Below, in pieces: positions 1 to 64,000 of a stretch of 64,000 bases of DNA. The DNA comes from Oecophyllibacter saccharovorans (GTDB lineage: Bacteria > Pseudomonadota > Alphaproteobacteria > Acetobacterales > Acetobacteraceae). The number at the start of each line of letters is the position of its first letter. Within the stretch, counting starts at the first letter, position 1. The stretch lies in the NCBI RefSeq assembly GCF_006542375.1, contig NZ_CP038143.1:806001-870000 (forward strand), written 5' to 3'. Made by a program: the position numbers and the translations under genes. Under the pieces are notes generated by a model. That model searched no databases, was not told the DNA's origin, and was given only the letters and a program-made list of their open reading frames with translations.

Positions 1-227
1 CACCATGCCGGTCTGAACAGCGATCCCGCATCTTCTTCCCGCTCCCCTGCCCGCAGTGCCGCCCCGGACTGCCAGTCAGCCTTTCGCGTGGCTTGATGAC
101 CACAGTTTTTCCCACTTGTCCCATAATAGGGCTGCAGGGAGAGAATCCAAAGCCGGAACCACTGGTCAAGCAGAAGCTGGCGGGTTAATCGTTGCCTGTC
201 CTTAACAAACCCGGCAGGTCGCCTGAA

Positions 228-2126
228 ATGACACCTACGCCCCGTAACAGGACCGTCCCTCTACCCACCTGCTTTTATCAGCGCCGCTCCCGCATGGCAC
301 TGCCGCTTCTCTCACTCGGCAGCGTGGTGTGGGGGATGAGCGCTTTTATCCCGTTTCCGGGTTGTTCAGATACGGCGCAGGCCGCTGATACAGCCAGCAT
401 GATTGATCGCATGGAGCGCCAGATCACCGCCATGCAGGCCGAGGTCAAGGCGCTCAAGAAGAAACAGGCGCGCGAGCACCAGCAGCTCCAGGCTGAGCTC
501 CAGCGCCAGCGCGCTCTGTTCGAAGCCGATCCCTACCGGCCGGCCCAGCAGCCGCTCCGCGCGCAGGCCGCCCCTCCTTTCCTGCCCCCTGATTCCCCGG
601 CCGCACCGCTGCTGGCACGCACTGAAGAGGAAGCACGGGCAGAAACCCTGGCGCAGAAACACGTCGATCTCTTCGGTTTCTCAGGCGCCGACCTCCTGCC
701 TGCACGCACAGCCAGCACCCCTTACGGCGAGCTTACCGCAACGCCACCAGCCCATCCCGACCTCTACGGGCCCCTGCGACGCGGGCAGCTGCAGATCGGC
801 GGCATCCGCCTCACGCTCGGCGGCTTCATCGAGGCGACGGGCTTCTGGCGTTCCCGCACCATGGGTGCGGACATCGCCTCTTCCTATTCCTCCATTCCCT
901 GGGCCAACCAGTCGGCTTATTACATGAGCTCCTGGCACCAGAGCGAGCGCCAGAGCCGCTTCAGCCTGCTGGCTGAAGGCATGATCACCCGGCGCCTGGA
1001 GGCGGACGGCTACGTGGAGGTCGACTTCCAATCCTCGGGCTCTTCCTCCAACTCCCGCCAGTCCAACTCCTATACCCTGCGCCCGCGCGTGCTGTACGGC
1101 GAGCTCAAGGACCGGCGCGACGGGCTGTATTTCCTGGGCGGGCAGGAATGGTCGCTCGTCACCCTGTTCAACAAGGGCATGTTCCCGCGCGACGAGCAGA
1201 CACCCCTGGTCATCGAGGCCCAGTATGTGCCGGGCTTCAACTGGACCCGCAGCCCCCAGGTTCGCCTGCTCAAGACCTTCGGGCGTGAGGAGCGCTACGG
1301 CGCGGCCCTCTCCATTGAAAATCCCAGCGCTGTCATCGCGGGTCGCTACCCCGATACCCCCCAGCACCAGGTCACCGACCGGGTCAGCGGCACGGGCATC
1401 AACAATCCCGATACCTATTACGCCAGCGATCCGGCGCCTGACGTGGTGGCCAAGGTGGGCGCTGATCCGGGTTGGGGACATTATGAGCTGACGGGGCTCA
1501 TGCGTTTCTTCCGCACCCGCAGCACCTGGGCGCGCCGCGCGCTGGACGGGGCGGTGACTTCAAGCCACGGCAGCAACAAGACCGTCCTGGGTGGCGGCGG
1601 TGGAGGGGGCATGGTGCTGCCGCTGATCGACAAACGCCTGTATTTCCAGGCTTCAGGACTGGTGGGGCGCGGCATCGGCCGCTACGGCAGCGCTGGGCTG
1701 GCCGACTTCACCTTCCGCCGCGGCGGCGCGCCCTCTCCGCTGCCTGAAGCCAGCCTGCTGCTCGGCCTTTACGCCACCCCTCTCAGCACACTTACGCTTT
1801 ACGCCTATGCAGGGGCTGAAAAAGTGCTGAGCCGCCGCAGCTTCGATGCGGACGGCAAGCCTTACGGCTACGGCAACCCCCATTACGTCATGGCAGGCTG
1901 CCGCACGGAGCTCTCCACCGCCTGCGCGGCTGCCGGCAACATCCAGAGCGTAGCTCAGGCCACGGCGGGCGCGTGGTATACGGCAGCACAGGGGGATTAC
2001 GGCAAGCTGCTGGTCGGCGCGCAGTATTCCCACACCACGCTGCGGGCCTTTTCAGGCATCGGCGGCAAGCCCCATACGGATGACGACATGGTGTTCTTCT
2101 CCCTGCGCTACATGCCCTTCAACTGA
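228..2126 (+). CDS. Outer-membrane coiled-coil/beta-barrel protein (DcaP-like porin), copy 1
   Basis: The product has 632 residues if ATG 228 is the start; an in-frame TTG at 192 would add 12 residues with no better ribosome site. A hydrophobic segment (residues ~23-44) and a Sec-type AQA site near 52 suggest export. Residues ~58-100 form a charged heptad-like coiled coil rich in Gln, Lys and Arg. The rest shows alternating aromatic and glycine-rich strands and ends in RYMPFN, a C-terminal aromatic typical of barrel proteins. This plan (coiled coil, then barrel) matches DcaP-like porins, which pass small negatively charged or neutral solutes; the substrate here is unknown. A run of seven glycines (NKTVLGGGGGGG) falls around residue 450. 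A close paralogue lies at 3933-5810. A family-specific channel role is inference. Confidence 0.75.
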   Translation: MTPTPRNRTVPLPTCFYQRRSRMALPLLSLGSVVWGMSAFIPFPGCSDTAQAADTASMIDRMERQITAMQAEVKALKKKQAREHQQLQAELQRQRALFEADPYRPAQQPLRAQAAPPFLPPDSPAAPLLARTEEEARAETLAQKHVDLFGFSGADLLPARTASTPYGELTATPPAHPDLYGPLRRGQLQIGGIRLTLGGFIEATGFWRSRTMGADIASSYSSIPWANQSAYYMSSWHQSERQSRFSLLAEGMITRRLEADGYVEVDFQSSGSSSNSRQSNSYTLRPRVLYGELKDRRDGLYFLGGQEWSLVTLFNKGMFPRDEQTPLVIEAQYVPGFNWTRSPQVRLLKTFGREERYGAALSIENPSAVIAGRYPDTPQHQVTDRVSGTGINNPDTYYASDPAPDVVAKVGADPGWGHYELTGLMRFFRTRSTWARRALDGAVTSSHGSNKTVLGGGGGGGMVLPLIDKRLYFQASGLVGRGIGRYGSAGLADFTFRRGGAPSPLPEASLLLGLYATPLSTLTLYAYAGAEKVLSRRSFDADGKPYGYGNPHYVMAGCRTELSTACAAAGNIQSVAQATAGAWYTAAQGDYGKLLVGAQYSHTTLRAFSGIGGKPHTDDDMVFFSLRYMPFN

Positions 2127-2345
2127 CAGGCGCCTGCCCGGTTTTCCGCGCGGGATGCAGGCAGAAACGGGCAAAAACGACAGGAACGGAAAGAGTGAAG
2201 ATTCCGGTTCTCTTTTCATGACAGGCTTGTTAGGTTGAATTGGGTACTGATCAAGTGCCCTATGAAATGTTCCTCATCCGGCCCCACTCAGATCCAGCAG
2301 TCAGATCAGGGCCGGACGAGGTCTCCAACTGCCGGAGCTGTCATC

Positions 2346-3731
2346 ATGTATGCGACCACCAACCCCTATACGGGCGAACAGCTCAAGACTTTCCCCGATG
2401 CGACCGATGGCCAGATCGACCAGGCGCTGAGCGCAGGCCATAAGGCGTTTCTGACGTGGCGCAAAACCGATTTCGCCGAGCGCGCGCGTCTCATGACAGC
2501 CGTCGCCACCCTGCTGCGCCAGGAATGCGACACTCATGCCCGCCTCATCACGCTCGAGATGGGCAAGCTCTTTGCCGAGGCACAGGCGGAAGTCATCCTG
2601 GCTGCCGAAATCTTCGAATATTACGCCCGTTATGCCCAGGTGCTCCTCAACCCGCAGCATCTGCCGGTCGCAACCCCGCAGGAAGGCCATGCCTGGCTGG
2701 TCGCCCAGCCGCTCGGGATCCTGTTTGCAGTCGAGCCGTGGAACTTCCCCTATTATCAGCTGGCGCGCATCTCGGCCCCGCAGCTCTCTGCGGGCAATGT
2801 CATGCTGGTCAAGCACTCCTCGAACGTGCCGCAATGCGCGGCCGCCTTTGAGGCGCTGCTGCAGAAAGCAGGGCTTCCCGCAGGGCTGTACCAGAATCTC
2901 TATCTCAACCACGGCAGCATCGAAAAAGTGCTGAACGACCCGCGCGTCTGCGGCGTGGCGCTGACCGGCTCGGAGCGGGCCGGGCGCATCGTGGGCGGCA
3001 TTGCCGGCAATGCGGGCAAGAAAGCCACCCTGGAGCTCGGCGGGGCGGATGCCTTCATCGTGCTTGATGATGCCGATGTGGAGAAAACTGCCCGCTGGGC
3101 CGCCTTCGGCCGCCACTGGAATGCCGGGCAGGTCTGCGTCTCCTCCAAGCGTCTGATCGTCATGGACGGCATTTATGACCGCTTTGTTGCCGCCTATAAG
3201 GCAGAGGTCGCCAAGCTCAAAGCCGGTGACCCGATGGACCCCGCAACCACGCTGGCACCCCTGTCCAGCCAGAAAGCCAAGAAGACCTTGCAGGCCCAGG
3301 TGGACCAGGCGGTGGCTGAAGGCGCGACCGTGGAGCCGATCGGCAGCCCCGTGCCCGAGAAAGGCGCCTTCTTCCGCCCCCTCCTCATGAGCGGGCTGGA
3401 AGGCAAGGAGGCCCGGCACCTGGAATTCTTCGGTCCTGTCACGCAGATCTACCGCGTCGCCACCGAGCAGGAGGCCATCGAGCGTGCCAATGATTCCCCT
3501 TACGGCCTCGGCGGCTCGGTTTTCACGCGCGACACGGTGCGGGGCGTGCGGGTGGCCAACCAGGTGGAAACCGGCATGATGTTCGTCAACCATCCCACCA
3601 TGGTGAAGGCTGACCTGCCCTTCGGCGGTATCAAGGGTTCCGGCTTCGGGCGAGAGCTGATCGGCCTTGGCATCAACGAGTTCGTCAATCACAAGCTGAT
3701 TGACGTGGTGGATATCGACGCGCCTTTCTGA
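2346..3731 (+). CDS. NAD(P)-dependent aldehyde dehydrogenase (succinate-semialdehyde type)
   Basis: The product has 461 residues from ATG 2346, which has GGAG (2334-2337) eight bases upstream; longer TTG-initiated readings give an unfamiliar N-terminus. Aldehyde dehydrogenase superfamily features are clear: PWNFP (Asn133), Lys156, the TGSERAG nucleotide loop (~208), general base Glu230 in LELGG and nucleophile Cys264 in NAGQVC. The compact length and N-terminus (ATTNPYTGEQLKTF) resemble succinate-semialdehyde dehydrogenases of the GabD/Sad short group, which oxidise the aldehyde to the acid in the cytoplasm. The exact aldehyde is inferred. The gene sits between two paralogous outer-membrane proteins, so its oxidation role may be tied to an imported solute. 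A hairpin follows the stop. Confidence 0.85.
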   Translation: MYATTNPYTGEQLKTFPDATDGQIDQALSAGHKAFLTWRKTDFAERARLMTAVATLLRQECDTHARLITLEMGKLFAEAQAEVILAAEIFEYYARYAQVLLNPQHLPVATPQEGHAWLVAQPLGILFAVEPWNFPYYQLARISAPQLSAGNVMLVKHSSNVPQCAAAFEALLQKAGLPAGLYQNLYLNHGSIEKVLNDPRVCGVALTGSERAGRIVGGIAGNAGKKATLELGGADAFIVLDDADVEKTARWAAFGRHWNAGQVCVSSKRLIVMDGIYDRFVAAYKAEVAKLKAGDPMDPATTLAPLSSQKAKKTLQAQVDQAVAEGATVEPIGSPVPEKGAFFRPLLMSGLEGKEARHLEFFGPVTQIYRVATEQEAIERANDSPYGLGGSVFTRDTVRGVRVANQVETGMMFVNHPTMVKADLPFGGIKGSGFGRELIGLGINEFVNHKLIDVVDIDAPF

Positions 3732-3758
3732 GAAGTCCCCGCTCCTTTTTGTTGCCTC

Positions 3759-3794
3759 TGCAACAGCCCTTCCGTACCTGGAGGGGCTGTTGCA
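3759..3794 (+). terminator. Hairpin downstream of aldehyde dehydrogenase
   Basis: TGCAACAGCCC (3759-3769) pairs perfectly over 11 bases with GGGCTGTTGCA (3784-3794). No T-run follows, so intrinsic termination is plausible rather than certain. Confidence 0.5.
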
Positions 3795-3932
3795 TTCATG
3801 CAGCAGTCAGCGGGCTTGGTAGCGGGAAGACCCTAAAGAACGTGTTCCTCCCTTCCTTCAGGCCTTACACTGTCAGGGCTGTTTTCAGGCCGGGCTCCAA
3901 CCGGCCCCTTCCCTGACGGTGATCCCCTGCTC

Positions 3933-5810
3933 ATGTGTTGTTTGCTGGCCTTTTTATCACGGTTGTCGATCCTGAAAGGATTCGCACCGGCCGGCAGCCC
4001 CCCGGCAAGGGCTGAGCTGGGCTGCCTGGGGCGCGCAGCACTGGCAGTGGCGGTAGCTTCGCTGGGTCTCATGGGGCTGGGAAGCCAGGCACGGGCCCAG
4101 GGTGTATCCCCCCAGGCCATGATGGTGATGAAGAAGCAGATCGCCGCCCTGCAGGCCCAGCTGGCGACGATGGAACGCCAGCAGGCTGCCGAGAACAAGC
4201 GCGTGCGCGAAGCCCTCAAACGCCAGCGTGAATCGCTCGAAGCCGACCCCTTCGCGCCTGGCGGCGAGAACGTGACCCCGGCAGGGCTCAGCCAGCCGCG
4301 CCTGCTCAAGGAAGGCTCGCCGGCCGCACGCCTGGTGGACAGCAAGAGAATTCCGCGCTCGGAAAGTTTCTTTGACACCTTCGGCGCGCCCGGTGGCAAT
4401 CTCGCCCCCTCACAGACCGCCGAAACCCCGTACGGCGAAATCACCGCTCTGCCCCCCTCCCATCCTGACCTTTACGGCCCCCTGCGGCGCGGGCAGCTGC
4501 AGATCGGTGGCGTCCGCCTCACGCTGGGCGGCTTCTTCGAGGCGGCGGGCATCTGGCGGCGGCGCACGACGGGCTCCGACCTCGCCTCCTCCTTCATGGC
4601 CACGCCCTGGGGGAACGAGCCGGCCTATCATCTGTCCAACTGGCAGCAGACCGAGCGTTCCAGCCGTCTCAGCGTGCTGGCTGAAGGCATGATCACCCAC
4701 AAGCTGGTCGCTGACGGTTACGTGGAAATAGACTTCCAGGCGGCTGGCGCCTCGGCCAATTCCCACGAATCCGATTCCTACTCGCCGCGCGCGCGCGTCA
4801 TCTACGGCGAGCTCAAGGACATAAAAGATGGCTGGTTCTTCCTGGGCGGGCAGAACTGGTCCCTGCTCACCCCCTACGGCCATGGCCTGCTGGCGCGCGA
4901 CGAGCAGATTCCCATCACCATCGACACCGATCTGCTGCCTGGCTTCAACTGGACGCGCGCCCCGCAGCTGCGCGTGGTCAAATCCTTCGACCAGGCGGAA
5001 GACTACAGCCTCGGCCTCTCCATCGAATCCCCCAGCCAGGCCAGCTCTAATCCCAAACAGGCCTGGATCGCGCCAGGCCACCGGATCACCGACGGCGTCA
5101 AGGGCACCAGCACCAACAACCCCGATGCCGCCTATTCCGCCAACCCCTATCCTGACACGGTGCTGAAATTCGCCGCTGATCCGGGCTGGGGGCATTACGA
5201 GATCGCGGGCCTCATGCGGTATTTCCGCACCCGCAACAGCTGGGTCGGGGGCGGGCGCAACCAGACGGTTGTGGGCGGCGGCGGCGGCGGCAGCATGGTG
5301 GTGCCGATCATTCCCGACCGCCTCTTCTTCCGGGCGTCCGGCATGGTGGGCAAAGGTATCGGGCGTTACGGCAGTGCGGGCTTTCCCGATTATACCTTCG
5401 GCCGGCACGGCCAGCCGGTGCCGCTGCCTGAGGCAAGCCTGCTGGTCGGGCTGTGGGGCAACCCCACACCGGCTTTGCGCCTGTATATGTACGGCGGTGC
5501 TGAAGAGGTTCTGGGCCGCCGCAGCTTCAATGTCGGCACGGGAGCTTACGGCTACGGCAACCGGCGTTACGACATGGGCGGCTGCGGGGTGGAGCTGTCA
5601 ACCAACTGCGCGGCTTCATCAAATGTGCGGCTTTCAGCTGAGGCCACGGCCGGCTTCTGGTATACAGCGGCGCGCGGCGATTACGGCAGCATCCTGGTCG
5701 GCGCGCAATATGCCCATAACTATCTCGAGGCCTTCTCGGGCTCGGGCGGCAAGCCCCACACCGATGACGACGTGGTCATGATGTCGTTCCGCTACATGCC
5801 GTTCAACTAA
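3933..5810 (+). CDS. Outer-membrane coiled-coil/beta-barrel protein (DcaP-like porin), copy 2
   Basis: The product has 625 residues from ATG 3933 and is a paralogue of the 228-2126 protein. Shared blocks include LYGPLRRGQLQIGG, LAEGMIT, PGFNWTR, the poly-glycine loop (VVGGGGGGS), a GRRSF block and the C-terminal RYMPFN. The N-terminus is long: a hydrophobic stretch at ~34-50 is followed by a signal-peptidase-like ARA site near 55. A coiled coil covers ~63-105. Both copies keep cysteines in the last quarter (MAGC/MGGC, then TxCAA), suggesting a conserved disulfide in an extracellular loop. The ugd start follows nine bases after the stop, so the two may be co-transcribed. Solute specificity is unknown; an aldehyde dehydrogenase lies between the copies. 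Confidence 0.75.
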   Translation: MCCLLAFLSRLSILKGFAPAGSPPARAELGCLGRAALAVAVASLGLMGLGSQARAQGVSPQAMMVMKKQIAALQAQLATMERQQAAENKRVREALKRQRESLEADPFAPGGENVTPAGLSQPRLLKEGSPAARLVDSKRIPRSESFFDTFGAPGGNLAPSQTAETPYGEITALPPSHPDLYGPLRRGQLQIGGVRLTLGGFFEAAGIWRRRTTGSDLASSFMATPWGNEPAYHLSNWQQTERSSRLSVLAEGMITHKLVADGYVEIDFQAAGASANSHESDSYSPRARVIYGELKDIKDGWFFLGGQNWSLLTPYGHGLLARDEQIPITIDTDLLPGFNWTRAPQLRVVKSFDQAEDYSLGLSIESPSQASSNPKQAWIAPGHRITDGVKGTSTNNPDAAYSANPYPDTVLKFAADPGWGHYEIAGLMRYFRTRNSWVGGGRNQTVVGGGGGGSMVVPIIPDRLFFRASGMVGKGIGRYGSAGFPDYTFGRHGQPVPLPEASLLVGLWGNPTPALRLYMYGGAEEVLGRRSFNVGTGAYGYGNRRYDMGGCGVELSTNCAASSNVRLSAEATAGFWYTAARGDYGSILVGAQYAHNYLEAFSGSGGKPHTDDDVVMMSFRYMPFN

Positions 5811-5818
5811 GTTTTCCC

Positions 5819-7270
5819 GTGACAGCTCCTTCTGCGCCAGAGTCAGCTGCCGAACACGTTGCCCACGCCCCACCACGGCTGGCTCTGATCGGCGGCGGCT
5901 ACGTGGGGCTGGTCTCAGGCGCCTGTCTGGCCGCTTTCGGGGCAGAAGTGACCGTCATAGAGCAGGACCGGGCCCGGCTTGCCCGCCTACAGGTTGGCGA
6001 CATGCCCATTTACGAACCGGGGCTTGCTGCTCTGCTGGAGCGCCAGCGCATTGCCGGGCGCCTGGCCTTCTGCGGCCATCTGGCTGAAGCCCTGCCGGGG
6101 CGGGAGGCGGTGTTCATCGCCGTGGGCACACCTGCGCGGCGCGGCAGCGGCCATGCGGATCTGCGCTATGTCTCCCAGGTGGTGGAAGAGCTGGCACGCT
6201 GTGCGGAAAACCTTCCGGACGGGCGCGAGCTTCTGGTGGTCATGAAGTCCACCGTGCCTGTCGGTACCGGGCGCGATGTTGCGCGGAAACTGGCAGAGCT
6301 CAGGCCGGATCTGCGCTTCACGGTCGCTTCCAATCCGGAGTTCCTGCGCGAAGGCGAAGCGATCAATGATTTCATGCAGCCCGACCGCGTGGTGATCGGC
6401 CTTGATGGCCAGCGCCCTGGGGCAGAGAGCGCCCGGGCTTTCCTCACCCGTCTTTACTGTTCTGCCACTTCTTCCCTGACCCCGGACAGATTGGCCTTCA
6501 TGGGACTGGAAAGTGCGGAGCTGACCAAATACGCCGCCAATGCCTTCCTGGCTCTCAAGGTCACTTTCATCAATGAAATGGCTGATCTCTGCGAGGCGAG
6601 CGGCGGGGTGATCGAGGAAGTCGCCCGCGGCATGGGGCTGGACCCGCGCATCGGCGCTGCCTTTCTGCAGCCCGGCCCGGGCTATGGCGGCTCATGCTTT
6701 CCCAAGGATACGCGCGCTTTGGCCACCACTGCACGGCAGAAGGGCACGCCCATGCAGCTGGTGGAGACGACCATCGCCACGAACGAGGCCCGCAAGCGCC
6801 GCCTGGCTGAGCGCATCCTCACCCTTGCCGCAACGCTCCGCCCTCTTTCCTCTGATCCCGATGCCGCCGAACGCCCCCAGAACGGCGAGGTGCAGATCGC
6901 CGTTCTGGGCCTGGCCTTCAAAGCCGGCACGGACGACATGCGCGACGCTCCCGCCCTGACGATCCTGCCCCTGCTGCTGGAAGCCGGCGCCCGACTGCAC
7001 CTCTACGACCCCCAGGCCATGGCCCAGGCCCGCGCGCAGCTGGGCCAGAGGGAGGGGCTGAGATTTGCCGCCAGTCTAGAAGACGCGCTGGCACAGGCAG
7101 AGCTGGTGGTGGTGCTGACTGAATGGCCCCTTTTCCGCGCCCTCACCCCCCAAACCCTGGCCCGCCTGATGCCCGGCCGCCTGGTGATCGACTGCCGCAA
7201 CCTATGGTCCCCTGAAGAAATGCGCGCGGCAGGCTTCACCTATCACCGGCTGGGGCGGAGGATAGATTAA
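5819..7270 (+). CDS. ugd: UDP-glucose 6-dehydrogenase
   Basis: The product has 483 residues from GTG 5819. It oxidises UDP-glucose to UDP-glucuronate with two NAD+, feeding exopolysaccharide or lipopolysaccharide sugars in the cytoplasm. The N-terminal Rossmann fold shows GGGYVGLVSG (residues 25-34); the catalytic cysteine is Cys293 in GPGYGGSCFPKD; the central helix segment ALKVTFINEMADL and the C-terminal UDP-binding block (GLAFKAGTDDMRDAP) are intact. Length is slightly above the usual ~440 because of a Thr/Ala/Pro-rich N-terminus and a short insertion near residue 340. A downstream start cannot be ruled out, but no better one precedes the Rossmann motif. It starts nine bases after the second porin-like gene. 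Confidence 0.93.
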   Translation: MTAPSAPESAAEHVAHAPPRLALIGGGYVGLVSGACLAAFGAEVTVIEQDRARLARLQVGDMPIYEPGLAALLERQRIAGRLAFCGHLAEALPGREAVFIAVGTPARRGSGHADLRYVSQVVEELARCAENLPDGRELLVVMKSTVPVGTGRDVARKLAELRPDLRFTVASNPEFLREGEAINDFMQPDRVVIGLDGQRPGAESARAFLTRLYCSATSSLTPDRLAFMGLESAELTKYAANAFLALKVTFINEMADLCEASGGVIEEVARGMGLDPRIGAAFLQPGPGYGGSCFPKDTRALATTARQKGTPMQLVETTIATNEARKRRLAERILTLAATLRPLSSDPDAAERPQNGEVQIAVLGLAFKAGTDDMRDAPALTILPLLLEAGARLHLYDPQAMAQARAQLGQREGLRFAASLEDALAQAELVVVLTEWPLFRALTPQTLARLMPGRLVIDCRNLWSPEEMRAAGFTYHRLGRRID

Positions 7271-7462
7271 AGCCGGGTAATTTCTGCCCCTGCCAACCAA
7301 GGGGCTCAAACCTATAAAACGGGGCAATGGGAAAAAGAATTGTCCGGCCCTATTTTCTCCGTTTTAATTCACTATTCACTTAATGTTTAAGGCCCAGGTC
7401 CGGCCTGCTTTCTGAGCCGCCCTGCCGTCATTTCAGCCGTCACTTCAGATGAACGACACCCG

Positions 7463-8671
7463 ATGAAAGTTTCCGTCGTGCGCTCTCCTTCCTCGTCTTC
7501 CCTCCGTCTGGCGTCGCACAGCCCGAAAGCTGCCCGGCTGGCTGGTCTTCTGTTTGCCGGGCTGTGCCTGACGAGCATAGTCACAGGCGCAACGGCTGAC
7601 CGCGCTTGGGCTGCGGGGACGCTGGCGGCTGGCACGCATATGCAGGGCGAGGAGCTGGATCTCTCCGCCCCCTGTGCACAGGTGAAGATCATTGCCGATC
7701 CGGCGCTGGCTTCCGGCATTACCCTGCAGGAAAGCCACGGGGCCGCGCCGCAGGTGCAGACCACGGCCGATGGCGCCACGAAAATGCTGGGGCTGAGCCT
7801 GCGCTGCGTGCCCGGCGCACGGCTGGTGCTGCGCATCTCCCCTGCCACCATGCTGAACCTGCAGGACAGTCCGCATGCCGCTTTCACGCTCAGCGGGCCT
7901 GTGGCCGGTCTTGATGCCAACCTGACTGATGCCAGCCTGACTGCAGATCAGGTGCCCTCGCTGAGCCTGGCCCTGCACGGCACCGCAACCGCCGCGATCA
8001 GCCAGCTCAACCGGGCCGGGCAGATTGTCATGGACGGCGCCAGCACAGCCACTGTTGACCAGGCGCACCTGACCGCCCTCTCCGTGCAGGCCAGCGGCAC
8101 CGCTGCATTGCGGCTGCAGAGCGGGCAGATCGACCTGCTTGCCCTGACTGTGACGGACCAGGCGCATGCCAGCATTCTGGCCACGGTCCAGATCGCCCAT
8201 GTGAACGCTTCCGGCCATGCTGTCGTCACGCTCGGCCCGGTAACGGGCACCCTGACCAATACAGGCCCGACCACCGTTCATGCGCTTGCAAGCTCAGGAC
8301 CTGCCCCTTCAAGCGTTCCTGCCCAGCAGCCCTTACCGGCCGAGAGCCAACCTGCCGCACAGGCCGCACCTAATCCCGTCCCGCCCCAGGCGCCGCTGCC
8401 ACAGGCGCAAAACGGTAGCGGCGTACAGAACCAGAACACGCTCCAGAAGACCCAACCTCCCGCTGCCGCGCCAAGACCGGCAGCGCCTACGCAGCCCGCC
8501 CCTCTGAGCAACCATGTCGGTGCAAACCATACCGAGGCCGCCGCCACTTTCTCGGCCGCCCCTGCCGCTCCGCCTGCCCCCGATACAGCGGCCCAGGGCT
8601 TGCCCACGCACTCGGTCCCGCCTGCGCCTGCCCGGCCTGCAGCAATTGGCAGCAGCGCTTCCTCGCCCTGA
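7463..8671 (+). CDS. Exported GIN/DUF2807-like repeat protein with Pro/Ala-rich tail
   Basis: The product has 402 residues from ATG 7463. A signal peptide ends near residue 50 (AWA). Residues ~53-270 consist of short repeats alternating small and hydrophobic residues (for example LSVQASGTAALRLQSGQ, LTVTDQAHASI), the pattern of GIN/DUF2807 right-handed beta-helix heads found in surface or periplasmic proteins. Residues ~275-402 are low-complexity Pro/Ala/Gln sequence, probably disordered or cell-wall spanning. There is no recognisable enzyme motif. It is followed on the same strand by mlaE (142-base gap), so a role in the envelope with the lipid transporter is possible but only inferred from position. 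Family assignment is tentative. Confidence 0.65.
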   Translation: MKVSVVRSPSSSSLRLASHSPKAARLAGLLFAGLCLTSIVTGATADRAWAAGTLAAGTHMQGEELDLSAPCAQVKIIADPALASGITLQESHGAAPQVQTTADGATKMLGLSLRCVPGARLVLRISPATMLNLQDSPHAAFTLSGPVAGLDANLTDASLTADQVPSLSLALHGTATAAISQLNRAGQIVMDGASTATVDQAHLTALSVQASGTAALRLQSGQIDLLALTVTDQAHASILATVQIAHVNASGHAVVTLGPVTGTLTNTGPTTVHALASSGPAPSSVPAQQPLPAESQPAAQAAPNPVPPQAPLPQAQNGSGVQNQNTLQKTQPPAAAPRPAAPTQPAPLSNHVGANHTEAAATFSAAPAAPPAPDTAAQGLPTHSVPPAPARPAAIGSSASSP

Positions 8672-8813
8672 ACAAAACCGGCGTTCTGCAAACGCTCTTT
8701 TCCCTGTTTTTGTCGTGACTTTCCGGCAGTCATCGGGTCCTTTTTCATATCCTGCAGAACAGGAGCGCCGGTTGCGTTCAGGGGCTGTGCAGGATAGAGC
8801 AGGAAGGGTGCGC

Positions 8814-9593
8814 ATGTTGGAAACCCCCTTCGTCGCTCTGGGTCGTCTGGTGCTCAGCGCGTTCCGTCAGGTCGGCAGTGTGGTCCTGTTCGGGCTGCGG
8901 GGGCTGAGCGGGCTCGTACGCCCGCCTTTCTACTGGAAGATCTTCCTCTCCAGCCTGGTGAATATCGGCTTTCTTTCCCTGCCCGTCGTGGCGCTGACAG
9001 CCATTTTCGCAGGCGGGGTCATCGCCCTGCAGTCCTATACCGGGTTCAGCCAGTATCACGCCCAGAATGCCATCGCCCATATCGTCCTGCTGGCCATCAC
9101 GCGTGAGCTGGGGCCCGTTCTGGCCGGGCTGATGATCGCAGGTCGCGTCGGGGCGGCCCTGTCAGCGCAGATCGGCACGATGCGGGTCACCAACCAGATC
9201 GACGCGCTGGCCACGCTGTCGACCGATCCGATCAAATACCTCGTCACCCCCCGCCTGCTGGCCGGCACACTGGCCTTGCCCCTGCTGGTGCTGGTGGCTG
9301 ACATTCTCGGCGTTTTCGGCGGCTTCACGGTCTCAGTGGCCAAGCTGGGCTTTGCGCCTGACGCCTATATCACCGCAACGCTTTCAGGGCTCAAAGCGTC
9401 CGATGTCATTGTCGGGCTGGTCAAGGCAGCGGTCTTCGGGTTTCTGATCGCCCTTCTGGGCTGTTATTACGGCTATCACAGCAAGGGCGGCGCTGAAGGC
9501 GTTGGGGCCGCGGCAACGGCCACAGTGGTCGGCGCTTCCATCATGGTGCTGATCTTCGATTACATGCTGACCGATCTTTTCTTCACCGGCTGA
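8814..9593 (+). CDS. mlaE: MlaE-family phospholipid ABC transporter permease
   Basis: The product has 259 residues from ATG 8814, preceded by a strong AGGAAGGG (8801-8808); longer readings run through low-complexity sequence. Five to six hydrophobic segments and the family blocks (LTAIFAGGVIALQSYTGF, ITRELGPVLAGLMIAGRVGAA, GTMRVTNQIDAL) identify the MlaE/YrbE permease. With MlaF it forms the inner-membrane core that moves phospholipids between inner and outer membranes. mlaF follows after 29 bases. The substrate-holding MCE protein MlaD, usually encoded next to these two, is not seen here, and MlaB/MlaC are also absent from this locus. Confidence 0.92.
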   Translation: MLETPFVALGRLVLSAFRQVGSVVLFGLRGLSGLVRPPFYWKIFLSSLVNIGFLSLPVVALTAIFAGGVIALQSYTGFSQYHAQNAIAHIVLLAITRELGPVLAGLMIAGRVGAALSAQIGTMRVTNQIDALATLSTDPIKYLVTPRLLAGTLALPLLVLVADILGVFGGFTVSVAKLGFAPDAYITATLSGLKASDVIVGLVKAAVFGFLIALLGCYYGYHSKGGAEGVGAAATATVVGASIMVLIFDYMLTDLFFTG

Positions 9594-9622
9594 AGCACCA
9601 GGCAAAGGCAGATGAGGACCAG

Positions 9623-10525
9623 ATGACGATTGCAGTCCCCCAGGAAACTGAAAAAGCCCCGGCCGACATTGCCGCGCCCGCGCCTGGCCATGAACCCGTT
9701 GGCGGCACGCCCCCGGCGCAGGCGCAGAAGGGCACGGTGCCGCGCATCCGCATCCGCGGTCTGTGCAAGACCTTCGGCAGTCATGTCGTGCTGGACGGGG
9801 TCGATCTTGACGTCTGGCCCGGGGAATCCCTAGTGGTCATCGGCGGTTCAGGCACCGGCAAATCCGTGCTGCTGCGCAGCATTCTCGGCCTGCTGACCCC
9901 TGATGAAGGCAGCATCGAGATCGACGGGGTGGATATCCTCACCGCCCCTGCCGAGGAACGCGAGAAATGCCTGCAGCAGATCGGCATGCTGTTTCAGAAT
10001 GCTGCCCTGTTCGACAGCATGAGCGTGCTCGACAACATCCTCTTCGGCCTGCGGGCCAAAGCGCCGCAGACACGCAAGCTGCCCCTGCCCCGCCAACGAC
10101 AGGAGGCGCTGGAACTCCTGGCGCAGGTCGGGCTGGGGGCAAGCGTCGGGGACCTGATGCCTGCCGAACTTTCGGGCGGCATGCAGAAACGCGTCGGCCT
10201 CGCCCGTTCCCTGGCCGGTCGTCCGAGCATCCAGCTTTTTGACGAACCCACCACAGGGCTGGACCCGATCATGAGCTCGGTCATCAACCGGCTGATCGTC
10301 GATTGCGTCAAGCGCCTGGGTGCCACGGCCATCACTATCACCCACGACATGGAATCAGCCCAGGTCATCGGCACGCGCGCCGCCATGCTCTATGAAGGCA
10401 GGATCATCTGGAGCGGCCCGGCTGACAGGCTGATGGACTCAGGCAATCCTGTCGTGGAACAGTTCACCCATGGCTGGCTCAAGGGACCGATCAAGATCGA
10501 CTATCCCCTGCCGCTTTCCTCCTGA
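9623..10525 (+). CDS. mlaF: MlaF-family phospholipid ABC transporter ATPase
   Basis: The product has 300 residues from ATG 9623, with a GATGAGGA-type ribosome site just upstream. Walker A GGSGTGKS lies at 74-81, the Q-loop follows (GMLFQNAALFDS), then the signature LSGGMQKRVG, Walker B with QLFDEPTTGLDP, and the switch histidine in ITITHDM. The text around the Q-loop is typical of MlaF and distinguishes it from other importers. The first ~38 residues are an Ala/Pro-rich extension not usual in MlaF; the domain proper starts at RIRIRGLCKTFG. It partners with MlaE directly upstream; a small 70-residue gene follows. Confidence 0.92.
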   Translation: MTIAVPQETEKAPADIAAPAPGHEPVGGTPPAQAQKGTVPRIRIRGLCKTFGSHVVLDGVDLDVWPGESLVVIGGSGTGKSVLLRSILGLLTPDEGSIEIDGVDILTAPAEEREKCLQQIGMLFQNAALFDSMSVLDNILFGLRAKAPQTRKLPLPRQRQEALELLAQVGLGASVGDLMPAELSGGMQKRVGLARSLAGRPSIQLFDEPTTGLDPIMSSVINRLIVDCVKRLGATAITITHDMESAQVIGTRAAMLYEGRIIWSGPADRLMDSGNPVVEQFTHGWLKGPIKIDYPLPLSS

Positions 10526-10558
10526 ACCGTTTTTCATGTTTTCTGAAAGGACCTCCCC

Positions 10559-10771
10559 ATGAGCACGCCCGAGCTTGAAAATGCCCTCACCCGTCTCTAC
10601 ATCACCGCCATCGGCAAGGCCCTGGTCAAGAAGGGCGTGCTGAGCATCGAGGACATCACGAGCGAGATGAGCGGCATCCGGCAGGAGTTCGAGGGCCGGC
10701 CTGATTCCCGCCTCCAGGAGATCGCCACCTCCGTCGGTGATCTCATCAATGCCGTCCAGAGCTGGAAGTAA
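10559..10771 (+). CDS. Small conserved-looking protein of unknown function downstream of mlaF
   Basis: The product has 70 residues from ATG 10559, preceded by AAAGGACC (an acceptable ribosome site), 33 bases after mlaF. The composition is that of a soluble, mostly helical protein: amphipathic helices are predicted by eye at ~3-25 (ENALTRLYITAIGKALVKKG) and ~28-68. There is no signal peptide, Cys or metal motif. I do not recognise a family. Its close spacing to mlaEF suggests co-expression, and it could be a small accessory or regulatory subunit, but nothing in the sequence proves this. Confidence 0.7.
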   Translation: MSTPELENALTRLYITAIGKALVKKGVLSIEDITSEMSGIRQEFEGRPDSRLQEIATSVGDLINAVQSWK

Positions 10772-10884
10772 TGCGGAGCTCTGCAGGCGGCAATCAGCCA
10801 TTGACGCCTTCACGCCCCGGTTTTCAAAGCAGAAAAGCTGCTCTCTCCTCCATTTCAAATTCATTTTCTGAAAGATTAGTTTCC

Positions 10885-11076
10885 ATGGCCACTGAACACG
10901 ATCGCAACCATCGCCCTGAGCACCTGCACGGCCACACGAACAACACGCAGCGCAAGCAGACAGAGCGCGAAGAAGCCTGCGCCTGCCACTGCCCTGCTGC
11001 GGGCGGCACGGGCACCTGCACCTGCGGCGCCCACTGCGACTGTGGCGCTGACTGCAGCTGCAAGGCTGCCGCCTGA
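10885..11076 (+). CDS. Cys-rich metallothionein-like peptide
   Basis: The product has 63 residues from ATG 10885 (MATEHDRNHRPEH). The N-terminal half is hydrophilic and His-rich; the C-terminal half has nine cysteines in CxC-type spacing (CACHC, CTC, CDC, CSC) with interspersed His and Gly. Density and spacing resemble bacterial metallothionein-like metal-thiolate proteins that bind Zn(II), Cd(II) or Cu(I) in the cytoplasm. There is no signal peptide. The same frame stays open upstream to 10771, but that extension starts at the stop of the previous gene and has no family-like sequence, so the inner ATG is preferred although its ribosome site is weak. A strong hairpin follows. The function is inferred from composition alone. 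Confidence 0.6.
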   Translation: MATEHDRNHRPEHLHGHTNNTQRKQTEREEACACHCPAAGGTGTCTCGAHCDCGADCSCKAAA

Positions 11077-11082
11077 CCGGGC

Positions 11083-11107
11083 GAAACCTCTCTCAATAAG
11101 AGGTTTC
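11083..11107 (+). terminator. Stem-loop after the Cys-rich gene
   Basis: GAAACCTCT (11083-11091) and AGAGGTTTC (11099-11107) form a 9-base perfect stem with a 7-base loop, seven bases after the stop codon. Only AATAA follows, not a long T-run. Confidence 0.55.
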
Positions 11108-11138
11108 AATAACGGGCAGAGTGTGGTCATGAAGGGTC

Positions 11139-12572
11139 ATGGCCAGGAAACCGATCACCCGCTTCGTCTGCACCCAGTGCCAGGCCGTTTTTCCGAAATG
11201 GAACGGGCGCTGTGATGTCTGCGGCGAATGGAACACGCTGGAAGAAGAGACCGTCAGCGCCACGCCCAACCGCCCCCAGGGGGGTGCCGGCGCAGCGGCA
11301 GGCAGGCCCGGTCGGCTGGTCACGACACGGCTGGACGGCAACGCCACCCCTCCGGCACGGATCGAAACCGGCATGGCTGAGCTCAACCGCGTGCTGGGCA
11401 GCGGCCTGGTGCCGGGCTCGGTGGTGCTGGTCGGCGGTGATCCGGGTATCGGCAAGTCGACACTGATGCTGCAGACCACCTGTGCCCTGGCCCGCAGCGG
11501 CCATGACGTGCTGTATGTCTCAGGTGAAGAGGCGATCGACCAGATCCGCCTGCGTGCCCGCAGACTGGAGCTGGACGGGGACCCCAAGACCCTGGAGCGG
11601 CTGGAGCTTGCTGCCTCCATCAATGTTGCCGACATCGCCGCCTCTCTGGAGGAGGTCAAAAGCCGCAAGGTCGTGGTGATCGATTCGATCCAGACCATGT
11701 GGCTGGAAGGCGTTTCAGGCGCGCCCGGCTCGGTCAGCCAGGTGCGCAGCTGCGCTTTCGAACTCATCCGGCTGGCCAAGACCCAGGGATTCGCCCTGGT
11801 CCTGATCGGCCATGTGACCAAGGAGGGAGCGCTGGCAGGCCCGCGCGTGCTGGAGCACATGGTGGACGCCGTGCTGTATTTCGAGGGCGACCGCGGCCAC
11901 CAGTTCCGCATCCTGCGCGCTGCCAAGAACCGCTTCGGTGCGACCGATGAGATCGGCGTGTTCGCCATGACCGATGCAGGCCTGCGTGAAGTGCCCAATC
12001 CCTCAGCCCTCTTCCTGGCTGAAAGACGTGGCAACATTGCGGGGTCGGCTGTTTTCGCCGGTCTGGAAGGCACGCGCCCGGTCCTGCTGGAGATCCAGGT
12101 CCTGCTTTCAGCCAAATCAGGCGATGGGGCAGCACGCCGCGCCGTGCTGGGCTGGGACAGCGCGCGGCTGAACATGATTCTGGCCGTGCTGGAAGCGCGC
12201 TGCGGGCTGAAGCTCGCTTCGATGGACGTGCACCTGAACGTGACAGGCGGGTTGCGCATCAATGAGCCTGCAGCTGATCTGGCGGTGGCTGCAGCGCTGA
12301 TCTCAGCTGCCACCGGCCAGCCGACCGATCCCAACACGGCCTATTTCGGCGAAATTGGTCTCTCAGGTGAGATCCGCCAGGTGCCCCAGACCGGGCTGCG
12401 CCTCAAGGAGATGGCCAAGCTCGGCTTCAGAACGGCACTGCTTCCCCGCCATGTCGGCAGTGCCAGCGCCCGCCCCAAAGCCCCTGAAGGCCTGCAGCTG
12501 GAAGAGCTGGGCCATCTGGCCGATCTGATGAAAAAATTCGCCTCTCCGGCAAAAAAATCCGCAGAAGCCTGA
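11139..12572 (+). CDS. radA: DNA repair protein RadA
   Basis: The product has 477 residues from ATG 11139. RadA is a RecA-like ATPase and branch-migration helicase that processes recombination intermediates. Visible domains are an N-terminal C4 zinc finger (Cys11, Cys14, Cys25, Cys28), Walker A GGDPGIGKST at ~99-108, the RadA-specific AAKNRFG motif near 265, and a C-terminal Lon-protease-like domain (LNVTGGLRINEPAADLAVA, GEIGLSGEIRQV). Length is usual for the family (~450-480). It stands alone, with a hairpin before it and bacterioferritin after it on the same strand. Confidence 0.96.
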   Translation: MARKPITRFVCTQCQAVFPKWNGRCDVCGEWNTLEEETVSATPNRPQGGAGAAAGRPGRLVTTRLDGNATPPARIETGMAELNRVLGSGLVPGSVVLVGGDPGIGKSTLMLQTTCALARSGHDVLYVSGEEAIDQIRLRARRLELDGDPKTLERLELAASINVADIAASLEEVKSRKVVVIDSIQTMWLEGVSGAPGSVSQVRSCAFELIRLAKTQGFALVLIGHVTKEGALAGPRVLEHMVDAVLYFEGDRGHQFRILRAAKNRFGATDEIGVFAMTDAGLREVPNPSALFLAERRGNIAGSAVFAGLEGTRPVLLEIQVLLSAKSGDGAARRAVLGWDSARLNMILAVLEARCGLKLASMDVHLNVTGGLRINEPAADLAVAAALISAATGQPTDPNTAYFGEIGLSGEIRQVPQTGLRLKEMAKLGFRTALLPRHVGSASARPKAPEGLQLEELGHLADLMKKFASPAKKSAEA

Positions 12573-12763
12573 AAGGCGCTTCTCTCACCCGGTTTCCCGC
12601 CTTGCGGCGGCAGGCAGGCTGTTTGGTGTTCCTGAAGGGCGATGTTATCCTGGGGAGAAACCCCCAGGCATAAAAGCGCCTGAAGAGCCTGCTTCCCACA
12701 GCCGGCGCCTCTGGCTTCACGCCTTGCCGCAACCCCCTCACTATCACGACAGGAACCACGTTC

Positions 12764-13270
12764 ATGACTTCCCAGCCCGCCGGTCGCGTCAAGGACCAGA
12801 AGGTCATCGACTATCTCAATCAGCAGCTGACCAACGAGCTGACAGCCATCAATCAGTATTTCCTCCACGCCCGGACCCTGCAGCACTGGGGCGTGACCCT
12901 TCTGGGCAAGAAGGAGTATGAGGAATCCATCGAGGAGATGCAGCATGCCGACTGGCTGACCAAGCGCATTCTCTATCTCGGCGGCCTGCCAAACCTCCAG
13001 AAGATCGGGGGCCTTCTGCTCGGCCAGAACGTGCAGGAGATCCTGGAATGCGACCTGAAGCTGGAAGTGCAGGCCATGGCCAGCCTGCGCGAGGCGATCG
13101 CCTATTGCGAATCCGTGCGTGATTACGTTTCGCGCGATCTGCTGGTCAAAATCCTCGCCAATGAGGAAGAGCACGAAGACTTCATCGACGCCCAGCTCGA
13201 TCTCATCAAGCTGGTCGGCATTGAGCGCTACATCACTCTGAACTCTGCCCCAGCGCCTGAAAGCATCTAA
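12764..13270 (+). CDS. bfr: Bacterioferritin
   Basis: The product has 168 residues from ATG 12764; about seven extra N-terminal residues precede the usual start. It stores iron as a ferric mineral in a 24-subunit cytoplasmic cage. All ferroxidase ligands of the E. coli protein are present when offset by seven: Glu25, Glu58, His61, Glu101, Glu134 and His137. The haem ligand corresponds to Met59 in EEMQHAD, so it should bind haem at subunit dimers. The iron-release partner bfd lies 1.3 kb downstream on the opposite strand. A strong terminator follows. Confidence 0.96.
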   Translation: MTSQPAGRVKDQKVIDYLNQQLTNELTAINQYFLHARTLQHWGVTLLGKKEYEESIEEMQHADWLTKRILYLGGLPNLQKIGGLLLGQNVQEILECDLKLEVQAMASLREAIAYCESVRDYVSRDLLVKILANEEEHEDFIDAQLDLIKLVGIERYITLNSAPAPESI

Positions 13271-13318
13271 AACGCGCGTGACTCCGGCCCTGCCTGGGCG
13301 GCAGGCCAGACTCGAAAT

Positions 13319-13370
13319 AAAACTCCGGCTCTGCCACTTCAGACGTGGCGGGACCGGAGTTTTTTCTTTT
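13319..13370 (+). terminator. Intrinsic terminator of bfr
   Basis: AAAACTCCGG (13319-13328) pairs with CCGGAGTTTT (from 13354), with an inner GCCAC/GTGGC stem, followed by a T-rich run ending in TTTTTCTTTT. Confidence 0.85.
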
Positions 13371-13693
13371 TGTGACACTGAAAACCGCTCTTCTGACGCA
13401 GTCTTCCTCAACCGTCTCAGTGCTGACAGAAAACTCTGTTGCCAGGATTTTTTCAGCGGAAAACCTGGGTTTTCTGATGGGCGTTTCTGGGGCAGCACCC
13501 GTTCGCCTCACACGTCATACAGCCCCTGTCCGGTATCGTTTCCAACACTAGGGGCCTTAAAAGTGCCTTCTTGCCTGCCGGCCCCACAATCCACACTCTC
13601 TTTTCCATAACCCCGCTTTTGCAGCGGGACCCCAGGCTCACGGCACCCCTGCTTCACCCCAAGGGCCTGACACAGCTGAACAGAAGGAAGAGA
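13371..13693. other. Intergenic stretch between bfr and the SnoaL-like gene
   Basis: About 320 bases without a convincing gene. Short open frames are present on both strands, but none has a ribosome site or a plausible product. The last ~15 bases hold the ribosome site (AAGGAAGAG) of the next gene. I see no RNA gene. Confidence 0.5.
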
Positions 13694-14098
13694 ATGATGA
13701 CTGACACTGCCCGGAAAACTGTGGAGAACTGGTATGCGACCGGCAATACCGACCTGCTGGCCGATGACATTCTCTGGGAGGTTCTGCCTACCTTTCCCGA
13801 GGGAGGCCGCTACGAGGGTCGCAAAGCCGTTGTGGAGACCTTCGTTCCCAAGGTCATGACGCATTTTTCAGAATACGAGGCACATCCGCACAGCTTCATG
13901 GTTGATGGCAATGTCGTCGCCACAACGGGCGTCTATCACGTGCGGACAAAAAAAGACCCGTCAGGCGAAGACCGCGCGGGCGATATTACTTTTGCACATT
14001 TCTGGACCGTGAAAAACGGTAAGATTGCCGCCCTGCACCAGGTCGCCGATACCGCCACAGCGCAGAAACTTCTCCAGACCGGGGAGCAGGCAGCATGA
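13694..14098 (+). CDS. SnoaL-like / NTF2-fold protein
   Basis: The product has 134 residues from ATG 13694, preceded by AAGGAAGAG. The pattern (TARKTVENWYATGNTDLL, DDILWEV, PEGGRYEGRKAVV, then strands ending in FWTVKNGKIAALHQV) is that of the SnoaL/NTF2-like superfamily of small cone-shaped proteins, which act as isomerases, hydrolases or ligand carriers. The catalytic residues vary between families, so the reaction cannot be read from sequence. Its stop overlaps the start of a cupin gene (ATGA), implying translational coupling and a shared pathway. No signal peptide. Confidence 0.75.
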   Translation: MMTDTARKTVENWYATGNTDLLADDILWEVLPTFPEGGRYEGRKAVVETFVPKVMTHFSEYEAHPHSFMVDGNVVATTGVYHVRTKKDPSGEDRAGDITFAHFWTVKNGKIAALHQVADTATAQKLLQTGEQAA

Positions 14099-14532
14099 TC
14101 GAAGAAGAACACCTGATGACCCTGAATCCCTCGGTGGATGGGCGCTTCGACCTCAACAGGATCGCCGCCGCCTTTCCCGAGACAGCGGACACGATGCTTC
14201 TGGACACCTATCTGACCGACAAGCCGGAAGCCAGCATCCGGGTCTTCCGGATCTACCGCGACGTTCCACCACATTACCACACTCAGTGCGCCGAAGTCCT
14301 TCACGTCCTGTCAGGCGAGGGAACGTTCTGGATGGGTGATCCGGCCACTGAAGCGCCCTTTGCGCCGGGCCATCTGCTCGTCTTTCCGAAGCGCATGGTG
14401 CACGCCCTGCCCCGCATCATACGTGACCCGGTCATCTTCCTGGCCATCGACACGCCCCGGCGCGCGCCCGATGACGTGGTTTTCGTCAATCCGGCTGACG
14501 GCACGCCTGAAGGTTTCATTGCCAGCATCTGA
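14095..14532 (+). CDS. Cupin-domain protein
   Basis: The product has 145 residues from ATG 14095, overlapping the previous stop by four bases. Cupin motif 1 is visible as HYHTQCAEVLHVLSGEGTFW (His, His and Glu metal ligands) and motif 2 as PGHLLVFPKRMVHALPR (third His). Such single-domain cupins bind a divalent metal and act as dioxygenases, isomerases or sensors of small acids. Coupling with the SnoaL-like protein suggests they act on the same small molecule; which one is unknown. Confidence 0.8.
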   Translation: MIEEEHLMTLNPSVDGRFDLNRIAAAFPETADTMLLDTYLTDKPEASIRVFRIYRDVPPHYHTQCAEVLHVLSGEGTFWMGDPATEAPFAPGHLLVFPKRMVHALPRIIRDPVIFLAIDTPRRAPDDVVFVNPADGTPEGFIASI

Positions 14533-14585
14533 GGCTTCCGGACCTTTCCTGACGTCAGCGGAGATAACTCCACAGAGGCTGACAA

Positions 14586-14843
14586 TCAGGGCAATGACGC
14601 TACCGGGGTCACGGGCGCACATGCCGCAGCCGCGCAGGTTTCAGGGCCGTCAAGGTCCGGCGGACAGCCGGTTATGCCCTCGACCCCGCTTTCCTTCAGC
14701 AACCGGCAGATCTGGCGCGTGCATTTTCCGCAATCGGCCTGGCATTTTTTATGCGCATAGACGGCTGACGGACGGCGCGCGCCAGCCGCGATGGCGGCGG
14801 TAACATCCTTGTCCGACAGGACATTGCAGGAACAGACAATCAT
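14586..14843 (-). CDS. bfd: Bacterioferritin-associated ferredoxin
   Basis: The product has 85 residues from ATG 14843. Cys4-x-Cys6 and Cys38-x2-Cys41 match the [2Fe-2S] ligands of Bfd, the ferredoxin that docks on bacterioferritin and passes electrons to the stored ferric core to release iron. The C-terminus is extended by about 20 residues with two extra cysteines (GCP and ETCAAAAC), beyond the usual ~64-residue length. A 7-1-7 palindrome fitting a Fur operator lies 62-76 bases upstream of the start, matching the known iron-starvation induction of bfd. bfr is 1.3 kb away on the other strand. Confidence 0.9.
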   Translation of the reverse strand: MIVCSCNVLSDKDVTAAIAAGARRPSAVYAHKKCQADCGKCTRQICRLLKESGVEGITGCPPDLDGPETCAAAACAPVTPVASLP

Positions 14844-14904
14844 ATACAGGCACTGATTTGCGAAAAGTCCGGGAGAACCCCGAGAACAGAATAAGAATTC
14901 TAAT

Positions 14905-14919
14905 TGAGAATTATTCTCA
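14905..14919. promoter_or_regulatory. Fur-type operator (7-1-7 palindrome) upstream of bfd
   Basis: TGAGAAT-T-ATTCTCA is a perfect 7-1-7 inverted repeat, differing from the Fur consensus TGATAAT-N-ATTATCA at one base per arm. It lies in an AT-rich island in an otherwise GC-rich region, within the likely bfd promoter. A further, weaker GAATTCTAATTGAGAAT repeat overlaps it on the left, as in arrays of overlapping Fur sites. Confidence 0.7.
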
Positions 14920-14942
14920 TATGCATGAAATCAAGCTTAAAG

Positions 14943-15536
14943 TCAAGCTTTTTCCACCGCTCGCAGCTGCTGCTGGCCGCGTGTCAGATCACGCAGCCAG
15001 GCTGACAATTCCTCAGTGCATTCCAGCGGCACGCCCAGCAGCATCTCAGCTCCGCTGGCGCCGAACGTGCAGTCAGCCACCTCCACCTGCCACTGGCCCA
15101 GTCTGGCACTGACTTCCCCATGCAGGGAGAAGGGGCAGTGAAAGCGCCACCAGCTGCGCGGCACGTAAAGCGTCTTGGCAGCCTCCCGCAGGCAGACTGC
15201 AGCCGCCCCTCCATAGGCGCGCACCAACCCGCCGCCGCCAAGCTTGACCCCGCCGAACCAGCGCGTCACGACCACCATCACCCCGTCCACGTCCTGGCCC
15301 TCAATGGCCGATAGGATGGGGCGCCCTGCCGTCCCTCCCGGCTCCCCGTCGTCACTGGTGCGGAAATTCTGGCCGATCCTGAAAGCCCAGCAATTATGCG
15401 TGGCCTCCGCCACACGGACTTCAGCCAGAAAAGCCAGCGCCTCCTCCGCTGAGCTGACCGGCGCTGCACGCGCGCGGAACACGCTGCCTTTCACCACGCT
15501 TTCACGGCCGGCCGGGCCATCCAGCGTCCAGCTCAT
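14943..15536 (-). CDS. YigZ/IMPACT-family protein
   Basis: The product has 197 residues from ATG 15536, which has AGGGAGG close upstream on the minus strand. IMPACT-domain landmarks are clear: KGSVF near the start, ATHNCWAFRIG, the DDGEPGGTAGRPIL block, VVVTRWFGGVKLGGGGLVRAY. The family has an N-terminal domain with a ribosomal-protein S5-like fold and a C-terminal ferredoxin-like domain; its molecular role in bacteria is poorly defined (proposed proline dipeptidase or translation links). Start and length are normal. Confidence 0.88.
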   Translation of the reverse strand: MSWTLDGPAGRESVVKGSVFRARAAPVSSAEEALAFLAEVRVAEATHNCWAFRIGQNFRTSDDGEPGGTAGRPILSAIEGQDVDGVMVVVTRWFGGVKLGGGGLVRAYGGAAAVCLREAAKTLYVPRSWWRFHCPFSLHGEVSARLGQWQVEVADCTFGASGAEMLLGVPLECTEELSAWLRDLTRGQQQLRAVEKA

Positions 15537-15662
15537 CGTCCCTCCCTTTCCTTACCTGTCTGCCCATCTGTCTGTCAGGCGCGTTTCCGCAGAAGTTCTC
15601 GGGTGTTTTTCCGCGCTGCCGGGGATGGCAAAACCCGCCCCACCCCACTAAAATCCTCTGCC

Positions 15663-18272
15663 ATGCTCACGAAACTGACCACCCGGCTCAACAACTTCTC
15701 TCTTCACCATGCTCTTGGCGTGGTGCTGGTATTTCTCGGCCTTGTACTCGGCGCCCTCTGGGTCAGTCATGACCGGCTCGGGGTCACGACCGATACCGAC
15801 CAGCTTTTCTCCAACTCCCTGGGGTGGAAAAAGCGCGTCAATACCATCGAGAAGCTCTTTCCAGGTGACAAAGACTCCCTCGTAGCGGTCATTTCAGCCG
15901 ACACGCCGGAGGAAGGCAATGAATCAGCCAAGCAGCTGGCCGCCATTCTCACGCGCGACCACAGGAATTTCAACACTGTCTCCGTGCCGGCCGACAATCC
16001 CTATTACGTGCAGCATGCCTTCGAGCTTCTGCCGGTCAAGACACTGGACGGATTGCTGAACTCCATCATTGCCGCCCAGCCCTTCCTCGGCACGCTGGCA
16101 GCTGACCCCTCAGCGCGCGGCCTGTTCAGCACCTTCGACATGATCGCAACCGGAATTGAACACGGCCAGGAGATCCCGCCCAGCTTCGATCCGGCCCTGC
16201 AGGGCATGGCCAACGCCCTGACCGCTGCTGCCGACGGCCACCCCTATCCTGTCTCCTGGCAGAGACTGCTGGCTGGCAAGGTGAGCGATCTGGGTGGTCA
16301 GTACCAGTTCGTTGTTACCCACCCCAAACGCAACTTCTCCTCCTTTGAGCCGGCGGCCGCGGCAACCCGGGCCATGCGTGCGGCCATTGACAGCCTGCCC
16401 GATGTCAAAGCCGGGCACGTGCACGCTCTCATCACGGGGGAAGCCAAGCTCAGCGATGAGGAATTCTCCACCGTCGCCAAGGGCATGGTGGTCGGGCTGG
16501 TGCTTTCACTGGCCCTGGTCACGCTCTGGTTGACCCTGGCTGTGCGTTCCCCGCGCATCATCATTCCCATCCTGATCACCCTCATCACGGGGCTGGTGCT
16601 CACGACCGGTTTTGCCGCCCTGGCGGTAGGCACGCTCAATCTCATTTCCGTTGCCTTTGCCATTCTCTTCGTCGGTATCGCGGTTGATTTCGGCATTCAG
16701 TACAGCGTGCGTTTCCGCAGCCAGGTAGCGCCTGACGGCATGCCGCTTTCCACGCTCAAGGCCTTGGCGCGCACAGGTCATGAATGCGGCGCGCAGATTC
16801 TCATCGCAGCCCTTGCCACCGCCTGCGGCTTCATGGCCTTCATTCCCACCAGTTTCGTGGGGGTCGCCCAGCTCGGCCTGATCGCAGGCGCCGGCATGCT
16901 GATCGCTTTCATCAACACCCTGACCCTCCTGCCGGCCCTGCTGGTTCTGTTCCATGCGCATCCGGCCAACAAAAGCACCGGCTTCAGCGAACTCGCACCG
17001 GTGGACCACTTTCTGCGCCGCCACCGCCCCGTCCTGCTCTGCATCTTCGGCGCGCTGGCCCTGCTGAGCCTGGCGCTGATCCCCTTCCTGTCCTTCGATT
17101 CCGACCCCCTGCACACCAAAAACCCCCATACCGAAGGCATGCGGGCGCTGCACCTGCTGGAGCAGAACCCCCTGACCACCCCTTACAGTGCCCAAGTTCT
17201 CGCTCCTGACGAAAAGACGGCAGCCCGGCTGGCGGCTGCCATCAGCAAGCTTTCAAGCGTGAATGACGTCCTGTGGCTGGGCGCGCTGGTGCCTGAGCAG
17301 CAACCCGTCAAGCGGGAAATGATTGCCGACGCCGCAGACATGCTCCTCCCTTCGCTGGATGTATCGCACCCTGCACCCCCGCCCACGGCACAGGAACTGC
17401 GGGAAAGCGCTGCCAAGGCGGCTGACGCGCTGCAATCGGTTCCGGCCGACAAGCTGAACGCGCCGCTCAAGCAGATCCTTGCCGCCCTGCGCAAGCTTGA
17501 AAAAGCCCCTGACAGCCTGCTGCTGCAGATAAATGCCGATCTCACGCGCTTCCTGCCCGATGAGCTCAATCAGCTACGCACAGCCCTCACCCTCACGCCC
17601 CCCGTCACGCTTGAGAACATCCCAGCCGACATCCGCCGCCAATACGTCACGCCGGACGGGCGTTACCTGCTGATCATCCACCCCAAGGGCCAGATGTCAG
17701 AGCCCAAGGTACTGCATCACTTCGTCAGCCAGCTCCGCACTGTCACGACCAATCTGGCCGGACCGGCAGCGGAGATCATCGGCTCAGCGCACACCATGAT
17801 TCACGCTTTCACGGTAGCCGGGCTATGCGCCATCTGCACGATCGCGCTGGTTCTGCTCATCGCCCTGCGGCGCCCGCAGGAAATGGGGCTGGTCATCGCT
17901 ACCCTGGTCATGTCGTCGCTCATGACCGTGATCGTCGTGGTCTGCTGTCACGTCTCGCTGAATTACGCCAACATCATCGCCCTGCCACTGCTTCTGGGCG
18001 TCGGCGTCTCCTTCAACATCTATTTCGTGATGAACTGGTCGGTCGGAACAAAAGACCCGCTGGTCTCGCCCACAGCCCGGGCCGTGTTGTTTTCGGCCCT
18101 GACCACCGGTTCAGCCTTCGGCTCACTGGCTCTCTCCCAGCATCCCGGCACTTCCAGCATGGGCAAGCTGCTCATGCTGTCACTGGCCTGCACCCTGTTC
18201 TGCACGCTGATCTTCCTGCCCACTCTGCTGCCCAGCAAGGCGCCTGACCCGGGCAAGGCCCATCTGCCCTGA
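15663..18272 (+). CDS. hpnN: HpnN-like hopanoid-associated RND transporter
   Basis: The product has 869 residues from ATG 15663. It has the MMPL/RND layout: one N-terminal membrane segment (~18-38), a large periplasmic domain, five segments (~275-460), a second periplasmic domain (~480-720), and five C-terminal segments. Markers are GVTTDTDQLF after the first segment, IAVDFGIQYSVRFRSQ in the first transmembrane block and GVGVSFNIYFVMNW in the second. HpnN is needed to move hopanoids to the outer membrane in alphaproteobacteria, and acetic acid bacteria are rich in hopanoids. No squalene-hopene cyclase or other hpn gene lies near it. A general lipid exporter of the same family is the alternative. 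Confidence 0.82.
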   Translation: MLTKLTTRLNNFSLHHALGVVLVFLGLVLGALWVSHDRLGVTTDTDQLFSNSLGWKKRVNTIEKLFPGDKDSLVAVISADTPEEGNESAKQLAAILTRDHRNFNTVSVPADNPYYVQHAFELLPVKTLDGLLNSIIAAQPFLGTLAADPSARGLFSTFDMIATGIEHGQEIPPSFDPALQGMANALTAAADGHPYPVSWQRLLAGKVSDLGGQYQFVVTHPKRNFSSFEPAAAATRAMRAAIDSLPDVKAGHVHALITGEAKLSDEEFSTVAKGMVVGLVLSLALVTLWLTLAVRSPRIIIPILITLITGLVLTTGFAALAVGTLNLISVAFAILFVGIAVDFGIQYSVRFRSQVAPDGMPLSTLKALARTGHECGAQILIAALATACGFMAFIPTSFVGVAQLGLIAGAGMLIAFINTLTLLPALLVLFHAHPANKSTGFSELAPVDHFLRRHRPVLLCIFGALALLSLALIPFLSFDSDPLHTKNPHTEGMRALHLLEQNPLTTPYSAQVLAPDEKTAARLAAAISKLSSVNDVLWLGALVPEQQPVKREMIADAADMLLPSLDVSHPAPPPTAQELRESAAKAADALQSVPADKLNAPLKQILAALRKLEKAPDSLLLQINADLTRFLPDELNQLRTALTLTPPVTLENIPADIRRQYVTPDGRYLLIIHPKGQMSEPKVLHHFVSQLRTVTTNLAGPAAEIIGSAHTMIHAFTVAGLCAICTIALVLLIALRRPQEMGLVIATLVMSSLMTVIVVVCCHVSLNYANIIALPLLLGVGVSFNIYFVMNWSVGTKDPLVSPTARAVLFSALTTGSAFGSLALSQHPGTSSMGKLLMLSLACTLFCTLIFLPTLLPSKAPDPGKAHLP

Positions 18273-18273
18273 T

Positions 18274-18296
18274 CTGTGACGGGCTTCGCTTCACAG
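18274..18296. terminator. Small hairpin between hpnN and mntH
   Basis: CTGTGA (18274-18279) pairs with TCACAG (18291-18296) in the 45-base gap between two convergent genes; the weak stem makes this a tentative terminator. Confidence 0.35.
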
Positions 18297-18317
18297 GGTT
18301 TCACTGAACTTGAAGGC

Positions 18318-19619
18318 TTATAGAAGCCCTTTCAGAGCATCATACAGAAGCTTGCCGTTCAGCCCGACCAGGGTCAGCGCCACCAGCCAGGCCATCGCGA
18401 CCCAGAAAGGCGAAAGGGCGAAGGGACCCATTTTCCTGCGGCTGCTGGTAAACACCACCAGCGGAATGACTGCGAAGGGCAGCTGCAGTGACAGCACCAC
18501 CTGACTGAGAATCAGCAGGCTGCCCACATGGCCTTCGCCCCACAGGCCGATGATCAGCAGAACCGGCAGCACGGCCACGCCCCGCGTCAGCAGGCGCCGC
18601 AGCCAGGGGGGCAGGGAAATGTGCAGAAAACCTTCCATCACGATCTGACCGGCCAGGGTGCCGGTCACCGTGGAATTGGTGCCTGCCGCCAGCAGCGCCA
18701 CAGCAAACAGCGTGGAGGCCATGCCGAACCCCAGAACGGGGGTGAGAAGCTTCCACGCATCGCTCAGCTCGGCGACATTCTGGTATTTCGTGCCGTGAAA
18801 AGCAGCGGCCGCCACGATCAGAATGGCCGCATTGACCCCGAGCGCCAGGGTGAGGGCGAACCCGCTGTCCAGCTGCGCCCAGCGCAGCGCCTCACGCCGC
18901 CCTTCCAGCGTGCGGGGATAAGCGCGTGTTTTGACCAGGGCGGAGTGCAGGTAAAGGTTATGGGGCATTACCGTTGCCCCGATGATGCCGATAGCCAGAT
19001 ACAGCATGCCGGGATCGGTCAGGATATGCGGGCTGGGAATGAAGCCGTGCAGCAGGGCTTTCAGGGCCGGATGGGCCATGACGACTTCAATGCCGAAGCA
19101 GAGCGCGATGATTCCCAGCAGGGCCATGACGAAGGCTTCAAGCAGCCGGAATCCCCAGCGCATCAGCAACAGAGCCAGAAACACGTCTCCGACTGACAGA
19201 AACGCGCCCAAAAGAAGCGGGAAGCCGAAAAGCAGCTGCAATGCAACCGCCGTGCCGATGACCTCAGCCAGGTCGCAGGCGATGATGGCGATCTCGCAGG
19301 TGAACCACAGAAATCCGTTCAGCCAGGGCGGCAGCCAGAGCCGGCAGGCCTGTGCCAGGTCCTGACCCGTGGCGATGCCCAGGCGCGCGGACAGGGACTG
19401 CAGCAGAACCGCCATCAGATTGGAGATCAGGATGACGCTGAGCAGCGTATAGCCGTAACGCGCACCGCCTTCGAGATCCGTGGCCCAGTTGCCGGGGTCC
19501 ATATAGCCCACAGCCACCATGTAGCCCGGCCCCACAAAGGCCTGGAACCGCCTGAACGCCGAAGCGCCTGCCGGCGCCAGCCCCACCAGCGGCACAGCGG
19601 CGAGCCGCCCTTCAGCCAT
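18318..19619 (-). CDS. mntH: Nramp-family Mn2+/Fe2+ transporter
   Basis: The product has 433 residues from ATG 19619; a GTG at 19631 would add four residues. It imports Mn2+ (and Fe2+) with protons across the inner membrane. The metal-binding DPGN of the first membrane segment is at residues 41-44 and the [12 protein letters not shown] motif, holding the second ligand site in segment 6, is intact. About 11 hydrophobic segments fit the family. No MntR or Fur-like palindrome was recognised in the short upstream region. Confidence 0.93.
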
Positions 19620-19705
19620 GGCCGGCACCACTTTCAGGCTGCGCCGCCCGGACTGCCCGTCTCCCGCAGGGCAGGCCTTGCCTGTCTCTGGTTCAGGAGC
19701 AGAAA

Positions 19706-20020
19706 TCAGGAGGGCTTTCCTTCCTGGGAACTGGCCTGGGGATTGGCAGCGCCCGTATCCTTTTCGGCGTCATCACGGAACCACACTTCCACAGGTCCCT
19801 TGAGCTTGAGGGTCATGGGGCGGCCATTGCGATCCACGGCACGGCCAGCGGCCACCCGGATCCAGCCTTCGCTGAGGCAGTATTCCTCAACATTGGTCTT
19901 TTCCTGACCGTTGAAGCGCACGCCGATACCGCGCGACAGCGCGTCGTGGTCATAAAAGGGGCTATCGGGATAGATGGAAAGACGGTCAGGCGGCGTTGCG
20001 GTCACGGTGGAAACTCCCAC
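19706..20020 (-). CDS. DUF3297 family protein
   Basis: The product has 104 residues from ATG 20020. The block [15 protein letters not shown], then [25 protein letters not shown] and [18 protein letters not shown], is the DUF3297 signature seen across proteobacteria. It is a small cytoplasmic protein of unknown function. The last ~15 residues are a polar tail. It sits between ridA and mntH on the same strand, about 60 bases after ridA, without evidence of a functional link. Confidence 0.85.
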
Positions 20021-20081
20021 AAGGAAAAATTACGTGCTGAGCGCCGGAACAGGCTTGCCGTCCCGGCAAAAGGGTGGCTCT

Positions 20082-20546
20082 TCAGACGACTTCGAAAATG
20101 GCCTCGACCTCGACAGGGGCATTGAGCGGCAGGCTGGTGACGCCGACCGTGCTGCGGGCGTGATTGCCGTGCGGGGCAAAAACCGTGGCTGCCAGGTCCG
20201 AAGCGCCGTTCATGACCGGGGCCAGCTCAGTGAAGTCCGGGGCGCAGGCAACGAAGCCGCCCAGGCGCACCACCTGCTTGACGCGGCTGAGATCCCCTTC
20301 CAGCGCGTTCTGAAGCTGGGCCAGAATATTGATGAAGCAGGCGCGCGCGCAGGCTTCCCCAGCCTGGTTCGACACGCCGGCGCCAAGCTTGCCCTCGATC
20401 AGCAGCTTGCCGTCAACAAGCGGCAGCTGACCTGAGACGAAAAGCAGGCTGCCTGTCTGTACGACCGGCACATAATTGGCGACCGGCGCAGCGGCTGGGG
20501 GAAGGGTGATGCCAAGCTGGGTCAGGCGTTGTTCGGGGGTGCTCAT
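20082..20546 (-). CDS. RidA/YjgF-family enamine/imine deaminase
   Basis: The product has 154 residues from ATG 20546. The family is recognised from NYVPVVQTGSLLFVSGQLPL, the central GEACARACFINILAQLQ helix and the end NHARSTVGVTSLPLNAPVEVEA, which contains the conserved Arg that binds the substrate carboxylate. RidA hydrolyses reactive enamines and imines made by PLP enzymes. This ~150-residue form with extra N-terminal residues belongs to the second RidA-like subgroup, whose substrate is less certain than that of canonical RidA. Confidence 0.88.
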   Translation of the reverse strand: MSTPEQRLTQLGITLPPAAAPVANYVPVVQTGSLLFVSGQLPLVDGKLLIEGKLGAGVSNQAGEACARACFINILAQLQNALEGDLSRVKQVVRLGGFVACAPDFTELAPVMNGASDLAATVFAPHGNHARSTVGVTSLPLNAPVEVEAIFEVV

Positions 20547-20677
20547 GTCAAAGGGTTTCCTTCAGCAACCGAAGATGGAGAGAACGGATCAGGCACACCG
20601 GAAAAGAGTGCCTTCAATGCGCCCACCCTACACTGACCCGCTGCCTGCGCGCTACACCGGCGAATAGGGGCCAGCAA

Positions 20678-22525
20678 TCAGACCGGGAAGCGGTCCTCGC
20701 CGGCCAGCTCACGCCGCGAACGCTCCAGCTCGGCTGCATAACGGCGCAACGTGTAGTGCTCCTCCAGCTGGCCCACCACCTGGCGTGAGAGCCGGTCCTC
20801 GACGACCACCAGAACATCCGCTTCCGCCTTGGCAAAGCTTTCCAGCGCCGCACGCGCCGTCATTTCGGGAATAAGCATGGTGTCATGCTGGCGGCCCAGA
20901 ATAGCTACCGGTTCATCAGAGGAAGGACCTGCATGGAGCTCAGCGATGGAAACCATCCCTTCATAGCGCCCGTCTTCGCCCACCAGGACGATCCGCCGCC
21001 CGCTGCCTACCGGAAACAGGGCGCGTGCACGCGTCAAGGGGGTACCGGCCGGAAGGGTGCGGACACGTGTGCGCATGAGGCTCTGCACTGAGAGCGAACG
21101 CAGCCCGCCGATATCGACCGCGGAGAGAATGGTTTCGCCCCGCAGGTGGAAACGCCAGGTGGAGAAATTATAGCCGAACAGGTGCTTGACGGTCAGAAAG
21201 GCCAGAATGGCGGCCAGAACCACGCCGCTGGCCAGGCCGGCATCATCGGTCATTTCCAGCACCAGGCAGATCATGGTCATCGGGCCGCCGATGATCGCCA
21301 CCCCCACCGCACTCATTCCCAGAACGGCACAGACCACCGGCTGGTGCGGTGCCAGGCCGTAAGGCGCCAGCAAGGCACCGAGCCCCAGCCCGGCCAGCGC
21401 TCCCAGATAAAGCGAGGCGAAAAACAGCCCGCCCCTGAAGCCCGATCCGACGGAAAGCGACGTGGCCAGCGCCTTGGCCCCCAGCAGGAGCAGGGCCATC
21501 GCAGCGCCCACCTTGCCGCAGAGCACCAGCCAGATGGCCGCATGGCCTGAAGACAGCACAGCCGGGCTTACAGTGCCGGCCAGCACAGCCACCAGGCTCC
21601 CTCCCAGGACAGGACGCAGCCAGGCCGGACCGGGAAGCCGGCGAAACAGAGCCTCGAACTGCGTCACGCCCCACATGATGACGATGGCGCTCAGCGTGCA
21701 GGCGATCGACAGCACGGCAACCCCTGCCACGTCACGCCACCCCATGTGCCAGTCCGGCTGCTGAAAGATAAGCTCGGTGCTGGGCGGCAGGCCGAGCAGA
21801 TGCACCATTCCCACCCCGGCGATGGCCGCAGCGGCAATGGGCGCCAGGTTGAGCAGGCAATACGTGCCGATGATCAGCTCGAAAGCATAAAACGCGCCAC
21901 CCAGCGGCGCATTGAGCGCCGCTCCGATCGCCCCTGCAGCCCCTGCCCCCACCAGCATACGCAGATCCTCGCGCCGCACCCGGAAGGACTGGCCCAGCCA
22001 GGAGCCGAGAGCCGAGGAGATCTGGGAAAAGCCTGCCTCCAGCCCGATGCTGGCGCCTACGCTGTTGGAGAGGGTGTTCTGCGCGACCAGAACCAGGGAA
22101 TCGCCAAGCGACATGCGCCCGCCATACAAGGCATTGGCTTCGATGGGGTCAATGGTGGGGCGACGGATGAGCTGGCTGGCAACCAGACTGACCACCCCGA
22201 CAGCCATCCCGCCCAGAAGCAGAACCGTCAGGCAGCGTTGCCAGGGCAGATGCGCCAGCGCTGAAAGATGTCCGCTGTTGTGCAGGTTGTAGAGAAATCT
22301 GTGCGCCATCAGGGTAAAGCGCGTCACCACCACCACGCACATGCCGCCCAGCGCCCCGACGCAGGCTGCAAGCAAGGTCAGCCAGACGGGGTGGCGGCGC
22401 ACCAGGCCACGCAACAGCGGGGGAGCTGCGCGCACCAGAGCACGCCTGCGAAGCCGTGCGAAGTTGATCCGCGGCCTGGCCTGATCCTCCCGCTTGCGTC
22501 GCGTCCCTTTCCACCCCGCTCTCAT
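20678..22525 (-). CDS. CLC-family chloride channel/transporter with C-terminal CBS pair
   Basis: The product has 615 residues from ATG 22525; a GTG at 22546 is also possible. The membrane part (~45-440) shows CLC motifs, including SIGLEAGFSQ at the place of GREGP, keeping the gating glutamate, and GSGFRGGLFFASLYLG at the place of GSGAPGGIF. Residues ~470-600 form two CBS-like units (VQSLMRTRVRTLPAG and the following repeat) as in larger CLC proteins, which often bind adenine nucleotides. It exchanges or conducts Cl- across the inner membrane. The changed selectivity motifs leave the preferred anion open. Confidence 0.88.
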   Translation of the reverse strand: MRAGWKGTRRKREDQARPRINFARLRRRALVRAAPPLLRGLVRRHPVWLTLLAACVGALGGMCVVVVTRFTLMAHRFLYNLHNSGHLSALAHLPWQRCLTVLLLGGMAVGVVSLVASQLIRRPTIDPIEANALYGGRMSLGDSLVLVAQNTLSNSVGASIGLEAGFSQISSALGSWLGQSFRVRREDLRMLVGAGAAGAIGAALNAPLGGAFYAFELIIGTYCLLNLAPIAAAAIAGVGMVHLLGLPPSTELIFQQPDWHMGWRDVAGVAVLSIACTLSAIVIMWGVTQFEALFRRLPGPAWLRPVLGGSLVAVLAGTVSPAVLSSGHAAIWLVLCGKVGAAMALLLLGAKALATSLSVGSGFRGGLFFASLYLGALAGLGLGALLAPYGLAPHQPVVCAVLGMSAVGVAIIGGPMTMICLVLEMTDDAGLASGVVLAAILAFLTVKHLFGYNFSTWRFHLRGETILSAVDIGGLRSLSVQSLMRTRVRTLPAGTPLTRARALFPVGSGRRIVLVGEDGRYEGMVSIAELHAGPSSDEPVAILGRQHDTMLIPEMTARAALESFAKAEADVLVVVEDRLSRQVVGQLEEHYTLRRYAAELERSRRELAGEDRFPV

Positions 22526-22641
22526 CTCGCCTGTTTCCGCTCCCAAGGCCCGGCTTTCCAGCAGAACCGATCCTGTTCTAGGCTCCGGCCTGGAACGCGT
22601 TGCCCCAATTTCCGTCCGTAATCTGTCCTGTGGAGCTCACC

Positions 22642-23493
22642 ATGCAGCTAACTTTTCATGAACGCAACGAGCAGGGCAGCATGCAGAAGCCGGCAGTGGT
22701 GCTTCTGCACGGCGTCTTCGGTCGCGGCCGCAACCTGGGGCAGCTGGCCCGCAGCCTGGCCCCTGATTTCCGGGTATGGGCCTTTGACCTGCGCAACCAT
22801 GGCGACAGTCCCCACGGCCCCGTTTCCTATGAGGCGATGGCGCAGGACGTTCTGGACACCATGACACAGCTGGAGCTGGAACGCGCTTGCGTGCTCGGCC
22901 ACTCCATGGGGGGAAAAACCGCCATGGCCATGGCACTGCTAGCGCCTGAGCGGGTGGAACGCCTAGTGGTGGCAGATATCGCGCCCGCACCGGTGCATTT
23001 CGGCCAGCGCCGCCTGGCTCAGACCCTGGCAGCGCTGAAATTCCCCGTTTTGCGCGACCGCCAGGAGGTGCGGGCTTTTCTGCTGGCCGCCCTGAGGGGA
23101 ATGCCGGGCACGGCTTCCAGCGACCAGGCATCAGATCCGGCCCTGGCAGATTGGCTGGGCCAGAATCTTGCCTTCGGCCCCACCGCCCCTGCGCGCTGGA
23201 CGATCGGCATGAACCAGATCGCCGAAGGCTTTGCCCAGATTGAAGACTGGCCACAGGCCCTGAATCAACGGCGCTGGAAGGGACCAGCCCTTTTCCTGCG
23301 CGGCGGGCGCTCTCCCTATGTCAGCCCTGACAGCTGGCCGGCCGTAAAAGCGCTTTTTCCCAATGCCATGCTCCAGACCCTGCCAGATGCCGGGCACTGG
23401 CTGCATGTGGAGCAGCCTGAGGCCTTCAATGATGCCGTCCGGCACTTTCTGCTTGGGCCGGATACATCAGGTGGCCCCACTGACAGTCCCTAA
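22642..23493 (+). CDS. Alpha/beta hydrolase (YbfF-like esterase)
   Basis: The product has 283 residues from ATG 22642, preceded by GGAG (22632-22635). The nucleophile elbow is GHSMGG with Ser88; the oxyanion-hole block is VVLLHGVFG; the catalytic His is in DAGHWLHVEQP. The segment FDLRNHGDSPH is typical of the YbfF/ABHD11 esterase group, which cleaves short acyl esters in the cytoplasm. A natural substrate cannot be named. Its 3' end overlaps the convergent DMT transporter gene by four bases. Confidence 0.88.
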   Translation: MQLTFHERNEQGSMQKPAVVLLHGVFGRGRNLGQLARSLAPDFRVWAFDLRNHGDSPHGPVSYEAMAQDVLDTMTQLELERACVLGHSMGGKTAMAMALLAPERVERLVVADIAPAPVHFGQRRLAQTLAALKFPVLRDRQEVRAFLLAALRGMPGTASSDQASDPALADWLGQNLAFGPTAPARWTIGMNQIAEGFAQIEDWPQALNQRRWKGPALFLRGGRSPYVSPDSWPAVKALFPNAMLQTLPDAGHWLHVEQPEAFNDAVRHFLLGPDTSGGPTDSP

Positions 23494-24506
23494 CCCGCTT
23501 TGGGCCCGGAGCGGTTGCGCGCCCCTGACCGCGGCACTTTCAGTTTCAGCTCGCTTATGATTACTCCCGCGACGATCAGCACCGCTCCCAGAAAAGCGTG
23601 GGCTGGCAGGCGCTCGCCCAGGAACCGGCCGAACAGCCCGCCCCAGATTGGCTCGCAGGCATAGATGAGTGTCGCGCGCGTAGGCGAAATATCGCGCTGG
23701 GCCCAGTTCATCGCCAGCTGGATGCCGACACTGGCCACGCCCAGCCCCAGAGCAGGACCGGCCCAGCCCCAGTTGAAGGCCGGAACAGTTTCATGAAACA
23801 CGGGCATCGCCCCCAGAGCGTAAACGCCTGTGGCCAGCAGCTGCACAGCCGTGACATTGGCGATATTGAGCGGTTTTCTGGCCTGGCCGAACCAGCTTAT
23901 CAGGACGATCTCGAACGCCACCGCCACAGCTGAAAGGAGGGTCAGCGTATCGCCCGGGGTGAAATCACCGAAACTAGCCCAGCCTTTCAGACCCTGGTCG
24001 GTCAGCAGAAGCAGACCGGCAAAAGCGCAGGCAAGGCCGAGCCACGCCTGCAGCCGGGGCGGGCGGCGCATCACAAGCCATTGCAGCAATGGCACTGTCG
24101 GCACGTACAGGGCGGTCAGGAAAGCGGACTGGCTGATGGTGATGGTCTCCAGCCCCACAGTCTGCAGCACCTGGCCCAGACATACAGCCACGCCGATCAC
24201 CATCCCGGCCAGGATCTCACGCCCGGTCACCCGCCGCAGCTGGCGTGCAAACAGGGCAGCCGTGATGAGGCCTGCTATCAGGAAACGGGCCCCGACGAAA
24301 AAGAGCGGACCGCAGAACTGCAGCGCCAGGTGAATGGCGGCATAGGAGCCCCCCCACACGACGGTCGCAGCCAGAAGGGCCAGTTCGGGAAGGGGTAGCC
24401 GGGACAGAAACACACGCAAAGCCATGCGCCTTACTGCCACAGTCCCTTGCTGGGACCCAGGGCCCGTCCCGGTTCTTCCCTTCCCGTTCTCGGCCTCCGT
24501 TTCCAT
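23490..24506 (-). CDS. EamA/DMT-family transporter
   Basis: The product has 338 residues from ATG 24506, whose first base overlaps the stop of the LysE-type gene (ATGA), favouring this start although the first ~40 residues are polar. About ten hydrophobic segments arranged as two EamA repeats are visible (LLAATVVWGGSYAAIHLAL and later VQLLATGVYALG, AHAFLGAVLIVAGVII). Members export amino acids, metabolites or drugs; the substrate is not readable. It is probably co-transcribed with the LysE-type exporter. Confidence 0.87.
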   Translation of the reverse strand: METEAENGKGRTGTGPGSQQGTVAVRRMALRVFLSRLPLPELALLAATVVWGGSYAAIHLALQFCGPLFFVGARFLIAGLITAALFARQLRRVTGREILAGMVIGVAVCLGQVLQTVGLETITISQSAFLTALYVPTVPLLQWLVMRRPPRLQAWLGLACAFAGLLLLTDQGLKGWASFGDFTPGDTLTLLSAVAVAFEIVLISWFGQARKPLNIANVTAVQLLATGVYALGAMPVFHETVPAFNWGWAGPALGLGVASVGIQLAMNWAQRDISPTRATLIYACEPIWGGLFGRFLGERLPAHAFLGAVLIVAGVIISELKLKVPRSGARNRSGPKAG

Positions 24507-25216
24507 CAGTGAGGCGCCGTGGCCATGGCCAGACTGAAGGCGAAGTAAAGGAACATGACGCCCGTCACCCGGTCGATCCAGCGTCCGATAGCCGGACGGG
24601 CGAGAAGATGGCCCAGCGGCACGGTCAGGAAGACCAGCGCGCCCAGGAAAATCAGCGCTTCCACCATGAGGATCAGGGTAAGGAGCATGGTGAATTCCAC
24701 CACGTTGCTGCCATGAGGAATGAACTGGGGGAAAAAGCTCACCACGAAAACGCCGGTTTCGGGGCTGAGCTGGTCAGTGGTCAGACCGCGTCTCACCCCC
24801 TGCCAGAACGTCCGGAACCGGCTCTTCCACGCCAGTCTGCGCCGGTCCGAATCGTGCCCCTGGACAGAAGCGATCCGGGCCTCGGGTTCCGCCAGTGCCA
24901 GGGCTTCGCCTTCCAACGCGTCATTGGGGCGGAAGATCATCTGCAGGCCCAGCCAGGCCAGATACAGCGCGCCGGCCCATTTGAGAATCGTATAGGCCGT
25001 CGGAGAGACGGCAAGCAGGGCACACAAGCCCAGAGAAGCCCAGATTCCCCAGAGCAGCTGCGACAGAACGATGCCGCACACAGCCCCCATCCCAAGCGCA
25101 TGACCACCACGAATGGCGGAGCGCAGCACCAGCGCCGCCCCCACCCCCGGCGAGATCGTGAACATGGTGGAAGCCAGCGTGAAATTGAGCAGCGAAGTGG
25201 TGACAGGAGTCATCAT
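24506..25216 (-). CDS. LysE-family exporter
   Basis: The product has 236 residues from ATG 25216; GTG 25225 and ATG 25213 are alternatives and no strong ribosome site decides. The N-terminal block (SPGVGAALVLRSAIRGGHALGMG) and six hydrophobic segments match the LysE/RhtB family of amino-acid and metabolite exporters. A polar insertion (~105-130, EGEALALAEPEARIAS onward) lengthens the middle cytoplasmic loop. It overlaps the DMT transporter gene, so two unrelated exporters form one bicistron. Confidence 0.85.
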   Translation of the reverse strand: MMTPVTTSLLNFTLASTMFTISPGVGAALVLRSAIRGGHALGMGAVCGIVLSQLLWGIWASLGLCALLAVSPTAYTILKWAGALYLAWLGLQMIFRPNDALEGEALALAEPEARIASVQGHDSDRRRLAWKSRFRTFWQGVRRGLTTDQLSPETGVFVVSFFPQFIPHGSNVVEFTMLLTLILMVEALIFLGALVFLTVPLGHLLARPAIGRWIDRVTGVMFLYFAFSLAMATAPH

Positions 25217-25465
25217 GAACGGCACAGCCTGGCAGACAGGTGCAGGAAGGAAGGCAAGTGCCGCAGAATCATTGGTGTTTCATCCCCCCTTCCTGCCTTC
25301 CGGTCCTGGGCCCAGCCACCGGGAAACGGTCGTTTCATATGTGGCAGTCTGATACCGCTGGGACTTTCAGCCTTTTCAGGAAAGGCGGAGGTATAGCATC
25401 GGGACTGCCGGGGAAAAAGACCGCGCCTCACCGTTGTCTGCAAAATCTGCTGCCACCCCCGCCGT

Positions 25466-27892
25466 TCAGGCGTCAGCAAAGGGAAAACGGGGATGCCAAC
25501 GATTGAGAAGCAGGGCATTGCCCACCACACAGACTGAGCTCAGTGCCATCATGGCTGAAGCGAAAACCGGACTCAGAACCCCCAAAGCGGCCAGGGGAAT
25601 GCACAGAGCGTTGTAGCCGAAAGCAAAAAAGAGATTCTGGCGGATACACCGCATCACGGCTGCCGAAAGTGACAGCGCGGGCGGCAGGGCGGCCAGGCCC
25701 CCGCGCATCAGCACGATATCAGCGCTCTCAAGCGCCAGCGCCGCGCCACTGCCCAGCGCGATCCCCAGATCGGCTTCTGCCAGGGCAGGCGCATCATTGA
25801 TGCCGTCGCCGACCATGCCGACGATCTGCCCCTCTGCCTCCAGCCGGGCGATTTCCTCCGCTTTCTGTCCCGGCAGCACACCGGCGCGCACGATTTCAAT
25901 TCCCAGCGCACGTGCCACCAGATGCGCAACGCGCGGCTGGTCGCCCGAAAGCAGGGCCGGGGTGATGCCTTCAGCAACCAGCGCCTGCAGCACCGCCCGG
26001 TCTTCAGGACGCAGACGGTCAGCAAAAGCCAGGAAGCCCACCAGCTGGGCCGGCTGGGCAGCCGTGCGTTGCCAGGCGACCGCCACTGCCGTGTGACCAA
26101 GCGTTTCCTGCCGCTCCAGCCAGGCTGTTGCTTCTGCCGTCCAGCCGACATGACGGCTTTCCAGAAAGGCGCGTGTGCCGAGCCAGGCCTGGCCGCCCTG
26201 GGGCAGCGCGCCTTCAATGCCCTGACCGGGAACAGCCCGGATGTTGACAAGCTTCGGCAGAGTGTTTTCAAGCACACTTTCCGGAATTTCTCCCGGCGTC
26301 CGTTCTTCCGCTGCCGCACGGACGGCACGTGCGAGCGGGTGTTCGGACACGCGTTCCAACGCGGCTGCCAGCGCCAGAAGAAATGTCTCGCTGTAGGGCG
26401 CTACAGCCTGGCAGGCAACAAGGCTGGGCCTGCCCTCAGTCAGGGTGCCGGTCTTGTCGAACACCAGCATGGTCAGCTTGCGTGCACGCTCCAGTGCACG
26501 GGCGCTGCGGAAGAGAATACCTGCCCGCGCTCCGCGCGCCGTGCCCACCATGATGGCTGTGGGCGTGGCCAGACCAAGCGCGCAGGGGCACGCTACCACC
26601 AGCACTGCGACTGCCCGGATCAGCGCCGGGGCAAAAGCGCCGAGCCAGATCCAGTTGCCCAGCAGCGCCAGAAGGGCGACTGCCAGCACGACCGGCACGA
26701 AAACAGCTGATATGCGGTCAGCCAGCGTCTGGATATCGGCCTTGCTGGCCTGGGCGCGCGCCACGAGCTGGACGATGCGGGCCAGTTCGGTCGTCTCGCC
26801 CGCCTGCTCCACCCGCACGCCAAGCGCACCGAGCCGGTTGATCGCCCCGGCAAGCACCTGCTGGCCCGGCCCGCGTTCCACAGGCATCGACTCACCGCTC
26901 AACAGAGATTCATCAAGCTCGGAAATGCCGTGCAGCACGGTTCCGTCCGCTGGCACGGTTTCACCCGGGCGCACAATAACCACCTGTCCCGGCTGCAGCT
27001 GGCCTGCGGGCACATCCACCAACAGCGTCTCGCCGTCCGGGCCGGGGCTCTCGAGATGCGCCATGACGGGCCGGGCCTGCAGCAGATGGGCCAGGCCTGC
27101 CCGCGCACTGTTGCGCGCCTGCAGCTCCAGCCACCTTCCCAGCAGCACCAGGGTGATCACCGTGGCCCCGGAATCGAAATAAAGCGGTTGCGGCAACCTG
27201 AACGCCATGACCGCCACGCTCCAGCACCAGGCGGCGAAAGAACCCAGGATCACCAGCACGTCCATATTGGCCCCGCCGTGCCGCAGCGCCGCCCAGCCCT
27301 GCCGCCAGAAGCGGCGCGCGCACCAGAACTGCACCACACTGGCCAGAACCAGCTGCACCCAGGGTGGCGGCATCAGGTCACCGCACCCTGGAAGCATGGG
27401 CAGTATCAGAGGCAGCGTGCACATCAGCGCAACAGTGAAATCGGCCAGGATCAGGAAGCCCTGTCTGCCGCTCTTTCCGTTTTCTCCAGCAAGCCTGGAG
27501 AAAGGCCTTTTCCCGCTTTCAGAAGCCGCCGGGCCTGGAGGGGCACCTGCGGCCTGCTGCAGGTTTTCTTCCGGCAGCGCTGTAAATCCGGCTTTTCCGA
27601 CCGCCTGCACGACTTCATGCACCAGCAGTTCTTTCTGCGCGTGTGACAACGCATCAGGGATCAGCAGTTGGGCGGTGCCGGTGGCGAAGCTGACATTCAC
27701 CTCGTGGCTCGCCGCCTCTTCGGCACCCGCCTGGCCATCAGGGGCGGGAGAAGACTGAAAAAAGGAAGTAAGCACGCGACCGAGCACGCGCTGCAGACGC
27801 ACCGCACAGGCGGCGCAACTCATGCCCTCTATCTTGAAAACCACCGGCTTGAAAACCACCGGCCTGTAAGCTGGCGCCTGGTCTGCCTTCAT
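25466..27892 (-). CDS. copA: Copper-type P1B ATPase
   Basis: The product has 808 residues from ATG 27892. One N-terminal HMA domain has GMSCAAC (Cys26, Cys29); the membrane metal site is CPC in VVACPCALGLATP (about residue 435), the phosphorylated Asp lies in DKTGTLTEG (about 480), and GDGINDAPAL and the SEHPL motif of the nucleotide domain are present. CPC with the following transmembrane pattern indicates a Cu(I) exporter. Residues 11-20 are a perfect PVVFK duplication caused by a 15-base tandem repeat. Its start overlaps the hisD stop (ATGA), an unusual partner. No CueR-type operator is visible because there is no gap. Confidence 0.93.
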   Translation of the reverse strand: MKADQAPAYRPVVFKPVVFKIEGMSCAACAVRLQRVLGRVLTSFFQSSPAPDGQAGAEEAASHEVNVSFATGTAQLLIPDALSHAQKELLVHEVVQAVGKAGFTALPEENLQQAAGAPPGPAASESGKRPFSRLAGENGKSGRQGFLILADFTVALMCTLPLILPMLPGCGDLMPPPWVQLVLASVVQFWCARRFWRQGWAALRHGGANMDVLVILGSFAAWCWSVAVMAFRLPQPLYFDSGATVITLVLLGRWLELQARNSARAGLAHLLQARPVMAHLESPGPDGETLLVDVPAGQLQPGQVVIVRPGETVPADGTVLHGISELDESLLSGESMPVERGPGQQVLAGAINRLGALGVRVEQAGETTELARIVQLVARAQASKADIQTLADRISAVFVPVVLAVALLALLGNWIWLGAFAPALIRAVAVLVVACPCALGLATPTAIMVGTARGARAGILFRSARALERARKLTMLVFDKTGTLTEGRPSLVACQAVAPYSETFLLALAAALERVSEHPLARAVRAAAEERTPGEIPESVLENTLPKLVNIRAVPGQGIEGALPQGGQAWLGTRAFLESRHVGWTAEATAWLERQETLGHTAVAVAWQRTAAQPAQLVGFLAFADRLRPEDRAVLQALVAEGITPALLSGDQPRVAHLVARALGIEIVRAGVLPGQKAEEIARLEAEGQIVGMVGDGINDAPALAEADLGIALGSGAALALESADIVLMRGGLAALPPALSLSAAVMRCIRQNLFFAFGYNALCIPLAALGVLSPVFASAMMALSSVCVVGNALLLNRWHPRFPFADA

Positions 27893-29199
27893 TCCGACCC
27901 CTGCCCGGTCAGCCGCCTTATCCGCTCGGACAGGCTGAGACCATGCGCCTCCAGCCCTTCCGCGCGCGCCAGTTCCGCGCCAGCCGGACCGATGGCCAGC
28001 AGGCCGGCGGCATCAGTTTCGATGGTAGTGGTGCGCTTGAGAAAATCAAACACGGAAAGGCCGGAGGAAAAACGCGCCGTCCGGCTGGTAGGCAGCACAT
28101 GGTTGGGGCCCCCGACATAGTCCCCCAAAGCTTCGGGGCAGTGACGGCCCATGAAAATCGCTCCGGCATGGCGTACACCTGCACTGAAGGCCCGGGGGTC
28201 GTCAAGCATCACTTCCAGATGTTCGGGAGCCAGGGCATTGACGATCTCCGACGCTTCCCCCCAGTCGCGCACCACCACGACCGCACCGTGATCCTCCCAG
28301 CTTCTGCGAGCGATCTCGCGGCGTGACAGGATGGCCAGGATTTCCTCCACCGTTGCAACCACACGCTCGGCAAAGGCGGCGTCATCCGTGATGAGAACGG
28401 CCTGAGCCCGCTCATCATGTTCAGCCTGCGCCAGAAGATCCAGCGCCACCAGGGCGGGATCGTTGGAGCTGTCAGCCACGACGACGATTTCAGAAGGACC
28501 GGCAATACTGTCGATGCCGGTATGGCCGTAGACCTGCTTCTTGGCTTCAGCCACGTAAGCGTTGCCAGGACCGGTGATGCGGTCAACCGGCGCGATGGTG
28601 ACTGTGCCGTAAGCCATGGCCGCCACCGCCTGTGCACCGCCGATCCGGTAGATCTCCGTCACCCCGCACAGCTGGGCTGCCGCCATGACCAACGGATTGA
28701 GCTCACCGCCCGGCGTGGGCACACACATGGCCAGCCGCTCCACGCCGGCCACGCGGGCTGGCAGGGCGTTCATCAGGACCGAGGAAGGATAAGCGGCCTT
28801 GCCGCCCGGCACGTAGAGACCGGCTGAATCAAGCGCAATCCACCGCATGCCCAGGCGTATGCCTTCTGCGTCCGTCATATCCAGGTCACGCGGCATCTGA
28901 GCTTCATGAAAGGCTGTGATGCGCGCGGCTGCCAGTTCAAGCGCCGCACGGGTTTCTGAGGGCACCTGGGCAGCGCTTTCAGAAATCTCCTCCTGCGTCA
29001 GCCGCAGGGTCTGGGGTGTCAGCGTTACCCGATCAAAACGCTCCGTCAGCTCACAAAGAGCGGCATCTCCGCGCGCCCGCACGTCCTGGATGATATCGCG
29101 CACGGGTGCAGCAACAGATTCCCCCTGCTGACCGCGCGCTGTCAGCAAGGCCTGGAATCTCAGGAAAAAAGCCGGATCGCTCGTATCCAGATAGATCAT
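27889..29199 (-). CDS. hisD: Histidinol dehydrogenase
   Basis: The product has 436 residues from ATG 29199. HisD catalyses the last two steps of histidine synthesis, L-histidinol to L-histidine, using zinc and NAD+. Family blocks include YVPGGKAAYPSSVLMNALPA, GGAQAVAAMAYGT, ITGPGNAYVAEAKK, IAGPSEIVV, LLAQAEHDE and the C-terminal PEALGDYVGGPNHVLPT. Length is standard. It overlaps hisG upstream and copA downstream, both as ATGA. Confidence 0.97.
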   Translation of the reverse strand: MIYLDTSDPAFFLRFQALLTARGQQGESVAAPVRDIIQDVRARGDAALCELTERFDRVTLTPQTLRLTQEEISESAAQVPSETRAALELAAARITAFHEAQMPRDLDMTDAEGIRLGMRWIALDSAGLYVPGGKAAYPSSVLMNALPARVAGVERLAMCVPTPGGELNPLVMAAAQLCGVTEIYRIGGAQAVAAMAYGTVTIAPVDRITGPGNAYVAEAKKQVYGHTGIDSIAGPSEIVVVADSSNDPALVALDLLAQAEHDERAQAVLITDDAAFAERVVATVEEILAILSRREIARRSWEDHGAVVVVRDWGEASEIVNALAPEHLEVMLDDPRAFSAGVRHAGAIFMGRHCPEALGDYVGGPNHVLPTSRTARFSSGLSVFDFLKRTTTIETDAAGLLAIGPAGAELARAEGLEAHGLSLSERIRRLTGQGSE

Positions 29200-29975
29200 C
29201 GCCCTGCCTCATTGGCGTGCATGGTCGCTCTTTTTTCTTTCTGCACCTGCTCCCCGGGACCGGAACCTGCGGGCGCCGATTTTGCGGAGACCGCCTGGCG
29301 GAAACGCTCAATCAGGGTGCCGACCTCTTCAGGCCGGGTTTTCAGCGCCACGCGATTGACGATCAGGCGGCTTGAAACCGGCGTGATGGTTTCGATCTCT
29401 TCCAGTCCGTTGGCCTGCAATGTCGCGCCTGTGTCAACAAGGTCGACAATCACATCGGCCATGCTCAGCGTCGGGGCGAGCTCCATGGCGCCATGCAGGT
29501 GCACGATTTCGGCATTGATAGCCCGGGCTGCAAAATGGCGCCGGGCAATGGCCGGATACTTCGTTGCCACCCGCAGGCGTGAGCGGCCCTCAGGGCGCCT
29601 ATCCACTTCCTGCGCCCTGGCAGGCAACGGCTTCTGCCGCCCCTCGGGTTCCTTCAGGCGCGCTACCGCCACGCGGCACCCACCGATCCCGAGATCGAGC
29701 GGGGTATAGAGATCTGGGTAGTCGAATTCCATCAGCACGTCAGAGCCGCACACCCCGAGTGCCGCCCCGCCATAGGCCACGAAAGTGGCCACATCAAAGG
29801 AGCGGACGCGCACGATATCGAGATGGGGGTCACTTGTGGGAAAGCGCAGGCGCCTGCTGCTTTCATCAAGGCAGTCCGGCGCGGGCTCCAGCCCGGTCCG
29901 GGCCAGGACAGGCCGCAGGGCTTTGAGAATCCGTCCCTTGGGCAGCGCGAGAACGAGCGGAGAAGGCGCAGACAT
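29196..29975 (-). CDS. hisG: ATP phosphoribosyltransferase, short form
   Basis: The product has 259 residues from ATG 29975, preceded on the minus strand by an AGGAGGG ribosome site four bases away; longer frames upstream have no family similarity. It commits ATP and PRPP to histidine synthesis. LALPKGRILK opens the protein and LVDTGATLQANGLEEI is the PRPP-binding loop. The C-terminal regulatory ACT-like domain of long HisG is missing, so a HisZ partner is expected elsewhere. A polar insertion (~109-130) and a short tail explain its length above ~220. Confidence 0.94.
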   Translation of the reverse strand: MSAPSPLVLALPKGRILKALRPVLARTGLEPAPDCLDESSRRLRFPTSDPHLDIVRVRSFDVATFVAYGGAALGVCGSDVLMEFDYPDLYTPLDLGIGGCRVAVARLKEPEGRQKPLPARAQEVDRRPEGRSRLRVATKYPAIARRHFAARAINAEIVHLHGAMELAPTLSMADVIVDLVDTGATLQANGLEEIETITPVSSRLIVNRVALKTRPEEVGTLIERFRQAVSAKSAPAGSGPGEQVQKEKRATMHANEAGR

Positions 29976-30128
29976 CAGACCCTCCTGCTGGGAGCGCGGC
30001 CCCGAAAAAGCTCTGCGCCAGGCGAAGACAGGTTCAGGAACAAGCGGTGGCCGCGCGGCTTCCGATCCCAGAAACGTGAAGCAGAATCTCCAGGTGGTCA
30101 ATGGCCCTTCCTGCTTCGCTCAGCCCCC

Positions 30129-30860
30129 TCACTCAACCGGGGAGAAACGTGCGACCTGGGCATGCAGGTCACGCCTGCGCCTGACAGCCATCCGTGCGGC
30201 CGTCAGCACGGCCTGCGCCTCTTCCACCGCCTGATCAAGTACCTCATTGACCAGAACGTAATCGAACTCGTTCCAGTGGGAGATCTCATCCATGGCTGCC
30301 CGCATGCGTTTGCCGATTTCCTCAGCGCTGTCGGAATCGCGCCCGCGCAGCCGGCTTTCCAGCGCTTCCAGCGAAGGGGGCAGCACGAACAGCCCCACCA
30401 CGTCTTCCGGCAACGCCTTGCGAAGCTGGCGATAGCCCTGCCAGTCGATATCAAGAATGACATCCCGCCCGCTTTCCAGCGCTTCCAGCAAGGGTTTGCG
30501 CGGGGTGCCGTAACCACGGCCGAACACTTCGGCCCATTCCAGCAGATCGCCCTTTCGAGCCATGTCACGGAACTGGTCCAGCGGCCGGAAGTGATAATCC
30601 ACCCCTTCGCGCTCGCCCGGACGCGGCGCACGCGTCGTGACGGATACGGAGGTAAAGAGGGAAGGGTCACGTGCCCGCAGGGCACGGGCAATGGTGGATT
30701 TCCCGGCCCCTGAGGGGGCTGCGATCACCAGGCACACCCCGCGCCGCCCGGGCTGGACTGAACGGGCCGGCGCGCCGGGGGAAGAAGGCGCGGCAGGCGC
30801 TGCGGATGGCACGTGCGCGTCAGCGGGAAGAGAGGGGGCGGGGCAGGAAGGCTGGGGCAC
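30129..30860 (-). CDS. gmk: Guanylate kinase
   Basis: The product has 243 residues if GTG 30860 is used; GTG 30809 would remove 17. It phosphorylates GMP to GDP. The P-loop APSGAGKST lies near 48-56, followed by SVTTRAPRPGEREGVDYHF (GMP-binding), GDLLEWAEVFGRGYGTP and the lid PPSLEALESRLRGR. The first ~38 residues are Ala/Pro/Ser-rich and not usual for Gmk (~205 residues). The gap to hisG is 153 bases, and the two may still be one transcript. Confidence 0.93.
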   Translation of the reverse strand: MPQPSCPAPSLPADAHVPSAAPAAPSSPGAPARSVQPGRRGVCLVIAAPSGAGKSTIARALRARDPSLFTSVSVTTRAPRPGEREGVDYHFRPLDQFRDMARKGDLLEWAEVFGRGYGTPRKPLLEALESGRDVILDIDWQGYRQLRKALPEDVVGLFVLPPSLEALESRLRGRDSDSAEEIGKRMRAAMDEISHWNEFDYVLVNEVLDQAVEEAQAVLTAARMAVRRRRDLHAQVARFSPVE

Positions 30861-31332
30861 GGCAGTCCGTCTCCTGGGGGTTCGTAGCCTGTGCCGTTGC
30901 GGCTGTGAGCCCTTGTGAAACGGCAGCTGTCACCGGGTGCTTATAAAGAAAAAGGGAGATTTATGAAGAGCATGTCCGGCGCGCGGCAGGCAAGATCCCT
31001 GGCAGGATTCAGATCAACCGTCCCGGAGGAGCGGAAATACGCGGTTTCGTGAGCGGTTTTTGCTGTTTTTGACCTTTTCGTGCCTGCACTCATGGCCCAT
31101 ATTGTAGCTCAGGAAGAGCGCACATACGGCCCGATTGTTTTCATGGCCTACTTATAATGTTTATAATGGGCTCCCTTCCGGCACGGGTTTCCGCTGAAGC
31201 GAACCCTGCTGCCCTTTCCGGCTCTCAATCCGGCTGCCTTCTGAAACGGGTGCCCCATTGTGCAGCAGGGAAGACATGGATGAATAAAACGACTGTAAAA
31301 CAGATCAAAACAGATAAAGAAAGAGACTTCCC
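30861..31332. other. Gene-free region upstream of pqqA
   Basis: These ~470 bases separate the divergent gmk and pqqA. They hold a pair of TATAAT elements (31153-31158, 31162-31167) and, just before pqqA, an A-rich leader with two AAAACAGAT repeats (31298-31316). There is no convincing protein gene or stable RNA. Confidence 0.5.
31153..31167 (+). promoter_or_regulatory. Tandem TATAAT boxes, candidate pqqA promoter
   Basis: Two perfect -10 hexamers nine bases apart (CTTATAATGTTTATAATGGG) lie ~165-180 bases before the pqqA start. A weak -35-like TTTTCA lies about 17-18 bases upstream of the second. AT-rich elements stand out against the local GC content. Confidence 0.4.
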
Positions 31333-31446
31333 ATGACCTGGACCACTCCGAAAGTGACCGAAATCCCCCTGGGCGGCGAAATCAACTCCTATGTCTGCGC
31401 TGAACGCGCCCGCAAGACCGCTGCAACAGGCCGCGCTTCCAGCTGA
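31333..31446 (+). CDS. pqqA: PQQ precursor peptide PqqA
   Basis: A 37-residue peptide starting MTWTTPKVTEIPLGG. The glutamate and tyrosine that are cross-linked into PQQ lie in EINSY (Glu16, Tyr20; E-x3-Y spacing). The peptide is bound by PqqD, and PqqE joins the two side chains. The ribosome site (AAAGAAAGAG) lies ~10 bases upstream. The tail after the motif (VCAERARKTAATGRASS) is longer than in many homologues. A 190-base gap separates it from pqqB, as is common where pqqA is expressed in excess. Confidence 0.95.
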   Translation: MTWTTPKVTEIPLGGEINSYVCAERARKTAATGRASS

Positions 31447-31638
31447 GCCGACCCTGACATATCCATACCCCTAGTCCCGGGTCTGCCAGTCAGGCAAGGC
31501 CCAGGACTGTGCTGCCGGAGAGGCCAGCGCTTCTTCCTGATCCGACTCGTCTGGCCTGGCTGTAGCCGCTTCAGAAACGCGGCAGGGCCGGAATTTCAAA
31601 ACCGGCTCCCTGTGAAATGAAACATGGACGTGCCAACC

Positions 31639-32658
31639 ATGCTTGATGTCATCGTTCTGGGCGCTGCAGCCGGTGGCGGCTTTCCACAGTGGAATTCCGC
31701 AGCTCCTGGCTGCCTGGCGGCACGCAATGGTCTGAAGCAGGACCAGCGCGCGCCCGAGAACCCGCCTGATGCCGCGCCTGCCTTCGCCAAACCACGCAGC
31801 CAGGCTTCTCTGGCTTTCAGCGGAGATGGAAAGCACTGGTTCCTCATCAATGCTTCACCCGATCTGCGTGCTCAGATTCTGGCCACACCTGAACTTCAGC
31901 AGCCCGCTCCCCGGCAAGCCGGTGACCCGGTACGGGGAACGCCCATTGCTGGCGTTCTGCTCACCGGCGCTGAGATTGATGCGGCAGTGGGGCTGCTGAC
32001 CCTGCGTGAGCGTGAGCCCTTCACCCTCTGGGGCAGCGCCAGCACCCTGGCGCAGCTTGACGCCAACCCGATGTTCGAGGCCCTCGACCGCGATATCGTC
32101 AAGCGTGAAAAGCTGGCTCTCGATGTCCCTTTTCCTCTCCCCCTCAAGGATGGCACGCCTTCCGGCCTGGTGTGCGAAGCTTTCGCGGTTCCTGGGAAGG
32201 CACCGCTTTATGCGGAGAAAGAGGGCAGCCAGCCTGATGAAACCCTCGGCTTTTCCATCACCGGCGGGGGGCGCACCCTGGTGGTGGTGCCGGGCTGCGC
32301 TGAAATCACCCCCTCCCTGATTGAGCGTGCACGCAAGGCGGATCTGTTTTTCTTCGATGGCACCCTGTGGCGCGACGATGAAATGATCCGCGCCGGTCTG
32401 AGCCCCAAAAGCGGTCACCGCATGGGCCATGTATCCGTCACCGGTGATGACGGGCCGCTGCGTCATTTCGCCGCCTGCGCCCGGCCGCGCAAGGTGCTGA
32501 TCCACATCAACAACTCCAATCCTGTCCTGCTCGAAAACAGCCCCGAGCGGAGCCAGGCCGAAGCCGCGGGCTGGACCGTTGCCGAAGACGGCATGCGTTT
32601 TCATCTTGAAAGCCCGCCTGGTCCGCAAGCGGGCGCGCCTGGAGAGAGCCAACCATGA
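31639..32658 (+). CDS. pqqB: PQQ biosynthesis protein PqqB
   Basis: The product has 339 residues from ATG 31639, chosen because homologues begin MxDVIVLGAAAGGGFPQWN; ATG 31624 would add five residues. PqqB has a metallo-beta-lactamase fold and is proposed to hydroxylate the tyrosine part of the PqqA-derived dipeptide. Visible blocks are GGGFPQWNSAAPGC near the start, FLINASPDLRAQI, VLLTGAEIDAAVGLL (the site of the degenerate HxHxDH motif), FFDGTLWRDDEM and IHINNSNPVL. It overlaps pqqC by four bases (ATGA). Confidence 0.95.
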   Translation: MLDVIVLGAAAGGGFPQWNSAAPGCLAARNGLKQDQRAPENPPDAAPAFAKPRSQASLAFSGDGKHWFLINASPDLRAQILATPELQQPAPRQAGDPVRGTPIAGVLLTGAEIDAAVGLLTLREREPFTLWGSASTLAQLDANPMFEALDRDIVKREKLALDVPFPLPLKDGTPSGLVCEAFAVPGKAPLYAEKEGSQPDETLGFSITGGGRTLVVVPGCAEITPSLIERARKADLFFFDGTLWRDDEMIRAGLSPKSGHRMGHVSVTGDDGPLRHFAACARPRKVLIHINNSNPVLLENSPERSQAEAAGWTVAEDGMRFHLESPPGPQAGAPGESQP

Positions 32659-33515
32659 CCTCCGCCCTCCCTGCCTTTCCCGCCCCTCCCGCTCTGGACA
32701 CTCTCCTGACGCCTGATCAGCTGGAGGAAAGGCTCCGTGCCATCGGCGCAGAACGCTATCATCGCAATCACCCCCTACATAAAGCGATGTATGCAGGAGA
32801 GCTGACACGCGAACAGCTCCAGGCCTGGGCTTTGAACCGGTATTATTACCAGGCGCAGATTCCGGTAAAAGACGCCACCCTCATGGCCCGCCTGCCCACG
32901 CCTGAGCTGAGGCGTGAATGGAGGCGGCGCATCGTCGACCATGACGGCACAGAGCCCGCCGATACTTCCGCTACAGAAGGCGGAGTGACCCGCTGGCTGC
33001 ACCTGACGAGAGGTCTGGGGCTGACAGACAATTACGTCACTTCACTGGAAGGCCTGTTGCCAGGCACCCGTTACGCTGTCGACGCTTATGTGGCTTTCGT
33101 GCGTGACCGGTCCATTCTGGCAGCCATCGCTTCCTCCCTGACCGAGCTTTTCTCACCTACCATCATTCCCGAGCGGATGTCGGGCATGTTGCGCCATTAC
33201 CCCTTCATCACTGAAGAGACGATGGCTTATTTCAAGCCGCGCCTCACCCAGGCGCCGCGCGATTCCGAATTCGCCCTGGCCTGGGTACGCGCGCATGCCC
33301 GCACGCCCGAAACCCAGGCTGAGGTGATAGGCGCGCTTGAGTTCAAATGCGGCCTTCTGTGGACCCTGCTGGACGTGCTGGATTATTCCTACGGTCGCGG
33401 CGCGCAGGGACCTGCGCAGGCCCATATTCCTCCCGGCAGCTTCGTGCCCGAAGGCTACGTATCGGCCATCGGCGGCAAGCCGACGCAACACGCCCTCCTT
33501 TCCCCCGGTGCCTGA
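32655..33515 (+). CDS. pqqC: Pyrroloquinoline-quinone synthase PqqC
   Basis: The product has 286 residues from ATG 32655, overlapping the pqqB stop. PqqC is a cofactorless oxidase that makes the last eight-electron oxidation to PQQ. It is all helical, with the conserved HPLHKAMYAGELTREQ, ALNRYYYQAQIPVKD, RRRIVDHDGTE and ASSLTELFSP blocks that contribute active-site His, Tyr and Arg. The C-terminus runs ~30 residues past the usual ~250 (a Gly/Pro-rich tail after LDVLDYSYG). pqqD follows after 28 bases. Confidence 0.96.
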   Translation: MTSALPAFPAPPALDTLLTPDQLEERLRAIGAERYHRNHPLHKAMYAGELTREQLQAWALNRYYYQAQIPVKDATLMARLPTPELRREWRRRIVDHDGTEPADTSATEGGVTRWLHLTRGLGLTDNYVTSLEGLLPGTRYAVDAYVAFVRDRSILAAIASSLTELFSPTIIPERMSGMLRHYPFITEETMAYFKPRLTQAPRDSEFALAWVRAHARTPETQAEVIGALEFKCGLLWTLLDVLDYSYGRGAQGPAQAHIPPGSFVPEGYVSAIGGKPTQHALLSPGA

Positions 33516-33543
33516 GCCCGACGTCGCAAAAGCTGCTGTGACA

Positions 33544-33834
33544 ATGCCTGCCTTTACCCCGGCCAGCCGGCCGCTTTTTCGCCGCGGCGTGCGGTTGCAG
33601 CATGACCGGGTACGCAACCGCTGGCTTATCCAGGGCCCTGAGCGCGCCTGGCTGGCCGACGAAACCGCAGCCACCGTCCTGCAGCATCTGGACGGCAAAC
33701 ACAGCATCAACGATATCGCCGCCCTGCTGGCCACACGCTACAACGCCCCGACTGAGCAGATTCTGGCGGACATTCTGGACCTGCTTGCCGCTTTAAAGGC
33801 AAAAGACCTGCTGCGCGAAAAGCCGTCCGACTGA
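33544..33834 (+). CDS. pqqD: PqqA-binding chaperone PqqD
   Basis: The product has 96 residues from ATG 33544 (MPAFTPASRPLFRRGVRLQ); GTG 33508, overlapping pqqC, is an alternative that adds 12. PqqD binds PqqA and presents it to the radical-SAM enzyme PqqE. The family blocks RPLFRRGVRLQHDRVRNRW, LIQGPERA and the winged-helix part (TAATVLQHLDGKHSINDIAALL) are clear. pqqE, normally next, lies 3.4 kb away beyond sldBA. A bidirectional terminator follows directly. Confidence 0.94.
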   Translation: MPAFTPASRPLFRRGVRLQHDRVRNRWLIQGPERAWLADETAATVLQHLDGKHSINDIAALLATRYNAPTEQILADILDLLAALKAKDLLREKPSD

Positions 33835-33866
33835 TACGAAAACCCCATAAAAACACGACCGAAACA

Positions 33867-33904
33867 GAACGCCCCTCTTTTCTGGAGTGAAAAGAGGGGC
33901 GTTC
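33867..33904. terminator. Bidirectional terminator between pqqD and sldA
   Basis: A 15-base perfect stem: GAACGCCCCTCTTTT (33867-33881) pairs with AAAAGAGGGGCGTTC (33890-33904) around an 8-base loop. It serves the convergent ends of pqqABCD and sldBA. Confidence 0.8.
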
Positions 33905-33930
33905 ATTGCAGTGGACGACCGTGGAAAAGA

Positions 33931-36261
33931 TTATTTCTTATCTGCTTCGGCAGCCTGTCCCTTACCAGGCTGAGCTTCGTCTGGCAGGGCATAGACCACC
34001 AGGTCATCTGTAACCGGCGTTCTCATGAAATGATGCCCCCCGGCCATGACGGCAACATATTGCTTGCCGTTTACCCCGTAAGTCATCACGTTGGCCTGAC
34101 CGCCGCCCGGCAGCACGTCACTCCACAGGACCTTGCCTGTTTTCATATCTAGCGCCCGCAGGAGATTGTCGGTCGCAGCCGCTACAAAAGCCACGCCACC
34201 CGCAGTCACCACAGGGCCGCCGTTATTGGGGGTGCCGATCTGCAGCGGCAGGCCGGTCGGCAGGTTCCAGGGGCCGTTGGCACGCGCGGTGCCCAGGGGA
34301 TGCTGCCACAGCACCTTGTGGTTCTTGAGATCAATGGCCGTGATCATGCCGTAAGGCGGCTGGTTGCACAGCATTTCGGTGTAGGGATTCCAGAAAGGCG
34401 ATACCACGATTCCGTAAGGCGTGTCGGCCATGGCGCCGTTGCCTTCAGCCAGGCTGGATTCACCTGAAGCTGCCGGCTGCGGCACGTCATTGGGGCGCAG
34501 CCCCATTCGGTCCGCCGTCTGGCGCGTCACGAGCTGATCATACATCGGCGTGTTATTCCAGTTGGCCAGCATGATGCCCGTTTTGGGATCATACGCCACA
34601 CTGCCCCAATCCGTGCCGCCGTTATAGCCGGGGAACTCGATCCAGGGCTTGTCCAGGCTCGGGGGGGTGAACTCGCCTTTGTAATGGGCACGGCGGAACT
34701 TGATGCGGCAGTACAGCTGGTCCAGCGGCGACATGCCCCACATCTGCTTTTCCGTCAGCTCCTTTACCCCAAGTCGGGGCACGCCAACAGACCAGGGCTG
34801 GGTCGGAGAACGCGGATCTCCTGCAATGCGGCTGGGCTCAGGGACCGGTTTTTCCACTACCGGGAAATCAGCCAGAGGCTTGCCAGTCCGGCGGTCGATC
34901 ACGAAAGTCTGGCCGCGTTTAGTCGGCACGAGCAGAGCGGGAATCGTCTGGCCGTCCTTGTCCTTGTAGTCAAACAGGGTGGGCTGGGCGCCCATGTCGT
35001 AGTCCCACACATCCTTGTGGACGGTCTGAAACACCCAGCGCGGCTCACCTGTCCTGGCATCCAGCGCCACGATGGCTGAAGAGACCTTGTTTTCGGCCGG
35101 CGTGCGCATGGCGCTGTAGTAATCGGCTGCTGAATTGCCGGTCGGCACATAGACCAGGCCCAGCTTGTCATCACCTGCCATGGCCGCCCAGGAGTTAGGC
35201 GTGCCGCGGCTGTAGAACTTGCCGGGACCAGGCTGATGATGGTCATCAGGATTATTGACATCCCAGGCCCAGACAAACTTCCCGCTTTCCGCATCATAAC
35301 CGCGGATCACGCCTGAGGGCGCCCAGCGACGCTGGCCGTCCAGCACCTCGTGATTGACTACCGCAACACCGTTCACCACGGGCGGCGGCGTGGTCATGGA
35401 CACAGTGCCCGGCACTGCCCAGCCCAGCCCCTGCATGAGATTGACCTGACCGTTATGGCCGAACATCGGACAGGCCTTGCCCGTGGCCGCATCAACGGCG
35501 ATCAGCCGGGCATCCAGCGTGCCTTCGATCACGCGGTTGTGGCAGAGCTCGCCCTGAGGCACCTGCGAGGAGGTGAAATAGGTCACTCCCTTGCAGGCTG
35601 CCGTATAGGGGATGCTGTCATAACCGACACCTGCGTGATAATGCCAGATCTCGCGGCCTGTGGTCGCGTCCACGCGCATCATGTCATTCATGGCCGAGCA
35701 CAGGTAAAGCGAGTCACCGATCTTGATCGGCGTTGTCTCAGCAGCCCATTTATTGGGTTTGTCGCGCGGAGGCAGGCTGCCGGTGTGATAGATGAAGGCA
35801 CGCCGAAGCCTGCCGACATTTTCAGGCGTGATCTGCGTCAGAGGCGAGAAGCGGTTCTGCTCGTCACTCGCCCCGTAGGCCGCCCAGTCGCCCGGGGCGG
35901 GGTGAGCACTCTGCTGAGGCACAGGCGTGGGCAGGTCCTGAGCGGGGATCTCGCCGATGTCAGGCAGATGGGCAGGGTTGACGCTGGCTGGCTGGGGCGT
36001 GGTGGGAGGCGTGCTGGTATAGAGAGAGGACTGCGCTGAAGGATGGGCAGGATTACCGGCACTGTCGAGCCCCAGAACCTCTGATGAAGGCGGTATCTGC
36101 GCCCGTGCCCGACCCGGAAGCATTGCAGCGCCAAGTGCCAGCCCAGCGACCAGAAAGAGCGCTGTGCCGCCCAGAGCCCGAGCCCGCAATGATGGAAAGG
36201 CGCCATTCCCGCAGAAAGCACCGGAAACGTCTGAAGCGCTCGAATTGATCTTGTTTCTCAT
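33931..36261 (-). CDS. sldA: PQQ-dependent polyol/glycerol dehydrogenase, large subunit (SldA-like)
   Basis: The product has 776 residues from ATG 36261. It oxidises polyols in the periplasm and passes electrons to ubiquinone. An export signal ends near 54 (ARA). Residues ~55-120 are Pro/Ser/Thr-rich, then the eight-bladed PQQ propeller starts at GDWAAYGASDEQNRFSPL; blade motifs such as GKVLWSDVLPGGGQANVMTY follow. The whole domain lines up with the soluble part of membrane glucose dehydrogenase, but the membrane anchor is encoded separately upstream, as in Gluconobacter sldBA. Other polyol, quinate or glucose specificity cannot be excluded. The start overlaps the small-subunit stop (ATGA). 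Confidence 0.85.
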   Translation of the reverse strand: MRNKINSSASDVSGAFCGNGAFPSLRARALGGTALFLVAGLALGAAMLPGRARAQIPPSSEVLGLDSAGNPAHPSAQSSLYTSTPPTTPQPASVNPAHLPDIGEIPAQDLPTPVPQQSAHPAPGDWAAYGASDEQNRFSPLTQITPENVGRLRRAFIYHTGSLPPRDKPNKWAAETTPIKIGDSLYLCSAMNDMMRVDATTGREIWHYHAGVGYDSIPYTAACKGVTYFTSSQVPQGELCHNRVIEGTLDARLIAVDAATGKACPMFGHNGQVNLMQGLGWAVPGTVSMTTPPPVVNGVAVVNHEVLDGQRRWAPSGVIRGYDAESGKFVWAWDVNNPDDHHQPGPGKFYSRGTPNSWAAMAGDDKLGLVYVPTGNSAADYYSAMRTPAENKVSSAIVALDARTGEPRWVFQTVHKDVWDYDMGAQPTLFDYKDKDGQTIPALLVPTKRGQTFVIDRRTGKPLADFPVVEKPVPEPSRIAGDPRSPTQPWSVGVPRLGVKELTEKQMWGMSPLDQLYCRIKFRRAHYKGEFTPPSLDKPWIEFPGYNGGTDWGSVAYDPKTGIMLANWNNTPMYDQLVTRQTADRMGLRPNDVPQPAASGESSLAEGNGAMADTPYGIVVSPFWNPYTEMLCNQPPYGMITAIDLKNHKVLWQHPLGTARANGPWNLPTGLPLQIGTPNNGGPVVTAGGVAFVAAATDNLLRALDMKTGKVLWSDVLPGGGQANVMTYGVNGKQYVAVMAGGHHFMRTPVTDDLVVYALPDEAQPGKGQAAEADKK

Positions 36262-36758
36262 TGCACGTCTTCCTTCAGGGACTGAAGGGCCTCGACATCC
36301 GCCGGGGTCTGGGGAACGGCCGTGGCCGGATGAAGCAGGGGACGGCCCATGAAAGGCAGAGCGGCAAGGACGAGCAGGCCGATCAGAGCAGGGCCGAACA
36401 GGCGCGGCAGCCAGCCCCACCACTCAAAGCCCACTTCCCAGATCGTCCACAGCAATGTGGCAGCCAGCGCCAGCAGGTAGAGCCAGCCACCCCAGCGCTG
36501 CCCCAACAGGAGCCCAAGGCCGGCAGCAACCAGCACCGGGCCGCAGAGCAGGTAGTACCAGGAGCCGCCGTACCAGACGAGCTGCAACCCGGCGATGATG
36601 AAAAACAGACCGAAAAACACGATGACCAGGCCCAGCACGAACAGGCCCACCCTGATTACCAGACTGTGGGGCTGTGTGTGAGGTTGATCAGGATCTGAAA
36701 ACGTGCCGCTGGCGCCAGGTGGAGACGATGCGGATGAAGACTGCACGACGGAAGACAT
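36258..36758 (-). CDS. sldB: PQQ-dependent dehydrogenase membrane subunit (SldB-like)
   Basis: The product has 166 residues from ATG 36758. A polar N-terminus (~1-32) precedes four to five membrane segments (VIRVGLFVLGLVIVFFGLFF, SWYYLLCGPVLVAAGLGLLL, WLYLLALAATLLWTIWEVGF and FGPALIGLLVLAALPFM). The GGSWYYLL and LLWTIWEVG blocks match the membrane anchor of PQQ glucose dehydrogenase and SldB. It anchors SldA and probably forms the quinone site. The tail (ADVEALQSLKEDVQ) is extra. Gene order sldB-sldA with a 4-base overlap agrees with Gluconobacter. Confidence 0.82.
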   Translation of the reverse strand: MSSVVQSSSASSPPGASGTFSDPDQPHTQPHSLVIRVGLFVLGLVIVFFGLFFIIAGLQLVWYGGSWYYLLCGPVLVAAGLGLLLGQRWGGWLYLLALAATLLWTIWEVGFEWWGWLPRLFGPALIGLLVLAALPFMGRPLLHPATAVPQTPADVEALQSLKEDVQ

Positions 36759-37263
36759 GTTTCGATTTTCCCTCGAACTCACAGGCGGGCGGCAGTCCGG
36801 CTGACTGCAACAGCCCGCGGAGAAGCATTGAAATCTTTCAGCCTCGTGATGCCTTGCTGTCGCAGAACGGTGCAGAATTTCCACGGGACTGAACCAGACA
36901 TGAATTCTTCCCTATCAGTCACATGAAGAGACAGTAAGACATCAGACCGGCCGATCACGCTCTGTTGATGAATCGCCAGTGAAACATTTGCCTGACCACT
37001 GCACAAAGTTCAGAAAACCCTGAAGTAAATCCCTTCCGGTAACAGTATTTCTTCCCCCGCCCCTGCCTGGCAGCAATAAATCTCCCTGGTCTCTGGGGAT
37101 TTCCTTTTCTGTATCAGCCTGAAATCAGCAGGCCGTCGCTGGCTGCGCCGGCGACATGCCAGGCCCGGTCGCATCCGCAAATGCTTCTCACGCTCTGGCA
37201 GCTTCGCTAGATTGGCTTGTTCCTGTTCATCCCTTCCCGGAACCGGAGGCTTTCTGACCTGCC
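36759..37263. other. Divergent control region between sldB and pqqE
   Basis: About 505 bases between the starts of sldB (minus) and pqqE (plus). It should contain both promoters. An imperfect AAATCTCCC/GGGGATTT repeat (~37078-37102) is visible. Short open frames here lack ribosome sites and family features. I cannot name an operator. Confidence 0.5.
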
Positions 37264-38403
37264 ATGTCTTCCGCTTCTACCCTCTCTCCCCCTTCCACCT
37301 CCCCCACTTCCACCTCCCCCACTTCCACCTCCATTGCGGCCCCGATGAGCCTGCTAGCCGAGCTGACACATCGCTGCCCGCTGGCCTGTCCCTATTGCTC
37401 CAATCCGCTCGATCTTGAGCGCCGGAGCGAAGAACTGCCACGCGAGATATGGGAGCGGGTTCTGGAAGAAGCGGCGGAGCTCGGTGTGCTGCAGGTGCAT
37501 TTTTCAGGCGGTGAGCCGATGTCCCGCCCCGATCTGCCGGCCCTGGTGGAAAAAGCGCGCAGCGTCGGGCTCTATACCAATCTCATCACTTCCGGCCTGA
37601 TGCTGACCGAAGCCACACTCCGCAAGCTCGATGAAGCGGGGCTGGACCACATTCAGCTCTCCTTCCAGGACGTGGTGCCTGAGGAAGCCGATCTGCTGGC
37701 AGGCGTGAAGAACGTGCAGCCGCGCAAGCTGGAAACCGCACGGCTGATCATGCAGAGCGATATCCCCCTGACGCTGAATTTTGTCCTGCAGCGCCGCAAC
37801 ATGGAACGCATGCCGGCCATGTTCCACCTTGCACGCCAGCTGGGCGTGCACCGAGTGGAGATGGCCTGTGCGCAATATTACGGCTGGGCCCTCAAAAACC
37901 GCCCTGCGCTCCTGCCGACACGCGCCCAGCTTGACCAGGCCGCCGCCTGCGTGGCTGAGGAGGAGAAAAAAGGCGGGTTGGCGATCGATTTCGTCACCCC
38001 TGATTATTACGCCGACCGCCCCAAACCCTGCATGGGCGGCTGGGGGCGACGCTTTCTCAACGTCTCCCCTTCAGGCAGGGTCTTGCCCTGTCACGCCGCT
38101 GAAACCATTCCGAATGTGGCTTTTCCCAATGTGCGGGACGCTTCGTTGCGGGAGATCTGGTACGACTCCGAGCTGTTCAACAAATTCCGCGGCACCGACT
38201 GGATGCCCAAGCCCTGCAGCAGCTGCGACCGGCGCGAGCAGGACTGGGGCGGCTGCCGCTGCCAGGCCCTGGCGCTGACCGGCAATGCCGCCAATACCGA
38301 TCCGGTCTGCAGCCTGTCGCCCTTCCATGACCGTGTGGTCAAAGCCCTGGAAGAAGCGAACGCGCCTGCGCCACCTTTCATCTACAGGCGGTTCAGCAGC
38401 TGA
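37264..38403 (+). CDS. pqqE: Radical-SAM PqqA glutamate-tyrosine crosslinking enzyme PqqE
   Basis: The product has 379 residues from ATG 37264. The radical-SAM cluster is CPLACPYC (Cys38, Cys42, Cys45), followed by VHFSGGEPM, and the C-terminal SPASM part has CMGGWGRRFL, VLPCHAAETI and the CSSCDRR/GGCRCQA cysteines for auxiliary clusters. It forms the Glu-Tyr carbon-carbon link in PqqA held by PqqD. Homologues begin near MSLLAELTHRCP; here ~27 Ser/Thr/Pro residues precede this, encoded partly by a 15-base tandem repeat, so ATG 37345 is a possible alternative start. It is separated from pqqABCD by sldBA. The 3' end overlaps ribH by 11 bases. Confidence 0.95.
   Translation: MSSASTLSPPSTSPTSTSPTSTSIAAPMSLLAELTHRCPLACPYCSNPLDLERRSEELPREIWERVLEEAAELGVLQVHFSGGEPMSRPDLPALVEKARSVGLYTNLITSGLMLTEATLRKLDEAGLDHIQLSFQDVVPEEADLLAGVKNVQPRKLETARLIMQSDIPLTLNFVLQRRNMERMPAMFHLARQLGVHRVEMACAQYYGWALKNRPALLPTRAQLDQAAACVAEEEKKGGLAIDFVTPDYYADRPKPCMGGWGRRFLNVSPSGRVLPCHAAETIPNVAFPNVRDASLREIWYDSELFNKFRGTDWMPKPCSSCDRREQDWGGCRCQALALTGNAANTDPVCSLSPFHDRVVKALEEANAPAPPFIYRRFSS
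37291..37332 (+). repeat. 15-base tandem repeat in the 5' part of pqqE
   Basis: Almost three copies of a CTTCCACCTCCCCCA-type unit, in frame, encoding PSTSP-TSTSP-TSTS. Copy number could change without a frameshift. Confidence 0.75.
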
Positions 38404-38893
38404 TATGGCCCGGGTCGGGCAGACGGGTCGCGCGCATGAAGGCCACTGTCTCAACGCAGGCTGCTGAGGCCTCCCGGCCCTTGTTGGCGGCATCATTGCG
38501 TGAGCGGACCAGAGCTTGCTCTTCAGTATAAGTGGTGAGAATACCGAAGGCGACGGGGGTTTCAGCGCCCAGCATGGTCTCCATCAGCCCCATCGTCGCG
38601 CCAAGCGAAATATACTCGAAATGCGCCGTATCGCCCTTGATCACGCATCCAAGGCAGATCACCCCTTCATAGCGCCCCAGACGGATCAGGCGCTTGGCCA
38701 TCAGGGGCATCTCGAACGCACCGGGAGCTTCGTAGATATCCACGTTTTCGATGCCGTGCGCCTTCAGCCAGCCCAGCGCGCCATCGCGCAGGCCGCCGGT
38801 CACGACCGGATTGAAACGGCTGACGATCAGGGCCAGGCGAGGCGGCGGGTCGAGTTTCAGGTCAGTCGGGGCTGTTGCGATATGCGTGCTCAT
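38393..38893 (-). CDS. ribH: 6,7-dimethyl-8-ribityllumazine synthase
   Basis: The product has 166 residues from ATG 38893. It condenses the RibA/RibD pyrimidine product with dihydroxybutanone phosphate to give lumazine, the riboflavin synthase substrate. The blocks ALIVSRFNPVVTGGL, YEAPGAFEMPLMAKRL, GVICLGCVIKGDTAHFEYI and PVAFGILTTYTEEQAL contain the usual active-site Phe, His and Arg region. It is the last gene of the rib operon, 61 bases after ribBA. Confidence 0.96.
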   Translation of the reverse strand: MSTHIATAPTDLKLDPPPRLALIVSRFNPVVTGGLRDGALGWLKAHGIENVDIYEAPGAFEMPLMAKRLIRLGRYEGVICLGCVIKGDTAHFEYISLGATMGLMETMLGAETPVAFGILTTYTEEQALVRSRNDAANKGREASAACVETVAFMRATRLPDPGHISC

Positions 38894-38954
38894 GCGGGGA
38901 AATCCTTTGAATTCAGACAGTCTGTTGAAATTCAGCTGAAATACAGGCGGGAGA

Positions 38955-40322
38955 TCAGGAAGCTCTGGGAAGTTGGGGGGCAGCAGGGCTGGTTTCGAGA
39001 AAATGACCCATACGTGTGCGCTTGGTATCGAGATAATGTCGGTTGAAGGGATTGGGGGCGATCTCCAGCGGCACGCGCGCCAGAACCTGCAGGCCGGACT
39101 TCTCCAGCCCTTCCTCCTTGAGAGGGTTGTTGGTCAGCAGGCGCAGGCGCCCGATGCCGAGCTGCCTCAGAATTTCAGCAGCCACGTCCCATTTGCGTGC
39201 ATCAGACGGCAGGCCGAGCGCCTCATTGGCTTCAACGGTATCAAGTCCCTGGTCCTGCAGGCCATAAGCCCTGATCTTGTTGAACAGCCCGATCCCCCGT
39301 CCTTCCTGGCCGCGCAGATAGACCAGCACACCGCTTTCAGCCTGACTGATCCGTGCCAGGGCTTCACGGAGCTGCGGCCCGCAATCGCAGCGCAGCGAAC
39401 CGAGCGCATCTCCCGTCACGCATTCGGAGTGCAGTCTCACCAGTGGCGCCTCATCAGGCGTGCGGGCCTGTTGTGAAGCACGTTGCGGATCTCCCTTGAC
39501 CAGGGCGACATGTTCCACCCCGTCAGGGGCGACGAAAGCATGGATCTTGAGGTCCGTGCCTCCGTAGAGCCCGGGCAATGCGGCCACAGCCTCGGGAAAC
39601 CTCTCAGCCAGGTCGAGGGGCGCTGAAGCGCTTTCAGTCTGGTGGTTTTCCGCAATAGGGTGCTCTGCAGGGTCATCAGAAACCACTTCCCCCCGGCCAT
39701 GAGCTGCAATCCAGCTGCGCAGCTGGGCGATGCTGATCAGGGGAAGGCCGTGCTGGCGTGCAAAGACCTTCAGCTCCGGCAGGCGCATCATGCTGCCGTC
39801 TTCAGCCATGATCTCGCAGATCACCCCGGCTGGCTCCAGCCCGGCCAGACGCATGAGGTCCACCGCCCCTTCCGTATGGCCTTCACGTCCCATGACGCCT
39901 TGCGGATTGGCCCGGAGGGGAAAGACATGTCCAGGCGAAACCAGGCTCGCAGGCGTGGAGGCTGGGTCTGCCGCACGCCGGATTGTCAGCGCACGGTCGG
40001 CAGCGGATATACCGGTCGTCACCCCTTCAGCGGCCTCGACCGAAACCGTGAAAGCGGTGCCGCGGGGATCACGGTTGTTTTCTGTCATGGGAGGCAGCCC
40101 CAGCCGGTCCACCTGCTCCCCTTCCAGTGCCAGGCAGATCAGCCCGCAGCCCTGGCGCGCCATGAAAGCGATGTTCTCCTGGTTGGCAAACTGCGCTGGC
40201 AGGATGAGATCGCCTTCATTCTCGCGCTTTTCATCATCCACCATAATGACCATGCGGCCGGCCCGCATGGCGGCAACAGCTTCATGCAGTGCAGAAGGCA
40301 GCGGATGCGGGGAAGTGTTCAT
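38955..40322 (-). CDS. ribBA: Bifunctional 3,4-dihydroxy-2-butanone-4-phosphate synthase / GTP cyclohydrolase II-type protein
   Basis: The product has 455 residues from ATG 40322. The N-terminal RibB domain (~1-205) shows MVIMVDDEKRENEGDLILPA and GREGHTEGAVDLMRLAG. The C-terminal domain has the GTP cyclohydrolase II zinc block SECVTGDALGSLRCDCG and RGQEGRGIGLFNKIRAYGLQ, so zinc cysteines are retained. About 45 extra residues link the domains. Many alphaproteobacterial fusions have a weakened RibA half; the intact Cys set suggests activity, but that is inference. It overlaps ribE by four bases. Confidence 0.93.
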   Translation of the reverse strand: MNTSPHPLPSALHEAVAAMRAGRMVIMVDDEKRENEGDLILPAQFANQENIAFMARQGCGLICLALEGEQVDRLGLPPMTENNRDPRGTAFTVSVEAAEGVTTGISAADRALTIRRAADPASTPASLVSPGHVFPLRANPQGVMGREGHTEGAVDLMRLAGLEPAGVICEIMAEDGSMMRLPELKVFARQHGLPLISIAQLRSWIAAHGRGEVVSDDPAEHPIAENHQTESASAPLDLAERFPEAVAALPGLYGGTDLKIHAFVAPDGVEHVALVKGDPQRASQQARTPDEAPLVRLHSECVTGDALGSLRCDCGPQLREALARISQAESGVLVYLRGQEGRGIGLFNKIRAYGLQDQGLDTVEANEALGLPSDARKWDVAAEILRQLGIGRLRLLTNNPLKEEGLEKSGLQVLARVPLEIAPNPFNRHYLDTKRTRMGHFLETSPAAPQLPRAS

Positions 40323-40999
40323 GCGGGCTCTCCCTGAATAAATGCGGAGACCGGTTTTCCCCCGTGCTGCAGAAGGGTCTCGACATATTTGGCCAGCACA
40401 TCCACCTCCACATTGACCGGATCGCCCACGCGCAGGGTGGAAAGGCGGGTATGGGCCCAGGTATGGGGAATGATCATCAGGCCGATCTCAAATCCCGGCC
40501 CTTCCTGCAACCGGGATTTTCCGAAAGGGGAAAGGGCTGCAGACGAGTCGTAAACCGCATTGACGGTCAGACTGATGCCGTCAATGGTGATGGAGCCTTT
40601 TTCCACCACGTAACGCCGCAGGGAAGCGGGCAGAAAGACCTGCAGGTCATGCGAATCGCCCGCCGGTTCAATCGCGCTCAGCCAGCCGAGACCATCGACA
40701 TGGCCTTGCACGATATGGCCTGAAAGCCGGGTGGCAAGGGAAACGGCCCGCTCGAGATTGACGCGCGCGCCTGGCTGCAGGGCACCGAGGCCGGTGCGGT
40801 CCAGGGTTTCCCCGCTGAGGTGGAACTCTACCTCGCCCTGGGGGGTGAAACGGGTCGCCGTCAGGCAGACGCCATTGACGGCAATGCTTTCACCTTCCTG
40901 CAGATCCGTAAAACCGCTGGCAACGCGCAGGTCCATGGCACTGGGACGTCTGTCAGCAGTCGTGACCTCTCCCACATGTTCGATAATGCCTGAAAACAC
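40319..40999 (-). CDS. ribE: Riboflavin synthase
   Basis: The product has 226 residues from GTG 40999, chosen because GGAG lies nine bases upstream on the minus strand and homologues begin M-F-x-G-I-I-E; ATG 41020 would add seven residues and overlap ribD by 17. It dismutates two lumazines to riboflavin. Two lumazine-binding repeats are visible, the first with ESIAVNGVCLTA and the second with GSITIDGISLTVNAV; HIVQGHVDGLG lies between. It is part of the riboswitch-controlled rib operon. Confidence 0.94.
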   Translation of the reverse strand: MFSGIIEHVGEVTTADRRPSAMDLRVASGFTDLQEGESIAVNGVCLTATRFTPQGEVEFHLSGETLDRTGLGALQPGARVNLERAVSLATRLSGHIVQGHVDGLGWLSAIEPAGDSHDLQVFLPASLRRYVVEKGSITIDGISLTVNAVYDSSAALSPFGKSRLQEGPGFEIGLMIIPHTWAHTRLSTLRVGDPVNVEVDVLAKYVETLLQHGGKPVSAFIQGEPA

Positions 41000-41003
41000 G
41001 GGG

Positions 41004-42167
41004 TCATACTCCATTTTCATCAGAGAACTTCATGTCAGGGGTCACTTGCAGCCGCCTGTCCAGCAGGGTCACAGGGCTTTCATGCCCCAGGAGCCCGGGC
41101 TGAGGCGACTGTTGCAGGCGCATGGCATCCGCCTGGCCGGATCGCACTGTGAAAGTCAGCCAGTCGTCCCAGAGCTTTTCCGCTTCAAGCGTCTGCAACA
41201 GGGTAGGGCCACCTTCCACCAGCGCCCAGTTCGCTTCATGGGTGGCCAGCAGGGCCAGCATTCCGGCGGTATCGCGGCAGGTCTCCACAATGAAGCCAGC
41301 CTCTTCCCGTGCCCGGCGCCAGGCCGGAGGCAGGCGGCCATGACGGTCGAAAACCACGATCAGGCGTGGGTGCCGGCATTCATGGTCCGGCAGGTGACGC
41401 ACGGTGAAAGAGGGCTCATCAGCCAGCACGGTGCCGATGCCCGTCACCACCGCATCAGTGGCGCGACGCAGGCGATGGGCCAGCTTGAGGGAATCGGGAG
41501 ACGTGAAAGTTCTGCGTCCGGGTGGCGGCACCATGCTGCCTTCAGCCGTCAGCGCCTGCTTGACCGTCAGCCAGGGCCGTCCGCGCAAAATCCGGCTGGC
41601 GAAAGGCGCGCGCAAAGCCGCGCAGTCAGCGGCAAGGGGGGCATATTCCGGCACGTCTTCGAGAAAGAAAACCTGTTTATCTGAGCCTGGAGAAGGCGTG
41701 GAAGAGCGGCCGCCCCGGGCAAGGAATTCAGCACCGCCACTTGCCTGCGGATTGGGATCGCGCGCGCCGATCCACACGGTCTGGACAGGTGACTGACGCA
41801 GAAGCAGGCTGCAGGGCGGCGTGCGACCGTAATGGTTACAGGGCTCAAGCGTGACCAGCGCTGTGCGCACACGCCCCATCACACCCAGCCGTTCCGCTTC
41901 CCGCAGCGCCATGACTTCCGCATGCGGCTGGCCAGGCGCCGGGTGGGCCCCGACCGCCAGCAGCGTGCCGGCCTCATCAAGCAGGGCACAGCCAACGGCT
42001 GGATTGGGCGCAGTGGCACCCATTTTCTCCACCGCCTGCGCCAGGGCCGCTTCAAAGCCTGCACGTACGCCCTGCCGCTGCGCCTCTGTTGGCACAGACA
42101 CGGCAGCAGCCGGCAGCCTGTCTGGCAATGAATCTGAAACTGGGCATGCCCGATCGGACAAGATCAC
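41004..42167 (-). CDS. ribD: Bifunctional pyrimidine deaminase / reductase RibD
   Basis: The product has 387 residues from GTG 42167; no good ribosome site decides the start, and the first ~35 residues are variable. The N-terminal deaminase has the zinc motifs HAEVMAL and EPCNHYGRTPPCS. The C-terminal reductase shows RPWLTVKQALTAEGSM, SDAVVTGIGTVLADEPS-like TDAVVTGIGTV and WALVEGGPTLLQTL. It carries out steps two and three of riboflavin synthesis. It is the first gene after the FMN riboswitch. Confidence 0.94.
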   Translation of the reverse strand: MILSDRACPVSDSLPDRLPAAAVSVPTEAQRQGVRAGFEAALAQAVEKMGATAPNPAVGCALLDEAGTLLAVGAHPAPGQPHAEVMALREAERLGVMGRVRTALVTLEPCNHYGRTPPCSLLLRQSPVQTVWIGARDPNPQASGGAEFLARGGRSSTPSPGSDKQVFFLEDVPEYAPLAADCAALRAPFASRILRGRPWLTVKQALTAEGSMVPPPGRRTFTSPDSLKLAHRLRRATDAVVTGIGTVLADEPSFTVRHLPDHECRHPRLIVVFDRHGRLPPAWRRAREEAGFIVETCRDTAGMLALLATHEANWALVEGGPTLLQTLEAEKLWDDWLTFTVRSGQADAMRLQQSPQPGLLGHESPVTLLDRRLQVTPDMKFSDENGV

Positions 42168-42292
42168 GTTCCCTCATGGCAAGGGACGTTTCCAGGGCGC
42201 ACGTCTCCCCACACCTTTTGCGGTGCGACCGCGATCGGCTCGGACAGCAGACATGCGCCCCAGCCGCCAGCGCCCCGCAAAAGGGTGCAGGA

Positions 42293-42524
42293 TCAGCGTT
42301 CTCTCACATCCGGACTGTCACCGTCGGCTCTGGAATCACACCAGATCTGCTGGACCCCCGGTTGCTCTCAGGCCCCACCGTTTCCAGTAGGGGCAGACCG
42401 AGAGCGACCGGGGCGCTCGCGGGCTTGAAACCTCAGAGCGTTCCACATGCTTGGCCCCTAGGCCCGGCACGGAACACTGAGACTTCTCACCGCCGGTAGG
42501 GAGTTACACCCTGCCCCGAGAACG
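42293..42524 (-). promoter_or_regulatory. FMN riboswitch (RFN element)
   Basis: Read on the minus strand, the 5' conserved part TCGGGGCAGGGTGTAACTCC and CTACCGGCGGTGAG (near 42520-42485) and the 3' part ending GAGCCGACGGTGACAGTCC-GGATGTGAGAGA (42330-42298) match the FMN aptamer core. A ~100-base variable arm lies between. It is followed ~125 bases later by ribD, so FMN binding should lower expression of ribD-ribE-ribBA-ribH, by termination or by masking the ribosome site. Confidence 0.93.
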
Positions 42525-42643
42525 TCTTTGGTTATCCTGCCTGAAAATATGGCCCTCTCCCAAAGCAAGGGCAAGGGCAAAGCGGCCGGAAGTATTTCCA
42601 CCACCCCACCGACTCTGCCTTTTTACAGGATTTCAGCGCCCAT

Positions 42644-42690
42644 AAAAAAAGACCGCCTCCTTCACTATTAAGCAAAGGAAACGGTCTTTT
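42644..42690 (-). terminator. Bidirectional-looking terminator after the coiled-coil gene
   Basis: AAAAGACCG (42647-42655) pairs with CGGTCTTTT (42682-42690), with a further TCCTT/AAGGA pairing inside; the A-run at 42644-42650 becomes a T-run on the minus strand. It insulates the upstream gene from the rib riboswitch. Confidence 0.8.
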
Positions 42691-42770
42691 GTTCCGATAA
42701 TATGTGCTGCCGGAAGAGCCGGCAGGCACATATTCAGCCCAGCTGTCGAAGCGCCGGCTTCAGGGACCTG

Positions 42771-43346
42771 TTACAGGCCGCCCAGCAGGCCGTGGACGTC
42801 TTCACGGGTCTGCTTGCCGATGTTCTTCAGGTTCTTCACGTTCTGCTTCTGCTGCTCGCGGAACTGCTTGATCTGCTCACGCTGCTGCTGACCCATGTTG
42901 TGCAGGCGCTCTTCCTGCTCCTTGCGCAGGTTCTGCAGCTTCTGGCGCTCTTCTTCAGGCATGTTCTTGTACTTATCGGCCATGTTCTTGTACCTGTCCT
43001 GCACGGCCTGCAGACGCTTCTGCTGCGCATCGATACGCTGCTGCAGGCGGGCTTTGGCGCGCTCAGGAGCATTTTCGTATTTCTGCTTCAGGGCATCGAG
43101 CTTCTGCTGCTCATGCTGCTGGGCCTGCGTGTAGCTGTCCAGACGGTTCTGCAGCTTCTGGTTGAAGTTGTTCTCGGCATTGAGAACGTTCTGAGCGGCA
43201 TTGCCAACCGGGTTGGGCACAGTCGCCTGAACGGGCGGGGCCGCCTGAAGGCTCTGGGCAAAAGCGGGCAGGGCGCTGAAGGAAGCAGCCACCACAGCGG
43301 CGGGAAGAATAGTTGCGAACTTACGCGTGGTTTTCTTGATGGTCAT
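42771..43346 (-). CDS. Exported Gln-rich coiled-coil protein of unknown function
   Basis: The product has 191 residues from ATG 43346, with GAGG about ten bases upstream. A signal peptide ends at AFA (~30). Residues ~53-185 are almost entirely polar helix (Gln, Lys, Glu, Arg) with heptad spacing, including the repeated unit YKNMADKYKNMPEEE and runs such as QQQREQIKQFREQQKQ; there are no cysteines. This suggests a long periplasmic coiled coil, perhaps a chaperone-like or adhesive protein in the style of Spy/CpxP, though no LTxxQ motif is seen. I do not recognise the family. A strong terminator follows it. Confidence 0.75.
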   Translation of the reverse strand: MTIKKTTRKFATILPAAVVAASFSALPAFAQSLQAAPPVQATVPNPVGNAAQNVLNAENNFNQKLQNRLDSYTQAQQHEQQKLDALKQKYENAPERAKARLQQRIDAQQKRLQAVQDRYKNMADKYKNMPEEERQKLQNLRKEQEERLHNMGQQQREQIKQFREQQKQNVKNLKNIGKQTREDVHGLLGGL

Positions 43347-43557
43347 GATACGACAACCTCATAAATTAGGAATCTACATAAAAGACCCTAATCCCGAAAG
43401 ATGACCATAAAGTGACTGGAAAGTGTCGCAGAGATAAACCGGGAGGAAAGTTTTTCTTTACAGTATTTTCCAGCTCTCCCTGCCCTTCTGCCAGCTGCGA
43501 ACTATGACGGGCTTGTGCAGAAATAAGGCCGGTTCCTGCAATTTGTTGTTTATATGC

Positions 43558-43572
43558 CCTAAATTATTTAGG
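43558..43572. promoter_or_regulatory. Perfect 7-1-7 palindrome of unknown regulator
   Basis: CCTAAAT-T-ATTTAGG lies between the FNR-type gene and the coiled-coil gene, ~210 bases before the latter's start. The architecture is that of Fur-family or other dimer operators, but the arm sequence does not match a consensus I know. Confidence 0.45.
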
Positions 43573-43615
43573 TGCTTGGCCGCCGCTCAGGCGCAGAGTC
43601 GCCTTGGCTTTTCCC

Positions 43616-44590
43616 TTATGGGGCTGCGCATTTATGGGGCTGCGCATTGCCCGAAGGCAGGTGACCGCCTGCCAGCGCACGCAGCTTCTCGGGCTCGAGC
43701 AGACAGAAACGGTGGATACCCTCAAGGCGGATGAAATTCTCGCGCCTGAACTGCCCAAACTGGCGGCTGACCGTCTCAAGCGTCAGCCCCAGGTAATCGG
43801 CGATATCGCTGCGTGACATCGGCAGCCGGAACCAGGGCAGGCGCGCTGAGGGGGACAGGGGCTGCAGCCTGCCGCTGGCCTCAAGCAGGAAGCTTGCAAG
43901 CCGCTCGCGGGCTGTCTTGCGCCCGAGCAGCAGCAGCTGCCCCTGCAGACGCCGCACATCCAGCATGCAGGCCTGGCGCAGGCGCAGACTGAGTTCGGGA
44001 AAATCACGCGCCAGGTTTTCGACCACCTCAACCGGAAAGCGGCACAGCGTGGTCACAACCAGTGTTTCAGCTATGGCCGTTTCATCAATGCCACTCCTGA
44101 AACCCCGGCACGGCACGGAAGACGACACTGATGACGGTGACGGCAAGGGACTTGAAGAGCCGCTCGGACTGGTCAGGCCCGAATCACCCCCCTTCTGCAC
44201 AACGCGGTCTGCACCGAGACTGCCTGTACCCAGATTGCCTGCGCCAAGACTGGCCCCCAGCCCCAGGAAATCACCTGCCGTCTCAAAAGCGATGATCTGC
44301 TGGCGCCCATCAGGCAGCGTCGTGAAGAGCTTGATGCATCCTTCAATGATCACATGAATGTCCCCGGCACTGTTCCCGGTCGCGACGCTGCACCCTGCCG
44401 GACATCTGAACCGCTCGCACCACTGCGCCAGCCTTTGGCGACCCTCTGGCGGCAGGGCACCGCAAAGCGCGCTGCGCAGGCCGCCGCAGCCGGCACACTC
44501 CGTTTCTCCAAGCATTGCAGGCGCCCGCTTTGCCTTACGGTCCGTCTTCAGAGAGAAGGCCTTTCCGTCCAGCCTCGTCACATTTCCCAT
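43616..44590 (-). CDS. FNR-type Crp/Fnr transcription regulator with low-complexity insertion
   Basis: The product has 324 residues from ATG 44590, which has CGGAGGAAAA just upstream. The N-terminal ECAGCGGLRSALC (Cys32, Cys35, Cys43; C-x2-C-x7-C) and a later Cys183 in TLCRFPVEV match the four [4Fe-4S] ligands of alphaproteobacterial FnrL/FnrN oxygen sensors. The cyclic-nucleotide-type barrel includes IIEGCIKLFTTLPDGRQQI. The DNA-binding helix RSDIADYLGLTLETVSRQF keeps the E-x2-S-R contacts to TTGAT half sites. Residues ~112-168 are a Gly/Ser/Pro insertion breaking the sensor barrel, which makes it ~70 residues longer than relatives. A perfect FNR box lies in the gap toward ompW. Confidence 0.87.
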   Translation of the reverse strand: MGNVTRLDGKAFSLKTDRKAKRAPAMLGETECAGCGGLRSALCGALPPEGRQRLAQWCERFRCPAGCSVATGNSAGDIHVIIEGCIKLFTTLPDGRQQIIAFETAGDFLGLGASLGAGNLGTGSLGADRVVQKGGDSGLTSPSGSSSPLPSPSSVSSSVPCRGFRSGIDETAIAETLVVTTLCRFPVEVVENLARDFPELSLRLRQACMLDVRRLQGQLLLLGRKTARERLASFLLEASGRLQPLSPSARLPWFRLPMSRSDIADYLGLTLETVSRQFGQFRRENFIRLEGIHRFCLLEPEKLRALAGGHLPSGNAQPHKCAAP

Positions 44591-44774
44591 TTTTCCTCCG
44601 AGCGGGCCTAGCGCCGAACGGACTGCCAGAGACAGGCCAGAGACAGGATGACCTGATATCAGCGCCCGGTATCAGGGTTAGGGCCTCAGCCTCCGGAAGC
44701 AGCTCCGAAAAGCTGTGCAAAAATGCCACATTCTTCCTGTACAATAATCTGCACAGGCAGTTGTCATGCTTTTT

Positions 44775-44788
44775 TTGATCTAGATCAA
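44775..44788. promoter_or_regulatory. Perfect FNR box between the FNR-type gene and ompW
   Basis: TTGAT-CTAG-ATCAA equals the FNR/Anr consensus TTGAT-N4-ATCAA. Its centre (44781.5) lies ~43 bases before the likely ompW transcription start if CATAGA (44813-44818) is the -10, which fits class II activation. It could also act on the divergent fnr-type gene, whose start is 185 bases away. Confidence 0.75.
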
Positions 44789-44898
44789 GGAATTCTCGCA
44801 AGCAGGGTGGTTCATAGACCTCACTTCTTTCTTGTCGCTTTTCCGACGATTCCATTCTTATCTTGATTCTTGATCAAAACGCAGGATTTCCCGACGCC

Positions 44899-45876
44899 AT
44901 GAAGCGCCTCGTTCTCCGTACCGCCCTGACTGCCGCCCTCGGTTTCTCTGCTACGGCTGCCATGGCCCAGACCGCCCAGCCGGTTCCCGGCCAGGCCGTT
45001 GTCACCCAGCCTTACAGCGCTCAGTCCTATATCGGACAGCCCGTCGGTGCGCCGGGCGCGACTCGGGCCACCGTTGCTGCTACCACCAACATGCAGGCCG
45101 CGCCGGATCCGACCGTGCATCTCGCCCCGCCCAAAGGCCCCTGCGGCATCTTTGAAACCTGCGCCAGCACCAAGATCGGTCTCGGCAAGGGCGACTTCCT
45201 GGTCCGTCTCTCAGCGCTTGGCGCCATCACCAACAACACCAGCACCTCGGTAAACATCCAGGGCGGCGTCAACCCGACCGCGCTGAAGGGTCCCTACATT
45301 CCAGGCGCTTATATTCCGGGCACCAAGGGCACGGGCGGACGTCTGACGGCCACAAACCAGGTGATGCCGGAGCTGACGTTCGAATACTTCTTTACCGACC
45401 ATATCGCTCTTGACCTGATCGCCGCTTCCGAGCGCTTCGAAGCTAAGGCCCACAACACGCGCGCCAAATATTCCGGCCTCGACCCCAGCGGCAACCTGGA
45501 CGTGGGCAGCTTCTGGGCCCTGCCCCCCACCCTGACGGTCTCCTATCACTTCCTGCCGCATGAACGCTTCAACCCCTATGCGGGCGTCGGGCTGATGGTG
45601 GCCTTCTTCCACAACACCCATCCCGGCAAGAACCTGGGCGTCAACCAGCTCTTCAACCGCCTGAAGCTGCAGACCACCCCGGCTGTGGCCTTCGAGTTCG
45701 GCTTTGATTATCAGCTCGTCGGCAACTGGTTCCTGAATGTGGACGTCAAGCAGGCGCTTCTGCACACCAACATCTACCTGAACCGTCACATCAACAAGCT
45801 GACCAACGGTCCGGTGCATGCTCGTGACAGCATCAACCCGACGCTCGTCGGCATGGGTATCGAGTACCGCTTCTGA
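44899..45876 (+). CDS. OmpW-family outer membrane protein
   Basis: The product has 325 residues from ATG 44899 (MKRLVLRTAL); an upstream TTG frame has no signal-like start. The signal peptide ends at AMA (~23). A linker (~24-85) precedes the OmpW barrel: GDFLVRLSALGAI, PELTFEYFFTDHIALDLIA, SFWALPPTLTVSYHF, NPYAGVGLMVAFF, NWFLNVDVKQALLHT and the terminal IEYRF. OmpW forms an eight-stranded barrel thought to pass small hydrophobic compounds. The long N-terminal linker with CGIFETC is unusual and may be disulfide-bonded. The FNR box upstream suggests oxygen-dependent expression. Confidence 0.9.
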   Translation: MKRLVLRTALTAALGFSATAAMAQTAQPVPGQAVVTQPYSAQSYIGQPVGAPGATRATVAATTNMQAAPDPTVHLAPPKGPCGIFETCASTKIGLGKGDFLVRLSALGAITNNTSTSVNIQGGVNPTALKGPYIPGAYIPGTKGTGGRLTATNQVMPELTFEYFFTDHIALDLIAASERFEAKAHNTRAKYSGLDPSGNLDVGSFWALPPTLTVSYHFLPHERFNPYAGVGLMVAFFHNTHPGKNLGVNQLFNRLKLQTTPAVAFEFGFDYQLVGNWFLNVDVKQALLHTNIYLNRHINKLTNGPVHARDSINPTLVGMGIEYRF

Positions 45877-45909
45877 GCCGAAAAGGCTTTCAAACCGGTC
45901 TTGCCTTTA

Positions 45910-45948
45910 CCAAAAACGCCCCGTCCTGGCAGGACGGGGCGTTTTTGG
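45910..45948 (+). terminator. Intrinsic terminator of ompW
   Basis: An 18-base perfect stem (CCAAAAACGCCCCGTCCT with its complement) closes over a GGC loop and ends in a T-run; one of the strongest hairpins in the window. Confidence 0.9.
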
Positions 45949-46185
45949 TCTTTCCGGCTTTCTGAATCGGCTGTTCTTAAAATATTCTACACTGTCCCCC
46001 AAGCAGGTTTCAGGTCACAAGCATTCCGTTTCTGCCTCTCTTCGCTCGACCCTGCATCCTGCACGTCTGGAGCTGGACGCAAAAATAAGGTGACGCTGCG
46101 CGGGCACAGATTACAGAACCGTGACAGAGGCAGAGTGATGTGGCACAAGATGGCGGGCTGAAGAATTGCGCAGGACGATCAAAAC

Positions 46186-47331
46186 ATGACCGTTAACCGG
46201 CCCGTTTCCCATAAAACGGCCTTGACCGTGACGGCGCTTGTCGTGCTGGCCTGCCTCTTCTGGGGCGCATGGCACATTTTCCATGTCACGCCCTCTCCCA
46301 CACCGCCGCCGCCCCAGCTCACGCGCGACGGCGATTTCCTGCACGTGCGGCCAGGCAGCGCGCTGCAGAAAATCCTTCTCGTCGAACCCGTCCCCATGCT
46401 GAATCTGCCGCGCAAGGTACCCCTGCCGGCGCAACTGATCTCGCCGCCCGGCAAAAAGGTCAACCTGTACCCGCCCGTGCTGGGCAAAATTGTCTCGCTC
46501 AATGTCCGCCCAGGCCAGCTGGTCAGAAAAGGCGACGTCATGCTGACCCTGCTGCCCATTGACGGCGCGCAGGTGGTGGCCGATGCCCGCAAGGCCCAGG
46601 CCGAGCTGACACTTGCGCAGCAGAACTACCAGCGCGCCCGCGGCGTTCTGGCTGTAGGCGGCACGGCCCTGAAGGACCTGCAGGCTGCCCAGGCTGCCCT
46701 TGAGGAGGCGGAAGCGGAATACCAGCGCGCCCAACAGGCCATGGTGGCGATCGGGGCCCGTACGCACGGGCCTGACGCGCATATTCTTCCGGTCACTTCT
46801 CCCATCTCCGGCATCGTCAGCAATATCGGCGTGGGTGTCGGACAGAATGTCACCAATCTAGACCTGACCGGCCCGCTGCTGACTGTCACCGATCTCAGCG
46901 AGGTCTGGCTGAGTGCCAGCGTACCGCAGGACATGCTCGACCTCTTCCGCCCAGGCATGAAGCTTACCGCTGATTTCAGCGGCCATCACTGCGGCGGCCC
47001 CGTCATCGCCCAGGAACCGGCCCTGGCTGAAGATACGCGCCGGCTCAACATCTTTCTCGCCTGTCCCAATCCGGACAGTTCTCTGCGTCCGGGCGCCTTC
47101 ACCACCGCCCTGCTCAGCGTGCCTGAACGCAGTGTCGTCATGCTGCCCAAGACCTCGCTGCTGATGAGCAATGATCTGACAACCGTCTTTCTGGAAGTCG
47201 CCCCCAATACCTACCGGCGCCAGGTCGTCACCGTCAGCTATGATGAAGGCGATAACGTGCGGGTGCTGGCCGGGGTGTATAAAGGCGCGCGCGTGGTGGT
47301 GCGCGGCGCCATTCTTCTGAACGATTACTGA
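46186..47331 (+). CDS. Heavy-metal RND efflux periplasmic adaptor (CzcB/CusB-like)
   Basis: The product has 381 residues from ATG 46186. An N-terminal membrane segment (~13-32) anchors it. The lipoyl-like half-motif KVNLYPPVLGKIVSLNVRPG, the helical hairpin (~125-175, AQAELTLAQQNYQRAR) and the second half SPISGIVSNIGVGVGQNV identify a membrane-fusion protein. The barrel and C-terminal domain follow (VWLSASVPQDMLDLFRPG). It links the inner-membrane pump to the outer-membrane channel encoded downstream. No His-rich metal-binding extension is present. Confidence 0.9.
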   Translation: MTVNRPVSHKTALTVTALVVLACLFWGAWHIFHVTPSPTPPPPQLTRDGDFLHVRPGSALQKILLVEPVPMLNLPRKVPLPAQLISPPGKKVNLYPPVLGKIVSLNVRPGQLVRKGDVMLTLLPIDGAQVVADARKAQAELTLAQQNYQRARGVLAVGGTALKDLQAAQAALEEAEAEYQRAQQAMVAIGARTHGPDAHILPVTSPISGIVSNIGVGVGQNVTNLDLTGPLLTVTDLSEVWLSASVPQDMLDLFRPGMKLTADFSGHHCGGPVIAQEPALAEDTRRLNIFLACPNPDSSLRPGAFTTALLSVPERSVVMLPKTSLLMSNDLTTVFLEVAPNTYRRQVVTVSYDEGDNVRVLAGVYKGARVVVRGAILLNDY

Positions 47332-47428
47332 TATATCGCTGATACAGGCTTTAAGCAGGTTCCCCGCACCGCCCCGAAAGGCGCCGCAGCCGCAACCTTG
47401 AGCCCGGAAACGGAGACACTGGCAGGAC

Positions 47429-50400
47429 ATGCGCATCGCAGCTTTCATCACCTGGTGTTTTGAACGCCCGAAAGCCATCTTCTTCCTGAGCGTGCTGCTG
47501 CTTATGGGAGGGTGGGCCGCATGGCGCAATCTGCCGGTGGAAGCTTATCCCGATCTCGGCCCTGTCACGGTGATCATCACCACTCAGATGCCGGGCCTTG
47601 CCGCTGAGGAAATGGAGCAGCAGGTCACCATCCCGCTGGAGCGGGCTCTGGCCAGCGTTCCCAACGTGACTGAAAGCCGCTCCAGCAGCACGTTCGGCCT
47701 GTCGCTGATCACCCTGATCTTCCGTGACGGCACCAATGTGTTCCTGGCCCGCCAGCAGGTCCTGGCGCAGCTGGCCACCGTTCCGCTGAGCAACGGGGCC
47801 GAGCCGGAGCTGGGACCGATCTCGGGGCCAAGCGGGGAGATCTACCGCTACACCCTGGAATCGGACCAGGAAAACCTGATGGCGCTGTCAGATGCGCAAC
47901 GCTGGATCGTCATTCCGGCCCTGCAACGCGTTCCGGGCATTGTGGACGTGGCCAATTTCGGCGGGTTCACCAAGGAATACCAGCTGGTTCTCGCCCCCAA
48001 CGCCCTGGTGCGCTACGGCGTCAGCCTGCAGGACGTCATCAACGCGCTCAAGAACAGCAACACCGATGCTGGGGGCGGGCGTGTCTCGCGCGGCGAGCAA
48101 TCCTACATCATCCGCGGCATCGGGCTGCTGCACTCCCTTGACGACATGGGCAAGGTGGTCGTCACGCAGCACAATGGCGTGCCGGTCCTGATCCGCGACC
48201 TGGGGCGGGTTGAATTCGGCCACCAGATCCGCCAGGGCCTGGTCGGCAAGGACCGCAACCCCGACACGGTGGAGGGGGTGGTGACCATGCTGCGCGACGC
48301 CAATCCCTCGCAGGTTCTCAATGACCTCCATGCCACGGTCGAGAAGCTCCAGCACCGTCTGGCGCCCATGCACATGCGCATCGTGCCTTATCTGGACCGC
48401 GACAACCTTGTTCACGCCACGATCGAGAAGGTGGGCGAGACCATCACCGAAGGCGTGCTGCTGGTTCTGGTCATTCTGACCTTCTTTCTCGGCTCTCCCC
48501 GCTGCGCCGTGATCACGGCCCTCACCATTCCCTTCGCGCTCGCCGTGGCGTTTCTGCTCATGCAGGCCTTCAGCATGCCGGCCAACCTGTTCTCTCTCGG
48601 GGCCATTGATTTCGGCGTGATCGTGGATGGCGCCATCGTGGTTGCCGAATCCCTGCTGCGCCTGCGTGAAGATGAACCCGGCCAGCTGCTCAACAAGTCG
48701 CTGGCACTCGAGGTCACGTGCCGGGCCGGGCGGGCCATCTTCACCTCGACCATGATCATCATCGTTGCCTACAGCCCGCTGTTCGCCTTTCAGAACATCG
48801 AAGGCAAGCTGATGCATCCGATGGCCTTCACAGTCAGTTTCGCCCTGCTGGGGGCCCTGCTCTGCGCTCTCGCCCTTACGCCCACCCTGACCTATCTGGC
48901 ACTGCGCAAGCCCGGAAAGATCTGGCACAACAAGTTTCTCGACTGGGTCCAGAAGGCTTATCGCCACACGCTGGACCACTTCCTCAACCGTCCGCTGCCG
49001 ATCTATCTCGGCGCTGCAGGCGCGCTGGTGGCGGTCGTGTTTCTGGGCGCACGCACGGGACGGGAATTCATGCCCGATCTCGATGAGGGCGCGCTGTGGC
49101 TGCAGGTGCAGATGCCCACCGCCATCGCCCTCAATGACGCAGCGGAACTGGCCAACAAGCTACGCACCGTCGTCCGCTCCTTTCCTGAGACGTCCTATGC
49201 CGTCACCCAGCTTGGCCGCTCCGATGACGGCACTGATCCCTGGACGCCTTCGCATGTGGAAATGCCGGTCGGGCTGATCCCCTACAGCCAGTGGCCACGC
49301 GGCGAGACCAAGGAGATGATGGTCGAGCGACTGCATACGGCCCTGGCCGAGAAAGTGCCGGGCATCACTTTTGACATCACCCAGCCCATTCAGGACAGCA
49401 TCGACGACATGATGGCCGGCGCGCACAGCCCCCTGGTGCTGCGCGTCTACGGCGACGACTTTCAGGAACTGCGACGTCTGGGGCAGAAGATCGTCGACGT
49501 TCTGTGGAAAGTGCCGGGCACCACACAGGCCGACATCTATCAGGAGCCGCGCATTCCGCAGATCCAGATCACGGCTGACCGGCTGCGCGCCGCCCGCTAC
49601 GGCGTCAGCGTCAATGACATCGCCGATGTCGTGACCTACGCCATCGGCGACGGCCCGATCACCAGCGTGATGGACGGGCCCCGCATCTACAATGCCACCC
49701 TGCATGTCGGCCAGCCCACGCTCGACAACTTGCAAGCCTTGGGCCAGCTGCCGATCATGACGAGCGCCAAAACGGCCATTCCTCTTTCGGAAGTGGCTGA
49801 CATCCGGCTACACATGGGCGAAAGCAACATCGCCCACCAGCTGGGCGAGCGCCAGATCACCATTCAGGTCAGCAGCGGCAACCGCCCGATGTCGCAGTAT
49901 CTTGACGATGCGCGCGCGCGCATCGCCAAGGAGGTCAAGTATGATCCCGAAGCCTATCATCTGGAATGGGCCGGAACCTTCCAGCAGGAACAGCGCGCGC
50001 AGGACCGGTTGATCAAGGCGCTGGGCGTGGTGTTCCTGGTCATGATCGGCCTGCTCTACATGGAGTTCCACCAGCTCAGAATGGCTCTGCTCATTCTGGG
50101 CACCGTGCCCCTGGCGACCCTTGGCGGGCTGATCGCGCTTCATCTCCGACATGACACGCTCAACATCGCAACAGCCGTCGGGTTCATCGCCCTCTTCGGT
50201 GTGGCGATCCAGAACGGCATCATCATGCTTTCAAGCATCGGCCGCCACCGCCTGAGCGGCCGCGCCATTCACGAAGCCACCCTCAACGGTGCCGTCGAGC
50301 GCCTGCGGCCTGTCCTTACCACAGCGACCGTGGCGACAGCCGGCATGCTGCCAGCGGCCCTGGCAACGGGCATCGGCACCAATGTGCAGCGCGGCCTGGC

Positions 50401-50560
50401 AACGGTGGTGGTCGGCGGCCTTGGCATTGCCACCCTGCTTACCCTCTTCATCCTTCCCGTTCTCTATTGCCGGATGGAGGAATCCGTGGCCCGGCACATC
50501 CTGCGCAAAGAGGAAAAAATGAAGGCGCGCCAAGCACAGGCGGGAGGAGAATCAGCGTGA
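47429..50560 (+). CDS. Heavy-metal RND efflux pump, CzcA-type
   Basis: The product has 1043 residues from ATG 47429. It is the proton-driven inner-membrane pump of a tripartite metal exporter. The transmembrane segment IDFGVIVDGAIVVAES contains Asp394, Asp400 and Glu407, the exact spacing of the CzcA proton-relay residues D402, D408 and E415. This favours divalent cations (Co2+, Zn2+, Cd2+, Ni2+) over CusA-type Cu(I)/Ag(I), although the metal is inferred. The N-terminus (ERPKAIFFLSVLLLMGGW, LPVEAYPDL) and two periplasmic lobes are complete. The stop overlaps the start of the outer-membrane factor gene. Confidence 0.92.
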   Translation: MRIAAFITWCFERPKAIFFLSVLLLMGGWAAWRNLPVEAYPDLGPVTVIITTQMPGLAAEEMEQQVTIPLERALASVPNVTESRSSSTFGLSLITLIFRDGTNVFLARQQVLAQLATVPLSNGAEPELGPISGPSGEIYRYTLESDQENLMALSDAQRWIVIPALQRVPGIVDVANFGGFTKEYQLVLAPNALVRYGVSLQDVINALKNSNTDAGGGRVSRGEQSYIIRGIGLLHSLDDMGKVVVTQHNGVPVLIRDLGRVEFGHQIRQGLVGKDRNPDTVEGVVTMLRDANPSQVLNDLHATVEKLQHRLAPMHMRIVPYLDRDNLVHATIEKVGETITEGVLLVLVILTFFLGSPRCAVITALTIPFALAVAFLLMQAFSMPANLFSLGAIDFGVIVDGAIVVAESLLRLREDEPGQLLNKSLALEVTCRAGRAIFTSTMIIIVAYSPLFAFQNIEGKLMHPMAFTVSFALLGALLCALALTPTLTYLALRKPGKIWHNKFLDWVQKAYRHTLDHFLNRPLPIYLGAAGALVAVVFLGARTGREFMPDLDEGALWLQVQMPTAIALNDAAELANKLRTVVRSFPETSYAVTQLGRSDDGTDPWTPSHVEMPVGLIPYSQWPRGETKEMMVERLHTALAEKVPGITFDITQPIQDSIDDMMAGAHSPLVLRVYGDDFQELRRLGQKIVDVLWKVPGTTQADIYQEPRIPQIQITADRLRAARYGVSVNDIADVVTYAIGDGPITSVMDGPRIYNATLHVGQPTLDNLQALGQLPIMTSAKTAIPLSEVADIRLHMGESNIAHQLGERQITIQVSSGNRPMSQYLDDARARIAKEVKYDPEAYHLEWAGTFQQEQRAQDRLIKALGVVFLVMIGLLYMEFHQLRMALLILGTVPLATLGGLIALHLRHDTLNIATAVGFIALFGVAIQNGIIMLSSIGRHRLSGRAIHEATLNGAVERLRPVLTTATVATAGMLPAALATGIGTNVQRGLATVVVGGLGIATLLTLFILPVLYCRMEESVARHILRKEEKMKARQAQAGGESA

Positions 50561-52125
50561 AGAAATCCCGGTTCCACCTTGCGCATGCCCGCTTTTCCCG
50601 CCCGGCCGGCCGCCTGGCGATGCTGGGTCTGCTGGCCGGCCTGGGCGGATGTCTGCTGGCCCCCAGCGACAAGCCACCGCCACTGCCCGCCAACGCGCGC
50701 TACAGCGCAACTTCCTTTCCGCCCACCCCTGGTCGCCGGATGAATGCTGATGTCTCGGGCCCTGAGAGCGTGCTGCGTTCAGAACAGCTGGTGACCAATC
50801 TGGATATCCCCGGCGCCTGGTGGGAAGTGTACCGCAACCCGGATCTCAACCGTCTGGTGGTCATGGCCCTGACCAACAGCCCCTCTCTCAAGGCCATGCA
50901 GCGCGGCCTGCGGGTGGCGTGGGAGCAGCGCCGGGTGGAAGGGGCCGGGCTCTACCCGCAGGTCAGCGCGCAGCTGATGCCCAGCTGGAACAAGGTTTCG
51001 CATGACCTCTCCAACGTACCGATCCAGAATTACTGGAACTACAGCATGCACACCCTGCAGCTGCAGGTGGGCTACGTGCCGGACCTGTGGGGCGGCAAGG
51101 CTGAAGCGATCATCGCGGCTGGCGCGCAGGCCGACATCCAGCGTTTTCAGCTGGAAGCGACAGCCCTCACCCTGATTTCCAACCTGGTGAACGACGTCTT
51201 CATGGACGCGGGCCTGCGGGCGCAGATTCAAGTCAAGAAATCCCTGGTGACGCAGGCTGACCAGATTCTGACGATCATGAACAGCCAGCAGGCCCTGGGA
51301 GAGACCTCGGTCGAAAACACCTTGCTGCAGAGAAATGTTCTCGACCAGCAGGATTCAGACCTCCCTCCCCTCGAAAAACAACTGGCACAGAATCGCGACC
51401 AGATCGCCATTCTGGTCGGCGTTCCCCCCAGCACGCCGCTCCCTGAATTCCAGCTTGATCAGTTCACGCTGCCAGCCCAGCTGCCCATGACGCTGCCAGC
51501 CCAGCTCCTGGAGCAACGACCGGACGTTCAGGCAGCGCGCGCCCAGATCACGGCGGCTGCAGCGCAGGTCGGCATTGCCATTGCCAACCGGCTGCCCAAC
51601 CTGCAGCTGAGCGCTTCGCCAGGCTACATCGCCGAGGCCATGAAGAATTTCTTCACCCCCAGCATGGGCAATTACACTCTCATGGCCACGGTGACGCAGC
51701 CGCTCTTTCAGGGCGGCAGCCTGGTCCATGCCCAGCGCGCGGCCCGACAGGTCTTTCTGCAATCGGTCGAGGAATACAAAAACACGGTCCTGACAGCCAT
51801 CGGAGACGTGGCCGACAGTCTGCATGCCATCGAGCATGACAGCCAGACCCTTGTCGCCAGTGAGGACGGGCTGGAGGCAGCCCAGAAAACCTACGCCATC
51901 GCAAGGGCCAAGAACCGCCTGGGCGACAACAGCCGCATTGATGTGCTGGCAGCTGATTTCCTGGTTCTGCTCGACAGGCAATCCGTCATTCAGGACGAAG
52001 TGCTGCGCTTTACCGACACGGTCGCTCTGTTTCAGGCCCTGGGTGGCGGCTGGTGGCACCGCAATGATCTCGGCATGAGTGCCAAGGATGCCAAACGCCT
52101 TTCCACCAGTCTGCTTCCCTGGTAA
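50557..52125 (+). CDS. RND efflux outer-membrane factor, NodT-type lipoprotein
   Basis: The product has 522 residues from GTG 50557, preceded by GGGAGGAGA and overlapping the pump stop by four bases. A signal with lipobox LGGC (about residue 29) predicts lipid attachment. The TolC-like repeats are visible: NPDLNRLVVMALTNSPSLKA, GYVPDLWGGKAEAI, then the second repeat with QRPDVQAARAQITAAAAQVG and LFQGGSLVHAQRAARQ. It forms the trimeric outer-membrane duct for the pump. It is the last gene of the operon. Confidence 0.93.
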   Translation: MKKSRFHLAHARFSRPAGRLAMLGLLAGLGGCLLAPSDKPPPLPANARYSATSFPPTPGRRMNADVSGPESVLRSEQLVTNLDIPGAWWEVYRNPDLNRLVVMALTNSPSLKAMQRGLRVAWEQRRVEGAGLYPQVSAQLMPSWNKVSHDLSNVPIQNYWNYSMHTLQLQVGYVPDLWGGKAEAIIAAGAQADIQRFQLEATALTLISNLVNDVFMDAGLRAQIQVKKSLVTQADQILTIMNSQQALGETSVENTLLQRNVLDQQDSDLPPLEKQLAQNRDQIAILVGVPPSTPLPEFQLDQFTLPAQLPMTLPAQLLEQRPDVQAARAQITAAAAQVGIAIANRLPNLQLSASPGYIAEAMKNFFTPSMGNYTLMATVTQPLFQGGSLVHAQRAARQVFLQSVEEYKNTVLTAIGDVADSLHAIEHDSQTLVASEDGLEAAQKTYAIARAKNRLGDNSRIDVLAADFLVLLDRQSVIQDEVLRFTDTVALFQALGGGWWHRNDLGMSAKDAKRLSTSLLPW

Positions 52126-52156
52126 CGGGATTTCCTGACACAGAAGCGGGCCGGTT

Positions 52157-52849
52157 TCAGAGCCCCTCGATCCGCCAACCGCCCCCTTCACTGTCAGGGC
52201 TCGGGATCAGGCAGACAGGCACGGCATTGGGAAGGCGCACATTCGCCTTCAGGCCCATGGCGTGCCGCAGGGCACGAAACAGCGCCCCGTGCGCCACGAT
52301 CAGCGGCGCGCCAGGACCTCTGGCGAAAGCCTGATTGACACCCCCCACCGCGCGGCAGCGCAAATCGGCAAAGCTTTCCCCTTCCTCGGGCGTGAAAGCC
52401 CCGCTGATCCAGCTTTCGTACCAGTCTCCCATCGCCTTTCCCTCACGGCGGCCGAAACTGACTTCCTGCAGGTCCTCCACGCAACTCAGGGGCATTGGGC
52501 CTGCGCCTTGGGGCAGGCTCTGGCGAACGCGCCGCGCTGTCTCATGGGCGCGCTTCAGAGGTGAGGAAACGATATGCGTGAAGGGCTGGCTCTCTGAAGG
52601 GCGCTGGGAATTCCGAGCTGCCTGCATAAAGCTGCCTGCTAGCTGGGCGCCGGCTTCGTCAGCTTGCTTCTGTCCGGTCGCATTCAGCGGAATGTCGGTC
52701 CGGCCCTGGGCCAGGTGACGGGCGTTCCAGTCCGTCTGACCATGACGCAGGAACCAGAAAGGACGCCGCAACAGACCCTCTTCCTGCCCGTCTGCCATGC
52801 CTGCCACCACTGTCCGGCCTGGGGCTTTCGGCGGTTCATGCTGGTTCAC
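52157..52849 (-). CDS. Histidine phosphatase family protein
   Basis: The product has 230 residues from GTG 52849, with GGAGGAG eight bases upstream; ATG 52798 is the alternative. The catalytic motif is FLRHGQTDWN, with the second His in VAHGALFRAL and the arginine/glutamate block SSPLKRAHET and EVSFGRREG. The family includes phosphoglycerate mutases, CobC and phosphate ester hydrolases; here the substrate is undetermined, but the length and motif set suit a broad-specificity phosphatase. It is adjacent to prs. Confidence 0.87.
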   Translation of the reverse strand: MNQHEPPKAPGRTVVAGMADGQEEGLLRRPFWFLRHGQTDWNARHLAQGRTDIPLNATGQKQADEAGAQLAGSFMQAARNSQRPSESQPFTHIVSSPLKRAHETARRVRQSLPQGAGPMPLSCVEDLQEVSFGRREGKAMGDWYESWISGAFTPEEGESFADLRCRAVGGVNQAFARGPGAPLIVAHGALFRALRHAMGLKANVRLPNAVPVCLIPSPDSEGGGWRIEGL

Positions 52850-52879
52850 GAGCCAGTCTCCTCCGCTTTGCGCAGCCGC

Positions 52880-53815
52880 TCAGTCAAAAAGGGAAGAGAC
52901 GGAGCTTTCTTCCGAAACGGCGCGGATGGCACGCCCCAGCAGATTATCCAGGCTTACCTGACGGATATTCGGCGTGGCAAGCTGCTCATCAGAGGCCGGG
53001 ATGCTGTCAGTCAGGGTAAGCATGGAAATGGGACTGTTGGCCACGCGCTCACAGGCATTGCCGGTCAGCACGCCATGGGTCACGTAGGCTTCAACCCCGG
53101 CCGCCCCCTGGGCCATCAGCGCCTCAGCCGCATTGCACAGCGATCCGCCACTGTCGACGATATCATCAACCAGCACACAGTTACGGCCGCGCACGTCTCC
53201 GATGACGTTCATGACCTCCGACACACCGGCCCGCTCACGGCGCTTGTCGATAATGGCCAGATCCGCATTGAAGCGACTCGCCATCTGGCGCGCGCGCACC
53301 ACGCCGCCGACATCAGGGGAAACCACCATCAGGTTTTTCTCGTCGAGACCACGTGCCTTGATGTCGCGCACGAACAGGGGCGCCGCATAGAGATTGTCGG
53401 TGGGGATATCGAAAAATCCCTGGATCTGCATGGCATGCAGGTCAACAGTCAGGATGCGGTTAGCGCCTGCTTCAGTCAGCAGATTGGCCACCAGCTTGGC
53501 GCTGATCGGCGTGCGGGGACCTGATTTACGGTCCTGGCGGGCATAACCGAAATACGGCATCACGGCTGTGATACGCCGCGCAGAGCCGCGTTTGAGCGCA
53601 TCAAGGATAACCAGGAGTTCCATGAGGTTGTCATTGGTGGGCGAGCAGGTGCTCTGCAGGACGAACATGTCCTCCCCGCGGACATTTTCGAGAATTTCCA
53701 CAAACACCTCACCATCCGCAAAGCGGCGGATGGACGTGTTGCAAAGCGGTATTCCGAGATCGGCTGCGACGGCGCGCGCCAGGGGAAGATTACTGTTACC
53801 GGCGACGATTTTCAT
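52880..53815 (-). CDS. prs: Ribose-phosphate pyrophosphokinase
   Basis: The product has 311 residues from ATG 53815 ([13 protein letters not shown]), the normal family start; upstream extension has no similarity. Prs makes PRPP from ribose 5-phosphate and ATP for nucleotide, histidine and NAD synthesis. Blocks [48 protein letters not shown], the flexible loop ([13 protein letters not shown]) and the PRPP-binding [13 protein letters not shown] are intact. Confidence 0.97.
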
Positions 53816-54034
53816 GGAATCAGGGCTCGCAGAGCTGAAGGGGCGGAGAAGAAAAGGGCATAAAGATGGCAAAGGCGCTTTCTTCTACCAGCCCCGCCTG
53901 CTTCTGTCATGACCCGTCCTGCGCAGGGCGGCCCCACCAAAACCGATCAGATGCTCTCCCTGGCTGATCTTCTGCGTTTCTTTTCAGACGGCGTGATTTC
54001 CAGCGCAGCCAGCGCATTCAAAACCTGGACAGGC

Positions 54035-54997
54035 TCAAGGCTTGGACGCACCGGAAGGCGTGGTAGTCTGATTGCGCCGTGAATAGTTGGAAATAATGGT
54101 TTTTGTCGCGTCAGCCGCCTCCTGGGCAGCTTCAATGGCGGTATCGCCCCATTTGCCGTCAAGGGAATGGGCAGGGATTTCATGCAGCTGGGTCGCAGCC
54201 CCGGCTTCCACTCCCTTGGCGGTCAGCACGCGCCAGATGATGGTGATCTGCTGCTGGGGAGGCGCCCCGTGCTGACCCGGCTCAACCCGACCGAGCTTGA
54301 CTGTACAGCCCACGCTGAAATCCGCTTTTTTGGGCGAGGACTGCACCTGATCACGCGCATCGTTGAGAAAATTCACAAAGGCCTTGCCCAGGGCCGTGTC
54401 CCCATCACCGGGCGCGCCCTTCACGCCGGAAAAATAGATGCGTGCCGGCCGGTTGTGCAGGCTGTGGGGGTCTTCCTCCATGGCGTGGAGCTCAATGGTG
54501 GTCAGCTGTTGGGCAAGTTTGGGGGCCATCTGCAGGGCGGCAAGATTCAGCGCTTCCGCATTGCCGCTCTGCCAGGCTGCCTCATCGATTTCGCTGCCTT
54601 CACCACTGCCGCGTTTCTGCCCGCTGCCATCCACCAATGTGTATTGCGGGATCACGCCGCCATCCACGGGTTTGACACCAAGCTGCACGGCCCAGTCCCC
54701 GCGTGCCGGCATGCGGCCTACAGCAGGCACGGACTGGCCGACCAGCGCCACCACCATGTCCTTCTCCCACAGCAGCCCGGCGGCTTTGCCTGTCGGCACT
54801 TGGGGGAGCATGACCGCCAGGCGCGGGGGTGGAAGACTGCCGAGCGCAAGCCGCGTCGCTTCTTCCCCCGGGTCAGCAAAGGGATGACCGACACTGCACC
54901 CGGAAAGGGACAGCCCGAGCACCGCCAGGGCGGGCACCAGAAACGACGTCAGGCGGAAGGTCGGACAGATGGCTGAAGAGCGCGCCGGAAAACACAT
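54035..54997 (-). CDS. Lipoprotein of unknown function
   Basis: The product has 320 residues from ATG 54997; ATG 55021 is equally possible and gives eight more residues. A hydrophobic stretch ends in a lipobox LSLSGC at ~32. The mature protein is soluble-like and contains LWEKDMVVALVGQSVPAVGR, DGGVIPQYTLVDGSG, a block of short strands (QITIIWRVLTAKGVEAG) and a Ser/Thr/Asn-rich tail. I do not recognise a domain. It lies 64 bases downstream of the TonB-like gene on the same strand, so a shared envelope function is possible. Confidence 0.75.
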   Translation of the reverse strand: MCFPARSSAICPTFRLTSFLVPALAVLGLSLSGCSVGHPFADPGEEATRLALGSLPPPRLAVMLPQVPTGKAAGLLWEKDMVVALVGQSVPAVGRMPARGDWAVQLGVKPVDGGVIPQYTLVDGSGQKRGSGEGSEIDEAAWQSGNAEALNLAALQMAPKLAQQLTTIELHAMEEDPHSLHNRPARIYFSGVKGAPGDGDTALGKAFVNFLNDARDQVQSSPKKADFSVGCTVKLGRVEPGQHGAPPQQQITIIWRVLTAKGVEAGAATQLHEIPAHSLDGKWGDTAIEAAQEAADATKTIISNYSRRNQTTTPSGASKP

Positions 54998-55061
54998 AGA
55001 AGACCAGGGTTCCTTGAGCATGGCGGGTTTGAGCAGGCCAGAAACAAAAACGTGGGGGCCT

Positions 55062-56363
55062 TCAGTGCATGAGCAATATGTAATTGACCGTGACATCAAG
55101 GTCAAAATGATCCCCCGACATGTCAGGCGGAACCGGCGGGAGCTGGGCGCCGCGGAAGAGACCGGTCAGGGCCGTGTCGATCGCGTTATAGCCGGAGCTG
55201 TGGGTTGTGTAGACCTTCAGGACCCGGCCTGAACGATCAATGCGGACATGCACGGCACTGGGTCCCTGCTCACCATTTGCAGCCGCTTCATCGGGATAGA
55301 AAAGATGCTGGTGGATCCAGCGGTCGATTTCCGCTCCGTAATCGGAGCTGACCCCGCGCACGCTGCTGCGCGTCTTGTAAGGCGCGTTGATCTGGCCGTT
55401 GAGGCTCAGCGGCCCGATAGAGAGATCAATCGGGCCGCCCCGGCTGCCGCGACGCCCCCGGTGGTGCATCTGCGGCACAGGCGGCGCATTGAAGGACCAG
55501 TCCTGGGGGTGGGCCAGCGGGTTATTGTCCTGGGCGCGCGACACCTGGCGGCGCGTCATCATGGGCCGGGCACGGTGGCGCGGATGTGAAAGGGCAGGCG
55601 GGACGGGACGGGGGTGGACCGCCGCGTCCGGCAGCTCGCCCTGCGGCGAGGGCTCCGTATGGGCCGGCACTGGGGCAGCCGGTTTTGTCTGTTGGGGCCT
55701 GGTCGAGGCTTCCTGGGCCTTTGTGGGCGGCGGCGCGCTGGCCCCGCCCCCCGTTTCCTTCACGCTGGGCTGGCGCTGGCTGTGGGGCGGTGAGGGGGTG
55801 AACACCATCTCCACCTGAGGATTGTTGCTGGCTTCAGGCGAACCATGCATGGTCTCAGGCCCCCAGAACAGGAGTACAAGCAGCAGAAGATGTGCAAGAA
55901 ATGAGCCCGCAAGCGTTCCTGCAAGCCCGGTATCAGCAAAGACCTGCGGGCGCCTGAGGGAAACCCGGGGCGTGTGAATCGCCTGCTCGCCGCTCTCCCA
56001 CGCCCCGACAGGCAGCCCGAACCGCACGCGTCGGCCGCGCCCCAGTGCCACGCCGCCCGAGACCGTTGCCGGAAACCGGGCATCAGCCTGCACCTGAGGC
56101 GAGGGGGCATCAGCAGCCGGGTCAGGGACATTGCGCAGGGCACGCAGTTTCCAGCGCTTCGGGCCCCTGGGTTCCGATACTGCATCTTCAGAGCGGAGGC
56201 TGCCGGAGCGCGCAGGACCGAACCTGCGTTCGGGCGCGCGAATAGCTTTTTCGGCTGAACCTTTCTCCGCGCCGTCACGCAACCGGCCCGTGCGAGGCTC
56301 AGGCGGCACAGAGGCGGCGTCTGACGCAGTGCCGGATGTTGCCGAAGAGGGAGAGGCACTCAC
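55062..56363 (-). CDS. TonB-like energy-transducing protein with long cytoplasmic N-terminus
   Basis: The product has 433 residues from GTG 56363 (GGGAG ten bases upstream). Residues 1-147 are polar and Arg/Ala/Pro-rich; one membrane helix follows at ~148-168. Residues ~175-330 are Pro-rich, as needed to span the periplasm, and the C-terminal ~100 residues form a TonB/TolA-like domain (AVHVRIDRSGRVLKVY, AIDTALTGLFRGAQLPPVPP). TonB proteins usually have fewer than 20 residues before the helix, so the long N-terminus is odd; no Met occurs there, and a later GTG or TTG start cannot be excluded. No exbB/exbD is next to it. Confidence 0.8.
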   Translation of the reverse strand: MSASPSSATSGTASDAASVPPEPRTGRLRDGAEKGSAEKAIRAPERRFGPARSGSLRSEDAVSEPRGPKRWKLRALRNVPDPAADAPSPQVQADARFPATVSGGVALGRGRRVRFGLPVGAWESGEQAIHTPRVSLRRPQVFADTGLAGTLAGSFLAHLLLLVLLFWGPETMHGSPEASNNPQVEMVFTPSPPHSQRQPSVKETGGGASAPPPTKAQEASTRPQQTKPAAPVPAHTEPSPQGELPDAAVHPRPVPPALSHPRHRARPMMTRRQVSRAQDNNPLAHPQDWSFNAPPVPQMHHRGRRGSRGGPIDLSIGPLSLNGQINAPYKTRSSVRGVSSDYGAEIDRWIHQHLFYPDEAAANGEQGPSAVHVRIDRSGRVLKVYTTHSSGYNAIDTALTGLFRGAQLPPVPPDMSGDHFDLDVTVNYILLMH

Positions 56364-56863
56364 GCAGGGCGATCTCCCGAAGATTGCATTTCCCCAACCG
56401 GATTTACTGCCCGAGCCGGCCAGTGACCCACCGCTCCCTGTACTGAATCAGGGTGAAGGCGGCACGACAGCACGACGGGGAGACGCATGCGCATGTTCAT
56501 GATTCCCTCCTTCTGCACCAGGGAAAGGCATCTGTCATCCGTCCAGCTTCTTTTGCACAGTCTTCAAAGGAGCCGCATGTTCTTCTGCTGCAGCTCTGTG
56601 GCAGAAGGGTCACCCTGTTAAGCGTCCACAGGTCGAGCCCCCCGCTTTGAATCTGTCGCTTATCGGCTCTGAAAAGCTGGCAACCGGGTCAGTGACCGAG
56701 TAATTTCATCTGGGAAATTTCCACGCGCCGATCAATTAAAAATGCTTGTAAACTCTCTCGGGGGTTCCGCAAACAGGAACTCAGGGTAAAGGGCTGTGCG
56801 CCGGCCGCTTTTCCACCCCTGTGGCAAGGCTGTTACTTATTGTCCGTTGTGCCCTATGTCTGA
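56364..56863. other. Gene-free region between the TonB-like and AlkA-like genes
   Basis: Five hundred bases between divergent genes. A CTTCTGC/GCAGAAG hairpin lies at 56583-56608. A short 44-codon open frame from ~56487 has no family features. An AT-rich patch at ~56730-56755 may hold promoters. I see no clear RNA gene. Confidence 0.45.
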
Positions 56864-57574
56864 GTGTCTGAAGCTGCCGTGTCTTCATCTTCATTGCCCT
56901 CACTGCCCCCCTCCTTTCTGGCTGACGAAGCCCTGGTCGCTTTCTGCCGCACAATCGGTCCCTGCACGCTTCAGCTCGCTACCCCTGAAGCAGGGGCTGG
57001 AGAAAGCCAGCCTGGTTCAGACCCCTATAGGGCCCTGATTCGGGCCGTGGCCGGGCAGCAGTTGCACGAAAAGGCAGCCCGGCAGATCTATGGCCGCCTG
57101 TGCGCGCTGCAGGAGGAGCCGCGTCCCGATGCCAATGCCAATGCCGATTCTGTCCCTCATCTGCCGCCCCCACCCGAACGCCTGCTGGCGCTGGGAGAAG
57201 AGCCGCTGCGCCGCTGCGGGCTCTCACGCGCCAAAACAACAGCTGTGCTCGGCCTGGCGCAGGCACGGCTGGAAGGCGTTGTGCCTGACCTGCAGGAAGC
57301 ACGGGCGCTGAGCGACCAGGAGCTCCTGGAACGCCTGACCCCCTTGCGGGGGATCGGGCGCTGGACGGTGGAAATGCTCCTTATCTTCAATCTGGGCCGC
57401 CCCGATGTCATGCCGGTGGACGATCTGGGCGTGCAGGAAGGATGGCGGCGGATCCACCGGGAAGAAAAGCGCCTGACTCCGGCCCGCCTGCGCCAGGCCA
57501 CGCTGGCCTTTGCGCCGCACCGCACGACCCTGGCCTGGTATTGCTGGCGTGCCAAGGAACGCCTGGCCCCTTAG
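56864..57574 (+). CDS. DNA-3-methyladenine glycosylase (AlkA-like)
   Basis: The product has 236 residues from GTG 56864; GTG 56879 is an alternative. It removes alkylated bases from DNA. The fold is the HhH-GPD type: IRAVAGQQLHEKAARQIYGR, then LSRAKTTAVLGLA, the helix-hairpin-helix LRGIGRWTVEMLLIF and the catalytic Asp in MPVDDLGVQEGW. It lacks the extra N-terminal domain of E. coli AlkA, as do many short homologues. Residues ~87-92 hold an NANAN-type repeat from a 6-base duplication. Confidence 0.9.
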   Translation: MSEAAVSSSSLPSLPPSFLADEALVAFCRTIGPCTLQLATPEAGAGESQPGSDPYRALIRAVAGQQLHEKAARQIYGRLCALQEEPRPDANANADSVPHLPPPPERLLALGEEPLRRCGLSRAKTTAVLGLAQARLEGVVPDLQEARALSDQELLERLTPLRGIGRWTVEMLLIFNLGRPDVMPVDDLGVQEGWRRIHREEKRLTPARLRQATLAFAPHRTTLAWYCWRAKERLAP

Positions 57575-57672
57575 CGAGGCCGTGGACACCGAACCGGCGG
57601 CGTGGCGCTTGACGTGGGCTGCAGGCAGCCCATAATGCCGCCGCGCCCCTGCCCATCCCCTGAGGAATGCCC

Positions 57673-57891
57673 ATGTCCAAAGAAGACCTGATCGAATTTA
57701 CCGGCACCGTCACTGAACTGCTGCCCAATGCCATGTTCCGTGTCACGCTCGACAACGAGCACACCATCCTTGCCCATACGAGCGGCAAGATGCGCAAGAA
57801 CCGCATTCGCGTTCTGGCCGGCGATCGGGTCAATGTGGAAATGACCCCTTACGATCTCAGCAAAGGCCGCATCACCTTCCGCTTCAAATAA
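57673..57891 (+). CDS. infA: Translation initiation factor IF-1
   Basis: The product has 72 residues from ATG 57673. GAGGA (57662-57666) abuts the earlier ATG 57667 directly, so only the second ATG has normal spacing, and it gives the canonical MSKEDLIEF start. The S1-like OB fold is complete ([54 protein letters not shown]). It helps IF-2 and IF-3 to place initiator tRNA. maf follows 34 bases later. Confidence 0.98.
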
Positions 57892-57925
57892 GAAGCCCCC
57901 GGGCCGCGGCTTGGCGAGCTTTTCC

Positions 57926-58588
57926 ATGACTTCTCCCCCTCCCCTGAAGCGTCCGGCGCTCGTTCTGGCCTCCGCTTCTCCTCGCCGGCGTGATCTTCTG
58001 GCGCAGATCGGCATCACGCCTGACGCCGTCATGCCCGCTGACCTCGACGAGACCCCCCGCCCCGGTGAACTGCCGCGCCCCTATGCAACGCGGCTTGCCC
58101 AGGAAAAAGCACGCCATATCGCCTCCAAGCTGGAGGAAGATTCCAAGGCCAGTGACAGCGAGGCGGGCTGCGGGCCGGCGCTCGTGCTGGGAGCGGACAC
58201 GGTCGTGGCAGTCGGGCGGCGCATTCTCCCCAAGGCCGAGGATGAAGAGACAGCACGCGCCTGTCTGGCCCTGCTGTCGGGGCGGCGTCACAAGGTTCTG
58301 ACAGCCGTGTCGTGCGTGCCGGCCTGCTGGCCGCATGGCCATACGAGCGCCCGGCTCGTGGAAAGCCATGTGACCTTCGCCCGCCTTACCCCAAGCCAGA
58401 TCGACGCCCTGATCGCGCAGGGAGACTGGCAGGGCAAGGCAGGCGGCTATGCCCTTCAGGGCGCAGCGGCCGCCCATATCCGCCAGATCGGCGGCAGTGC
58501 CTCAGCGGTGATCGGGCTGCCGCTCTTTGAAACGGCCCAGCTTCTCCGGGGCCAGCCCCTTCCGGCAGGCCAGGGCTGGATCGCCTGA
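57926..58588 (+). CDS. maf: Maf-family nucleotide pyrophosphatase
   Basis: The product has 220 residues from ATG 57926. The family starts with LVLASASPRRRDLL; the catalytic Asp lies in LGADTVVAVGRRIL; QGDWQGKAGGYALQGAAA and IGGSASAVIGLPLFET follow. Maf proteins hydrolyse modified or canonical nucleoside triphosphates (such as dTTP/UTP) and affect septation. Which subgroup this is cannot be settled. It lies in the infA-maf-RNase cluster. Confidence 0.93.
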   Translation: MTSPPPLKRPALVLASASPRRRDLLAQIGITPDAVMPADLDETPRPGELPRPYATRLAQEKARHIASKLEEDSKASDSEAGCGPALVLGADTVVAVGRRILPKAEDEETARACLALLSGRRHKVLTAVSCVPACWPHGHTSARLVESHVTFARLTPSQIDALIAQGDWQGKAGGYALQGAAAAHIRQIGGSASAVIGLPLFETAQLLRGQPLPAGQGWIA

Positions 58589-58633
58589 ATTGCCCTGGGT
58601 TCTGTTCCCTGCTCAGAAAAGGAACTCAAGGCC

Positions 58634-59806
58634 ATGGGCGTTGACCTTTATCTGACCGGCAGCCCGGGCGAGATCCGCGCGACCGTGCTGGACGCAGACG
58701 CGCCGGACGACGCGGCCATGCTGGCCTGCGCGCTCTGGCGCCCGGGCAGGCCGGACGGGTGGGGTGCCCGTCACCTGGCAAGGGTTACGGCCAGTGCGCC
58801 GGAACTGGGCGGCGTGTTCGTCGAGCTGGCAGGCGGGCCCGGGGGAAGCCTGCAGGAAGGCTTTCTGCCGGCTCCTGAAAAACTGCGCCGCGAGAAACTT
58901 CAGGAAGGCGCGCTGGTTGCGGCTGAGGTGATACGCAGTGCCCAGAACGGCAAGGGTCTGCGCCTGCGCTGCCTGCCCCCAGGCACACCGCTGCCGCAAG
59001 CGCCCGCTGGCCCCGTTCTTCTGAGCGCGGGCCCGACACCGCTGGAAGAACTGGCAGCCGCCTGGCCCCAGGCCGCAATTTACGCCGACAGTGCTGCCAC
59101 GGCAGCGCGCCTGCCCCCGGAACTCCGCAAGCGCCTTGCCGGTTTTTCCGGTTTTCCCCCAGGCACAAGCGAAATTCTGGCCGCCCAGTGGGACCGTCTT
59201 TCCCAGCCGACAGTCCGGCTCGGGCCTTTGCTTGCTCATATCACCCCCACCCCGGCCCTGTACAGCATCGACCTGGATACCGGCCCGCGGGAGGGCGTGC
59301 CTGGCGGAGGCAGCGCCCATAACGGGGACTTCAATACCAACGTGGCGGCTTTTCCCGTCCTTGCGCGGGAGCTGCAGCTGCGCAACCTCTCAGGCACGCT
59401 GCTGGTGGATCCTGCGGGGGTGCCTACCCGCAAACGCCCGGCGCTCGTTCCTTTCCTGAAACGCGCCCTGGAGGATGAAAACGATCCCCTGGGCCCGCGC
59501 GTGACGGGGGCCACGCCGAGCGGTCTGCTGGAAATCACGCGTCCACGCCGCCGCCCGCCCCTGCATGAGCTTCTGAACAGCCCGCATGGCCAGGGGCTGG
59601 CCCTGCTGCGCACCATTCTGCAGCAAGGCCTGCAGGGAACGGAGCTGCATGCCCAGCCCGCTGTCATTGCGGCCCTGCAGGCCGATCCGCAAGCTCTGGA
59701 CATGTTCAACCGCCAGCGTGCCGTTTCCCTCCGGACAGGAGGGCTGCGCCTGGTGGCCACGCCGCTGATAAATGAAAACAGAACTGGGAACTGGCAACTT
59801 GTCTGA
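58634..59806 (+). CDS. RNase E/G-family endoribonuclease, short form lacking S1 domain
   Basis: The product has 390 residues from ATG 58634. The catalytic part shows SIDLDTG with Asp213, and LLVDPAG with Asp259, matching RNase E D303 and D346 in spacing (46 versus 43). GDFNTNVAAFPVLARELQLRNL and LEITRPRRRPPLHELL are further family blocks. The N-terminal S1 RNA-binding domain and the C-terminal CPxCxG zinc-link are not seen, so it is smaller than RNase G (~490). It lies between maf and yacG, the usual alphaproteobacterial site. It may process rRNA or mRNA; activity is inferred. Confidence 0.82.
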   Translation: MGVDLYLTGSPGEIRATVLDADAPDDAAMLACALWRPGRPDGWGARHLARVTASAPELGGVFVELAGGPGGSLQEGFLPAPEKLRREKLQEGALVAAEVIRSAQNGKGLRLRCLPPGTPLPQAPAGPVLLSAGPTPLEELAAAWPQAAIYADSAATAARLPPELRKRLAGFSGFPPGTSEILAAQWDRLSQPTVRLGPLLAHITPTPALYSIDLDTGPREGVPGGGSAHNGDFNTNVAAFPVLARELQLRNLSGTLLVDPAGVPTRKRPALVPFLKRALEDENDPLGPRVTGATPSGLLEITRPRRRPPLHELLNSPHGQGLALLRTILQQGLQGTELHAQPAVIAALQADPQALDMFNRQRAVSLRTGGLRLVATPLINENRTGNWQLV

Positions 59807-60740
59807 AAAGAGGCAGGGCCGCACAAAAGCCGCTCCCCGGCGGCACCTTGCCCTCCTGGGGAGCGCCTTGCTTGCAGCCGCTCTCTGGACCGGCGACGCT
59901 CATGCCCGGGAACTGCCAGTTGGCACCCTGGTCGCGCTGGGCAGTTCCTATGCCGCTGGCGATGGCGTGGGGAAAATGGATCCCGCACGCCGCTCCTGCC
60001 GGAACTCGTTTTCCAGTGCTGCGCGTCAGCTGGCGCATGACCTCTCCCTGGAAATGGTCGATGCCAGCTGCGCGGGCGCCAGCACGGCCGATATCCTCAC
60101 CCGCGCCCATCGCGGTTTCGGCCCGCAGATCGAAGCCGTGAACAGTGGCACAAGGGTAGTTTACCTGACCGTGGGCGGCAATGACGCAGCCTATATCGGC
60201 AATCTGTTCGCCTGGAGCTGCCGCGCGCAACGCAGCGCCCTGCAACCGACTCCGAAACCTTGCCACCGACCCCGCCGACTCGTCCCTGCCCTTGCCACAA
60301 GACCTGGGCGTGACCTGGCCTCCACGGCAGCGCGTCTGGCCCGGCTGCCGCAACGCCTGCAGGACGTCCTGGCGGCCATTCACAGCCGTGCGCCTTTAGC
60401 GCGCATTCTGGTGGTAGGCTATCTCCCGGTCGTGCCGCCAGGCCCCTTGTGCCCAGCTGTGCCGCTGAACACGCAGGATGCCGAACGGGCCCGCCATCTG
60501 TGGCAGGGGCTGGAACAGGCAACGGAAAAAGCGGCGCATGCAGCGGGCGCGATCTATCTTTCCGGCGCGCAGGCGGGCGGCGGGCACGAGGCCTGTAGCG
60601 CCACACCTTATGTGACAGGATGGGACGCGGCTGTGCCTTATCATCCCAACCAGGCCGGCATGGACCACATCGCTTCCCTGCTCGCCCGCAGGCTCCGCCA
60701 GGACCCGGCTTTCACAGCTCCGCTTCCCGGCTCACCGTGA
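59772..60740 (+). CDS. SGNH/GDSL-family hydrolase, exported
   Basis: The product has 322 residues from ATG 59772, overlapping the RNase gene by 35 bases. A hydrophobic segment (~25-40) and an AHA site near 46 indicate secretion. SGNH blocks are GSSYAAGDG (nucleophile Ser59), the oxyanion Asn in VGGNDAAY and the C-terminal His in YHPNQAGMDHIA. Several cysteine pairs (RSCRNSF, DASCAG, SCRAQ, KPCHR, GPLCPA, EACSA) suggest disulfides in the periplasm. It resembles lipase/esterase members of the family; the substrate is unknown. It interrupts the RNase-yacG order. Confidence 0.85.
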   Translation: MKTELGTGNLSEKRQGRTKAAPRRHLALLGSALLAAALWTGDAHARELPVGTLVALGSSYAAGDGVGKMDPARRSCRNSFSSAARQLAHDLSLEMVDASCAGASTADILTRAHRGFGPQIEAVNSGTRVVYLTVGGNDAAYIGNLFAWSCRAQRSALQPTPKPCHRPRRLVPALATRPGRDLASTAARLARLPQRLQDVLAAIHSRAPLARILVVGYLPVVPPGPLCPAVPLNTQDAERARHLWQGLEQATEKAAHAAGAIYLSGAQAGGGHEACSATPYVTGWDAAVPYHPNQAGMDHIASLLARRLRQDPAFTAPLPGSP

Positions 60741-60801
60741 ACTGGCCTGCGCCGGCCGGCAGGGCTATCATGAGCGGATTCCCAACGCCCCAGGAGTCCC
60801 C

Positions 60802-61017
60802 ATGACGAAGAAACCTGCCCGCCGTCCGGCTCCGCTATGCCCTATCTGTGGAAAGAATCCCCCCACCCATGACATGCGCCCCTTCTGCTCCAAGCACTGC
60901 GCCGATGTCGACCTGGGCCGGTGGTTCGGAGGGCGCTACGGCGTTGCGTCAGAAGATCAGGAAGGCGCTGCCGAAGCTACCCTGCAGGAGATTTCCAGGC
61001 GCTTTCCCATATCGTAA
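60802..61017 (+). CDS. yacG: DNA gyrase inhibitor / zinc protein YacG
   Basis: The product has 71 residues from ATG 60802. The zinc site is CPICGKNPP with CxxC (Cys13, Cys16) and PFCSKHCADVDLGRW (Cys29, Cys33). YacG binds GyrB and blocks DNA binding in E. coli. Length is typical. It follows the SGNH hydrolase by 61 bases. Confidence 0.92.
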   Translation: MTKKPARRPAPLCPICGKNPPTHDMRPFCSKHCADVDLGRWFGGRYGVASEDQEGAAEATLQEISRRFPIS

Positions 61018-61109
61018 ACAGCTTTTGTATGGGCAGGCTTGATCGGCAGGCCGGAATAAGATAAGGATTTCCCGCACGCCGCTGTTTTTCAGCGCCAGCG
61101 TGCTTCGGT

Positions 61110-61185
61110 GCCCAAGTAGCTCAGTTGGTAGAGCATGCGACTGAAAATCGCAGTGTCGGTGGTTCGATCCCGCCCTTGGGCACCA
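61110..61185 (+). tRNA. tRNA-Phe (GAA)
   Basis: 76 bases. The acceptor stem GCCCAAG (61110-61116) pairs with CTTGGGC (61175-61181), followed by discriminator A and an encoded CCA (61183-61185). The D arm is GCTCAGTTGGTAGAGC, and the anticodon loop CTGAAAA has anticodon GAA at 61143-61145. The T arm contains GGTTCGATCC. Confidence 0.96.
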
Positions 61186-61479
61186 TTCTGATCAGCATCA
61201 GGCTCCATTTCTGATAAGCGTCAATGTTGAGCCCGCGCTGAAACCATTCCGAAAATCTTTCTGCTCTGTTTCAGGCCCCTGCTTAAGAACAGGTGCTCAT
61301 TGCCCTGCAGGCTGTGCTCTGTCATGCTCGCTCTGTCCTGTAAGCAGCATGCCCCTGCCAGCCCCTTGAAGCCGAACTGGCCCAAGGTTGACGGCGCCTC
61401 CTGAAAAAAGCGCTGCCCGGGGATATCTGCCCGACAGCAGCCACCTGACAGAATGTCAGGACAACAGGAGCAATGCCTC

Positions 61480-62358
61480 ATGGTCCAGTCTTCTCATTCT
61501 CCTTCCGCCTCCCTGCCCAGTGTGACTTTCCGCAATGGCGTCCAGGTTCCCAATCTTGGCATGGGCACCTGGAATGTCGGCGAGAATCCGGCCTTGCGGG
61601 CTGCAGAGGTGCAGGCCCTGCGCTGTGGGCTCGATGCCGGGCTGAAAGTGATCGACACCGCTGAGATGTATGGCCACGGCCGTTCCGAAAGCGTGGTGGG
61701 CGAAGCGATTGCAGGGCGGCGGGCGGAGGTTTATCTGGTCAGCAAGGTTCTCCCCTCCAATGCCAGCCGTGCCGGCGTTCTGGAATCCTGCCGGCGCTCT
61801 CTCGGCTTTCTGAAAACCGATTATCTCGACCTGTATCTGCTGCACTGGCGCAGCCCGGTCGCGCTGGAGGAAACGGTCAGCGCCTTCGAAGACCTCATGC
61901 AGATGGGGCTGATCCGTGGCTGGGGGGTTTCAAATTTCGACGTTGCCGACATGGAAGCGCTGGAGCGGGTCAGCCCTGACGCGCTGGCCAACCAGATCCT
62001 CTACAATCTCGAGGAACGCGGCACGGAGTTCGACCTGCTGGCACGCGATGCCGCCAGTGGCGTGGTGACGATGGCCTACTCTCCCCTGGGCCAGGCGGGC
62101 GCGCTGCTGCGCCAGCCTGTCCTGGTGGAAATCGCCAGCCGGCACGAAACCTCTCTCGGCCCCGCCACGCCCGCGCAGATCGCCCTGGCCTGGGTACTGC
62201 GCCAGAAAAACATGCTCGCCATTCCCAAGGCTGCAAGCGTGGCACACCAGAAACTCAATATCGCCGCCCTGCAGATCGTGCTCACGCCTCAGGACCTGGC
62301 CGCCCTTGACCGAGCCTTTCTGCCGCCGCGCCGCAAGCAGTCGCTCAGCGTCATCTGA
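61480..62358 (+). CDS. Aldo/keto reductase
   Basis: The product has 292 residues from ATG 61480, with AGGAG (61466-61470) nine bases upstream; ATG 61453 would add nine. It reduces aldehydes or ketones with NADPH. The catalytic tetrad is visible: Asp and Tyr in IDTAEMYGHG, Lys in LVSKVLPSN and His in LLHWRSP. The cofactor block is AIPKAASVAHQKLN near the C-terminus. The subfamily resembles YeaE/2,5-diketogluconate reductase-like enzymes, but the natural substrate is undefined. It precedes an SBF-type transporter by 27 bases. Confidence 0.92.
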   Translation: MVQSSHSPSASLPSVTFRNGVQVPNLGMGTWNVGENPALRAAEVQALRCGLDAGLKVIDTAEMYGHGRSESVVGEAIAGRRAEVYLVSKVLPSNASRAGVLESCRRSLGFLKTDYLDLYLLHWRSPVALEETVSAFEDLMQMGLIRGWGVSNFDVADMEALERVSPDALANQILYNLEERGTEFDLLARDAASGVVTMAYSPLGQAGALLRQPVLVEIASRHETSLGPATPAQIALAWVLRQKNMLAIPKAASVAHQKLNIAALQIVLTPQDLAALDRAFLPPRRKQSLSVI

Positions 62359-62385
62359 GTTTCCGAGCTTGCAGAAAAGCGCCAG

Positions 62386-63423
62386 ATGTTCAGACGCCTT
62401 GACCCCTTCCTGACCTGCCTGCTGGCAGCCGTGGCCCTGGCCACCGTGGTGCCCTGCCCTGCTCGCTGGCAGCCGGCACTGGCCCATCTGACGTCCGGGC
62501 TCATCATGCTGATGTTCTTCTTTCAGGGCGCCAAGCTGAAGCGCAGCGCCCTGGTGGAAAGCCTGAAGGACTGGCAGCTCCAGGGGGCCGTTCTGGCGGT
62601 CACTTTCGTCGTCTTCCCCCTGGTGGGGTTGGGGCTGTACGCCTTCTGCCACCGCTTTGCGCCCCATCTGCTGGCCCCGGCCCTGTGGACGGGCATCCTG
62701 TTCCTGTGCTGCCTGCCTTCCACCGTCCAGTCCTCCATCGCCCTTACCTCCATTGCACGCGGCAATGTCCCGGCAGTCATCTGTGCGGCCACGGCCTCCA
62801 ACATTCTCGGCATTTTCCTGACCCCCCTGCTGACGGGGCTTCTGCTGGGACCGGCCGTTTCCGGCACTGGGCACGGCGGCACATCAGCGCTTTCAACCAT
62901 TCTGGCCGTTGCGCGCGAACTTCTGGTGCCTTTTATTGCCGGACAATGCGTGCAGCGCTGGGTCGGGCCGGTCGTGGCACGCCACAAGTTCCTGCTGTCG
63001 CTGACCGATCGCAGCTCGATCATCGTCATGGTCTATGCCGCTTTCAGCTCGGCCGTCCTGCAGGGTCTGTGGCACCGCATCCCGCCGCTGGATTTTCTGA
63101 CTGTCACGGGCGTGTGTTTTGTTCTGCTGGTGATCCTGCTGCTGCTGACGGTTCTGCTGGCTCGCCTTTTGGGCGACGATCGGGCCGATACCATCGTGCT
63201 TCAGTTCTGCGGCTCCAAGAAGTCCCTGGCAACCGGCGTGCCCATGGCGAGCGTCATCTTCCCTGCAGGGGCCGGCATCATTGTCGTGCCGCTGATGATC
63301 TATCACCAGCTCCAGCTGTTCATCTGCACGCTCCTGGCGCGCCATTACGCCCGTACTTTCGCTGAGTCTCAGGCTGGCGCGGAACCGTCCAGGTTCCAGG
63401 GCACGGGCACGCCTTCCACGTAA
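62386..63423 (+). CDS. SBF-like (bile acid:sodium symporter family) transporter
   Basis: The product has 345 residues from ATG 62386. About ten hydrophobic segments are visible. The family blocks are TSGLIMLMFFFQGAKLKR, LFLCCLPSTVQSSIALTSIA (the crossover region), AATASNILGIFLTPLLTG and LQFCGSKKSLATGVPMAS. It belongs to the YfeH/SBF-like CPA group, which is linked to uptake of organic anions, though substrates are mostly unknown. Its 3' end overlaps the convergent ABC ATPase gene by 55 bases. Confidence 0.88.
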   Translation: MFRRLDPFLTCLLAAVALATVVPCPARWQPALAHLTSGLIMLMFFFQGAKLKRSALVESLKDWQLQGAVLAVTFVVFPLVGLGLYAFCHRFAPHLLAPALWTGILFLCCLPSTVQSSIALTSIARGNVPAVICAATASNILGIFLTPLLTGLLLGPAVSGTGHGGTSALSTILAVARELLVPFIAGQCVQRWVGPVVARHKFLLSLTDRSSIIVMVYAAFSSAVLQGLWHRIPPLDFLTVTGVCFVLLVILLLLTVLLARLLGDDRADTIVLQFCGSKKSLATGVPMASVIFPAGAGIIVVPLMIYHQLQLFICTLLARHYARTFAESQAGAEPSRFQGTGTPST

Positions 63424-64000
63424 CGGGGAAGGATGCCGTAAACACGGCGCAGGTTTTCAGCGGTCAGGGCAGAAGCAGGCGAGCTGAGTGCGACCAGGCG
63501 GCCCTGGTGCAGCAGGGCAATCCGGTCACAGAAGCGGGCAGCCAGCGTGAGGTCATGCAGCACGAGCACGCAGCTTCCGGCAGCGCCTGTTTTTTGGCTG
63601 TCAGGCAGCATCGGCCTGGCGCGCGTGCGGGCACGCAGAAGCTGCAGCATGTGCAGGGCCTGCGCCGGGTCCAGGGCGGCAACCGGTTCATCCGCCAGCA
63701 GAACCGGCGCTTCCGTGACAAGGGCCCGGGCCAGAACAAGCCGCGCCTTCTCTCCGCCTGACAGCGTGTTGGCCGGCTGGCGGGCCTGGGTCAGCAGACC
63801 GACCTCACTCAGGCACCGGGCAGTCAGTTCAGCTTCAGTGTTACGCGCGCGCGCGCTCCGACAAGCCAGCAACCCCAGGGAGGCGACTTCTTCCACACAC
63901 ATTCCTTCAGGCACCGTGCCGCTCTGGGGCATGTAGGCCAGAAGCCGCGTGCGTTCACGCAGGCGCCAGTCTGCCAGGTTTCTGCCAGCCAGCATAAGCG
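63369..64000 (-). CDS. ABC transporter ATPase, FecE/BtuD-like (5' end cut by window)
   Basis: A partial gene; the Walker A region lies beyond base 64000. About 209 residues are visible: Q-loop YMPQSGTVPEG, signature LSGGEKARLVLARAL, Walker B VLLADEPVAALDP and the switch His in LVLHDLTLAARFCDR. The sequence pattern matches ATPases of iron-siderophore, haem or cobalamin importers. The C-terminal tail after the switch is normal. The substrate depends on permease and binding-protein genes outside the window. Confidence 0.85.
   Translation of the reverse strand, partial: LMLAGRNLADWRLRERTRLLAYMPQSGTVPEGMCVEEVASLGLLACRSARARNTEAELTARCLSEVGLLTQARQPANTLSGGEKARLVLARALVTEAPVLLADEPVAALDPAQALHMLQLLRARTRARPMLPDSQKTGAAGSCVLVLHDLTLAARFCDRIALLHQGRLVALSSPASALTAENLRRVYGILPRYVEGVPVPWNLDGSAPA

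Follow-up and report, generated by a model that had tools for sequence, protein, structure and literature searches.

The window (the whole stretch of 64,000 nucleotides analysed; GC content 63%) carries a run of six frames, all on the + strand, in the order mlaE-like, mlaF-like, 70-aa ORF, Cys ORF, radA and bacterioferritin. The Cys ORF, a short frame rich in cysteine, lies together with the 70-aa ORF in the gap that separates radA from the mlaF-like gene. The features discussed below are as follows.

8514-9593, + strand: mlaE-like frame (tentative name)
9623-10525, + strand: mlaF-like ABC ATPase, the upstream flank (Pfam ABC_tran, 112.6 bits; cut-off 25)
10539-10549, + strand: leader word TTTTCTGAAAG, starting 20 nt upstream of the 70-aa ORF's ATG
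10559-10771, + strand: orphan ORF of 70 aa with a strong codon signal (GC3 0.87)
10864-10874, + strand: leader word TTTTCTGAAAG, starting 21 nt upstream of the Cys ORF's ATG
10885-11076, + strand: Cys ORF, putative metal-thiolate protein with nine Cys and seven His (63 residues plus stop, ATG start)
11083-11107, + strand: perfect hairpin (9 bp, loop of 7 nt), downstream of the Cys ORF and ahead of radA
11139-12572, + strand: radA, the downstream flank (TIGR00416, 532.5 bits; cut-off 403)
12764-13270, + strand: bacterioferritin (TIGR00754, 205.6 bits; cut-off 125.6)
15603-18272: HpnN, hopanoid-associated (TIGR03480, 931.3 bits; cut-off 751.85)
25466-27892, - strand: copper-type P1B ATPase (TIGR01511, above cut-off)
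47429-50560, + strand: CusA/CzcA-type RND pump (TIGR00914, above cut-off)

Translation of the Cys ORF, MATEHDRNHRPEHLHGHTNNTQRKQTEREEACACHCPAAGGTGTCTCGAHCDCGADCSCKAAA, gives a hydrophilic peptide of 6.66 kDa (pI 6.3, GRAVY -0.93) with zero aromatic residues and one Leu. All nine Cys (positions 32, 34, 36, 45, 47, 51, 53, 57 and 59) fall into a single block in the C-terminal half, spaced as CxCxC and then as CxC-x3-CxC-x3-CxC. The N-terminal half is His-rich, charged and free of Cys; the seven His stand at positions 5, 9, 13, 15, 17, 35 and 50. Inspection by eye revealed no signal peptide or other export signal, no membrane segment and no strong ribosome-binding site.

The initial annotation had described nine Cys in CxC spacing behind a His-rich N-terminus at this place, and its coordinates, frame and composition proved exact. 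It had also put the peptide 'behind mlaEF'; an mlaF-like ABC ATPase does lie upstream, with the 70-aa ORF in between, but mlaF is a weak name by profile, the protein scoring 158.6 bits with the NCBIfam model for MlaF (NF008809), under the cut-off of 441. Likewise, the CopA and RND metal exporter it had noted in the window are both real by profile (the P1B ATPase is also above cut-off for the cadmium model TIGR01512); however, they are about 14 and 36 kb off, and the RND-like protein nearest to the Cys ORF is HpnN. We regard this metal-pump context as weak support for a metal role. No metal regulator gene adjoins the Cys ORF, its neighbours being the ABC ATPase, the 70-aa orphan and radA, on the same strand.

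We took 10885 as the start of the Cys ORF. A reading of 101 aa would result from an alternative ATG, at 10771, which overlaps the 70-aa ORF's stop; the 38 codons thereby added score -0.233, with 0.2% of 412 true segments at or below this value, and by the codon usage of these codons the longer reading was rejected.

The leader word TTTTCTGAAAG has no further copy in the window on either strand. With 11 nt it is the longest word common to two leaders in 1176 pairs of window leaders, with mechanically assigned starts for the remaining genes; the next longest has 9 nt. Genome-wide, we saw 8 copies versus 2 of the reversed control; besides the two in the window, one of these 8 is placed 29 nt ahead of a long ORF, TypA-like by eye. 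A role as a regulon motif was rejected, as only two of the 8 copies sit 20-21 nt before an ATG. One may speculate that the sharing of the word reflects a copied translation-start region. A scan of positions 10400-11300 gave no promoter-like site, no terminator-like site and no Rfam match; repeats of at least 12 nt were also absent from this stretch.

Two observations concern the surroundings. An ORF at 14586-14843 (- strand), 1.3 kb from the bacterioferritin gene, looks by eye like a bacterioferritin-associated ferredoxin. Also, 16S rRNA was not found in the two contigs of the window's genome, with a control search that was positive in no more than 9 out of 14 genomes; an rrn operon carried on a plasmid, as in Oecophyllibacter, would fit.

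Cys density and codon usage

The window has 1211 stop-to-stop segments with a length of 30 aa or above, and of these the Cys ORF segment has the highest Cys density; the runners-up are three segments with 8 Cys per 30 aa. In 60 windows of 64 kb generated by an order-2 Markov model, the maximum number of Cys per 30 aa was 6 in 16 windows, 7 in 37, 8 in 6 and 9 in one. Since nine Cys per 30 aa did appear in 1 of 60 simulated windows, and the genome, at 1.94 Mb, amounts to about 30 windows of this size, a Cys count this high, taken by itself, does not exceed what chance could give.

Codon choice was assessed with a model trained on the long ORFs of the window. The Cys ORF has a synonymous log-likelihood of -69.9, and none of 5000 random recodings of the same peptide reached this value at any of the four GC settings, for which the null means were -105.0 (GC 0.58), -100.7 (0.63), -96.5 (0.68) and -93.0 (0.72). 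Per codon, its synonymous score is 0.236 versus a mean of 0.187 for 242 true segments of 63 codons, while antisense frames of real genes have a 95th percentile of 0.239. The other five frames at the Cys ORF score lower on synonymous codons, the best of them, the antisense frame, at 0.098. When the Cys half is scored separately, sense frame +2 has a higher synonymous score than the Cys frame (0.321 versus 0.259), but this frame contains a stop.

On the full codon score, in which amino-acid composition also counts, the order is different: the antisense frame, also open, reaches 0.224 versus 0.115 for the sense frame (true segments have a mean of 0.343 and a 5th percentile of 0.023). This result, the nine-Cys density met once in the simulation and the absence of a relative in any search (see below) are what one would see if the Cys ORF were a non-functional or chance reading of GC-rich spacer DNA, either in decay or of recent origin, and stop-free and Cys-rich by accident. 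Such an origin agrees poorly with synonymous codons that beat every recoding at every GC tested, with the regular spacing of the Cys and with a strand and order common to the neighbours; we consider it unlikely, though it has to be kept in mind. What raises the Cys ORF above chance is codon choice along with its placement in sense-strand space that no longer gene claims. The Cys ORF is probably, not certainly, a real coding gene.

The locus in relatives and searches for homologues

RadA was matched in 389 of 397 genomes of the family, and synteny was compared in a sample made of the window's own genome and the 29 best other radA loci, the genus being represented by one species only. In 28 of the 29 relatives a frame with the LSGG and DEP motifs of an ABC ATPase lies directly upstream of radA; in the 29th (L045) no such frame was present within 1.5 kb of radA. 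The gap between the two genes is 1-11 bp in 15 of the 28 relatives, 54 and 91 bp in two and 230-381 bp in eleven, whereas in the window's genome it is 613 bp and holds the two orphan ORFs. The simplest reading of the sequences is an insertion in this lineage. A second copy of the 613 bp was not found in the genome, where the best other match covers 23 bases (E 0.085).

No gap among the 29 relatives contains an ORF like the 70-aa ORF or the Cys ORF. In locus L043 the gap contains a short reading (29 aa, six Cys) rich in Ser, Arg and Cys; next to it is a hydrophobic ORF, and ORFs of this kind are present in the gaps of other relatives too. When any frame within 1.5 kb upstream of radA is allowed, the number of Cys per 30 aa rises to 7 in L018 and in L030 and to 8 in L044; these readings do not have the paired spacing.

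For the 70-aa ORF, Pfam, NCBIfam and PHROGs gave no family above cut-off, and a search of 299 family genomes at E <= 0.001 returned its own genome only; among 40 relatives there was a single weak match besides itself (E 0.077, 25% identity). One could think of the Cys ORF product as a partner of this orphan protein, for instance one that carries a cofactor (redox or metal) in the metabolism of iron or of membranes, and not a metal buffer: both ORFs share the 613-bp gap, both are preceded by the same 11-nt word at near-equal distance from the ATG, and bacterioferritin is encoded 1.7 kb downstream of the Cys ORF. The 70-aa protein, however, is free of Cys and confined to one of 299 genomes, no domain is found and no pairing is conserved, so that we hold the partnership to be improbable.

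The Cys ORF protein itself had no match in Pfam, NCBIfam and PHROGs at E <= 1 and none among PDB sequences at E <= 10; a three-sequence profile gave one non-significant PDB match (E 1.2). The view of the initial annotation that the peptide is hard to annotate and may be new agrees with these family libraries, which give it no name. The profile search against bacterial metallothioneins that it had proposed was negative: PF02069 (SmtA-type) matched neither the Cys ORF at E <= 1 nor anything in the window's whole genome at E <= 10 (as a control, the model was found in 4 of 14 known genomes, including S. elongatus, and above cut-off in one).

In 299 family genomes the full-length protein matched in 11 at E <= 0.01, namely itself and ten others; the ten were rejected as homologues, since the paired CxC series is missing in all of them when read in frame. 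The 35-aa Cys part had matches in 4 genomes out of 385 from the class and in 5 out of 398 from the phylum; both counts include its own genome as well as two further ones, G463 and G697. Three of these loci (L049, L062 and L063) were set aside as chance frames. No full-length relative turned up in the sampled genomes. A search with the back-translated pattern yielded 102 stretches in the collection genome_contigs and 7 in viral_contigs, none of which was confirmed. There was no tblastn match in plasmids and phages; with the BLAST low-complexity filter on, these are weak negatives. A blastn search of plasmids with positions 10400-11300 returned 6 records: four match where radA starts, and the other two are short (39 and 33 bases); the short match inside the Cys ORF lies in an unrelated Streptomyces gene and was rejected. 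In open-licence literature on metallothionein and Acetobacteraceae no title named such a protein, and for metallothionein combined with acetic-acid-bacterium genera the word metallothionein was absent among the matches listed.

The Cys block recurs in other proteins. The only class or phylum matches that look like real proteins, L047 and L048, come from one genus with 0.9-Mb genomes; they show a CxCGxxCxCGxxCxC block followed by a hydrophobic segment and, by eye, an EF-hand-like tail. The same protein was found in a MAG of Candidatus Enterousia (L050), the one confirmed locus of 233 stretches. Aligned with the Cys ORF, the three sequences have 10 invariant columns and 32% identity over the aligned stretch; the resemblance is restricted to the Cys block, which in their case is part of a longer protein. 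A viral locus (L051) with a long open frame and four Cys in the match was taken as chance. Two viral contigs (L052 and L053, at 2501-2578) have a similar Cys-rich CxC stretch in a 322-aa protein with, by eye, a thioredoxin-like part. Recurrence in unrelated proteins is expected of a useful metal-binding block, and we read it as probable convergent use of a compact one.

A metallothionein-like reading and known metal-binding systems

On balance we lean towards the reading that the Cys ORF encodes a translated, lineage-specific cytosolic peptide working like a metallothionein, outside the SmtA family. We infer that this peptide is made, stays in the cytosol and binds metal there, chelation of a thiophilic metal being the most likely activity. 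The nine Cys would enclose one small metal-thiolate cluster, either unaided or together with His35 and His50. Its load could be 3-4 Zn/Cd ions or some six Cu(I), by analogy with the Zn3Cys9His cluster described for the P. fluorescens metallothionein (PMC7387436) and with the capacity of up to six Cu(I) predicted for MymT, the mycobacterial copper metallothionein (PMC7558416). The His-rich N-terminus may add weaker, exchangeable metal sites, and the role might be metal buffering or detoxification. Counterpoints are that no homologue was found, that no metal regulator is adjacent and that the antisense frame is ahead on the full codon score.

The metal-thiolate interpretation of the initial annotation stands in that the ORF is likely coding and its composition fits, but membership in the SmtA-type family (PF02069) was not supported; taken together, the observation is confirmed and the interpretation partly supported, and on the sequence at hand a putative orphan metallothionein-like protein is probable. 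It is possible, and we say so tentatively, that the whole would amount to a metallothionein born in a lineage of acetic-acid-type bacteria, with 613 bp inserted, two genes unseen elsewhere and a nine-Cys/seven-His metal-thiolate protein independent of SmtA.

CutF and CruR, described as small metal-sensing ORFs controlling the next gene (PMC9973294, PMC9426467), would be the precedent for a leader ORF whose translation senses metal or Cys and controls radA via the hairpin at 11083-11107; they too are small Cys-containing ORFs with a hairpin before the next gene, but the Cys ORF has no CxxC, no export signal seen by eye, no C-terminal proline motif and no DUF2946 match, radA is not a metal-transport gene, and the hairpin stretch (11070-11138) is of ordinary stability (z -1.67; 11 of 200 shuffles fold equally well or better), so that the model fits poorly and such control is highly improbable.

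If the Cys ORF is real, an individual lineage can give rise to metallothionein-like proteins that are not of the zinc-finger type, and the family libraries tested here miss short ORFs of such biased composition. A 2020 paper counts only two bacterial metallothioneins whose biological function had been investigated (PMC7387436).

The SmtA-type metallothioneins, those of Pseudomonas included, are like the Cys ORF product small, Cys-rich and furnished with His, and the P. fluorescens protein, as described, also has nine Cys. The Cys ORF differs from them in having no PF02069 match and in its confinement of Cys to one C-terminal block. In the folded bacterial metallothioneins studied, a GATA-type zinc-finger fold is described (PMC10612145); with no aromatic residue and one Leu, the Cys ORF peptide would lack a core for such a fold. 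For its lack of aromatic residues and of a PF02069 match we do not file it with the SmtA family. Cyanobacterial metallothionein genes are adjoined by a divergent SmtB-type repressor, whereas the Cys ORF is not; Pseudomonas metallothioneins are also without one.

The CxC-rich metallothioneins of fungi and animals have repeated CxC, a CxCx3CxC spacing and no hydrophobic residues. The Cys ORF stands apart from them as a bacterial sequence with a His-rich N-terminal half and without a PDB sequence match. MymT resembles it, by description only, as a short Cys-rich peptide encoded by an easily missed ORF.
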